This document shows, in pieces, positions 1 through 39,371 of a DNA stretch of 39,371 bases (positions are counted from its first letter, which is position 1; each line of letters opens with the position of its first letter). Location: NCBI GenBank assembly GCA_017620375.1, contig JAFZQN010000007.1, positions 1 through 39,371 of the forward strand, given 5' to 3'. A program made the position numbers and the translations under genes. The notes under the pieces were generated by a model. It saw nothing but the letters and a program-made list of their open reading frames with translations. It was not told the DNA's origin and did not search any database. Source of the stretch: Lachnospiraceae bacterium. GTDB lineage: Bacteria > Bacillota > Clostridia > Lachnospirales > Lachnospiraceae.

Positions 1-89
1 CGGAGAAAATGGGATTTGAACCCATGCAGCGCTATTAACGCTCTACTCCCTTTCCAGGGGAGCCCCTTCAGCCTCTTGGGTATTTCTCC
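1..89 (-). tRNA. tRNA-Ser (anticodon GGA)
   Basis: Read on the minus strand from 89, a 7-bp acceptor stem begins GGAGAAA and closes with TTTCTCC near position 2, followed by a discriminator G. The anticodon stem CTCCC/GGGAG encloses a loop with GGA, which reads UCC/UCU serine codons. A long variable arm (about positions 25-40) identifies a class II tRNA, as expected for Ser. CCA is not encoded. It lies at the window edge but appears complete. Confidence 0.93.
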
Positions 90-145
90 AAAGAACCTAA
101 ATCACCCCGTCACCGGGTCATATTAAATAAAGCTCCAACATATAA

Positions 146-174
146 GAATGACCACCATGCACAGGTGGTCATTC
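146..174. other. perfect 11-bp hairpin between the two tRNA-Ser genes
   Basis: Inverted repeat GAATGACCACC / GGTGGTCATTC with a 7-nt loop. On the minus strand it begins 16 nt after the 3' end of tRNA-Ser(UGA). The sequence after it (TTATATG) is only weakly T-rich, so it could be a poor terminator or a processing hairpin between the two tRNAs. The rest of 90-189 holds nothing I recognise. Confidence 0.5.
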
Positions 175-189
175 GATGTTGAATACTCG

Positions 190-275
190 CGGAGAATGTG
201 GGATTCGAACCCACGGTCCCTTACGGGATCACTGGTTTTCAAGACCAGCGCCTTCAACCACTCGGCCAACTCTCC
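190..275 (-). tRNA. tRNA-Ser (anticodon TGA)
   Basis: On the minus strand the acceptor stem GGAGAGT pairs with ATTCTCC and is followed by a G discriminator. The anticodon stem CTGGT/ACCAG holds the anticodon TGA, which reads UCA and other UCN serine codons. The GATCCCG/GGGAC variable arm and the GTTCGAATC T-loop are clear. It is class II, with no encoded CCA, and lies in tandem with tRNA-Ser(GGA). Confidence 0.95.
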
Positions 276-366
276 GAACAACGCTTAAAGATAATAACAC
301 GTTATTTACAAGATGTCAAGATGTTTTCTTATTTTTCGCGAAAGTTTTTTTGAGATACACCGGCTT

Positions 367-2574
367 TTACCAAATCCTGAATACAAGTCCGTCATAATCC
401 GACAGGTTGGAGATCAGTACTTTTCTGCCTTTTATCGCTATATCGATGTCTTCTCTCTTAAAGCAGTCAAAACGCAGACTTTCACTTTTCTCTTCAGCAC
501 TGTAATACTCAGGAAGTTCAAATGTTATGCTGGTATCCTCCTTTATTGCAAAGGTATTTACCACGGCCATGCACTTCTTCCTGTCTTCCGATACCCTTAC
601 CACTGCCTGCCAGCCCTTAAGGTCATTGTAGCTGTCCTGATACGGTCCTAAGCGGTAATTCCTGCCGTTCTTTATTATATCCGCACACTTTTTATAATAT
701 GCTATGGCTTTATCCGCTATCTCAAACAGCTCATCCGATATGGTGCTCATATCTCCCGACAGGCACATACGTCCGAGGAATGTATTGCTGAGTGAGTAAT
801 ACAGCCTCTTCTCATCATCCTTTGCCCGCAGTACTGCCCATATCTGGCTCTGTGCAGGCAGGATGGCTCTTGTGACATTGGCTGCTATAACGGGGATAGC
901 CTGCCATTCATGCGCATCGGAGAACGATGCCATCGATGTGACTGCCTGCATAGAAGGCTCAAGCCTGTGTCCGCCCGAAGAACAGTTTTCGATCACTATG
1001 TCCGGTATCTCTTCCCTGATCTTCTTAAAGAATCCGATGGACGCCTGCATGTTCTGTCTCAATGCTTCTCCCAAGGATTCCGCGCCGTCACAGCCTATAC
1101 CTAAGTTGTCGTTATAATCTACCTTTAAATACCCGAACCCATTATCTTTCAAGTTATCTATAACTCTTTTGGTAAGGAAATCTGTAACTTCCGGTTTCCT
1201 CATATCAAAGAAACGCCTGAACATGGTCTGTATCGGGATGCCGTCACGTTTTAACAGCATATCCTCATTTTTAAAGCTGTCGGAATCTTTACCGACTACT
1301 TCCATCTCATACCAGAGACCCGGGATCATCCCGCATTCCCGTATCTTGTCGGCAGTTTTCTTTAATCCTCCGGGGAATTTGTTCTTGTTTGTGATCCAGT
1401 CTCCTATATCCGACCAGTCATTTCCGTCCTTTACATGCCAGCCTGCATCTATGACACAATACTTTATGCCGTGTCCCTTTAATCTTTCCGCGATTGCTTC
1501 CATTTCCTTTTCATCGGGATTTCCCCAGCTGGTACAGTATTCATTAAAGATTATGGGAAGCTCTTTTTCACTATCAGGTACATTTTCCAGATTAACCGTC
1601 TGGGCATCGGTAAGACGCCTGCTCAATTCATCGATCGTACTCTCCATGCGGATAGTATCGGGAGTATCCGTATATACCGGCTTCCCCGCATTTTTGCATA
1701 CGGTAAGCACTGCCACAGGTGTCACAAATCTTTCTCCGGGTGCGATATCCTTCATCCAGTGTCCGAATTCTCTGTCGGCTATACCGCCCGAGATGGAGTT
1801 CTTTTCATCCCGGTTATAAACCTCCATCTGCCAGGATGAATTGATATACAGCTGGGCTCCTATGGAATATCCGATACTACCGCCTTCCTGGCCCATATCA
1901 GTTACCGCCATCCAGGGGAAGTAACGTCTTACCGGCATCGAGCCAACCTCACCGAAGCGTTCATTCGATGCTCCGATCCTCAGCCATGCAGGCTCAAGCT
2001 CCATATCAAGGAACCTTCTGCTCTCAAGCTTTCCTTCCATACTCCATTTGCTCTTCAGCCTGTGAAGGACAAGGTCCTTCTGTCTTAAGCCCTTGCCTGT
2101 GCAGGGGAATGCGCAGATATTAAAGGAAGAAGCCATCTCCAGCTTCTGCTTTTCTTCCGTCTTCGACTCAAACACAGAATATGTCTTTATATAATCCGAA
2201 CCTGTGGTATATTCAAGTACAGAGGTGATATTTATCCCTCTTCTCTCGTAATCCGTATATATACTGGTACGCGTATGCTTAACTCCGTTTTTCTCACATT
2301 CGGCCGTCTCCGTACGCTGCCCCAGAAAAACCATATCATTTGAAGACTGGCTGTTCTTCATGGAATGACCGTGTATAAACCCGTCGGGATAATTGTCTCC
2401 CACAAATTTACACTGTACGGCAGGTTCCACGCTCCACCAGCCGTCGAGTTCAATCCCTTCATCAAAGCCTTCGGGCAGCAATGTATATCCGATGCTGCCG
2501 TTACGGTTGTCTTTTATGAACACCGCAAGCATATCCCCAAGCTTAAATTTTGAATATATTTCCTTATCCGCCAT
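367..2574 (-). CDS. GH36-family alpha-galactosidase
   Basis: 735-aa cytosolic-looking glycoside hydrolase with no signal peptide. The (beta/alpha)8 part shows GH36/clan GH-D motifs: YCVIDAGWH in the middle, YLKVDYND with the likely nucleophile D486, and CSSGGHRLEPSM where the acid/base is expected. That position is Glu539 here, whereas characterised GH36 enzymes usually have Asp (RFDPG-like). The family releases alpha-1,6-galactose from raffinose-type sugars and galactomannan; activity on another alpha-galactoside cannot be excluded. An N-terminal beta-domain precedes the barrel. GAGGA lies upstream of the ATG. It is the last gene of the run before the tRNAs, and no clear terminator follows (only a weak AATAAC/GTTATT repeat near 295). 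About 70 nt separate it from ispD. Confidence 0.85.
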   Translation of the reverse strand: MADKEIYSKFKLGDMLAVFIKDNRNGSIGYTLLPEGFDEGIELDGWWSVEPAVQCKFVGDNYPDGFIHGHSMKNSQSSNDMVFLGQRTETAECEKNGVKHTRTSIYTDYERRGINITSVLEYTTGSDYIKTYSVFESKTEEKQKLEMASSFNICAFPCTGKGLRQKDLVLHRLKSKWSMEGKLESRRFLDMELEPAWLRIGASNERFGEVGSMPVRRYFPWMAVTDMGQEGGSIGYSIGAQLYINSSWQMEVYNRDEKNSISGGIADREFGHWMKDIAPGERFVTPVAVLTVCKNAGKPVYTDTPDTIRMESTIDELSRRLTDAQTVNLENVPDSEKELPIIFNEYCTSWGNPDEKEMEAIAERLKGHGIKYCVIDAGWHVKDGNDWSDIGDWITNKNKFPGGLKKTADKIRECGMIPGLWYEMEVVGKDSDSFKNEDMLLKRDGIPIQTMFRRFFDMRKPEVTDFLTKRVIDNLKDNGFGYLKVDYNDNLGIGCDGAESLGEALRQNMQASIGFFKKIREEIPDIVIENCSSGGHRLEPSMQAVTSMASFSDAHEWQAIPVIAANVTRAILPAQSQIWAVLRAKDDEKRLYYSLSNTFLGRMCLSGDMSTISDELFEIADKAIAYYKKCADIIKNGRNYRLGPYQDSYNDLKGWQAVVRVSEDRKKCMAVVNTFAIKEDTSITFELPEYYSAEEKSESLRFDCFKREDIDIAIKGRKVLISNLSDYDGLVFRIW

Positions 2575-2648
2575 TCACTAAATCCTCACTTATTCCTGCT
2601 TCTCCCCGATTTCGTTAACACCGTGATACCGTTTCCTTTTTACCGGCA

Positions 2649-3404
2649 TCAGTTACATCCCGTAAGATAAAACTCAGCTATCTTAATATCCTCAGGCGTG
2701 GTTATCTTGATGTTCCTGTAATCGCCCTCGACTATCCTTACCTTATGCCCGGTATATTTCTCCACCAGCATGGCATCGTCGGTAATAGCAGCCGTATCCT
2801 GCGCTTCTTCTTCCGCACTGCCGGTTTCTGCATAGTATTTTTCGAAAGCTTCCTTTATAAGACCAATCTCAAAACACTGCGGTGTCTGGATCCTGTATAT
2901 CTTTTTCCTGTCAAGCGTATAATCTATCTCCCCGTCCGCATTGATCATCTTAACCGTATCTTTTTCCGGAACGGCAGGAACACATGCTCCGCATTCTTTA
3001 ACGCTGTCGATGCACCGGTCGATCAGCTCCGGGGTAATAAGCGGGCGGACTCCGTCATGGATCAGCACATAACTGCTGCCTATCGCGTCCGGATGATTTC
3101 TGATCAGCGTTTTCAGTCCCTCGCATACCGAGTCGCATCTCTCCTTACCTCCGCAGCAGATGGCAGTTACTTTTTTAAACAGATAGTCTTCAACTATCTG
3201 TTCCCTTACATAAGCTATCTTATCCGCACCTGTCACAACTACTATCTCATCCGTTTTGCTTTCCTCAAAAGCCTTCAAAGTCAAACCAAGCACAGGTTGG
3301 GATGCGATTTCCATGTACTGTTTTTTGACAGTACTGTTCATCCTCTTTCCTGTGCCTGCAGCTACTATGATCGCATATACTTTTTTATCTGTTTTGCTGT
3401 TCAT
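2649..3404 (-). CDS. ispD: 2-C-methyl-D-erythritol 4-phosphate cytidylyltransferase
   Basis: 251 aa, slightly longer than typical (about 230). IspD makes CDP-ME from MEP and CTP, the third step of the non-mevalonate isoprenoid pathway. The N-terminus has the nucleotide-binding signature AIIVAAGTGKRM followed by KKQY, and the middle has LIHDGVRPLI, both hallmark IspD motifs; the C-terminus has ITTPEDIKIAE. The SD (GAGAGGGG) lies just before the ATG and starts inside the end of tsaD, so the two genes are probably cotranscribed. Teichoic-acid cytidylyltransferases (TarI) are related, but the motif set and length fit IspD better. Confidence 0.9.
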   Translation of the reverse strand: MNSKTDKKVYAIIVAAGTGKRMNSTVKKQYMEIASQPVLGLTLKAFEESKTDEIVVVTGADKIAYVREQIVEDYLFKKVTAICCGGKERCDSVCEGLKTLIRNHPDAIGSSYVLIHDGVRPLITPELIDRCIDSVKECGACVPAVPEKDTVKMINADGEIDYTLDRKKIYRIQTPQCFEIGLIKEAFEKYYAETGSAEEEAQDTAAITDDAMLVEKYTGHKVRIVEGDYRNIKITTPEDIKIAEFYLTGCN

Positions 3405-3413
3405 CGCGTACCC

Positions 3414-4520
3414 CTATCTCTCTCCAAGCTTCAGATTGGGCACCGCATTAAGGTCATATCCGTGCCTTGTCCCCGAAATATACTCATAATATGCGGCACA
3501 TCCTATCATAGCGGCATTATCCGTACAAAGCAGAGGCTTCGGATAATACAGTTCAAAACCTTCTTTCTCACATGCAAGCTTCATGCCTTCTCTAAGTGCT
3601 GAATTTGATGCCACTCCGCCTGCTATGGCTATCTTTTTATATCCGAAATCCTTTGCTGCCGAAATGGTCTTCGATACAAGCGCATCTACCACCGCTTCCT
3701 GGAATGAAGCTGCCACATCGGCAACAGTAACACCTGTCTCCGGATCTATAAGCTCATTGCCGTCAAATTCAGGATTATCGGTCTTTCTGCTGTATATCTC
3801 ATTTCCGTCAAGTCCCTGCTTCATCCTGCAGGAATTAAGATAATTAAGTACCGCTGATTTTAATCCGCTGAAACTGAAATCGTAAGGACATCCTTCTATA
3901 TGTGCTCTCGGGAAAGTAACGGCATCTTTGCGTCCTGTCTTTGAAACCTTATCTACCTTGGGCCCTCCCGGATAACCCAGTCCTATGGCACGGGCTACCT
4001 TGTCAAATGCTTCACCTGCCGCATCATCGTGAGTCCTGCCTATTATCTCATATTCCGAATATCCTTTTACCTTTACAAGATGCGTATGGCCGCCCGATAC
4101 GACCAGACAGAGATACGGAGGCTCAAGTTCTTTATGCTCCACATAATTGGCTGCGATATGTCCTTCTATATGGTGCACTCCGACTAAGGGCTTTCCTGCA
4201 GCATAAGCTATCGCCTTTGCTTCAGCCACTCCTACGAGCAGAGCTCCTACCAGTCCCGGACCGTATGTAACACCTATGGCATCGATATCATCAAGCGTTA
4301 CCTGTGCAGTATCAAGCGCCGTTTTTACCACCTGGTTTATTTTCTCGATATGTTTCCTGGAAGCAATCTCCGGTACCACACCTCCATACAGCGTATGCAG
4401 GTCTATCTGGGAATAAATGATATTCGAAAGTATCTCACGTCCGTTCTTCATGACCGCTGCCGCAGTCTCATCACATGAAGATTCGATCGCCAATATAAGC
4501 ACATCTTTTCTGTCTTCCAT
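3414..4520 (-). CDS. tsaD: tRNA N6-adenosine threonylcarbamoyltransferase TsaD
   Basis: 368-aa ASKHA-fold protein that transfers threonylcarbamoyl to A37 of ANN-decoding tRNAs (t6A). It begins [15 protein letters not shown] and has the metal-binding HxxxH as HIEGH (H117/H121), VSGGHTHL, and the C-terminal [12 protein letters not shown]. It is about 30 residues longer than usual because of an insertion near residues 225-255 after the [10 protein letters not shown] motif. Its partners tsaB and tsaE are nearby on the same strand (6581-7773), with rimI and rnz between. Confidence 0.96.
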
Positions 4521-4547
4521 ATTTACCGTAATACTCTTTTCTTCTTT

Positions 4548-5159
4548 TTAGTTCAGGCTTTTTTCTTCTGCCGGTCTCCAGCCTGCTATCTTCCACTTTC
4601 CGCCGTCTTCCTCGAGCATGCTGAATTCTTCAAATGCCCTGTCCATTGAAGCTCCGGCTCTCAATGTGAAATACATCTTGATAAGTGCCGTATTGCCGGC
4701 CTTTGTCTTTATAACATTTATATTGCTTGCACTGTCTATCGCATATGAATATATGATCTTGTTTTCCTTACGATATTCCGAAATATCACCCTTTAAAAAG
4801 GCTATCTGTTCTTCCTCGGCATTATTCTCCAAAAGTGCATTTGCATACAGCTTACGTACCTGTTTTACCAGCTTTTCGATCTGCTCATCCGTGATATCGT
4901 CACTGTAAATGCACTTTGTTATCCTTGCATAAAGCTTTAATACCTCTCTCGGAGTAGCGGGATAATCATAATCAATATCTTTTTTTATGAGGTTGTCCGC
5001 TTCAGATGTCTCTACCGGTATTTCATTTTTGGTATCCTCTTTTTTTCTGGTCAGCATGAAATAAAGTCCTATAATGACTGCCGCCAAAAGTACACAGAAG
5101 ATTATCGTCCCGACAGGACTGTTTTTCTTTTTCTTATTCATACGGTTGTCTTCAGGCAC
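4548..5159 (-). CDS. membrane-anchored protein of unknown function
   Basis: 203 aa. The start is GTG at 5159, supported by AAAGGAGGAG about 8 nt upstream; the ATG six codons in is too far from it. A short basic N-terminus is followed by one transmembrane segment (about residues 15-33). The remaining ~170 residues are charged and predicted outside the membrane, with a DUF4878/NTF2-like flavour (helical region, then a strand-rich end GGKWKIAGWRP). I do not recognise a defined family. It sits between rnz and tsaD with short spacers, so cotranscription is likely; function unknown. Confidence 0.8.
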   Translation of the reverse strand: MPEDNRMNKKKKNSPVGTIIFCVLLAAVIIGLYFMLTRKKEDTKNEIPVETSEADNLIKKDIDYDYPATPREVLKLYARITKCIYSDDITDEQIEKLVKQVRKLYANALLENNAEEEQIAFLKGDISEYRKENKIIYSYAIDSASNINVIKTKAGNTALIKMYFTLRAGASMDRAFEEFSMLEEDGGKWKIAGWRPAEEKSLN

Positions 5160-5185
5160 CTAAAGTGCTCCTCCTTTCAAAAGTT

Positions 5186-6106
5186 TTAAGTTTCTTCCTT
5201 AAACTTGAGCGTAACCGTACGTAAATCTTTAGACGCAATGCTCTTAGGGAATATCTTTTTGATACTGTCAATATATTCCATGGGGTTCACCATGGAAGGA
5301 CTGTAATGGGTAAGCCACATCTCATCCGGCACAGGAGCTGCCGCAGCCGCTAACCTTGCAGCTTCCTGACAGGTCATATGCTTATGTTCAATAGCTTTAT
5401 TGTCCTTGTCATCCTCTCCGTACATGCCCTCACAGATGAAGATATCAGACCCGGCCGCCATCTCCGAGATGACCTTTACCGGACGTGTATCGGTACAATA
5501 TGTTACCTTTATACCTTTTCTTTCAGGACCGAGGATCATATCTCGGGTATATGTCACGCCGTCAATCTCAACTGTCTGCCCTTTTTGCAGCCGGCTCCAC
5601 GCCCTCATGGGCACATTGTTCTTTTCTGCTTTTTCAGGGTCGAATTTCCCGGCCCGGTCTATGTTTATCGTATATCCGTAGCAGGTTACCCTGTGGTTTA
5701 CCTTAAATGCGGTGATCCTGTATCCGAAAAGTGTATACTCACACACAGGCTCAGTCAGTTCTATAAACCTGATCTCAAACGGAAGCTCAGGTGCGATGAT
5801 CCTTAATGCGTTAACCGTTTTTTCAAGTCCTTTGGGCCCTATAATGGTCACCGGCTCCGTGCGCTCCGCGTTACCCATGGAAAGAAGCAGTCCCGGAAGT
5901 CCGCTTATGTGATCTCCGTGAAAATGAGTGATACAGATAACATCTATATCGTGAAAGCTCCAGCCGCGCTCGCGGATAGCCACCTGAGTGCCTTCCCCGC
6001 AGTCGATCAGCAGGCTGCTCCCGTTAAATCTGGTCATAAGTGAAGTAAGTCTTCTGTACGGAAGCGGCATCATACCGCCTGTTCCGAGCAAACATAGATC
6101 AAGCAT
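5186..6106 (-). CDS. rnz: ribonuclease Z
   Basis: 306-aa metallo-beta-lactamase-fold endonuclease that trims the 3' trailer of tRNA precursors, needed where CCA is not encoded; the three tRNAs in this window lack encoded CCA. It starts LCLLGTGGMMPLP and carries the metal motif HFHGDH at residues 61-66, an FKVNHRV segment, YCTDTRP, and a C-terminal EHKHMTCQEAA / LTHYSPSM pair, matching the RNase Z order. The length is typical for the short bacterial form. It lies between rimI and the unknown gene in the t6A cluster. Confidence 0.93.
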   Translation of the reverse strand: MLDLCLLGTGGMMPLPYRRLTSLMTRFNGSSLLIDCGEGTQVAIRERGWSFHDIDVICITHFHGDHISGLPGLLLSMGNAERTEPVTIIGPKGLEKTVNALRIIAPELPFEIRFIELTEPVCEYTLFGYRITAFKVNHRVTCYGYTINIDRAGKFDPEKAEKNNVPMRAWSRLQKGQTVEIDGVTYTRDMILGPERKGIKVTYCTDTRPVKVISEMAAGSDIFICEGMYGEDDKDNKAIEHKHMTCQEAARLAAAAAPVPDEMWLTHYSPSMVNPMEYIDSIKKIFPKSIASKDLRTVTLKFKEET

Positions 6107-6138
6107 ATCTTTTATTCCTTTAATTCCGGTATCCCGGA

Positions 6139-6591
6139 TCAGTTCTTTACACAGCTCATCAGTACGGCATTTTCAACGGGCCGGCTGTAATATGAGTCTC
6201 TTCTTCCTGTTTCGGTAAAGCCGAGCTTCCTGTAGAGACTTATAGCCGGATGATTACTCTCGCGTACCTCAAGATAAAACAGTCTTGCACCCGTTTCGGA
6301 TGCTTTTTTCATAACGGTGGTCAATAGCTTTTCTCCGATGCCTTTTCTTCTATATGGCATCCCGACCGCGATCTTTAATATCTCACACTCATCGAGCACC
6401 TGCATGACGACACAATATGCCGCAACCTGTCCGTCAGATCTTGCAACATAATAAGACTGTCCCTTCCCGTCTTTATAGTTTTTATAAGTTCCTTCGGACC
6501 ACAAGTCACTGAAAGTAGCCTTTTCTATCTCATAGACAAAAGGAACGTCTTCGTCATTCATTTGGCGAATTTCTGGATCTTCATTGTTCAT
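6139..6591 (-). CDS. rimI: ribosomal protein S18-alanine N-acetyltransferase RimI-like
   Basis: 150-aa GNAT acetyltransferase. I place the start at the ATG at 6591 (MNNEDPEI), which overlaps tsaB by 11 nt; a GTG six codons upstream (6609) is possible but has a poorer SD. It shows the acetyl-CoA loop VGMPYRRKGIGEKLL, LEVRESNHPAI and LYRKLGF, the RimI pattern. RimI acetylates the N-terminus of S18 in E. coli; in Firmicutes the substrate is less certain. Its position directly after tsaB is a common arrangement. Confidence 0.9.
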   Translation of the reverse strand: MNNEDPEIRQMNDEDVPFVYEIEKATFSDLWSEGTYKNYKDGKGQSYYVARSDGQVAAYCVVMQVLDECEILKIAVGMPYRRKGIGEKLLTTVMKKASETGARLFYLEVRESNHPAISLYRKLGFTETGRRDSYYSRPVENAVLMSCVKN

Positions 6592-7315
6592 TCTCTGCTT
6601 CTCTTTCACGTTCGGCCTGGGATTTTCTTAAGTATACCGGAACATGTTCATCTGCACTCACTGCTTTTCCGTTCAGGTATATGAACTCACCTATGGCCGC
6701 TACCGATGATGCTTTCTGCAGGAGCAGCGTTTCAGGAGCAAATGCACACTTCTGTTTAAAATTATTAACGATGTGATCACGATTAACCGGTACACCGTCT
6801 CCGTTAAAAATGACTTTTCTTCCGAATTTCTCAAGTTCTTCCAGTATTTCGTCAAGCGGACATGCTTTTTCAGCAATAATCCGCTTCATTTCATAGGATC
6901 CGGTTTTCCCCTCATCTGATGCCGGTACAAACTCATATGCTGCAGTATATACTTCTTGCCTCCTCGCATCCATGATGGGACAGATGATGCAGCCTTCATT
7001 ACCGTATAAGTTATAAGCTAAAGCATCAAGTGATGACACCTCGGCTACGGGAATATTAAGAGCCAGTCCCAGTCCCTTTGCCGTTGCAGAGCCAATTCTC
7101 AGTCCCGTAAATGACCCGGGTCCTCTTGATATGGCTATGCAGTCCAGCTGCTTAGGTTCAATCCCTGCAGCCTTCATTACCTCATCTATCATCGGCAGCA
7201 ATGTCTGCGAATGGGTCTTTTTATTATTTACTGTATACTCCGCTGCGAGCTTTCCGTCCGTCATGACGGCCACCGCAGCTGTAAGTCCCGAACTGTCTAA
7301 TGCTAATGTGTTCAT
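6581..7315 (-). CDS. tsaB: tRNA threonylcarbamoyladenosine biosynthesis protein TsaB
   Basis: 244-aa ASKHA-fold paralogue of TsaD that forms the TsaB-TsaD-TsaE complex for t6A. It begins TLALDSSGLTAAVAV and has SRGPGSFTGLRIG at about residues 65-77 and KGLGLALNIPVAEVSSLDAL, all typical of TsaB. Length is normal for Firmicutes. It starts about 30 nt after the end of tsaE, and its 3' end overlaps rimI. Confidence 0.95.
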   Translation of the reverse strand: MNTLALDSSGLTAAVAVMTDGKLAAEYTVNNKKTHSQTLLPMIDEVMKAAGIEPKQLDCIAISRGPGSFTGLRIGSATAKGLGLALNIPVAEVSSLDALAYNLYGNEGCIICPIMDARRQEVYTAAYEFVPASDEGKTGSYEMKRIIAEKACPLDEILEELEKFGRKVIFNGDGVPVNRDHIVNNFKQKCAFAPETLLLQKASSVAAIGEFIYLNGKAVSADEHVPVYLRKSQAEREREAENEQ

Positions 7316-7344
7316 TTTGACTTTTGATTCCTTTCGCCAAAAAA

Positions 7345-7773
7345 TCAGGGCTGATCATCAATTTCAATCCGCCGGTAATCAAATCCTTTTCCGGCATCCT
7401 TTTTTAATCTTATCCTTATGGCATTATCGGGGATAAGTTCCCTTATCATATCGGACCACTCTATGACTGTCACACCGTCACCGTAGAAGTAGTCTTCGTA
7501 GCCTATCTCATCCATCTCGGCAGGATCTTCTATCCTGTATACATCGAAATGGTAAAACGGAAGCCTGCCCTCGGTATATTCCTTTACGACGGTAAAAGTC
7601 GGGCTGCTTACAGGTTCGGTGATACCGAGCCCTAAGGCTATCCCTTTTGCTATGACGGTCTTGCCGGTACCAAGGTCACCGTCCAAACATATCACGGTAC
7701 CCGGTACGGCTTTTTCACCCAGACTCTTTCCGAATTCCAGAGTCTCTTTATCTGAATATGTTTCTGTTAACAT
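7345..7773 (-). CDS. tsaE: tRNA threonylcarbamoyladenosine biosynthesis ATPase TsaE
   Basis: About 142 aa P-loop ATPase that energises the TsaB/TsaD complex. Walker A is GDLGTGKT, and YHFDVYRIEDPAEMDEIGYEDY and VIEWSD are the family signatures. I choose ATG 7773 (MLTETYSD) because AAAAAGGG lies just upstream and family members start here. An ATG at 7794 overlaps the upstream stop as ATGA and could be used by translational coupling, adding seven residues, but its AAAGG abuts the start codon. Confidence 0.93.
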   Translation of the reverse strand: MLTETYSDKETLEFGKSLGEKAVPGTVICLDGDLGTGKTVIAKGIALGLGITEPVSSPTFTVVKEYTEGRLPFYHFDVYRIEDPAEMDEIGYEDYFYGDGVTVIEWSDMIRELIPDNAIRIRLKKDAGKGFDYRRIEIDDQP

Positions 7774-7790
7774 GATCCCTTTTTCGTTTT

Positions 7791-8570
7791 TCATCCTTTA
7801 AAGTTTTTAACGTTTTCACGGATAAGCTGAACGAATGTCTCCTCATTTGAACCCAGATCAGCTTTTGTAGCAAGGAATGCTCTCATCTTTCCGAGATATA
7901 CATAATAAGCGGTTTTGCCTTTAACCACTTTCATGATGTTCTCATATTTGTAAGGAGCATACTCCTGCATTCTCTTCATATCAAAACCTGCATCACTGAA
8001 GGTATATGTGATAACACCTTCGCCGGTGCTCATTGCTTCAGCCTGCTTCTTCGACCTCTTTCTGATGCTTAACGGACTGTTTATGGCAACAAACAGGAAT
8101 ACGCCTGCGAATATACAGCCCTGCATGATATTGCCGTCCATGAAGCTCCATACCGCCATAACAACCGAAGCCACAAGAAGAAGGATGGCGATCACGCCTA
8201 CCACGCTGCAATATGTATGGTAAAACATAAATCTGAATATGTCATCGGCAGTGGGCTTACCTTCAAATCTGAAAACTCTTCCGTAATGCTCCATTGGAGG
8301 TTCGTTTTTATCCTTAGGCTCTTCCTCTTCTTCCGCTTCTTCTCCGTCTTCTTCAGTCTCTGTCATATCTGCATCATTTTCATCGGTATCTTCTTCATAT
8401 TCATCATATGTATCACCGTCCTCAACCTCTCCGTTAGCTTCTTCAAGCTCTTCCTCGGAAAGTGTAGAAAGTGATGCAAGCTCTGCTATAGACCTGCCTG
8501 TTCTCGCCGGTGCCTGTGCTTTTTTTACTGATGATTCATCATCTGTTTTTTCTTTTAATTTCAGATCCAT
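7791..8570 (-). CDS. YcxB-like membrane protein with acidic N-terminal region
   Basis: About 259 aa. The ORF extends to 8663, but I place the start at ATG 8570 (MDLKLKEK): GAAAGGA lies 7-8 nt upstream, and a TATAAT box (8616-8621) sits inside the longer reading. Residues about 30-85 are extremely rich in Asp/Glu and probably disordered. Two transmembrane segments follow (about 125-170), then a C-terminal cytosolic domain with the pattern GVITYTFSDAGFD...YKYENIMKVV, resembling the YcxB-like C-terminal domain (PF14317, from memory). Function unknown. Its stop overlaps the alternative tsaE start. Confidence 0.75.
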   Translation of the reverse strand: MDLKLKEKTDDESSVKKAQAPARTGRSIAELASLSTLSEEELEEANGEVEDGDTYDEYEEDTDENDADMTETEEDGEEAEEEEEPKDKNEPPMEHYGRVFRFEGKPTADDIFRFMFYHTYCSVVGVIAILLLVASVVMAVWSFMDGNIMQGCIFAGVFLFVAINSPLSIRKRSKKQAEAMSTGEGVITYTFSDAGFDMKRMQEYAPYKYENIMKVVKGKTAYYVYLGKMRAFLATKADLGSNEETFVQLIRENVKNFKG

Positions 8571-8615
8571 TTGATAGTCCTTTCTTATCTTCCTATTCAT
8601 ACGGCCTTTTATGAT

Positions 8616-8642
8616 ATTATAATACAACTGAAAGCCATACAA
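8616..8642 (-). promoter_or_regulatory. candidate promoter for the ycxB-like/tsaE/tsaB run
   Basis: On the minus strand a perfect TATAAT (8616-8621) lies 46 nt before the chosen start. A TTGTAT (8637-8642) precedes it with 15-nt spacing, shorter than optimal, so the -35 is uncertain. It sits just downstream of the ribU terminator, where a new transcription unit is expected to begin. Confidence 0.5.
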
Positions 8643-8683
8643 CTCCTTTATACATTTTGCCACACCATCATAAAAAAAGCAAC

Positions 8684-8719
8684 AAAAAAATCGCAGAAGC
8701 CTTCAGGAACCCCTGCGAT
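8684..8719 (-). terminator. intrinsic terminator of ribU
   Basis: On the minus strand ATCGCAG pairs with CTGCGAT around a ~16-nt loop that contains a smaller hairpin, followed at once by seven T residues. It lies 15 nt after the ribU stop codon. Confidence 0.9.
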
Positions 8720-8733
8720 CTGAAATCTTAACT

Positions 8734-9543
8734 TTATTGCTTTCCGTTTCCCTTTAAGAATCTGCTCAAAGGCTTATAAATAAACATTGTTACCACTGAT
8801 ACAGCCACACCTTTTATCAGGTTAAGAGGTGCAACCGCAAATATTACGAAGCTCGTCATGCTGTCACTGCTGACCAGAGAGTTTTTCTCAGCACCCTGTG
8901 CAAGGATCTTATCAAGTGACATAAACTTTGTGAATGCAGGGATAAGATAAAGTGCATTAAATACGGAAGCAAACACTACAAGTATGATAGTGCCCATAAC
9001 ACATGAAAGAATTGCTCTCTTCTTTGTTTTCTTAAATGCGTAAATGGTAGCCGCAGGGATAATGAAACTGCAGCCTACTACGAAATTGGCCAGTTCCCCG
9101 ACAAACGCGGTGGATGTTCCCTTGATCAGCAGCTTTAAGAATACCTTAAGGAATTCCATGACTACGCCGGTAGCAGGTCCGAATGCAAACGAACCGATAA
9201 GCACGGGGATCTCACTGAAATCAAGCTTATAGAACGAAGGTATGAACCAGATCGGGAAATCAAAGATCATAAGAACGGTAGCCATAGCGGTAAGTATGCC
9301 GATAACAGCCATCTTATAAGTGGTAAAGAACTTTTCTTTCTTATCTGTCCCATTATTCTTCTGACATATCTTTTCGAGACCAAAAGCAATAAGGAACATA
9401 AGTACAATGATACCGAAGAATACGCCTACATATACGGCATTCTTCACTGTGGTATCCCACAAAGTATCCTTCGGCTTGTCACCGCTTGAAGCGGCTAAAA
9501 AGAACTTTGTTGCGACATTTCCTGTCAGAAACTCATTAATCAT
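8734..9543 (-). CDS. ribU: ECF transporter riboflavin-binding S component RibU
   Basis: 269-aa integral membrane protein, probably the riboflavin-specific S component that docks on the shared ECF energising module (not encoded here). The core has FYKLDFSEIPVLIGSFAFGPATGV, typical of RibU, then about five further hydrophobic helices. It is about 70 residues longer than standard RibU: the N-terminus carries an extra transmembrane helix (about 36-56) and a charged linker before the first RibU helix. The FMN riboswitch directly upstream makes flavin uptake the likely role. SD AAAGGAG is 7 nt before the ATG. It is a single-gene unit with its own terminator. Confidence 0.92.
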   Translation of the reverse strand: MINEFLTGNVATKFFLAASSGDKPKDTLWDTTVKNAVYVGVFFGIIVLMFLIAFGLEKICQKNNGTDKKEKFFTTYKMAVIGILTAMATVLMIFDFPIWFIPSFYKLDFSEIPVLIGSFAFGPATGVVMEFLKVFLKLLIKGTSTAFVGELANFVVGCSFIIPAATIYAFKKTKKRAILSCVMGTIILVVFASVFNALYLIPAFTKFMSLDKILAQGAEKNSLVSSDSMTSFVIFAVAPLNLIKGVAVSVVTMFIYKPLSRFLKGNGKQ

Positions 9544-9552
9544 TTTCTCTCT

Positions 9553-9653
9553 CCTTTCATCCGGACTTTAACCGTTGGTCCCGGAGTTTCACCGGATCAG
9601 CCATATGGCACGCGGACTTTACCGCCAGTAGGGAATCGCACCCGACCCTGAAG
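9553..9653 (-). ncRNA. FMN riboswitch (RFN element)
   Basis: On the minus strand the conserved blocks occur in order: AGGGTCGGGTGCGATTCCCT, CTGGCGGTAAAGTCCGCG, GATCCGGTGAAACTCCGG, and a final TAAAGTCCGGATGAAAG. This matches the RFN consensus. The last P1 strand (TGAAAG) runs into the SD (AAAGGAG, 9551-9557) of ribU, and no terminator lies between aptamer and gene. Control is therefore probably translational: FMN binding would hide the SD. That mechanism is inference. Confidence 0.95.
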
Positions 9654-9657
9654 ATAT

Positions 9658-9706
9658 AAAAAATATTCATCTGCCGGAACCTTTTTCAGGTACCTGACAG
9701 ATGAAT
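9658..9706 (-). terminator. intrinsic terminator after the DUF6273 gene
   Basis: On the minus strand ATTCATCTG pairs with CAGATGAAT. An inner stem GGTACCT/AGGTTCC (one mismatch) is capped by a small A-rich loop, and the outer stem is followed by ATATTTTTT. It is about 50 nt past the stop of the exported protein gene and just before the FMN aptamer. A promoter-like TTGCAT-17-TATTGT (9707-9735) lies directly upstream, so the hairpin might instead be part of the ribU leader. Confidence 0.75.
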
Positions 9707-9757
9707 ACAATAGCACAACTAAAAATGAAATGCAAGTACTTTATTCATTAATTATCC

Positions 9758-11578
9758 CTATTGGATCTTTATGTACATGGCTGGTCGTACACCAATACTA
9801 TATTCACATATCCAATCCCAGTCTATATATCCATTTCCACCTACATTATAAATATGTGTGGATTTAAATCCTGGTGAACGAAGCCACCAATCTGCACTAT
9901 ATTCACCATCTGCATTTTTTGTATTATTATGACCACTCCACTGTGCTACCCTACGCGCTTTAGCGTATTTAGTAGGCGCACATCTTCTAAATATATCTTG
10001 AGATTTTTTTTCTGAATCAAACCCATATAATGGATTTGTTACATCAGAAACTGATAACAAGAAAACTTTATCGGTGGTATCGTTACCTCCTTCAACTCCA
10101 TATTCAGTATTATCAGGATTGGGCAAGAAAGTATCTTCTATTATTGTCTTATCTTCAGCACTAAAAGCCGAGTTATAAAAATCATTGTTTAGCCAACTCC
10201 TAAGCGAACTGTCCTCCCATGTATAATTTCGATTAGGATCACAATGTTGGCAATCAATAGCGTCCTCAAAATAGAGTATGGAATCTAAAACATATCTGCT
10301 AACCAATAACGCCTTTTTATTTATATTATCTACGTATAGTACTTGCCATTCTATTTGTTCTTTTCCGTCTGTAATATCATTGTCTTGCTCATAATATCCT
10401 AATTTTATTATTTCCCCGGGTTTAAGATTTTGAAAATCTCTATGTAGTTCTTCTTCCTTTTTATTATCTTCATCGTTATCAACAATTCTATCTTCAAGTT
10501 TAACATACATTGCAGGACGAACGGCCCCATAACGTTCATGATATGCATTACCTATTAAGTACCAAAATCCGTGATAAACAGATTTACTTGAAGTTCTAAA
10601 ACTTACCGAGCCCCCACTTGAAGGTACATACAATGCACTACTTTCAGAGCTTCCGGAAGTACGAAGCCACCAATCACAATAATATATCCCAGAAGGAGTA
10701 TTTCGTTCCTGTTGACTAACATTTTTGGTATTAGCATAAGCTGTAGGTTTACATTCTAAAATATCAGGTTTATTTGCATATCCAAATACAACATCATACT
10801 CTGATAACAAAAACACTTTATCCCATGTACTATTCCCATTAACATTTTCTGTTTCAGTCTGAATTATTTTCTGTTTTTCTTCACTACTAAACGCATAAGT
10901 ATAGAAATCATTATTAAGCCAATTTCTTATTGAGCTGTTTTTCCATGAAACATTCACCTGCTCATTATGATAGTCTTTAGCATCAAGACCAGACTTACTA
11001 AGAAGAAACGCTGTTTTTTCTTTTGCATCTATATTCAGAACAATCCACTCAATCGGTTCCTTCCCATTTGAAAAATTGGTATCCTGTTCATACGTTCCAA
11101 ATTTAATTATATCTCCTATTTTAATTGTATCCTGATTTATATCCTCATAAAAATTCTCATTACTATTATCGTTATTATCATCTTGTTTACTATTCAGGGT
11201 TATTTTTTTTACATCACTATATTCCCCCCATACAGTTTTGCCATTATTCTTGTTATAAGCCTTAATTTTTACTGAATACTCACCTGGATCAAGATTTTCT
11301 TCAGTAAAAGACCTCTTCTTTTTTCCACTTTTCTTTAAAGTTGTTATTTTTTTATACTTTTTTTGTCCTGGATATTTCATATAAATACGATACCCATCCA
11401 CATAAGATGTTTTCGAAATCATAATTTTAATACCAGTATCATCCGAAGTGCTTTTTAACTCAAACGATGGTTTGTTTGGGTTTTCCGCTGCTTTGGAATG
11501 CTCATAGTTAATTACACTAGAATCAAACACCATACAAATTAACAGAACCATAGTTAAAGATAGTTTTATTGTCTTCAT
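9758..11578 (-). CDS. exported protein with two DUF6273 domains
   Basis: 606 aa. A signal peptide occupies about residues 1-31 (hydrophobic LTMVLLICMVFD core). Residues about 40-130 resemble a fibronectin-III/Ig-like beta-sandwich (VDGYRIYMKYPG...). Two copies of the same ~220-residue module follow, at about 150-370 and 385-606. Each runs from IIKFGTYEQD/IIKLGYYEQD through WxVLxxD, SIRNWLNNDFY/SLRSWLNNDFY and WWLR to RPAMYVK/RPAMYIK. This is the DUF6273 pattern; its biochemical role is not established to my knowledge. SD GGGAGG is upstream. The gene is more AT-rich than the core genes around it and is the third gene of a tight operon (4-nt gap). Confidence 0.85.
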   Translation of the reverse strand: MKTIKLSLTMVLLICMVFDSSVINYEHSKAAENPNKPSFELKSTSDDTGIKIMISKTSYVDGYRIYMKYPGQKKYKKITTLKKSGKKKRSFTEENLDPGEYSVKIKAYNKNNGKTVWGEYSDVKKITLNSKQDDNNDNSNENFYEDINQDTIKIGDIIKFGTYEQDTNFSNGKEPIEWIVLNIDAKEKTAFLLSKSGLDAKDYHNEQVNVSWKNSSIRNWLNNDFYTYAFSSEEKQKIIQTETENVNGNSTWDKVFLLSEYDVVFGYANKPDILECKPTAYANTKNVSQQERNTPSGIYYCDWWLRTSGSSESSALYVPSSGGSVSFRTSSKSVYHGFWYLIGNAYHERYGAVRPAMYVKLEDRIVDNDEDNKKEEELHRDFQNLKPGEIIKLGYYEQDNDITDGKEQIEWQVLYVDNINKKALLVSRYVLDSILYFEDAIDCQHCDPNRNYTWEDSSLRSWLNNDFYNSAFSAEDKTIIEDTFLPNPDNTEYGVEGGNDTTDKVFLLSVSDVTNPLYGFDSEKKSQDIFRRCAPTKYAKARRVAQWSGHNNTKNADGEYSADWWLRSPGFKSTHIYNVGGNGYIDWDWICEYSIGVRPAMYIKIQ

Positions 11579-11582
11579 TCTA

Positions 11583-11816
11583 TCATACCTCCCAATCTAT
11601 CTCAACAACCTCAAACCAATCATTATCATTATAGTCATCATTCGAATAATCGCCTGGATTTGACCAATATAACGATTCTCTTCCTTGCGAACGAGAACTC
11701 AAATGAACCTCGCCTGAGTCTTTTGCCTCTTCTTCCGTATCAAAATAATCTCCATAATTGTCATCCTCTTCCTCTGCCCCATCACTCCAATGATAAATCA
11801 ATTTATATTTAACCAT
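11583..11816 (-). CDS. small acidic protein of unknown function
   Basis: 77 aa and strongly acidic, with many Asp, Glu, Tyr and Trp residues (GAEEEDDNYGDYFDTEEEAK...; ends WFEVVEIDWEV). No signal peptide or membrane segment. A clear SD (GGGAGGA) is upstream and only 4 nt separate it from each neighbour, so it is real and cotranscribed. I do not recognise the family. The beta-strand-like ends around an acidic middle suggest a compact small domain. Confidence 0.75.
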   Translation of the reverse strand: MVKYKLIYHWSDGAEEEDDNYGDYFDTEEEAKDSGEVHLSSRSQGRESLYWSNPGDYSNDDYNDNDWFEVVEIDWEV

Positions 11817-11820
11817 AACA

Positions 11821-12003
11821 CTATTCCTCCCTTAAACGCTTAGCATATTCTTCTTTTGTTTCATCTGTAAACATATACTTTTCAACTGTTTCTGCTTTAA
11901 CCTTTCCTTCATTTACCTCATTTAATATGTCGCTAGCTACTTTCTCTCCAAACACATCATATAATTTGTTAAATGTAACCCCGTCCAATTTGTTAGTTCC
12001 CAT
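11821..12003 (-). CDS. small helical protein of unknown function
   Basis: 60 aa, mostly helical and charged (FNKLYDVFGEKVASDILNEVNEG...TKEEYAKRLREE), without a membrane segment. It is the first gene of the islet operon, with strong SD GAGGAGG and ATG 29 nt downstream of the 38-bp palindrome. Family not recognised. Position and size would suit an accessory or regulatory role, but that is a guess. Confidence 0.7.
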   Translation of the reverse strand: MGTNKLDGVTFNKLYDVFGEKVASDILNEVNEGKVKAETVEKYMFTDETKEEYAKRLREE

Positions 12004-12031
12004 TTCTTACCTCCTCTTTCAAACGAGATAG

Positions 12032-12069
12032 AATATTAATATTGTCCATATATGGGCAATATTAATATT
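12032..12069. promoter_or_regulatory. 38-bp near-perfect palindrome, putative operator
   Basis: Two 19-bp half sites, AATATTAATATTGTCCATA and the reverse complement of AATATTAATATTGCCCATA, meet with no spacer and differ at one base. It overlaps the -10 region and the expected transcription start of the minus-strand small-protein operon, the classical place for a repressor. The XRE regulator encoded divergently at 12191 is the obvious candidate binder (inference). Confidence 0.75.
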
Positions 12070-12093
12070 ACCATTTTTCGGCTAATATGTCAA
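12065..12093 (-). promoter_or_regulatory. promoter of the small-protein/DUF6273 operon
   Basis: On the minus strand a perfect TTGACA (12088-12093) is followed after 17 nt by TAATAT (12065-12070). The predicted start site falls inside the palindrome at 12032-12069, and the first gene begins at 12003. Confidence 0.75.
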
Positions 12094-12190
12094 TTAAGAA
12101 TGTTTTCTTATCTTCTCTTATAAAGCTATTTGAATACAAATATTGAATTAATAGAAATCTGAACTTCATCAACAAAAAGGATTTTTAAAA

Positions 12191-12427
12191 ATGATATCAT
12201 ACTACAAACTCTGGGAAACGATGAAAAAAAATAATATAACACAATATAAATTGATTAAAGACTATAATATTAGTACAGGATTATTGTCACGACTTCGTGC
12301 TAATGAGCACACAAGCACACACACCTTAGATATGCTTTGTTCTATACTAAAATGTAATGTTGAAGATATTGTTACTTACATTTCTGATAATGAATCTGAT
12401 TCGAAAAATCAAAACCATACCCTCTAA
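12191..12427 (+). CDS. small XRE-family (Cro/CI-type) transcriptional regulator
   Basis: 78-aa protein that is essentially one helix-turn-helix domain: WETMKKNNITQYKLIKDYNIS is followed by the recognition-helix segment TGLLSRLRANEH and the family ending LDMLCSILKCNVEDIV. This resembles the YozG/small XRE regulators that flank mobile or accessory genes. SD AAAGGA is about 8 nt upstream of the ATG. It is transcribed away from the small-protein operon across a 187-bp AT-rich spacer with a palindromic operator-like site, and ends at its own terminator. Auto-repression and control of the divergent operon is the simplest model (inference). Confidence 0.85.
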   Translation: MISYYKLWETMKKNNITQYKLIKDYNISTGLLSRLRANEHTSTHTLDMLCSILKCNVEDIVTYISDNESDSKNQNHTL

Positions 12428-12433
12428 CATAAA

Positions 12434-12472
12434 AACAAACCCATGCAACAAAAAGTCATGGGTTTGTTTTTT
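12434..12472. terminator. bidirectional intrinsic terminator (XRE gene / tex)
   Basis: ACAAACCCATG pairs with CATGGGTTTGT around an 11-nt A-rich loop. A T run follows on the plus strand (for the XRE gene, 7 nt after its stop), and on the minus strand GTTTTTATG follows (for tex, which stops at 12493). Confidence 0.88.
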
Positions 12473-12492
12473 ACGATAACTGATAAACATTT

Positions 12493-14946
12493 TTACATAA
12501 TCATGGTGAGCTGTATCCTCTTCTTCTGGAGGTCGACACTCATAACCTTTACATCAACCACATCTCCTACACTCAATGCGTCAAGAGGATGCTTGATGAA
12601 CTTCTTGTTGGTGATCTGGGAGATATGTACCAGACCGTCCTGATGTACACCTATATCAACGAATACTCCGAAGTCGATAACATTTCTTACGGTTCCCTTA
12701 AGTACCATGCCTTCCTTTAAGTCCTTCATCTCCAGGACATCCTGGCGTAAGATGGGTGCGGGCATATCCTTACGGGGATCGCGGCCGGGCTTCTCAAGCT
12801 CTTTTATGATATCATCAAGAGTGATCTCACCGATACCGAGCTCTTCTGCCAGCTTCTTCTTATCCTTTATCATGCCGGACAGATGTGAAAGTGAAGATGC
12901 ACCGGATGCCGCAGCCTCATCTGCTTCTGCTGCCATAATACCTGCATTCTTATTAACTGCCTTGGTATCTGCTTTAACGCCTGCTGCCTCTTCACGGGTA
13001 ACCACATTCTTTCCTGCCTTGGCAAATGCCTGAGCAAGTAACTTACCCATAGCGGAATCGGCATTCTTAACTTGTATCTCGTTCTTATTTCTTCTGTCCT
13101 TGCCGCCACGTGCCTGGTTCTTGGCATCCTTTTCAGCCTTCTCGGCCTCAGCCTTACGCTTATCCTCATCCTCTTTTACAGCCTTGGCCTGTTCAGCCTG
13201 TAAGGTCTTAATATCCTGAGGAGTAAAGCCTAAGCTCTCCAGAAGCTTCTTGGCTGCCTCATAGGACTCAGGGTGCACGCTTGTATTATCAAGAGGATTC
13301 TTTCCTCCGCGGATACGCAGGAAACCTGCACACTGCTCGAAAGCCTTGGGTCCTAACTTCGGTACCTTAAGCAGTTCGGCACGTGATAAGAACCTTCCGT
13401 TCTCCTCACGGTATGCCACGATGTTCTTGGCGATAGGCTTCGAGATACCCGATACATACTCTAAAAGTGATGCCGATGCGGTATTAACATCAACACCTAC
13501 CTTGTTAACACAGTCCTCAACAACGCCTTCAAGCTGTTCACCGAGCTTCTTCTGGTTCATATCATGCTGATACTGGCCGACACCTATGGACTTGGGGTCA
13601 ATCTTAACAAGCTCTGCCAACGGATCCTGTACACGGCGTGCTATGGATGCCGCACTACGCTGTCCTACATCAAAGTTAGGGAACTCCTCTGTAGCAAGCT
13701 TACTTGCGGAATAAACGGAAGCGCCTGCTTCATTTGTGATGATATATGAAAGATCGGGCTTATTAAGCTCATGTAAAAGCTCAACGATAACCTGCTCCGA
13801 TTCACGTGAAGCTGTACCGTTTCCTACTGAAATAACTGTAATGTTGTACTTCTCTATAAGCCTTTTTAAGATACGCTTAGCCTCATCCACCTTGAACTGA
13901 GGTGCTGTAGGGTAGATAACCACGGTATCCAGTACCTTTCCGGTAGGATCAACAACCGCAAGCTTGCAGCCCGTACGGAATGCAGGATCCCATCCGAGTA
14001 CGAAATGACCTGCGATCGGAGGCTGCATAAGCAGCTGTGTAAGGTTCTTTCCGAATACCTTGATAGCGCTGTCCTGTGCCTTTTCAGTAAGATCGGAACG
14101 GATCTCACGCTCTATGGCAGGGGCGATCAGACGGTCATAAGCATCCGCAACCACACCCTTTAAAATATCGTTTGTATATTCATTATCCTTCTTGATGGTA
14201 CGCATCTCAAGATACTGAATGATCTTCTCTACAGGAGCCTCAATCTTTACTGTCAGGAACTTCTCATCCTCACCGCGGTTAAGAGCCAAAACCCTGTGTC
14301 CTAAAATAGTGCTTATCTTCTCGGAGAACTTATAATAATTCTCGTATACGCTCTGAGCCTTCTCATCCTTAGCTTCTGAAGAAATAAGACCTTCCTCGCC
14401 TGTAAGCTTTCTGATATAGATACGGTAATCAGCCTCATCCGAAATACGCTCGGCAATGATATCGCATGCACCTGCTATAGCCTCTTCAGCCGTCTTAACT
14501 TCCTTTTCCTCATTGATATATTCAGCCGCATACTCCGCTATAGGCTTAACCGCATCCTGTGATGCGATAATATCTGCCAAAGGCTCTAAACCCTTTTCCT
14601 TAGCAACTGTAGCTCTTGTTCTTCTCTTCTGCTTATAAGGACGATACAGATCCTCTACGACTACAAGTGTAGTAGCATCCAGAATCTGCTTCTTTAACTC
14701 CTCGGTAAGCTTACCCTGTTCCTCAATGCTTGCTAAGACCGAATTCTTTCTGTCTTCAAGATTTCTGAGATATGTAAGCCTTTCATAAAGATTTCTTAAG
14801 ACTTCATCATTAAGTGAACCCGTAACCTCCTTACGATATCTTGCGATAAAAGGGATCGTATTTCCCTCATCGATAAGCTGTACGGTGGCATCCACCTGTG
14901 AAACCTTGATTTCAAGTTCTTTTGCAAGCTGTTCATTGATGTTCAT
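12493..14946 (-). CDS. tex: Tex-family RNA-binding transcription accessory protein
   Basis: 817 aa. Order: Tex N-terminal helical domain (1-190), YqgF/RNase H-like domain near 320-440 (ILGWDPAFRTGCKLAVVDPTG), helix-hairpin-helix repeats near 490-560 (VGVDVNTASASLLEYVSGI), and a C-terminal S1 domain (about 740-815; GMVLKGTVRNVIDFGVFVDIGVHQDGLVHISQI). It binds nucleic acid; Tex proteins act in transcription and stress tolerance. Between the HhH and S1 parts is an extra charged, Ala/Lys/Glu-rich segment of about 130 residues (about 600-730), probably flexible and longer than in most family members. A single-gene unit with its own promoter and terminator. Confidence 0.96.
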   Translation of the reverse strand: MNINEQLAKELEIKVSQVDATVQLIDEGNTIPFIARYRKEVTGSLNDEVLRNLYERLTYLRNLEDRKNSVLASIEEQGKLTEELKKQILDATTLVVVEDLYRPYKQKRRTRATVAKEKGLEPLADIIASQDAVKPIAEYAAEYINEEKEVKTAEEAIAGACDIIAERISDEADYRIYIRKLTGEEGLISSEAKDEKAQSVYENYYKFSEKISTILGHRVLALNRGEDEKFLTVKIEAPVEKIIQYLEMRTIKKDNEYTNDILKGVVADAYDRLIAPAIEREIRSDLTEKAQDSAIKVFGKNLTQLLMQPPIAGHFVLGWDPAFRTGCKLAVVDPTGKVLDTVVIYPTAPQFKVDEAKRILKRLIEKYNITVISVGNGTASRESEQVIVELLHELNKPDLSYIITNEAGASVYSASKLATEEFPNFDVGQRSAASIARRVQDPLAELVKIDPKSIGVGQYQHDMNQKKLGEQLEGVVEDCVNKVGVDVNTASASLLEYVSGISKPIAKNIVAYREENGRFLSRAELLKVPKLGPKAFEQCAGFLRIRGGKNPLDNTSVHPESYEAAKKLLESLGFTPQDIKTLQAEQAKAVKEDEDKRKAEAEKAEKDAKNQARGGKDRRNKNEIQVKNADSAMGKLLAQAFAKAGKNVVTREEAAGVKADTKAVNKNAGIMAAEADEAAASGASSLSHLSGMIKDKKKLAEELGIGEITLDDIIKELEKPGRDPRKDMPAPILRQDVLEMKDLKEGMVLKGTVRNVIDFGVFVDIGVHQDGLVHISQITNKKFIKHPLDALSVGDVVDVKVMSVDLQKKRIQLTMIM

Positions 14947-14988
14947 GTGTTTCTTTTTCTCCTGTACATTTATTGCATGATATTGCTT

Positions 14989-15016
14989 ATTATATCACTC
15001 CGGGGCAATTTTGCAA
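14989..15016 (-). promoter_or_regulatory. promoter of tex
   Basis: On the minus strand TTGCAA (15011-15016), a 16-nt spacer, then a perfect TATAAT (14989-14994), 42 nt before the tex ATG. A GC-rich hairpin ATACCGGC/GCCGGTAT (about 15053-15077) lies upstream after the phosphofructokinase gene but lacks a T run. Confidence 0.65.
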
Positions 15017-15086
15017 GATATCCCGCCAAGCGATGTTGTGTTTTATACCATACCGGCAGCATGACAGCCGGTATCAAAGTTTATTC

Positions 15087-17180
15087 TCACCTTGCGAGTT
15101 TCTTAGACATCTCCGCAAGATATGCATCCGGGAACTTCTGAAGATGCATAGCCTTCTCAAGATCGAAGTCCGTAAACTCACCGTTCTGGTAAGCCACGAT
15201 CCTGTTCTTCTTGCCGGCATTGATCACCTCTACAGCCTTACCTCCCATAGCGGAAGCAAAAACTCTGTCCTGACACGAAGGAGTACCGCCGCACTGCAGG
15301 ATACCGAGCACTGTGGCTCTTGTCTCAAGACCTGTAGCAAACTGTATGTTCTTTGCAAGCGAAGCAGACTTTCCGACTGACTCCGAATTAACTATCAGAT
15401 GTAAGCGCTTGCCCAGTTTCTTCTTATTGATGATCTCAGAGATCATCCTCTGCTGGTTCTGATCATGATACTCGTTAGTGATGATCTCCTCAGCACCTGT
15501 AGCGATACCGCACCAGAGTGCATTGTGTCCGCTCTTCTTGCCGGCTACCTCTATAACGCTGCAGCGCTCATGTGAAGCAGATGTATCCCTGATCTTATCA
15601 ATAGCTTCCATAGCTGTATTAATGGCGGTATCAAAACCGATCGTATACTCGGTGCAGGCTACATCCAGATCGATAGTGGTAGGGATTCCGACCACATTTA
15701 TGCCCTTCTTGATGAGATCCAGACCGCCGCGCATGGTACCGTTTCCGCCTATGATCACAAGCACGTCGATTTTAAGCTCTTTTAATGTATCGACAGCCTT
15801 TTTCTGACCTTCCTCGGTAAGGAACTCGGGACAGTCGGATGCGAGCAGCTGTGTACCTCCGCGCTGTACTGTCTCCGACATGGTCTTGTTGGTCATTTCC
15901 AGATAATCTTTTTCGATGAGACCTGAATATCCGCGTCTGAAACCTATAACCTTCATATTGTAGCCGATAGCCGAACGCACTACCGCACGTATAGCTGCAT
16001 TCATGCCCGGTGCATCCATACCGCTGGTAAGTACTCCCACGGTAATTTTCTTGCCCTTTGCATCATCATCGTTTTCCACATCCAGAAGGCCTTCGTTCTT
16101 CATGACACGGCTGTCACCCTTACGTGTGAGCTTGCCAAGCATGTCAACAAGGAACGGATCGAGTGACTTCTTCATAGCCAGTGCTTCATCCATATCAAAG
16201 TCCACAAAAGCGCCGTTCTTATATGCCACTACTCTGTTCTCGCCGCCTTTAAGCAGGATATCCACTGCCTTTGCTCCGAATGCGGACGCAAAAACCCTGT
16301 CCTTACATGTAGGGCTGCCGCCTCTTTGCAGATATCCGAGTATGGTAGCTGTGGTGGGCATGCCTGTAGCATACTCTATACGTCTTGCCATACCTTCCGA
16401 GTCACCGATACCCTCGGCATTGATTATGATATAATGCTTTCTTCCGCTCTTACGTTTTTTCTCTATATCGTTTATAAGCTTCTGCTCTTCATAGTTATAA
16501 AGCTCTGTGGTAAGCACAGCCTCGGCACCGTTTGCAAGACCGCACCATAAAGCTATATAGCCCGCATGTCTTCCCATAACCTCAATAATGGAACATCTCT
16601 CCTGTGAGGTTGAGGTATCCCTTATCTTATCTATGGCATGCATTGCGGTATTTACAGCCGTATCGAAGCCTATGGTATACTCTGTACAGGCAATGTCCAA
16701 GTCGATGGTACCGGGTATACCTATAACATTTATCCCTCTGTCCTTTAACGCGAGACAGCCTCTGAAAGAGCCGTCACCGCCGATGACAACAAGTGCATCT
16801 ATTCCGTGCTTTTTGCATGTGGCTGCAGCGATATCCTGGCCTTCCGAGGTTATCATTTCAGGACATCTGGCTGTAAACAGGAATGTACCGCCCTTCTGTA
16901 TGGTATCTGCCACGCTTCTCGAATTAAGGTCCACGATATCCCCGTCCATAAGGCCTGAGAAACCTCTCCTTATGCCTTTTACGGCTATGCCGTTAGCTAT
17001 GGCTGTACGTACAACCGCACGGACTGCCGCGTTCATGCCGGGAGCATCTCCTCCGCTGGTCAGGACTCCGATGGTTTTGATCTTTTTCTTCGGTTCTTCC
17101 TGTTTAGTTATTCTTTTCGGTGTAACATCCTTTTTCGGTTTAGCTGTGCTGCTTTTTGCAGTTTCCTTTTTTGCTGCCAT
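15087..17180 (-). CDS. tandem-fused 6-phosphofructokinase with degenerate second half
   Basis: 697 aa: a Lys-rich 33-residue leader, a first PFK domain (about 34-365) and a second (about 378-697) homologous to it. Bacterial PfkA is normally one ~320-aa domain. Half 1 keeps the active-site set: SGGD (42-45), R105, GGDGS (134-138), PGTIDLD (156-162; general base D160), MGR (202-204) and LQRGG (R286). Gly at the GGDGS and PGTID positions suggests ATP rather than PPi. Half 2 keeps D504 and D506 but has GMD for GGD, D449 for the Arg, GGNGT, PTTID, AGK and LQCGG, so it is probably non-catalytic. Following dnaE by 62 nt without a terminator fits the common Firmicutes dnaE-pfk linkage. Strong SD GGAGG. 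Confidence 0.92.
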   Translation of the reverse strand: MAAKKETAKSSTAKPKKDVTPKRITKQEEPKKKIKTIGVLTSGGDAPGMNAAVRAVVRTAIANGIAVKGIRRGFSGLMDGDIVDLNSRSVADTIQKGGTFLFTARCPEMITSEGQDIAAATCKKHGIDALVVIGGDGSFRGCLALKDRGINVIGIPGTIDLDIACTEYTIGFDTAVNTAMHAIDKIRDTSTSQERCSIIEVMGRHAGYIALWCGLANGAEAVLTTELYNYEEQKLINDIEKKRKSGRKHYIIINAEGIGDSEGMARRIEYATGMPTTATILGYLQRGGSPTCKDRVFASAFGAKAVDILLKGGENRVVAYKNGAFVDFDMDEALAMKKSLDPFLVDMLGKLTRKGDSRVMKNEGLLDVENDDDAKGKKITVGVLTSGMDAPGMNAAIRAVVRSAIGYNMKVIGFRRGYSGLIEKDYLEMTNKTMSETVQRGGTQLLASDCPEFLTEEGQKKAVDTLKELKIDVLVIIGGNGTMRGGLDLIKKGINVVGIPTTIDLDVACTEYTIGFDTAINTAMEAIDKIRDTSASHERCSVIEVAGKKSGHNALWCGIATGAEEIITNEYHDQNQQRMISEIINKKKLGKRLHLIVNSESVGKSASLAKNIQFATGLETRATVLGILQCGGTPSCQDRVFASAMGGKAVEVINAGKKNRIVAYQNGEFTDFDLEKAMHLQKFPDAYLAEMSKKLAR

Positions 17181-17242
17181 GCCATGCCTCCTAAATATAA
17201 TGTTATAGCATCTTCATTTACCAACTGTTATCTTATCCAGTA

Positions 17243-20200
17243 TCAGTTTCTGCCCCAGTTATATTTTGTGGGGACTATACCGACCGAATCGGCACCAAAC
17301 CTCGCGTTAAGCTCTTCCTTAAGTTCAGAACAGACCGATGTTTCTACTGACTGGGGATAACGCTTAATCATCTTTTCTTTAGCGCAGTATACCACTACAC
17401 CGTCACGTCCGTCATACTTCGATACTATATCGGTCAGATCTTTCTCTGCCTTATCAAATGCATCCCTGTCGCTGAACTTGATCCATACTTCTTTCTTTAT
17501 CTCATCCAATGGTACCATCTGCTGGCAGATGAGCTTGGCTCCGCGTTCTTCTTCTATGGTAACCCTGCCTTTTATGAGCAGTCTGGCGTCAACATCACAT
17601 ATCGTCCTGTATTTTGTATAATCCTTAGGGAATACCAGCACTTCTACAGTACCGTACATATCTTCTATGGTAAGGAACGCCATGATGGTATTGGACCTGG
17701 TTGTCTTTACCAAACGGTTTGATACTATGCCGCCTATGACACACTCTTCCCCGTCCTTAAGTCTTACACTGTCCTCGCTTATGCCTGTACCCTTCTGTTC
17801 TTCCTCCTCGTTTTCTTCTGCAGTAAAATCAAGTGTAGAAACGTTAGAGTTCTTCTCAAGCACATCGGAATATCTCTCAAGCGGATGTCCCGATACATAA
17901 ATGCCAAGCACTTCCTTTTCAAAGGCAAGGACTTCCTCTTTAGAATAATCACTTACATCGGGAAGCGGTACCATATCCTTTTTAGCATAATCCGGATCGA
18001 TAAGCTCAAAAAGCGTCATCTGACCTTCCATGGCACTCTTTTTCTCCGAAGCGGCTCTTTCCACTATGCTCGGGAAAGCTATCATAAGCTGGTGGCGGTT
18101 ACCCGGAAGAGTATCAAAAGCTCCTGCCTTTATCAGGCTCTCAATTACTCTCTTGTTGGTCTCCTTGGAAGAAAGACGGCTTACAAAGTTTTTAACTCCC
18201 GTGTACGGACCGTTTCTTTTTCTCTCGGAGACTATAGCTTCAACCACAGGTCTTCCCACGCCCTTGATGGCGGATAATGAATACCTTATGGCATTGCCCA
18301 CAGGTGTAAAGGAATATCCTCCTTCATTTACATCGGGAGGAAGAACACTTATCCCCATCTTCCTGCATATATTGATATAACTTGCGGTTTTACCTGCATT
18401 GTCTATGACGCTGGTCATCAGAGCGGCCATAAAATGTACCGGATAGTAGCATTTTAAATATGCCGTCTGATATGCTACAACAGCATAGGCTGCCGCATGG
18501 GATTTATTAAAAGCATACTTGGCAAAATCTATCATGTCATCATAGATCTTGTTGGCTGTCTTTTCATCTATACCGAGTGCCGCACATCCCGGAACATTCT
18601 CCGAAGCATTGCCGTGTACGAAGCTTTCTCTTTCCTTCTCCATGACACTCTGCTTCTTTTTGGACATGGCTCGTCTGACGAGGTCGCTCCTGCCGAAGCT
18701 GTATCCCGCGAGATTACGCACGATCTGCATAACCTGCTCCTGATATACTATACAGCCGTAAGTAGGCTCCAGTATCGGCCGCAGCTGCTCGCAGTCATAA
18801 GTAATGGTCTCCGGCTGCTGCTTGCCCTTTATATACTTTGGTATAAAATCCATAGGACCCGGACGGTACAGTGAGATTCCAGCTATGATATCCTCCATGG
18901 AGGTAGGCTTTAACTCCTTCATGAAGTTTTTCATGCCCGCACTTTCCAGCTGGAAAATACCCTCCGTCTTTCCGGATGCTATAAGTTCAAATACTTTTTT
19001 ATCATTATAATCGATATTGTCGATATTAAGCGGTTCAAAACCTTCGGCACTTCCCGCATGCTCTTCCTTATACTTTTCAAGGAGCATCTCGTTGACCGAT
19101 TTTACTGCCGCCTGTATAACCGTCAGTGTACGTAAGCCCAGGAAGTCCATTTTAAGAAGACCGAGCTCCTCAAGAGTAGTCATGGTGTACTGGGTAGTGA
19201 TCGTATCATCCGCAGAACGTGAAAGCGGAACATAATCATCCGCAGGAGCGTTGGATATGACAACTCCCGCAGCATGCATGGAGCAGTGTCTCGGAAGTCC
19301 TTCAAGCCTCCTGCTCATGTCTATAAGCTTTTTGATCTCGGGATCCGAATCATATGCTGCCTTAAAATCAGGATTGGCGGTAAATGCCTTATCAAGAGTC
19401 ATTCCGAGCTCCTGAGGTACCATCTTCGCTATCTGATCCACCTTCGAATAAGGAAGATCAAGTGCCCTTCCCACATCACGCAATACTCCGCGTGCCTGAA
19501 GCGTACCGAACGTAACGATCTGGACCACTTTGTCCTTGCCGTATTTTCTGACTACATAATCTATTACTTCCTGTCTTCTTTCGAAACAGAAATCCACGTC
19601 TATATCGGGCATGGTCACACGCTCGGGATTAAGGAATCTCTCAAAAAGGAGGCTGTACCTGATAGGATCGATATTGGTAATCCCTAAAGTATATGATACT
19701 ATAGAACCTGCGGCGCTGCCTCGTCCGGGACCTACCGCGATCCCGTGGTCACGTCCGTATTTGATAAAATCTGATACTATAAGGAAATAATCGACAAAGC
19801 CCATACCCTTGATGGTATCAAGCTCATAGTCAAGTCTTTCTTTCAGTTCCTTAAACTTCTCTTCCGATACTCCTGCATATCTTCTCTTTAAGCCTTCGTT
19901 ACAAAGCTCTCTCAAGTATGTCTCGGCTGTATAACCTTCCGGTACATCAAACTTAGGCAGCTTGTAGTGACCGAACTCTATATTAACATTGCATCTTTCA
20001 GCTATGGCCGCAGTATTTTCCACTGCTTCTGGAGCATAAGGGAACAAAGCCCTCATCTCTTCTTCGGACTTTAAGTAGAACTGCCCGCCCTCATAGCGCA
20101 TTCTGTCAGTATCCTGGACCTTTTTCTGGGTCTGGATACACAAAAGTATATCATGTGCCTCCGCATCTTCGGCGTATGTATAATGCACATCATTGGTACA

Positions 20201-20806
20201 TACAAGCTTTACTCCCGTTTCCTGTGAAAGGCGGAGTATGCCGGCATTTGCCTTTTTCTGCTCAGGGATACCGTGATCCTGCAGCTCCAGGAAGTAATTA
20301 TCCGCCCCGAATATTTCAAGGTGTCTCATTACAGCGTCTTTAGCCGCCTGATAATCGTCCTTAAGCAGGGCTCCCGGTACTTCACCCGCAAGACATGCGG
20401 AAAGAGCTATGATACCCTCATGGTATTCTTTAAGTACCTCCATATCCACACGGGGCTTATAGTAGAATCCTTCTACAAAGCCCTTGGATACGATCTTCAT
20501 AAGGTTTGAATATCCCTTATTATTCTCTGCCAGCAGTACCAGATGGCGGTATCTCTCGTCAGATACCGAATTCTCCTTCTCAAAACGCGAGCCCGGAGCT
20601 ACATATACCTCGCAGCCGATAATGGGCTTTACACCTATATCAAGTGCCGCCTTATAAAAGTCGATCACGCCGTACATTACACCGTGGTCGGTAATGGCAA
20701 GTGAGGTCTGATCCAGCTCCTTTGCTCTTGAAAGGATCTCTTTTATCTTGCTTGAACCGTCAAGGAGGCTGTATTCCGTATGAACATGTAAATGTGTAAA
20801 TGCCAT
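17243..20806 (-). CDS. dnaE: DNA polymerase III subunit alpha (DnaE)
   Basis: 1187 aa, the usual length for DnaE. It begins FTHLHVHTEYSLLDGSS (PHP domain). The C-family polymerase core shows GPGRGSAAGS, the catalytic PDIDVDF near residue 400, and FQLESAGMKNFMK. Helix-hairpin-helix and fingers regions follow, and an OB fold near 1010-1085 (VIGGIVSNRLVKTTRSNTIMAF). It makes DNA at the replication fork; in Firmicutes DnaE works beside PolC, which is not in this window. Upstream SD AGGGGA. Transcription probably continues into the phosphofructokinase gene. Confidence 0.97.
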   Translation of the reverse strand: MAFTHLHVHTEYSLLDGSSKIKEILSRAKELDQTSLAITDHGVMYGVIDFYKAALDIGVKPIIGCEVYVAPGSRFEKENSVSDERYRHLVLLAENNKGYSNLMKIVSKGFVEGFYYKPRVDMEVLKEYHEGIIALSACLAGEVPGALLKDDYQAAKDAVMRHLEIFGADNYFLELQDHGIPEQKKANAGILRLSQETGVKLVCTNDVHYTYAEDAEAHDILLCIQTQKKVQDTDRMRYEGGQFYLKSEEEMRALFPYAPEAVENTAAIAERCNVNIEFGHYKLPKFDVPEGYTAETYLRELCNEGLKRRYAGVSEEKFKELKERLDYELDTIKGMGFVDYFLIVSDFIKYGRDHGIAVGPGRGSAAGSIVSYTLGITNIDPIRYSLLFERFLNPERVTMPDIDVDFCFERRQEVIDYVVRKYGKDKVVQIVTFGTLQARGVLRDVGRALDLPYSKVDQIAKMVPQELGMTLDKAFTANPDFKAAYDSDPEIKKLIDMSRRLEGLPRHCSMHAAGVVISNAPADDYVPLSRSADDTITTQYTMTTLEELGLLKMDFLGLRTLTVIQAAVKSVNEMLLEKYKEEHAGSAEGFEPLNIDNIDYNDKKVFELIASGKTEGIFQLESAGMKNFMKELKPTSMEDIIAGISLYRPGPMDFIPKYIKGKQQPETITYDCEQLRPILEPTYGCIVYQEQVMQIVRNLAGYSFGRSDLVRRAMSKKKQSVMEKERESFVHGNASENVPGCAALGIDEKTANKIYDDMIDFAKYAFNKSHAAAYAVVAYQTAYLKCYYPVHFMAALMTSVIDNAGKTASYINICRKMGISVLPPDVNEGGYSFTPVGNAIRYSLSAIKGVGRPVVEAIVSERKRNGPYTGVKNFVSRLSSKETNKRVIESLIKAGAFDTLPGNRHQLMIAFPSIVERAASEKKSAMEGQMTLFELIDPDYAKKDMVPLPDVSDYSKEEVLAFEKEVLGIYVSGHPLERYSDVLEKNSNVSTLDFTAEENEEEEQKGTGISEDSVRLKDGEECVIGGIVSNRLVKTTRSNTIMAFLTIEDMYGTVEVLVFPKDYTKYRTICDVDARLLIKGRVTIEEERGAKLICQQMVPLDEIKKEVWIKFSDRDAFDKAEKDLTDIVSKYDGRDGVVVYCAKEKMIKRYPQSVETSVCSELKEELNARFGADSVGIVPTKYNWGRN

Positions 20807-20832
20807 ATTCCCCTCCCCGTTATTACTCTTTA

Positions 20833-22449
20833 TCAGTCATTCCATGCAGGTCTTGTGTTGTCGTATACATCTTCGGTCTTAAAGAAATATCCGAGCCTGT
20901 CAGTAATCTCAGGATTGCTCCTGTTCTTTAAGGTGATGTGCATACGCTCACCGTCTGTATTGATACGGCCCATTCTGAAATAGTCGCTTCTTAACTGTAT
21001 CCAGTACCTTGTAGCGTCTACGTTACAGAAATACCAGAATCCGTAGCTCTTTAAGAGTTCGAATTTATCACCCTTATATGCGTGCCAGTCACAGATATCC
21101 GCTCCGTAAGGATAGATATATATATCGGTGGGCCCCGTGATTATCTCTACTTCTTCCTTCCAGCGCTTTGAATCGTATTTCATATGATCAAGCGTGGCAT
21201 TTGTCATATTGGAATGCGTATAGCTGTGGCTTGCGAATTCCCAGCCGTCTGCCTTTATCGCATCCGCTACCGCTTTTGCTTTTTCTCTTTCGGCATTGAT
21301 ACGTTTCATCTTTTCCTCTTCGGATAGTCCGTCATACATCTTCATGCTCAAGCCCGTATCATAACCTAAAGCACCCTCATAACCGGTAAGTGCAAGTATA
21401 CCCTTGGCTCCTCTGTATGAGAAATCGGGATGTTCCTTTATAAATCTGTCTATGATCGGCAGTACATCATATTCACCAAACCAGACATTGCCGTCCGCAT
21501 CCGTATATTGACATGTGGGTAGGCCGTCCTCACCGATAACTATCCTGTCGGCAAATCCGTCACCTTCCATATATTCATAATAATTTACATCATCCTGTGA
21601 AAGCACGAAAGGTTCCTTGCCTTCCGGAAGCATGATGGGCTGTGCCACAAGCTTTTCATTTCCGTCGGCATCGATCTCACGCTTTGCTATATCATGGATG
21701 CTTACAAGTACATATCCTTTCTCATACATCGACTCTATCATCTTGTTGAATTCGCTGACGGTAGTCATGTATTTATTATATCCTAAAGGCTGTGAAGACT
21801 TAGGTCCGAAAGCACGGGAGGTATCAACTATAAGCGAATGCACGAATATATGGCTGATCTTGGTATTATCTTCCCACTTTACGCACTTAGCCTTATCTTC
21901 CTCATAACGGGCTACAGCTGCTTTTGCTTCCTCACTCGTCTCATATTCCGGTCTGGTCTTTAACATTTCTATAGCCACATCGTAATCATACATTGCCGCC
22001 TTGATATCGGCTTCCTGCATCACTGCTTCAAAAGTACCCGGCTTAGGTTCGTCCTTTTTGGGCTTCTGAGTAGGAGTCGGTTCTTCGGTTACTGTCGGTA
22101 TCGTCTTATCACCGGTACCGTCTCCGCTTCCTGAAGGTACGGTGTTCCCGCTGCCTGTATTACTTTTATTATCCGTATTTACCGGATCTTTTGATTCCGT
22201 TCCGTTATTTCCTTCGTCTGTTGATGCGCTTGTATGTGTCTTATCCGTATTTATCTCAGTATTTGCTCCCGGTGAGATAATGCTTCCCGCATCGGTCGTA
22301 TTGACCGTATCAGGTTTATCCTCACTCTTTTTTCCGAGTTTGGATATTGCCAATGGTATAAGTATTGCAACTGCTATCAATTCTATAATTATAAATACCA
22401 GGGCGAGCCTGTTTTTCTTGACTTCCCTGCGTCTTTCTTCCCTTGTCAT
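20833..22449 (-). CDS. membrane-anchored polysaccharide deacetylase (NodB-like)
   Basis: 538 aa. A cytosolic basic N-terminus (TREERRREVKKNR) and one transmembrane segment (about 16-38) precede a ~90-residue Ser/Thr/Gly/Pro-rich linker. A helical region and a catalytic domain from about residue 195 are outside the membrane. Motifs fitting NodB enzymes are FVLSQDDVNYY (metal/acid Asp pair), HSYTHSNM (the HxxxH metal site) and IYPYGADICDW. Such enzymes remove acetyl groups from peptidoglycan or other surface glycans; the substrate is not evident. Insertions between the motifs are larger than in canonical NodB domains. SD GGAGGT. It ends 26 nt before dnaE, with no terminator seen. Confidence 0.85.
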   Translation of the reverse strand: MTREERRREVKKNRLALVFIIIELIAVAILIPLAISKLGKKSEDKPDTVNTTDAGSIISPGANTEINTDKTHTSASTDEGNNGTESKDPVNTDNKSNTGSGNTVPSGSGDGTGDKTIPTVTEEPTPTQKPKKDEPKPGTFEAVMQEADIKAAMYDYDVAIEMLKTRPEYETSEEAKAAVARYEEDKAKCVKWEDNTKISHIFVHSLIVDTSRAFGPKSSQPLGYNKYMTTVSEFNKMIESMYEKGYVLVSIHDIAKREIDADGNEKLVAQPIMLPEGKEPFVLSQDDVNYYEYMEGDGFADRIVIGEDGLPTCQYTDADGNVWFGEYDVLPIIDRFIKEHPDFSYRGAKGILALTGYEGALGYDTGLSMKMYDGLSEEEKMKRINAEREKAKAVADAIKADGWEFASHSYTHSNMTNATLDHMKYDSKRWKEEVEIITGPTDIYIYPYGADICDWHAYKGDKFELLKSYGFWYFCNVDATRYWIQLRSDYFRMGRINTDGERMHITLKNRSNPEITDRLGYFFKTEDVYDNTRPAWND

Positions 22450-22546
22450 ATGCTACCTCCGAAACAATCCGGTCTTACTTTATATTATATCCGTACAAAA
22501 TGGATTTAAGGCCATATATCATCTATTTTAGTATATCACATCTGAC

Positions 22547-22576
22547 AAAAAAAGGAAACCCTTTAAGAGGTTTCCC
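22547..22576 (-). terminator. intrinsic terminator after the HPr-like gene
   Basis: On the minus strand GGAAACC/GGTTTCC pair around an 8-nt loop and run directly into seven T residues, 24 nt after the stop codon. It closes the hprK-glucokinase-murB-whiA-HPr run. Confidence 0.9.
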
Positions 22577-22599
22577 AAAAAATTTTCCTTCATATTCAA

Positions 22600-22866
22600 T
22601 TATGAAAAGAATGCGGTAATTGCATCCATAGCCTCGCCCTCATCAGCGCCGTTGATCTTGATATCGATCTTCTCACGGGCTGCCGAAGCCTTGTTCATGA
22701 TGCTGATAAATGTCATCATTCCCATAATGCTCTTAGCATTAACCTTCTTGTCTTTGTACTCAAAAAATACCGAGCTGTTAAACTTGCTGGCTTCCTGAAC
22801 CAGCTTAGCGATAGGTCTTTTGTCAAGGTCAGCGGTTATGTCAATCGCCATCTTTTTTGTAATCAT
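22600..22866 (-). CDS. Crh-like HPr paralogue with Asp at position 15
   Basis: 88 aa, exactly HPr length, when started at ATG 22866; an ATG at 22878 is possible. I choose 22866 because GGAG lies 7 nt upstream and it overlaps the whiA stop as ATGA. Numbering then matches HPr: the active-site His15 is Asp15 (LDKRP for LHARP), while the HprK target Ser46 is kept (AKSIMGMM). It cannot carry the PTS His-phosphate but could be phosphorylated by HprK (encoded at 25716) and act as a CcpA co-regulator, as B. subtilis Crh does with Gln15. Being next to whiA is also the B. subtilis crh position. A normal HPr should exist elsewhere in the genome. Confidence 0.9.
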   Translation of the reverse strand: MITKKMAIDITADLDKRPIAKLVQEASKFNSSVFFEYKDKKVNAKSIMGMMTFISIMNKASAAREKIDIKINGADEGEAMDAITAFFS

Positions 22867-23819
22867 CTTTTTCTCCATTCCGTTCCGGACATACTGTGCG
22901 TTTTTTCTTCCTCCCGAAGTTTTTCCGCGATGGCCGAAATTCTCTTTAATCTGTGATTAAGCCCTGATTTTCCAACACTGTCCCCGTTATACATTACCAG
23001 TTCAGCTAAAGATGCCTCGGGATACTGTTCCCTGAGCTCCGCTGTCTCTATTAACTCCTCCGCCATACCTTCAAATCCGGTCTTTTCCCTTATATACCGG
23101 ATATCTTCCAACTGCTTGCCCGAAGCCTTAAGCGCTTTGTTGATATTTGCGGAATCACAGTTGACCTGCCTGTTTACGCGGTTTCTTAATTCCTTAAGTA
23201 TCTTTACGTTTTCCAGCTCCATCATGGCGACATGTGCTCCCATGATATTAAGCAGTTCCGAGATCATGCCGCTGTCCTTTACATATACCACATACTGCTT
23301 CTTGCGCTTTACAAGCTTTGCGTCTGCACCGAAACTGTTTATAAGATTTCTTAACTCTTCCGCAAAAGCTTCGTTATCGTGCGATATCTCAAAATGATAA
23401 TCCTTATTTGGATCGGTAAGCGATCCCGAAGCAAGAAATGCTCCTCTCAAAAACGCACGTTTGCAACAGGTCATGGTATATAAAACCGGATCCGCGGTCA
23501 ACTCACCCGATCGGAGTTTTAATGTTTCTACAATCTTTTCCGTTTCCTGTCCGGAAAGGATAATTTTCCCCGATTCTCTTCCCGAACGCTTTATATCGTA
23601 AACTGTCCGACCGAAATTGTCAACAGAAAATATTTTATTTAATAACTTTTCTGCCGTTTTTATAACCAGTTCGTTTTCTGAACTTATAACCAGATTGTGC
23701 TCTCCGGTATTATATATGCCGGCTCCGGCTATCACTCCTCCCAGTTCCGCCATCCTGCAATGCCTGGGATTGGGCAGGACGCCGCCAAGCTCCTGCTTTA
23801 CTTTTTCAGTAAAATTCAT
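22863..23819 (-). CDS. whiA: sporulation/division regulator WhiA
   Basis: 318 aa, typical. The N-terminal half is the degenerate LAGLIDADG-like fold (RAFLRGAFLASGSLTDPNKDYHFEIS), and the C-terminal part is a helix-turn-helix (LAELVMYNGDSVGKSGLNHRL). WhiA is a DNA-binding protein; in Firmicutes it affects chromosome segregation and division. Its ATG overlaps the murB stop (ATGA), and its stop overlaps the next start. The usual neighbours rapZ and yvcK, which often lie just upstream, are absent here. Confidence 0.95.
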   Translation of the reverse strand: MNFTEKVKQELGGVLPNPRHCRMAELGGVIAGAGIYNTGEHNLVISSENELVIKTAEKLLNKIFSVDNFGRTVYDIKRSGRESGKIILSGQETEKIVETLKLRSGELTADPVLYTMTCCKRAFLRGAFLASGSLTDPNKDYHFEISHDNEAFAEELRNLINSFGADAKLVKRKKQYVVYVKDSGMISELLNIMGAHVAMMELENVKILKELRNRVNRQVNCDSANINKALKASGKQLEDIRYIREKTGFEGMAEELIETAELREQYPEASLAELVMYNGDSVGKSGLNHRLKRISAIAEKLREEEKTHSMSGTEWRKR

Positions 23820-24748
23820 TCATCAAACCCCAAAAGTTTTATCTCGGGTTCAAGCTGTACTCCCGTCTTCTCATAAACAGTTGCTATAACATCACCGATA
23901 AGACTGTATATATCGGAAGAAGTCGCTTTTCCCCTGTTGATCACGAATCCGCAGTGTTTCTCGGAAACCTGTGCGTCTCCGATACGGTATCCCTTAAGAC
24001 CCGAATCCTCTATAAGCTTTCCCGCAAAATAGCCTTCGGGACGCTTAAAAGTACTGCCCGCACTCGGAAACTCCAAAGGCTGTTTCTCGCGTCTTCTTTC
24101 ATTTAGTTCCTTGATCTCTGCCTTTATGGTCTTCTCGTTTCCGCGCTTTAATATAAAGGAAACCGAAAGAACTATATAATTCTTCTGCTGGATTATGCTG
24201 CTGCGGTATCCGAACTTAAGATCAGCGTTGCTTAAGCGCACTACATTGCCATCTTCGTCAAGCACATCGGCATATTCAAGTATATCCTTGATCTCTCCGC
24301 CATACGCTCCGGCGTTCATCACTACCGCTCCGCCTATGCTCCCGGGTATGCCTGAAGCAAACTCTGTCCCCTGAAGGCCCTTTGATGCAGCCTCGGAAGA
24401 AAGCCTTGCCAAAGTACAGCCTGCATATGCGATAACCCTTATCTTATCACTCTCATCCGTATCTTTAAACACTATTTCTCCGTTAAGATCCTTGAGTGCT
24501 ATAATGACACCCTTAAACCCGTCATCGGAAACAAGCATATTTGTCCCGTTCCCGAGAACATAATACGGGATCTTATTTTCTCTTACAAAACCGATGACCG
24601 CTTTAAGCTCATCGATATCCGAAGGACGTACCAGGCAGTCTGCCGGCCCTCCTGTTCTGAACGACGTATAATCCGAAAGCTTTACCTTTTCAAATACTTT
24701 TTCCCCGCCGCAAAGCTTTTTTATCTGTCCGATAATATTCTTATCCAC
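23816..24748 (-). CDS. murB: UDP-N-acetylenolpyruvoylglucosamine reductase
   Basis: 310 aa; starts with GTG preceded by AAGGAG at 8 nt. MurB reduces the enolpyruvyl group to make UDP-MurNAc for peptidoglycan. FAD-binding and active-site motifs are SFRTGGPADCLVRP, LGNGTNMLVSD, GIPGSIGGAVVMNAGAYGGE, the catalytic Ser in AGSTFKRP, and the C-terminal Glu in LEPEIKLLG. Length and motifs fit the type II MurB of Firmicutes. Translationally coupled to whiA. Confidence 0.96.
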   Translation of the reverse strand: MDKNIIGQIKKLCGGEKVFEKVKLSDYTSFRTGGPADCLVRPSDIDELKAVIGFVRENKIPYYVLGNGTNMLVSDDGFKGVIIALKDLNGEIVFKDTDESDKIRVIAYAGCTLARLSSEAASKGLQGTEFASGIPGSIGGAVVMNAGAYGGEIKDILEYADVLDEDGNVVRLSNADLKFGYRSSIIQQKNYIVLSVSFILKRGNEKTIKAEIKELNERRREKQPLEFPSAGSTFKRPEGYFAGKLIEDSGLKGYRIGDAQVSEKHCGFVINRGKATSSDIYSLIGDVIATVYEKTGVQLEPEIKLLGFDE

Positions 24749-24765
24749 AAAAACGCTCCTTGTAT

Positions 24766-25704
24766 TTAACGGTCAACCGCAAGATAAGCCGCTCCATAAA
24801 TACCGGCATCATTTCCAAGCTCTGCAAGCTTGAACTGTGCGGTTGTCAGTACATTCATGTTGTTGCCGTTAAAATGCTTTTTAACGGTATCGGTTATGAT
24901 ATCTCCCGCTTTTGATACTCCGCCGCCTATGACATAAGCCTCGGGATCGCAGGTAGCAGCCACTCCCGAAAGAGCCTGTGCAAGATATGCGCACATGGTA
25001 TCCACAAGTCTTACCGCAGTCTCATCACCGGCCTTAGCCGCATCAAAAACGTCCTTACATGTAAGTCCTTCCTTACCTTTTATAGAGCTTGTACAAGTAT
25101 CTTTTGCAAGCTCCTTCTTTGCCATTCTTACAATTCCGGTAGCAGAAGCATACTGCTCAAGATGTCCGTGACCGCCGCATCCGCATATATCCTCTTCTTT
25201 GGGATTTACTACTATGTGGCCGATCTCTCCACCGCCGCCGTGTATGCCGCTTATGACATTTCCGTCGATGACTATTCCGCCGCCGACACCGGTTCCCAAG
25301 GTAATAAATACCAGATTTTTAAAGCCTTTTCCGCCGCCCTTCCACAGCTCGCCCAAAGCTGCGGCATTTGCATCATTTACTGCTTTGCACTTAAAACCGG
25401 TAAGCGAAGTCATCTTTTCATTAACATTGAATATACCCCATCCGAGATTAGCACATTTCATTACCGTTCCGTCGGGAGTGACAGGCCCGGGTACTCCTAC
25501 ACCCGCTCCTGTGACATCTTCTTTTGCAATGCCTTTTTCCGTACACTTTTTCTCTATAGCATCAGCTATATCCTGAGGTACGTTTTCTCCGCCGTTCTCA
25601 CGTCTGGTAGTGATCTCCCACTTATCAAGAAGTTCACCTTCCGATGTGAACAGACCCATTTTAATGGTCGTTCCGCCTATGTCTACTCCAAAACAATATT
25701 TCAT
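24766..25704 (-). CDS. ROK-family glucokinase
   Basis: About 312 aa from ATG 25704 (MKYCFGVD). AAAGGTG lies 6 nt upstream of that ATG; the ATG at 25722 has a poor SD and overlaps hprK. ASKHA sugar kinase: DIGGTTIKMGL phosphate loop, NDANAAALGE with the catalytic Asp, GTGVGGGIVIDG, and the ROK metal motif ending GHIV...CGCGGHGHLEQ. The last metal ligand, usually Cys (CGxxGC), is His here. It probably phosphorylates glucose with ATP to feed glycolysis; N-acetyl sugars cannot be excluded. Lying directly after hprK couples it to catabolite signalling. Confidence 0.88.
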   Translation of the reverse strand: MKYCFGVDIGGTTIKMGLFTSEGELLDKWEITTRRENGGENVPQDIADAIEKKCTEKGIAKEDVTGAGVGVPGPVTPDGTVMKCANLGWGIFNVNEKMTSLTGFKCKAVNDANAAALGELWKGGGKGFKNLVFITLGTGVGGGIVIDGNVISGIHGGGGEIGHIVVNPKEEDICGCGGHGHLEQYASATGIVRMAKKELAKDTCTSSIKGKEGLTCKDVFDAAKAGDETAVRLVDTMCAYLAQALSGVAATCDPEAYVIGGGVSKAGDIITDTVKKHFNGNNMNVLTTAQFKLAELGNDAGIYGAAYLAVDR

Positions 25705-25715
25705 ATCCGTCACCT

Positions 25716-26663
25716 TTACCATTCTTTTATTTCAGGTTTAACACCGTTGATATTTGCTATAGCTCTTTCGTAAAGAGTCTGAGCCGCATTGTAACCCATC
25801 TTCTTCTGTCTGCAGTTTACAGCTGCTGCCTCGCATATGATCGCAAGGTTTCTGCCGGGTCTTATCGGGATATTGTGGCATACGACATTGTTGCCGAGGT
25901 AGTTGACATAATGCTCCTCAAGGCCCATGCGGTCATATTCCTTCTCTCTGTCCCAATCCTCTAAGTTGATGACAAGATCGATGGTACCGGTATTCTTAAC
26001 ACTTTCAACACCAAACAGGGTTTTTACATCTATGATGCCTATACCTCGCAGCTCTATAAAATGCCTTGTCATCTCAGGAGAAGTACCTACAAGCGTATCA
26101 TCGCTTACCTTCTTTATCTCTACGACATCATCGCTTATAAGACGATGTCCTCTCTTTATAAGCTCAAGTGCAGCCTCGGATTTACCGATACCGCTCTCAC
26201 CCGTGATAAGGATTCCTTCACCGTATACATCTACAAGTACTCCGTGTATGGTCATGGTCGGTGCCAGCTCGACGTTCAGCCATCTGATGACCTCAGCCAT
26301 AAGTGAGGATGTGGTCTTGCCTGTCCTCAAGATAGGCACCTGATACTTTATCGCGGTATCGATAAGCGACTGCTCAAGTTCAAAGCCGTTGCAAAGGATA
26401 ACGCAGGGGATACCGCTTGAAAGGAAACGCTCATATATCTCAGCCCTGTTTGTCTGTCTCAAGAGATAGGAATGCTCTACGTTTCCGATTATCTGGATCC
26501 TCTCATTATCGAAATCCTCCATGAATCCCGCAAGCTGGAGTGCAGGCCTGTTGATATCGGGTTTATTGATAAATATATTCCCCGTATCAATCTCGGGAGT
26601 ACAGTTTTCCAGTTTCATTTTTTCAACCAGTTTTGATAAAACTACGGAATACTCATCATTCAT
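25716..26663 (-). CDS. hprK: HPr kinase/phosphorylase
   Basis: 315 aa. HprK phosphorylates Ser46 of HPr/Crh in response to glycolytic intermediates and removes it when phosphate is high. The C-terminal catalytic part has Walker A GESGIGKS at 155-162, ISDDVVEI, the HprK signature LRGIGIIDVKTLFG, and RPGRNLAIICE; the N-terminal domain is the usual ~130-residue Mur-like fold. SD AGGAGAG. The potential Crh-like target is five genes on in the same run. Confidence 0.97.
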   Translation of the reverse strand: MNDEYSVVLSKLVEKMKLENCTPEIDTGNIFINKPDINRPALQLAGFMEDFDNERIQIIGNVEHSYLLRQTNRAEIYERFLSSGIPCVILCNGFELEQSLIDTAIKYQVPILRTGKTTSSLMAEVIRWLNVELAPTMTIHGVLVDVYGEGILITGESGIGKSEAALELIKRGHRLISDDVVEIKKVSDDTLVGTSPEMTRHFIELRGIGIIDVKTLFGVESVKNTGTIDLVINLEDWDREKEYDRMGLEEHYVNYLGNNVVCHNIPIRPGRNLAIICEAAAVNCRQKKMGYNAAQTLYERAIANINGVKPEIKEW

Positions 26664-26694
26664 AAATGTTTCTCTCCTATATAAAGATTAAATA

Positions 26695-27708
26695 TCAGCA
26701 GCTCTCAACCGTATCCTTCCAGGGAAGTGCCGCATCAAGCTCCCTGCATCCCGGTGAACGCCTGTATGAAGGGTAATGCACACATACCTTTATGATACGT
26801 CCGTCTTCAGCCACATAAATATATTTTGAATCCTCTGTCTGAGGTGCTGTCCCTTTAAGCTTTGCCGAGATCAGCTTCATATCCCTGTCATAGATGATAA
26901 ACACATTTTCCTCGGTAAGCAGGGACGCATCCCCTCTGAATGCGCAATAAAGCTTTAATACATCCAGATCGCTTTCATATACAACTATCCTTTTGGCCGG
27001 GGCAAGCCCGTGAAGCTCTTCGATATGATACCCCATTCCGAAGCCGTATATCACGTATTCATCAACCATAGGGTCATACCAGTTAAGTGCCAGCTGGAAA
27101 CTCTCGTTGATCACGCGCCCGTTCGAATGGAGATATATCCGTCCGCCCTTGTACGGAGCCGCCATAGTCATAAGCCCGCTCGAGGTAAACTCTAAATTAA
27201 ATCCTCTTTTTAAAAGCTCGGCAGGATCGAACATATCATCAAGCTTAGCATTAAGGTTAACCCTGAAACGCTTCTGTTCGTCCACCGTCAGGTCATCACG
27301 CTCCTCTATCATCTCACGGAGCACCGATTTAAGATGCGTGATATTTTCCCTATACCTGTTATTGTCAAATTCAAGGAACTGTTCTCTACCAAGTATCAGT
27401 TCCTGTACACCGCAGACAAATGTGGAAAGCTGCATCTCATATATATCCGCCAGCAGGCAATAATCCTTTGCAACCGTAGCTTCCACGATGGACGAAAGCA
27501 TACCTTCCACAAAACCGGTGGACACATTATCAAAGTACTCCCTGTCCTGCATCACTGCGTCTGCCACGATATTTATATCGTCTGCCGTATCGGCAACCCA
27601 TTTTAAGGCCTTATCATATCTTCCGATCCTGAACAGGCATACAGCCCTGTCAACCGCACCCACCAGTTTCTTATTAATCTCATAGATTTTTCTCACATCA
27701 GTCTGCAT
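26695..27708 (-). CDS. unknown protein, DUF115/Maf-like in part
   Basis: About 337 aa. The ORF opens at 27756, but that stretch contains a terminator hairpin, so I place the start at ATG 27708 (MQTDVRKI) behind GGGAGAG. The first ~180 residues are helical. A later segment, with GRIYLHSNGR, YVIYGFGMGYHIEEL and RIVVYESDLDVLKLY, resembles the nucleotide-fold entry of DUF115/Maf (motility-associated glycosyltransferase-like) proteins. The match is loose and the C-terminus ends early for that family. No signal peptide or membrane segment. It heads the run that continues into hprK (31-nt gap). Confidence 0.65.
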   Translation of the reverse strand: MQTDVRKIYEINKKLVGAVDRAVCLFRIGRYDKALKWVADTADDINIVADAVMQDREYFDNVSTGFVEGMLSSIVEATVAKDYCLLADIYEMQLSTFVCGVQELILGREQFLEFDNNRYRENITHLKSVLREMIEERDDLTVDEQKRFRVNLNAKLDDMFDPAELLKRGFNLEFTSSGLMTMAAPYKGGRIYLHSNGRVINESFQLALNWYDPMVDEYVIYGFGMGYHIEELHGLAPAKRIVVYESDLDVLKLYCAFRGDASLLTEENVFIIYDRDMKLISAKLKGTAPQTEDSKYIYVAEDGRIIKVCVHYPSYRRSPGCRELDAALPWKDTVESC

Positions 27709-27723
27709 AGTCTCTCCCGTAGG

Positions 27724-27750
27724 AAAAAACGCCTTGTTGCAGGCGTTTTT
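27724..27750 (-). terminator. intrinsic terminator or attenuator after hisS
   Basis: On the minus strand AAAAACGCC/GGCGTTTTT pair around an 8-nt loop and end in a T run. It is 36 nt past the hisS stop but only 16 nt before the start codon of the next gene, whose SD follows at once. It therefore ends hisS transcripts and may also limit transcription into the hprK run. Confidence 0.85.
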
Positions 27751-27786
27751 ACTCATATCCGTTACTATTGACCTAACACACGAAAA

Positions 27787-29022
27787 TCACTTAAGCTCAT
27801 TAACCTCTTCCGACTGTCCTAATATGAAAAATCCGCCATAGCCGTTTTCCTGAAGCTTATTTAAGAATTTTCCTGTCTTCTTAGGTGTTTCAAATATTGA
27901 AACGTCATATTCTTTTCTTAACTCTTTTGCCTTGGCACAGCACTCTGTAAACTTGTCGCTGTCATAGATCAGAGCTATCTTTTTGCGCTTCTCCGGGATT
28001 ACGAAACCGCTCTCTTTAAGGATAGTGTATATACGCTCAAATCCTATGGAAAATCCTACTGCAGGTACGGACTGTCCGATAAACTTTCCGATCAGATTGT
28101 CATATCTTCCGCCGCCGCTTATGGCGCCCCTAAAATCAGAGCTTACCACCTCAAATACGGTACCTGTATAGTATCCCTGGCCTCTTACAAGTGAAATATC
28201 AAACTCTACATCAAAAGCCGAACCCGATACTGCCTTAACGGTATCAACGATATACTTAAGATTATCGGCTGCGGATGCATCATCACAGAGCTCGGGCATC
28301 ATATCCAGCGTAAAGGGACGTCTTTCAAGCACTTTGTTAAATGCCTCTATCGCCTCTGCTGAAAATCCCTTTTCGTTAAGTTCCTCCGTAACACCTTCTG
28401 CGCCAATCTTATCAAGCTTATCAAAAGAAATACATACGCTGTCAAGTTGGCTCTCCTCAAATCCGCATTTAAGAAGCATGGACTTGAGCAGTCTTCTGTC
28501 ATTGATCTTGATCTTAAAGTTCTTTATCGAGAGGGCACTTAATGCCTCCGCCGTTACACAAATAAGCTCTGCCTCACAGTTGGGCGAAGATGAACCGAGG
28601 ATATCAATATCACACTGTACAAACTCCCTGTCTCTTCCCTTCTGGGGACGTTCAGCCCTGTACACCTTATCTATCTGGATACATTTCATGGGAGAAGGAA
28701 GCATCTCCTTATGTCCCGCATAATACCTCGAAAGAGGAAGTGTCAGATCGTATCTGAGTCCTAAATCCGACAACTCTTTTTCATTCCCCGAGGCAAGAGC
28801 CTTTTCAAGCTTCTCGCCGCGCTTTAAAATCTTAAAAACGAGGTTAAGATTGTCTCCGCCTTCGCTTTTATCAATATTTTCGGCATCCTCTACCGCAGGA
28901 GTCATGATACGTAAGAAACCGTTCCTCTCGTACACCTTAAGTATCACCGACTGGATATAGTCTCTCAGCTCTACCTCTGAAGGCAGATAATCATTCATTC
29001 CTTTTACCGATGCTGTTTTCAT
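27787..29022 (-). CDS. hisS: histidine--tRNA ligase
   Basis: 411-aa class II aminoacyl-tRNA synthetase. Motif 1 region GMNDYLPSE; GLRYDLTLPLSRYYA; motif 2 region VYRAERPQKGRDREFVQCDID; the histidine-binding loop LVRGQGYYTGTVFE; and motif 3 GGRYDNLIG...GFSIGFERI. The C-terminal anticodon-binding domain (from about 330) is short and ends VNELK. The Arg-containing histidine loop favours HisS; HisZ, the regulatory paralogue, lacks it. SD AGGT. It follows the GGDEF gene by 5 nt without a T-box leader. Confidence 0.87.
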   Translation of the reverse strand: MKTASVKGMNDYLPSEVELRDYIQSVILKVYERNGFLRIMTPAVEDAENIDKSEGGDNLNLVFKILKRGEKLEKALASGNEKELSDLGLRYDLTLPLSRYYAGHKEMLPSPMKCIQIDKVYRAERPQKGRDREFVQCDIDILGSSSPNCEAELICVTAEALSALSIKNFKIKINDRRLLKSMLLKCGFEESQLDSVCISFDKLDKIGAEGVTEELNEKGFSAEAIEAFNKVLERRPFTLDMMPELCDDASAADNLKYIVDTVKAVSGSAFDVEFDISLVRGQGYYTGTVFEVVSSDFRGAISGGGRYDNLIGKFIGQSVPAVGFSIGFERIYTILKESGFVIPEKRKKIALIYDSDKFTECCAKAKELRKEYDVSIFETPKKTGKFLNKLQENGYGGFFILGQSEEVNELK

Positions 29023-29027
29023 TTTTG

Positions 29028-30944
29028 TTACCTAACGTTACCCTTCTTCATTTCAAACTTATTCTCGTACATAAGGACATCAGCCCTGTTGACTACCGAT
29101 ATGACATCGGTGTCCTTTTCCTTGTCAAATACAGCCATACCGGAAGCAACCGATACTCTTGCTGCAGGCGAGTACTTTACGGGATCCTTCTCACGGAGCT
29201 CCATCTCGTCCCTCATGCTTTTGAGCAGCTGATCCTTATGTTTATAATCATCATTGATGATGATGCAGAGGAATTCATCTCCTCCGATACGGAATACGGG
29301 ACTGTGCTTAAAGGTATCGCATATCAGCTTACATGAATTCCTGATATAAGCATCTCCTGCCTCATGTCCGTATTTATCGTTTATTGTCTTTAAATTATTA
29401 AGATCGAAATATGCTACCGCAAATTCCTGTCTGTCACCGCTTGCGATATCCATGTTGAAGTGTCTTACATACTTGTCGTACGCGGTCCTGTTCTTAACAT
29501 GTGTAAGAGCATCCTGCTCCATAAGGTCTGCAAGCTTTTTGTTCAGTGCATCCAGCTGCATGTTCTTTGTATAAGGATAGAATGCCTTATTGATACGGTT
29601 CAGATAATCATAGAAGGAATCGTCCCTTATATTGACCGCTGTCGTTCCTCTTACGAGATATCCGCAGATAAGCTCTTCATACCTGAGCACACCCACCATA
29701 AAGATCTCATTGGGACCCTCGCCGTCGTAATCGGGGATCAGGTCGGATCTGTCCACCATCTCTTTCTTTACGGGGATATTGCGTCTTTTACCTACTATAA
29801 CATCGTACTTTTCATCAATCTCAAATCTCGGGAACAGCGACTCCTCTTTCTCTCCGATCTTTTCCATGACAGGTGAGAACATAATGTAGAAAGTTGCGCC
29901 CTCAAAGCTCGGCTGGTTATATAATAGATCCCTCATATCCTTCTTCATGAGTTTATAATCATGTGTCTCGAATATGTATCGCTCTATGGTAAAGATTCTT
30001 CCGTCTTTCATTGAACGGATCTGATGCTCAAGCTGCAGCCTTCTTGTATACTGTTTTCTGTGATTGCCGGAAACCTGTCCTCTGTTACATCCGCAGCTCT
30101 CAGCCGGAACAAACTTACAGGGAACGATCGTCTCAACAGGTATCTCCTGTCCTTTAAACAGTTTTTTAAGATACTGCCCTGCCTTTTTTCCGACCTCATC
30201 ATAGCGCTGGTCAACAGTTGAGATTGAAGGATAAAATACCTTACTGCTGTCAAGGTTATCAAAACCTGTGAGTTTAACGCACTTGGGCGTTGCTTTAAAG
30301 CTCATTTCCGCGGCCTGACTTACTGCAATGGCCAAAAGGTCATTTGCACATATAAACGCATCCGGGAACTCCTCAGGGGACTTAAAGTTTGTACGTATAT
30401 ACCTGAATGTCCTGCCGGCCTCCCAGTTTGAATAAAATACATCATTCTCAATGCTAAAGGGGACATTATGCTGTGAGGTGGAGTCTATGATAGCCTGAAG
30501 CCTTATATTGGAATCCTCATTCTCTGCAGAGCCTGCTATATATACCATCTTTCTGGTATTATGCTTTTCGATCATGTGGTCCACAAGATCCTTCATGCCG
30601 ACATAGTTATCCGCAGCTATATAATAATGTCCCGGATGCTTCAGACCTATACTGATAACAGGCAGGCCTGCCTCATCCGCATTCTTCTGTATATCTTCTA
30701 TAACGTCCTGGAAGTTCAGTCCGGGACCGAATATAATGATAGCGTCATATTTTTTCAGATCGGGAAGATCATATATTATGCTTTCAGCTTTTTTTGCATT
30801 TTCAGGATAACCGTAGGTACCATACCCCAAGAATATAAAGAAGTCCGCAAACTCCTCGGGTATGGCATCCATTAAGCCTACCATGAAATTTGAAAGATTT
30901 TCCGAGTTCCAGCCATTGGCCATAACCGCAATTTTCTTTTTCAT
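29028..30944 (-). CDS. LacI-type ligand-binding domain fused to a GGDEF diguanylate cyclase
   Basis: About 638 aa from ATG 30944 (AGGGG 8 nt upstream); an ATG at 30953 is also possible. No signal peptide or membrane segment, so cytosolic. Residues 1-~285 are a periplasmic-binding-protein-like fold as in LacI/GalR regulators (KIAVMANGWNSENLS, AFICANDLLAIAV, LTGFDNLDSSKVFYPSISTVDQ) but without the helix-turn-helix. A linker starting ESCGC and a middle domain (about 330-470) follow, then a GGDEF domain with intact GGDEF at 554-558. The I-site RxxD is replaced (F..S), so c-di-GMP product inhibition through it is unlikely. Likely role: intracellular sugar-responsive c-di-GMP synthesis (inference). 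Confidence 0.92.
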   Translation of the reverse strand: MKKKIAVMANGWNSENLSNFMVGLMDAIPEEFADFFIFLGYGTYGYPENAKKAESIIYDLPDLKKYDAIIIFGPGLNFQDVIEDIQKNADEAGLPVISIGLKHPGHYYIAADNYVGMKDLVDHMIEKHNTRKMVYIAGSAENEDSNIRLQAIIDSTSQHNVPFSIENDVFYSNWEAGRTFRYIRTNFKSPEEFPDAFICANDLLAIAVSQAAEMSFKATPKCVKLTGFDNLDSSKVFYPSISTVDQRYDEVGKKAGQYLKKLFKGQEIPVETIVPCKFVPAESCGCNRGQVSGNHRKQYTRRLQLEHQIRSMKDGRIFTIERYIFETHDYKLMKKDMRDLLYNQPSFEGATFYIMFSPVMEKIGEKEESLFPRFEIDEKYDVIVGKRRNIPVKKEMVDRSDLIPDYDGEGPNEIFMVGVLRYEELICGYLVRGTTAVNIRDDSFYDYLNRINKAFYPYTKNMQLDALNKKLADLMEQDALTHVKNRTAYDKYVRHFNMDIASGDRQEFAVAYFDLNNLKTINDKYGHEAGDAYIRNSCKLICDTFKHSPVFRIGGDEFLCIIINDDYKHKDQLLKSMRDEMELREKDPVKYSPAARVSVASGMAVFDKEKDTDVISVVNRADVLMYENKFEMKKGNVR

Positions 30945-30983
30945 GTCATACACCCCTTTTTATTGATGACAATACTTGATTAT

Positions 30984-31012
30984 ATTTTAATACTTTTTTT
31001 ACTTACATGCAA
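30984..31012 (-). promoter_or_regulatory. candidate promoter of the GGDEF-hisS unit
   Basis: On the minus strand TTGCAT (31007-31012), 17 nt, TAAAAT (30984-30989), about 40 nt before the start codon in an AT-rich leader. An overlapping TATAAT (30979-30984) has no well-spaced -35. Confidence 0.55.
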
Positions 31013-31035
31013 GAAAAAAATTAAAAAAGCATCCC

Positions 31036-31064
31036 TTGACAAAGCATAAAAAAAATTGTATGAT
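31036..31064 (+). promoter_or_regulatory. strong promoter of the small RNA
   Basis: Plus strand: consensus TTGACA (31036-31041), exactly 17 nt, then TATGAT (31059-31064). No ORF with an SD follows before the terminator at 31181-31234. Confidence 0.8.
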
Positions 31065-31070
31065 TAGCCT

Positions 31071-31234
31071 TTGTAAGTCTGCTTTTTCGGGAGGACCCGC
31101 ATACAGATTCCCGAGTACAGATTTCAGGCCGGGCAGGCAAGGGGTCAACGTCCTTTGCAGCTCTGAACCTGCCATAAGCCAAAAAAGGGGCTGTCGAACC
31201 GGATGCGTTTCATCAGGTACGACAGCCCCTTTTT
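31071..31234 (+). ncRNA. unidentified structured small RNA (~165 nt)
   Basis: Bounded by a near-consensus promoter and a strong intrinsic terminator, with no credible coding sequence. Visible structure: a CGGG-AGGA-CCCG tetraloop hairpin (31088-31099), two direct copies of TACAGATT (31102 and 31116), and a stem GGCAGG/CCTGCC (31132-31137 with 31168-31173) enclosing CAAGG/CCTTTG. AGGAC (31092) could alternatively pair with GTCCT (31150). It lacks the SRP, tmRNA and RNase P signatures; 6S RNA is possible by size and promoter but I could not fold the expected central bubble. Class unknown. Confidence 0.6.
31181..31234. terminator. bidirectional terminator (small RNA / K+ channel gene)
   Basis: Perfect 10-bp stem GGGGCTGTCG/CGACAGCCCC (31187-31196 with 31220-31229) with an inner GGATG/CATC hairpin. 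T runs follow on both strands. It ends the plus-strand RNA and, on the minus strand, lies just past the channel stop codon at 31239. Confidence 0.92.
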
Positions 31235-31238
31235 GTCT

Positions 31239-32207
31239 TTATTTCTTTTTCTTTGTTTTTTCCGCTTTAACAAGCCTCTCCGATCTGATGACCGCGATAT
31301 CGTTTTCTTTCAATATAAGATTGTCCGTAGGCAGTAAAGTCAGCTCATCCCTTATGACCATATACAGGGTATAGCCATACTTTTCTTTAAGTTCGAGCAC
31401 TCTTTTCCCCGCATATTCATGTCCGGCAGTGATAATGATCTCTTCGATCTTATCGATATCATGATGCTGCTTGTCAGCATCCGAGTTCAGCCTGTACTGC
31501 TCGACAAAACCTGCACTTATGATACCTGTAGGTATTGCCACCAGTCCTACGCCCGCAAACGCGATAAGTATACCCATGATCTTTCCGATCACCGTTATGG
31601 GATAGATATCTCCGTACCCTACGGTAAGCAGTGCGGATACGCTCCACCACATTCCCGAAAAAGCATTTTCAAATCCCGGGTTCTCAACGTGCTCCACCGA
31701 GTACATACCAAGGGAAGCTGCAAGCATTATAATAAAGATGATAACAAGTGAAGACCCTATCTGTTTCCACCGGTCATGCAGAACCATCCTTATGACATTA
31801 AAGGAGTCATAATGTGTGTTGATCCTGAACAGATGGAATATACGCACTATCCTTAATATCCTGAATGCTATAAAGCCCGACAGGAACATAAAAGGAAGTA
31901 TGGTAAGCAGATCCACCACTCCGTCAAACGATATCATAAAGTGCAGCCTGCTCTTCAGCTTCGAATCCTCAGGATACAGATAATCCGCCGTGATGAGTCT
32001 CAAAATATATTCTATACAGAATACCGCGACCGTCACGCCTTCTATGATCGTAAAGAGTGTGGACAGATCCGACAGTTCTTTAAATGTCTCAAGAAAAGTC
32101 ACCAGGATATTCAAAAGGATGACAACCGTTAAGCCGATATCAAACAGCCGGCTCGGCAGATCGTCCTTGCTTCCTATCTGGATGATATTAAATATCTTTT
32201 TTCTCAT
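31239..32207 (-). CDS. voltage-gated-type potassium channel with RCK C domain
   Basis: 322 aa with six hydrophobic helices. Helix S4 carries spaced arginines (AFRILRIVRIFHLFRI), and the pore loop has the K+ selectivity filter TVGYGD at 195-200 followed by the S6 helix. The cytosolic end is a TrkA_C/RCK_C-like domain (VLELKEKYGYTLYMVIRDE...LKENDIAVIRSE) that may bind a nucleotide or ion. A role in K+ homeostasis or membrane potential is likely; the physiological trigger is unknown. SD AGGT. About 50 nt follow GH51 with no terminator, so cotranscription is possible. Confidence 0.92.
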   Translation of the reverse strand: MRKKIFNIIQIGSKDDLPSRLFDIGLTVVILLNILVTFLETFKELSDLSTLFTIIEGVTVAVFCIEYILRLITADYLYPEDSKLKSRLHFMISFDGVVDLLTILPFMFLSGFIAFRILRIVRIFHLFRINTHYDSFNVIRMVLHDRWKQIGSSLVIIFIIMLAASLGMYSVEHVENPGFENAFSGMWWSVSALLTVGYGDIYPITVIGKIMGILIAFAGVGLVAIPTGIISAGFVEQYRLNSDADKQHHDIDKIEEIIITAGHEYAGKRVLELKEKYGYTLYMVIRDELTLLPTDNLILKENDIAVIRSERLVKAEKTKKKK

Positions 32208-32259
32208 TCTTATTTACCTGCATTGTATGCATGATCGACAACTGTTACAGAACCGGTGA

Positions 32260-33753
32260 TCATTCCACGGTCAGATGGAGAACGCTGCACGCAGGAATGT
32301 TAAACTTAAGGCCGTCAGCGGTTATCTCAGCATCAAAGCTTTCTGTATGTACGGTATCGGGAGCATCAAATGTATTGTGCGCATTCATCGTACCTGTTAC
32401 TATCTCACCGGTAACATTTGATATCTTCTTATCTGCGATAAGAGTCTCCACATCATAAGCATCCGTGCATGAAAGGTTACATACCGTGATATGGAGCTTT
32501 CCGTCCTTATCAACGGATACCGATTCAGATAGATTCGGAACCTTGTTCTTTTCCGTGCCGACTTTCTCACTTTCGATAAAGCTGTCCACAAGCTCGTTAT
32601 CCTGATGAGCCTTGTACATGTTAAATACATGATATGTGGGAGTTTTAACCATCTTGCTGCCCTCAGTGAGGATAACGGACTGAAGAACGTTAACCAGCTG
32701 GGCGATGTTAGCCATCTTTACTCTGTCGCAATGCTTGTTGAAGATATTGAGGTTGATACCTGCTACAAGAGCATCCCTAACAGTATTCTGCTGATAGAGG
32801 AAACCGGGATTTGTACCAGGCTCAACATCATACCATGTACCCCACTCATCTACCATGAGACCAACCTTATGATCCTTATCATACTTATCCATGATAGCGG
32901 TATGACGGTTGATCAGTTCCTCCATAAACAGTGTCTTGTTCAAAGTCTGATACCAGTCTTCTTCATTAAACTCGGTAGCACTGCCCTTATGCATCCAGTC
33001 ATTCGGAACTGTATAGTAATGAAGTGAAAGGCCGTTCATAAAGCCATGGAAATGCTCTGCATTCTTAAAGCAGGTCTTCATAACCACATCGGTCCACTCG
33101 TAATCCCCTGCGTTTGCACCGCAGCAGATCTTGTTGATCCTGTTTTCGGGGTTATAGTTCCTTATATAGGTCTGGTATCTTCTGTAGAGATTACCGTAAT
33201 AATCGGGATTCATGTTTCCGCCACAGCCCCAGTTCTCGTTGCCTACGCCGAAATAATCAACCTTATATGCTTCCTCGTGGCCGTTTTTCTTTCTCATATC
33301 AGCCATGGGTGAAACACCCTCAAAGGTCATATACTCAACCCATTCGCTCATCTCCTGTACGGTGCCGCTGCCCACATTACCGTTGATATATGACTTACAA
33401 CCGAGCTGACGTACCAGTTCCATAAACTCATCGGTACCGAAGCTGTTGTCCTCAAGCACTCCGCCCCAATGGGTATTGATCATCTTCTTTCTTCCTTCCT
33501 TGGGACCTATACCGTCCTTCCAGTGGTACTCATCGGCAAAACATCCGCCCGGCCAGCGGAGCACAGGTATCTTCATCTCCTTTAATGCCTCTACGACATC
33601 CTTTCTCATACCGTTCACATTCGGGATATCCGAATTTTCTCCGACATAGATGCCTTCATAGATACATCTTCCGAGATGCTCGGAAAAATGTCCCTGAAGC
33701 TCGGGATTGATGTGTCCTTTTGTGTTCTTGGGGTTGATAAACAGTTTAAACAT
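32260..33753 (-). CDS. GH51 alpha-L-arabinofuranosidase
   Basis: 497 aa from ATG 33753 (MFKLFINPKN), with AAGGAG 7 nt upstream; a longer ORF to 33852 overlaps the previous gene and is not used. No signal peptide, so it acts on imported arabino-oligosaccharides. Motifs: GHFSEHLGRCIYEGI and LRWPGGCFAD, acid/base Glu173 in GVGNENWG, and nucleophile Glu303 in VDEWGTW, the usual GH51 geometry. A beta-sandwich C-terminus follows. It fits a plant-cell-wall-degrading lifestyle, together with the GH36 enzyme at 367. Confidence 0.95.
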   Translation of the reverse strand: MFKLFINPKNTKGHINPELQGHFSEHLGRCIYEGIYVGENSDIPNVNGMRKDVVEALKEMKIPVLRWPGGCFADEYHWKDGIGPKEGRKKMINTHWGGVLEDNSFGTDEFMELVRQLGCKSYINGNVGSGTVQEMSEWVEYMTFEGVSPMADMRKKNGHEEAYKVDYFGVGNENWGCGGNMNPDYYGNLYRRYQTYIRNYNPENRINKICCGANAGDYEWTDVVMKTCFKNAEHFHGFMNGLSLHYYTVPNDWMHKGSATEFNEEDWYQTLNKTLFMEELINRHTAIMDKYDKDHKVGLMVDEWGTWYDVEPGTNPGFLYQQNTVRDALVAGINLNIFNKHCDRVKMANIAQLVNVLQSVILTEGSKMVKTPTYHVFNMYKAHQDNELVDSFIESEKVGTEKNKVPNLSESVSVDKDGKLHITVCNLSCTDAYDVETLIADKKISNVTGEIVTGTMNAHNTFDAPDTVHTESFDAEITADGLKFNIPACSVLHLTVE

Positions 33754-33763
33754 GATATTCTCC

Positions 33764-35809
33764 TTATCCTCTGTTATATTTATTCTTATGCTTATGTTTT
33801 CCTTTATAAACCTCTGTAATACCGCTTGAGAGCCCGAGTTCCTCGTCTTCACGTCTGCGGTTCATGAAATAGATGAAATTATCTATCGCATTCAATATAT
33901 CGGCAAACTCCTCACGCGGAGCCTCCTCGATATATCTCATAAGGATCTCATTTTCATCCTCTCCCTTATAACGACCGTAAAAGATATCAAACAGGTTGTG
34001 CCCGCGCATATAGATCTTTATGGTCTCCATATTGCGCTTTAAGTCCTCTTTGGACTTAACCACCAGTCCCGTTACCTCCCTCATACGGCGCGCACTCGGA
34101 AGCCTGTACAAATAGTTCTTGAACTTTGAAAGAAGGATATTGTAAAAATCCTCTTCCGTTTTGATGACACCTATTTTAGCCATGATCTTGGGATTTAAGA
34201 AGTAATTCTCAAACGAATAATACTTAAGTACCAGCACGTTTTTACGTGTGATCCTGGGTATATTCTGAGGATCCTCCTTGGCTCTGTCACTGTAGTATGA
34301 ACAGAGCTGTTTTACCAATGTCTCGGGTTTCTTTCCGTCACTGTCACGTATCATCAGGAACTGATCCTTAAGATACAGCTGATTGATATATTTCAGATTG
34401 GCATAGGTCTTTATGTTTGTACAGCTGTTTGTCGTAATGATGGATATCCTCTGTAAGGTTCCGTCATCGTTATATACCTCGGAATAGTACTTCTTAAGAA
34501 GCAACGGCAGTCTGTTGCTGTCCTGCTTGCCTTCCACGATGAATACAAAATTGACATTCATCACATCTCCGGCAGAGTATCCGAGATCGTCCAGTATCTT
34601 GTTTATATCCGTGTTGTCCGATATCGTGGTGTTATAGTCCTTATCCAGGACTACCTGATTGATCTGTGAGGACTTAAAGTTAAAGATCATATTCGGAGAA
34701 TGCGTCGAGAATATAACCTGATTCTTCTTTGAAAGCCTGTACAGTATCTCACTTGCCGTCTTTTGCAGCTGCGGATGCAGGTATATCTCGGGATCCTCTA
34801 TCATGATGATACTGGAGATATTACTGTTTTCATCTACATATGCCTCAAGCAGCGACAAAATATAGATGCTCTTTGCACCGGCACTTAACGTTTCTACCGA
34901 ATCCGCACCGTAATGGTCCTTCTGCATGACCACGGTATCCATGGTAAACAGCTCTTTGGTATTAAGCTTTACCATAAATTCGATATCCTGTTTCCTGCCA
35001 CTGTTTCTGATATAATAATTATTGAGCCTCTCTATAAACTCATCCATATTAAGCTGTCCGAGTTTATACTCTAAGAGCTTGGTAGTCTCTAATATAGAGA
35101 GGTCTTCAGGCTTTTTGTCCAGTATCCCGGGTATACACCTGAAGCATCTGGTACAAGGCCTTGATTCATCATACATACAGATGGTATCCTTGACCTTTTT
35201 CAAGGCCGATTTTGTCTGCACGTTAAATATACTGTCCTGGATCTCGCGGACATTTCTGGTCACATCAAAAAAATATACCTTCGGAAATATCTTCTTAAGA
35301 CTTGGATTATTCTTATTGATACCGTCGGAATACCTTACGGAAAGGTCCGTATCCACAACAAATGAAAACGAAAGAAGTCCGCCGTACTCCGAAGGATTGA
35401 TATCGGTTTCGGGGCTGAACATCTCCTCCAATATCTCAGCCTGGTCTTCCTGTTCGTACGAGTCGGAATCAGGCTCCCTGCCGCCTCTCACAAAGGTCGG
35501 AAGCTGGGTGCAGAAATCCTCATACCACATATCAAAGCTCTTATACTTGCTTATCTTTCCCTTGGAATGCATCTCAAGTATATCAGCATTTGTGATCTCA
35601 AGATTGACCGCTATCTCGATATTCCTGTTGGGATCGTTAAAATCGGTTGCCTTGACGGCATATTCGCCTGCTACGGCAAGTATGGCTTTTAAGATCGTGG
35701 TCTTACCTGTACTGTTTTTTCCGACGATGATGAAAGCACTCTCAATATTGTCGATGTTCAATTCCCTGATAGTCTTAAAATTTCTTATCAGAATGGAACT
35801 TATCTTCAT
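33764..35809 (-). CDS. OLD-family ATP-dependent endonuclease
   Basis: About 681 aa from ATG 35809 (MKISSILIRNFKTI); a GTG four codons upstream is possible. An ABC/SMC-like ATPase has Walker A GKNSTGKT (30-37), the signature-like LSAGAKSIYILSLLEAY, Walker B IIMIEDPEIYLHP and STHSPN. A C-terminal TOPRIM nuclease domain follows, with VEGKQD and RDSDGK as metal-binding acids. This is the OLD layout; relatives degrade DNA and several act in phage defence. A CX7CX2CX2C motif (C211, C219, C222, C225), which could bind metal, is inserted in the ATPase lobe. It lies between an exported LRR protein and GH51; no GajB-type helicase or other defence gene is adjacent. Confidence 0.88.
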   Translation of the reverse strand: MKISSILIRNFKTIRELNIDNIESAFIIVGKNSTGKTTILKAILAVAGEYAVKATDFNDPNRNIEIAVNLEITNADILEMHSKGKISKYKSFDMWYEDFCTQLPTFVRGGREPDSDSYEQEDQAEILEEMFSPETDINPSEYGGLLSFSFVVDTDLSVRYSDGINKNNPSLKKIFPKVYFFDVTRNVREIQDSIFNVQTKSALKKVKDTICMYDESRPCTRCFRCIPGILDKKPEDLSILETTKLLEYKLGQLNMDEFIERLNNYYIRNSGRKQDIEFMVKLNTKELFTMDTVVMQKDHYGADSVETLSAGAKSIYILSLLEAYVDENSNISSIIMIEDPEIYLHPQLQKTASEILYRLSKKNQVIFSTHSPNMIFNFKSSQINQVVLDKDYNTTISDNTDINKILDDLGYSAGDVMNVNFVFIVEGKQDSNRLPLLLKKYYSEVYNDDGTLQRISIITTNSCTNIKTYANLKYINQLYLKDQFLMIRDSDGKKPETLVKQLCSYYSDRAKEDPQNIPRITRKNVLVLKYYSFENYFLNPKIMAKIGVIKTEEDFYNILLSKFKNYLYRLPSARRMREVTGLVVKSKEDLKRNMETIKIYMRGHNLFDIFYGRYKGEDENEILMRYIEEAPREEFADILNAIDNFIYFMNRRREDEELGLSSGITEVYKGKHKHKNKYNRG

Positions 35810-35832
35810 AAGGTTACCCACCCCCCGGTAAT

Positions 35833-37284
35833 TTATCTGGTAGTAATAACGGCTTTTCTGCCTGTATGGAGATTTATCAGGTACTCCAAAGATCCTTTTC
35901 CTCCCGACTCGGCTTCAAACGGGATATTGATCTCGAGACTTCCGCTGCAGTTTCCGAATACAGGACAATACAGCATATCCTCCGAATAGATATCCTCTAT
36001 GTATTCGCTCTCGGGCAGGCTTATACTGCTGTTGGGGAAATACATATACTTTAGTCCCTCGCAGTCATAGAAAGCTGCCGCTCCTATACTTTTAAGTTCA
36101 GGATTGAGTTCAAGTCTTTCGAGCTTTGTATTTCCGCAAAAAGCAAATGCTCCGATGCTCCTGCATTTGGAATAAAGAGTATAGCTGCCGCTCTTGGCAG
36201 GAGCTGCGATAATGGTCTTTTTATTATAGGACGTAAGCATTCCCTTTACTGCTTTATATTTCTTGTTGCCTGAGGCAACCTTTATCTTGCTTAATTTTGT
36301 ACAGTACTTAAAAGGATTGCCCTGAATGGTCTCGGTAGCAGCCGGTATGGTTATGGTCTTGATCCCGCTGCAACCCGAAAAAGCGTTATCCCCGATAAAA
36401 GAAAGCTTATCCCCAAGTGTGATCTTATTTAATCCGGTACAATTATAAAACGAATACTCGCTAAGCTCCTTAAGGCTTTTGGGAAGGACTACGGAACTAA
36501 CCTTTGCATTATCTTCAAATGCATAAGGCTGAATGGCTTCAAGACCTTCCGGTAGAGTTATATCTCCTTTTGCTGCCGCAGCCGACAGAAGTATTTTCCC
36601 ATCAGCACTGTACAGGCATCCGTCTTTAAACGAGAGATATTTATTTTTCGACGATACCGATATATCACTCAGCACGCTGCAGCCCGAAAAGGCACCGTCC
36701 CCTATCCAGCTGCACTTTTTGCCTACTGTGACACCGGTTAGCCTGGTACATCCGGAAAAAGCCGAACCACCGATTTCTTCGGTCTTATCAGGGATGATAA
36801 AGTCCGTAAGGGCTGTGCCCGCAAATGCACCTTCACCGATATAAGTCACGCCGGTAGCACTGCCTATATCGATGTCTTCAAGGCTCTCGCACATAAAAAA
36901 CGCTGCGTCGCCTATCTCCTTACATCCGGACGGGAATACAGCTTTTTTTAGGGACGTACTGAAAGCAAATGCTCCTTCACCGATGATCTCGATATTCTCT
37001 CCGAACTTAACCGTCTTAAGAGCACTGTCCTCAAAAGCATAATCCGCTACCGAGGTAACGGGTATTTTTTTATCTTCAAAAGGGATCTCGCCGGGGATAG
37101 TGAGTTTAGTAAGCGTTTCGGACTCCGCGCCGCATACGGATGCCGTCATGCTCTCCCGGTCTACTTTGAACCTGATACCGTCTATAACAAGTACATCCGT
37201 ATCCGCACTTGCCGGTATCATAGGAAATATAAGACACAGGCACACAAGGCCTGCAATAAACATTAATAATCTTTTACCGGACAC
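35833..37284 (-). CDS. exported leucine-rich-repeat (BspA-type LRR_5) protein
   Basis: About 483 aa. I place the start at GTG 37284 because GGAGG lies 8 nt upstream and the protein then begins with a clean signal peptide (SGKRLLMFIAGLVCLCLIFP, cleavage near ASA-DTD). A more upstream ATG (37323) would add 13 residues. The rest is a run of ~23-residue BspA-like LRRs (patterns such as IGEGAFAGTALTDFIIP, IGDGAFSGCSVL, IGAAAFYDCEGLKYM) from about residue 60 to 440. No sortase motif or membrane anchor at the C-terminus. Surface adhesion or binding is typical of the family; the ligand is unknown. Confidence 0.88.
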   Translation of the reverse strand: MSGKRLLMFIAGLVCLCLIFPMIPASADTDVLVIDGIRFKVDRESMTASVCGAESETLTKLTIPGEIPFEDKKIPVTSVADYAFEDSALKTVKFGENIEIIGEGAFAFSTSLKKAVFPSGCKEIGDAAFFMCESLEDIDIGSATGVTYIGEGAFAGTALTDFIIPDKTEEIGGSAFSGCTRLTGVTVGKKCSWIGDGAFSGCSVLSDISVSSKNKYLSFKDGCLYSADGKILLSAAAAKGDITLPEGLEAIQPYAFEDNAKVSSVVLPKSLKELSEYSFYNCTGLNKITLGDKLSFIGDNAFSGCSGIKTITIPAATETIQGNPFKYCTKLSKIKVASGNKKYKAVKGMLTSYNKKTIIAAPAKSGSYTLYSKCRSIGAFAFCGNTKLERLELNPELKSIGAAAFYDCEGLKYMYFPNSSISLPESEYIEDIYSEDMLYCPVFGNCSGSLEINIPFEAESGGKGSLEYLINLHTGRKAVITTR

Positions 37285-37389
37285 CCCTGTAAACCTCCGT
37301 TTCACGCAGCGGATACCCCACATACACCGCCGTGTTTTCCGTAATCTGTATATTTATAGTTGAAACGCCCACCACGTTCCATAAAGGGT

Positions 37390-37418
37390 ATTTTACCATA
37401 TTTGACTATCGTAAGCAA
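37390..37418 (-). promoter_or_regulatory. candidate promoter of the LRR gene
   Basis: On the minus strand TTGCTT (37413-37418), 17 nt, TAAAAT (37390-37395), about 105 nt upstream of the chosen GTG. It may serve the LRR-OLD-GH51-channel series, whose gaps are short. Confidence 0.5.
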
Positions 37419-37421
37419 GTA

Positions 37422-37778
37422 TTATTGTTTCAGGAGTTTTTCCAGCCTGTCATACTGCACGTACATCTTCTGCACTTCATTTTCAAGCAGGTAGTAGTGT
37501 CTGATATAAGGTACAAGAAGCACCAGGACTGCAAATACAAGAAGTATGGTACCGATGTTAGGTGCCAGCAGTACAAAAAGGAAAGCCATAAACTCTAACA
37601 CCGCGAACAGCACCGTAACTATCAGGTGTATAAGTCTTTCATGCTGGAAAAACCCTATCTGCACCAGATGTTCTTCCTTAATATGTGCTATATCTTCCTT
37701 AGTCTTACCCGACTCCAGGCGGCTAAGCAGCTCATCCATATATCTTCTGTATTCCAGTATCCTTTTTCTCATGATCAT
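37422..37778 (-). CDS. small two-helix membrane protein of unknown function
   Basis: 118 aa (116 if started at the second ATG, 37772, which is better spaced from AAGAGG). A charged helical N-terminus (about 1-45), a pair of adjacent transmembrane helices (about 48-92), and a charged coiled-coil-like tail (NEVQKMYVQYDRLEKLLKQ). Both ends are probably cytosolic. Family not recognised. No terminator is evident after it. Confidence 0.75.
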   Translation of the reverse strand: MIMRKRILEYRRYMDELLSRLESGKTKEDIAHIKEEHLVQIGFFQHERLIHLIVTVLFAVLEFMAFLFVLLAPNIGTILLVFAVLVLLVPYIRHYYLLENEVQKMYVQYDRLEKLLKQ

Positions 37779-37809
37779 ATACCTCTTGATATCATAATCC
37801 TTTATAATT

Positions 37810-37923
37810 CTACCTCAATTCCCGATAAAAATCAATCATGTATCCGACAGCATATGTGATAATAGCACCTGACGCATCGATATTGTCAGTCAATTTGTTG
37901 AATTTTTCGGTAATGTTTTTCAT
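37810..37923 (-). CDS. possible 37-aa small protein
   Basis: A short ORF starting MKNITEKFNKLTDNIDASG and ending YMIDFYRELR. The amino-acid mix is protein-like (a soluble helix, then a hydrophobic stretch GAIITYAVGYMI) and it lies 31 nt upstream of the small membrane protein on the same strand. No good SD precedes the ATG, and the first codon follows a terminator T run. It could be a genuine short gene, a remnant left by integration at the tRNA, or chance. The rest of 37779-37930 shows no feature. Confidence 0.25.
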   Translation of the reverse strand: MKNITEKFNKLTDNIDASGAIITYAVGYMIDFYRELR

Positions 37924-37929
37924 TTCAAC

Positions 37930-37952
37930 TAAAAAAAAGCCTTGCAAAAGGC
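37930..37952 (-). terminator. intrinsic terminator, minus strand
   Basis: On the minus strand GCCTT-TTGC-AAGGC is followed by eight T residues. It is the first good terminator downstream of the integrase gene on this strand, so it may end integrase read-through and insulate the host genes. It overlaps the -35 of tRNA-Gln. Confidence 0.75.
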
Positions 37953-37970
37953 AAAGCTATGAGTTATAAT
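37942..37970 (+). promoter_or_regulatory. promoter of tRNA-Gln
   Basis: Plus strand TTGCAA (37942-37947), exactly 17 nt, perfect TATAAT (37965-37970), 18 nt before the tRNA. The -35 lies inside the minus-strand terminator hairpin. Confidence 0.7.
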
Positions 37971-37988
37971 CTCATGTGTTGATTGTTT

Positions 37989-38060
37989 AGGGATATCGCC
38001 AAACGGTAAGGCAACGGACTCTGACTCCGTCATCTGTAGGTTCGAATCCTGCTATCCCTG
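37989..38060 (+). tRNA. tRNA-Gln (anticodon CTG)
   Basis: Acceptor AGGGATA pairs with TATCCCT. The D arm is GCC-AAACGGTAA-GGC, anticodon stem ACGGA/TCCGT encloses CTCTGAC (anticodon CTG, reading CAG), and the T arm contains GGTTCGAATCC. CCA is not encoded. It is intact and has its own promoter. Its 3' end faces the integrase gene and is the likely integration target. Confidence 0.94.
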
Positions 38061-38063
38061 CTC

Positions 38064-38097
38064 GAAACCCCTGTATTTACAGGGGTTTCTGGCTTTT
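38064..38097 (+). terminator. intrinsic terminator of tRNA-Gln
   Basis: GAAACCCCTGTA/TACAGGGGTTTC form a perfect 12-bp inverted repeat starting 4 nt after the tRNA, followed by GGCTTTT. Confidence 0.85.
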
Positions 38098-38108
38098 AAA
38101 ATGCCGAG

Positions 38109-38147
38109 GTAATACGAAGGTAATATAAAAGTAATAAGGAAGTGATA
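38109..38147. repeat. four 11-bp-phased direct repeats (GTAATA), putative integrase arm sites
   Basis: GTAATA occurs at 38109, 38120 and 38131, and GTGATA at 38142, each exactly 11 bp from the last (one helical turn), with AAG/GAAG-like bases before most copies. They lie between the tRNA terminator and the end of the integrase gene. This fits arm-type sites bound by the N-terminal domain of Tn916/lambda-like integrases (inference). Confidence 0.65.
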
Positions 38148-38155
38148 CGGACGGG

Positions 38156-39352
38156 TTACGCAAGAGCAGTCTGTATTATTTTTTTGCTCTCTTCCAGCGT
38201 CTTGTTGTTAAAGTAATAAAACTGCTTTGTCGTAAGTATCTCCGTATGTCCCATCTGCTTTTCTACCAGCTTGTCATCGACACCCGCATTCAGAAGATTT
38301 GTCGCATAAGTCTTGCGTAGCTTATGCATGGCCCTGGGCCTGATCCCGACCGCCTTACATATGTCCTGGATACGCTTTGTGAACGAATGTCCCTTGATAA
38401 AGGTTCCGTTTTTCTCAAAAACATATTCCCCGGACGGATTGAAAGCCATTGCCTTGCTCAGGATCACCTTTGCCATTTCGGTCAGTATGATGTCTCTTTC
38501 ACCGTCACGGCCCTTGGTAGACTCCCTGATGCCATATGCTGTTTTCCCATTCTCATCCTTGTACTTAATCTCTGTCCGAGCAACATGCAGGATATCGCCT
38601 TTGATGTCACCGGGCATCAATACCGCTATCTCACCGCGTCTCATTCCTGTTTCAATCCCAAGCAGCACTCCCAGTTCCACAAGTGAAGGTTCCCTTGCCC
38701 AAATGTAGTCTTTGACCTTCTGTTCCTCTTCCCTTGTAAAAACCTGTTCCGCATCAACTTTGGGCCTGCTTTTGAACATGTTCTTGGAAAGGCTCATCTC
38801 ATCCAGGAACACCCTCATGCTGATGTCAGTATAACCATGCTTCTTGGCATACTTTACAGTCCCTGAAATGAGTATCCTCATGTTGCCCCAGCGTTTAGCC
38901 GTCAGTGATTTTTCCCTTATAGTGGTCTTAATAAAATCCTCCAGCTTCGACTCGGTCAGTTCGTTAAGTTTCAGGCAGTCCAGGGAGCTTCCTTCGATAA
39001 GGCTCTGATACTCGACAATGTAGTTGTCATAAGTCTGTCTCTGGATCTCACCGTACTCAAACTTCTTCTCGACCCATTCCCTGAACATGCATCCGAAAGT
39101 CGGTGTCTCTACTATGGTGCGGTAGTGATCCGCTATGACATCTTCAAGATCCTTTTTCGTGTTGCGCTTTATAAGTCTGTTATCAAGATAAGTATACCAC
39201 TTACCATTCTTTCCCTGCCAAATTTTTGTAGTATGAAGTCCTAACAGTTTTTTTCTTTCCATAATCTCTGCTTCGGCCTGGATAGTGGATAGGTCAATCA
39301 TACCATTTTCGACAGCGAATTGCAATAGATTTTCTTGCTCGATACCGCTCAC
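38156..39352 (-). CDS. Tn916-like tyrosine recombinase/integrase
   Basis: 398 aa. An N-terminal AP2-like arm-binding region (GKNGKWYTYLDNRLI...KRNTKKDLEDV) precedes a SAM-like core-binding domain (about 95-200) and the catalytic domain. The catalytic set is complete: Arg238 (TGMRRGE), His343 and Arg346 (HKLRKTYAT), His369 (MGHTE) and nucleophile Tyr379 (QFYYF); Tn916 Int also uses Tyr379. It integrates and excises a mobile element, most likely at tRNA-Gln. The 3' end is 8 nt from the last phased repeat. The element should extend to the right beyond this window; no excisionase is seen here. Confidence 0.93.
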   Translation of the reverse strand: MSGIEQENLLQFAVENGMIDLSTIQAEAEIMERKKLLGLHTTKIWQGKNGKWYTYLDNRLIKRNTKKDLEDVIADHYRTIVETPTFGCMFREWVEKKFEYGEIQRQTYDNYIVEYQSLIEGSSLDCLKLNELTESKLEDFIKTTIREKSLTAKRWGNMRILISGTVKYAKKHGYTDISMRVFLDEMSLSKNMFKSRPKVDAEQVFTREEEQKVKDYIWAREPSLVELGVLLGIETGMRRGEIAVLMPGDIKGDILHVARTEIKYKDENGKTAYGIRESTKGRDGERDIILTEMAKVILSKAMAFNPSGEYVFEKNGTFIKGHSFTKRIQDICKAVGIRPRAMHKLRKTYATNLLNAGVDDKLVEKQMGHTEILTTKQFYYFNNKTLEESKKIIQTALA

Positions 39353-39371
39353 TTCCTTTAATCCGCCACCC

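Follow-up and report, generated by a model that had tools for sequence, protein, structure and literature searches.

Crh of Bacillus subtilis and HPr (PtsH) of the firmicutes are the closest described counterparts of the protein considered here. Crh, of which methylglyoxal synthase is a partner, is an HPr-domain protein without His15; an earlier note on this DNA gave glutamine as its residue 15, and this is indeed visible in the Crh sequence of our PDB match. In the excerpts of the literature available, the B. subtilis operon has the order glmR-whiA-crh (PMC10714963), and Crh of Parageobacillus thermoglucosidasius also has glutamine at residue 15 (PMC9631020).

An acid at residue 15 has been described in engineered proteins. 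The accessible part of PMC3526391 reports that HPr His15Asp was built as a phosphomimetic in T. saccharolyticum and that catabolite repression was thereby relieved; the same text cites a loss of >96% of PTS activity in Listeria carrying His15Ala or His15Asp, and its reference list includes kinetic work on the H15D and H15E forms of HPr with HprK. Acids in HPr partners repel phospho-His15, and the structure of H15D has been solved (1CM3), according to an excerpt of PMC6763467. The protein described below has the same residue 15 as the three His15Asp proteins (T. saccharolyticum, Listeria, and 1CM3), and likewise keeps Ser46; however, those are, as the excerpts describe them, laboratory mutants of a PTS HPr, whereas here the acid is natural and is the rule in a bacterial family. 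In the open-access listings searched, which mostly leave subscription papers outside, neither a naturally occurring acid-15 HPr nor a division of the two sites between proteins is described, and the accessible portions of PMC4591507 and PMC8730811 do not address residue 15 in any acid-15 protein.

Results

The acid-15 HPr gene and its neighbors

The window, by which we mean the whole 39,371-nucleotide stretch of Lachnospiraceae DNA that was analyzed, encodes an 88 amino acid HPr-domain protein on its minus strand (22600..22866; PF00381, open reading frame, and alignment A2) with Asp15, Arg17, Pro18, and Ser46. The earlier note named no strand, and the plus-strand reading of 22600-22866 reaches a stop at codon 2. 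A longer frame, 22600-22878 on the minus strand, would give 92 amino acids, but the ATG at 22878 is an unlikely start, as locus L356 carries Met where the ATGA lies and lacks one four codons earlier. With numbering from the ATGA, codon 15 reads GAC (22822..22824, minus strand), that is, Asp where the PTS histidine is expected, and codon 46 is AGC (22729..22731, minus strand), the HprK-type serine in NAKSIMGMM; both residues thus read as the earlier note had them. The protein belongs to the HPr domain family by its scores of 69.5 bits with PF00381 (cut-off 23) and 60.2 with TIGR01003 (cut-off 47.9). In alignment A2, the window protein, L351, L352, L356, and genome G134 have six additional residues after position 53, past the Ser46 helix, which are absent from the 16 other members.

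The gene lies directly after whiA (22863..23819, minus strand; PF02650 and PF14527), with which it shares an ATGA overlap (22863-22866). Farther upstream on the same strand are an open reading frame that overlaps whiA by four bases and that, from its sequence, we take to be murB (23816..24748), a ROK-family glucokinase (24766..25722; TIGR00744 277.3 bits, cut-off 260.35), and hprK, encoding HPr kinase/phosphorylase (25716..26663; PF07475 236.5 bits, PF02603 135.9 bits). The genes of this run overlap or have short gaps, and hprK is the fourth upstream of the HPr-like gene. Among the best 80 named loci, 65 have at least 5 kb upstream; a murB homolog is upstream of whiA in all 65, and 34 have hprK no more than 4 kb away in the same orientation, 25 of them with an intervening ROK gene. 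Roseburia inulinivorans DSM 16841 (L353), for example, combines hprK, whiA, and a Glu15 HPr. In the window, the HPr gene is directly followed by a terminator-like hairpin with a T run (22553..22576, minus strand; consensus match, fold z-score -2.02). Six such consensus sites were seen in the region versus 4.3 expected, and the inverted-repeat search at the settings used reported none at 22553..22576; the hairpin is only a probable operon end. The HPr-domain sequence, the lack of His15, Ser46 within NAKSIMG, and the position directly after whiA are all as in B. subtilis Crh; a difference is that in the window hprK and the glucokinase are in the same run. The ORFs and domain matches bear out the earlier description of a Crh-like protein that lacks His15, keeps Ser46, and is encoded beside whiA with hprK in the same run.

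The window genome (G000; 2.5 Mb in 152 contigs, 85.9% complete) has as its nearest named records, among the best 80 named loci, two Lachnospiraceae MAGs, RUG11977 (L351, WhiA 99%) and the goat-omasum RGIG2768 (L352, WhiA 91%). The HPr DNA of L351 is identical to that of the window, and the two may come from the same organism. Between the window and L352, the HPr gene has 11 synonymous differences and one non-synonymous difference; the resulting dN/dS of 0.018 indicates that the gene is constrained. The earlier note had raised the possibility of a sequencing error at codon 15, to be recognized by His15 in close relatives. Instead, Asp15 is common to L351, L352, and L356 (another MAG), while the congener G134 has Glu15 and His17; with Asp15 in three other assemblies, an error is unlikely.

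Elsewhere in the window, the minus strand encodes a phosphofructokinase of 697 amino acids, with two PFK domains in tandem fusion (15087-17180), the C-terminal half of which has altered motifs (GGNGTMRG and AGKKSG) and recalls eukaryotic PFK. L352 shares the fusion. Of the other named loci, 14 carry a PFK ORF of single length, and in one more, L373 (Anaerocolumna sp.), the ORF is truncated where the locus stops. A 606 amino acid protein (9758-11578, minus strand) has a signal-like start and two DUF6273 stretches. The minus strand also carries a phage-type integrase near the contig end (38156-39352) and an AAA_15 ATPase (33764-35821), which together are perhaps a mobile or defense region.

PTS components, HprK, and CcpA

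A canonical HPr elsewhere in the genome, which the earlier note had suggested looking for, did not turn up. PF00381 matches the window genome in two places, the window gene and a 77 amino acid protein (L002:1492-1725; G000:C58) that keeps KSIMG and in which the residue-15 segment is missing; the gene beside this short form is presumably thiI. Neither the N-terminal (PF05524) nor the C-terminal (PF02896) enzyme I model found a match in this 85.9%-complete genome, where an assembly gap is possible; controls were matched. Among the matches listed for G134, which is 99% complete, there is none to PF05524 and two to PF00381, the second of which begins at model position 19; no full-length His15 HPr was found in either genome, including among the matches listed. 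With neither enzyme I nor a full-length His15 HPr found in the genus, Asp15 is left without a known PTS donor, bearing in mind that the window genome is incomplete. For the same reason, the PTS-domain regulators and the assay with PEP and enzyme I that the earlier note proposed are not a natural setting here. The window protein resembles firmicute HPr in its domain, in Arg17-Pro18, in the Ser46 region, and in its presumed kinase HprK, but Asp replaces His15, and thus no phosphocarrier role is expected.

Among the matches listed, to which all counts in this paragraph refer, HprK (PF07475) was found in 193 of the 200 family genomes surveyed; G165, 91% complete, has no HprK match, yet it keeps a Glu15/Ser46 protein. 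Most genomes match the HprK C-domain model once, the window genome five times. The cut-off of the CcpA model (TIGR01481) was passed by none of the 200 family genomes and by two of 14 controls, the best score in the family being 267 where 442 is required. Some match to the CcpA model was present in 193 of the 200. The seven with none at E 0.001 comprise four with an acid-15 protein (G050, G072, G113, and G130), one each with Cys (G123) and Thr (G146), and one without a linked HPr (G169). The window genome has five CcpA-model matches, the best at E 1.1e-39, and those of G134 are weak (best 3.7e-18). The cut-off of TIGR01481 may be too strict for clostridia, and the family may have a diverged clostridial CcpA; as a partner of the window protein, CcpA is doubtful.

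Residue 15 within and outside the family

Two hundred Lachnospiraceae genomes from 199 genera were surveyed, and a whiA-linked HPr was read in 165, counting the first protein per genome. No HPr was present in 19 of the 160 whiA stretches that were fetched, with some stretches stopping at contig ends; in the other genomes without a linked HPr, WhiA was lacking, the stretch was not retrieved, or linkage was not callable. The survey of residue 15 among whiA-linked homologs that the earlier note had called for gave Glu in 134 and Asp in 19, i.e., an acid in 153 of 165, whereas none had His; the remainder were Gln (three), Gly (three), Ala (two), and Asn, Ser, Cys, and Thr (one each). The residue reported for the window protein was thus correct, but it is not peculiar to this genome. 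Ser46 is present in all 165, Arg17 in 140, and Pro18 in 152. By parsimony, 12 changes between Asp and not-Asp account for the 19 Asp tips; Glu and Asp interchange, and the charge stays. The 12 proteins with a non-acid residue are scattered tips. The best 80 named loci, which are not independent of the 200-genome sample since the two overlap, include Roseburia, Blautia, Butyrivibrio, Coprococcus, Fusicatenibacter, Anaerocolumna, and Robinsoniella; 76 hold a whiA-linked HPr (Glu in 60, Asp in 15, and Gly in one), always with Ser46. That His15 was lost merely because enzyme I was lost is rejected, as the acid is present in 140 of 149 linked proteins of genomes that have enzyme I among the matches listed.

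From 194 class genomes with WhiA among the matches listed, 90 whiA regions were read; an HPr was present in 21 regions, of which three are from Lachnospiraceae. Residue 15 in the 18 outside the family is His in six, Gln in five, and Asp, Asn, Tyr, Thr, Ser, Lys, and Arg in one each, all with Ser46. The lone acid belongs to the same order as Lachnospiraceae. With an acid in 1 of 18, a class-wide trait of whiA-linked HPr is rejected. On these sequences, whiA-linked HPr is often without His15, and the acid is a mark of Lachnospiraceae.

A tree was built from 80 columns and 269 proteins, leaving out duplicates and proteins with >12 gap columns. One group contains all 167 whiA-linked proteins of the family and six further proteins, the two branches next to the root having support of 0.594 and 0.905. 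The family's His15 proteins without Ser46 form a separate clade of 55 plus two others (support 0.936). A grouping with Bacillus Crh was not supported, as Crh falls elsewhere with other HPrs, although 80 columns are too few to settle the point. Against the PDB, a typical Glu15 member scored 83.5 bits with Crh, 79.6 with the HPr-related 3le1, and 70.1 with HPr (1kkl); Crh is also the top match of the window protein, at 48.7 versus 47.6 for an HPr, a margin of 1 bit. PRK13782 (NCBIfam), which we take to be the Crh model, is the best of the HPr models for the window protein, but its score of 70.6 is below the cut-off of 123. The window protein has Asp, and the family usually Glu or Asp, where B. 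subtilis Crh has Gln15, a residue found in only 3 of the 165 family members. The window genome also differs from the Crh setting in having, among the matches listed, no enzyme I match and no CcpA above the cut-off. Because residue 15, the PRK13782 score, and the tree grouping all depart from Crh, we did not file the protein as Crh, though it is most likely Crh-like in its working.

Distribution of the two phosphosites

Residue 46 was compared in 251 family proteins with a readable residue 15. Ser46 is present in all 160 acid-15 proteins, whereas only 19 of 74 His15 proteins have it; the other 55 have a different residue, Arg or Lys in 44. This first His15 set consisted of the best Pfam scores, and the comparison was therefore repeated on 30 further genomes at their enzyme I loci. 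In 17 of these loci an HPr lies no more than 1.5 kb from enzyme I, always with His15 and in 13 cases without Ser46; the remaining 13 have none there. No probability from a Fisher test is given because the proteins are related. A further kind of HPr, with HLRP, His15, and Ser46, makes up 12 of the 19 His15/Ser46 cases; with this kind left out, 46 of the 51 genomes that have enzyme I, and in which both proteins were read, show the division. Within the family, the two HPr phosphosites tend to be carried by separate proteins, and the division is incomplete. The HLRP kind was seen in L030, L034, L038, L040, L016, and L017, where GLHLRPAG is combined with KSVLSVLGA or KSVLNVMAA and His15 and Ser46 are both kept.

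Among the matches listed, to which the counts in this paragraph refer, PF05524 is present in 177 of the 200 family genomes and absent from 23. Fifteen of the 23 are at least 90% complete, and none of the full-length HPrs read in them has His15. A whiA-linked acid-15 protein occurs in 11 of the 15; residue 15 is Ala in G097 and Gly in G108. In G004, one protein with Asp15 and one with Gln15 were read, neither seen beside whiA, and G044 has only a short HPr form and is without HprK, WhiA, and full-length HPr together. Four of the eight less complete genomes have a His15 protein (G020, G023, G137, and G174), and their enzyme I may lie in an assembly gap. Overall, the acid is kept in 13 of 16 linked proteins of genomes without enzyme I; exclusion from the PTS is therefore not sufficient by itself to explain it, and a second role or a recent loss of enzyme I is needed. 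PF00381 matches that start at model position 17 or later, and hence are without residue 15, were seen in 19 of the 23 genomes, and few of these were read.

Discussion

Our main reading, to which we assign a probability of about 60%, is that the acid-15 protein is a dedicated regulatory HPr switched by HprK, in which the acid excludes the PTS and probably mimics His15~P, and whose partners are other than classical CcpA. Its sequence gives good support to a regulatory HPr of the HprK type rather than a phosphocarrier; that the acid permanently mimics His~P is a good guess. HprK from the same run would phosphorylate and dephosphorylate Ser46 in response to energy and sugar-phosphate status, and the Ser46-phosphorylated protein would act on effectors. 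Carrying no PTS phosphate, the protein would be kept outside the PTS relay by its fixed acid, which would probably give it the permanent look of His15-phosphorylated HPr, such that partners needing an uncharged His15 would not bind; the Ser46 switch would then work via partners different from classical CcpA. In the family as a whole, Ser46 signaling would fall to the acid-15 protein and the His15 function to separate PTS HPrs, mostly without Ser46. The interpretation given in the earlier note, taken as a whole, is partly supported.

Only tentatively, and with the odds somewhat against it, do we extend this to the family as a divided system: a His15 carrier, usually with Arg or Lys at residue 46, and a Ser46 signaler, the acid of which would have evolved as a permanent mimic of His15~P. 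HprK would then control carbon use through effectors other than CcpA, and lineages without a PTS would keep the signaling half.

Residue 15 is at the start of helix A in HPr, and the acid might simply stabilize the beginning of this helix or pair with Arg17, having no signaling meaning and leaving the protein an HprK substrate. Retention of Arg17 in 132 of the 153 acid-15 proteins is consistent with such a structural role, but in the other 21 Arg17 is replaced (by Thr in 10, and by His in G134) and the acid is not lost, and the His15 HPrs of the family manage without it; we consider this explanation somewhat unlikely. That the protein is a working phosphocarrier, Asp15 or Glu15 taking the phosphate of enzyme I as an acyl phosphate, is very improbable. 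Engineered acid substitutions in E. coli HPr reportedly retain some phosphotransfer, and most family genomes have PF05524 (177 of 200 among the matches listed). However, on that same basis neither the window genome nor G134 has a PF05524 match, and 13 of 16 linked proteins keep the acid in genomes without enzyme I; moreover, all 17 HPrs within 1.5 kb of enzyme I have His15, and the Listeria His15Ala and His15Asp mutants cited in the excerpt of PMC3526391 lost nearly all of their PTS activity.

Another alternative is an ordinary Crh function, in which the Ser46~P protein would co-repress with a CcpA-like LacI regulator and the acid would be just one among several residues tolerated after His15 had become free to change. 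Crh provides the top-scoring solved structures, whiA is adjacent as in the B. subtilis operon (PMC10714963, in excerpt), 17 of the 18 whiA-linked HPrs outside the family have Gln, Asn, Tyr, His, Thr, Ser, Lys, or Arg at residue 15, and 193 of the 200 family genomes have some CcpA-model match among those listed. An acid in 93% within the family would, however, not be expected if any residue were tolerated. Furthermore, among the matches listed, the CcpA cut-off was passed by none of the 200 genomes, four of the seven genomes without a CcpA-model match have an acid-15 protein, and the congener G134 has only weak matches (best 3.7e-18). A plain Crh function is thus unlikely in our judgment.

Lachnospiraceae make up a large share of the gut and rumen flora, and their choice among sugars seems little studied. 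If the main reading, a regulatory HPr switched by HprK, is true, the acid-15 protein would be the output of HprK in Lachnospiraceae, and its binding partners could be fished for directly; it would also be a natural counterpart to a phosphomimetic that had previously been made by mutation.
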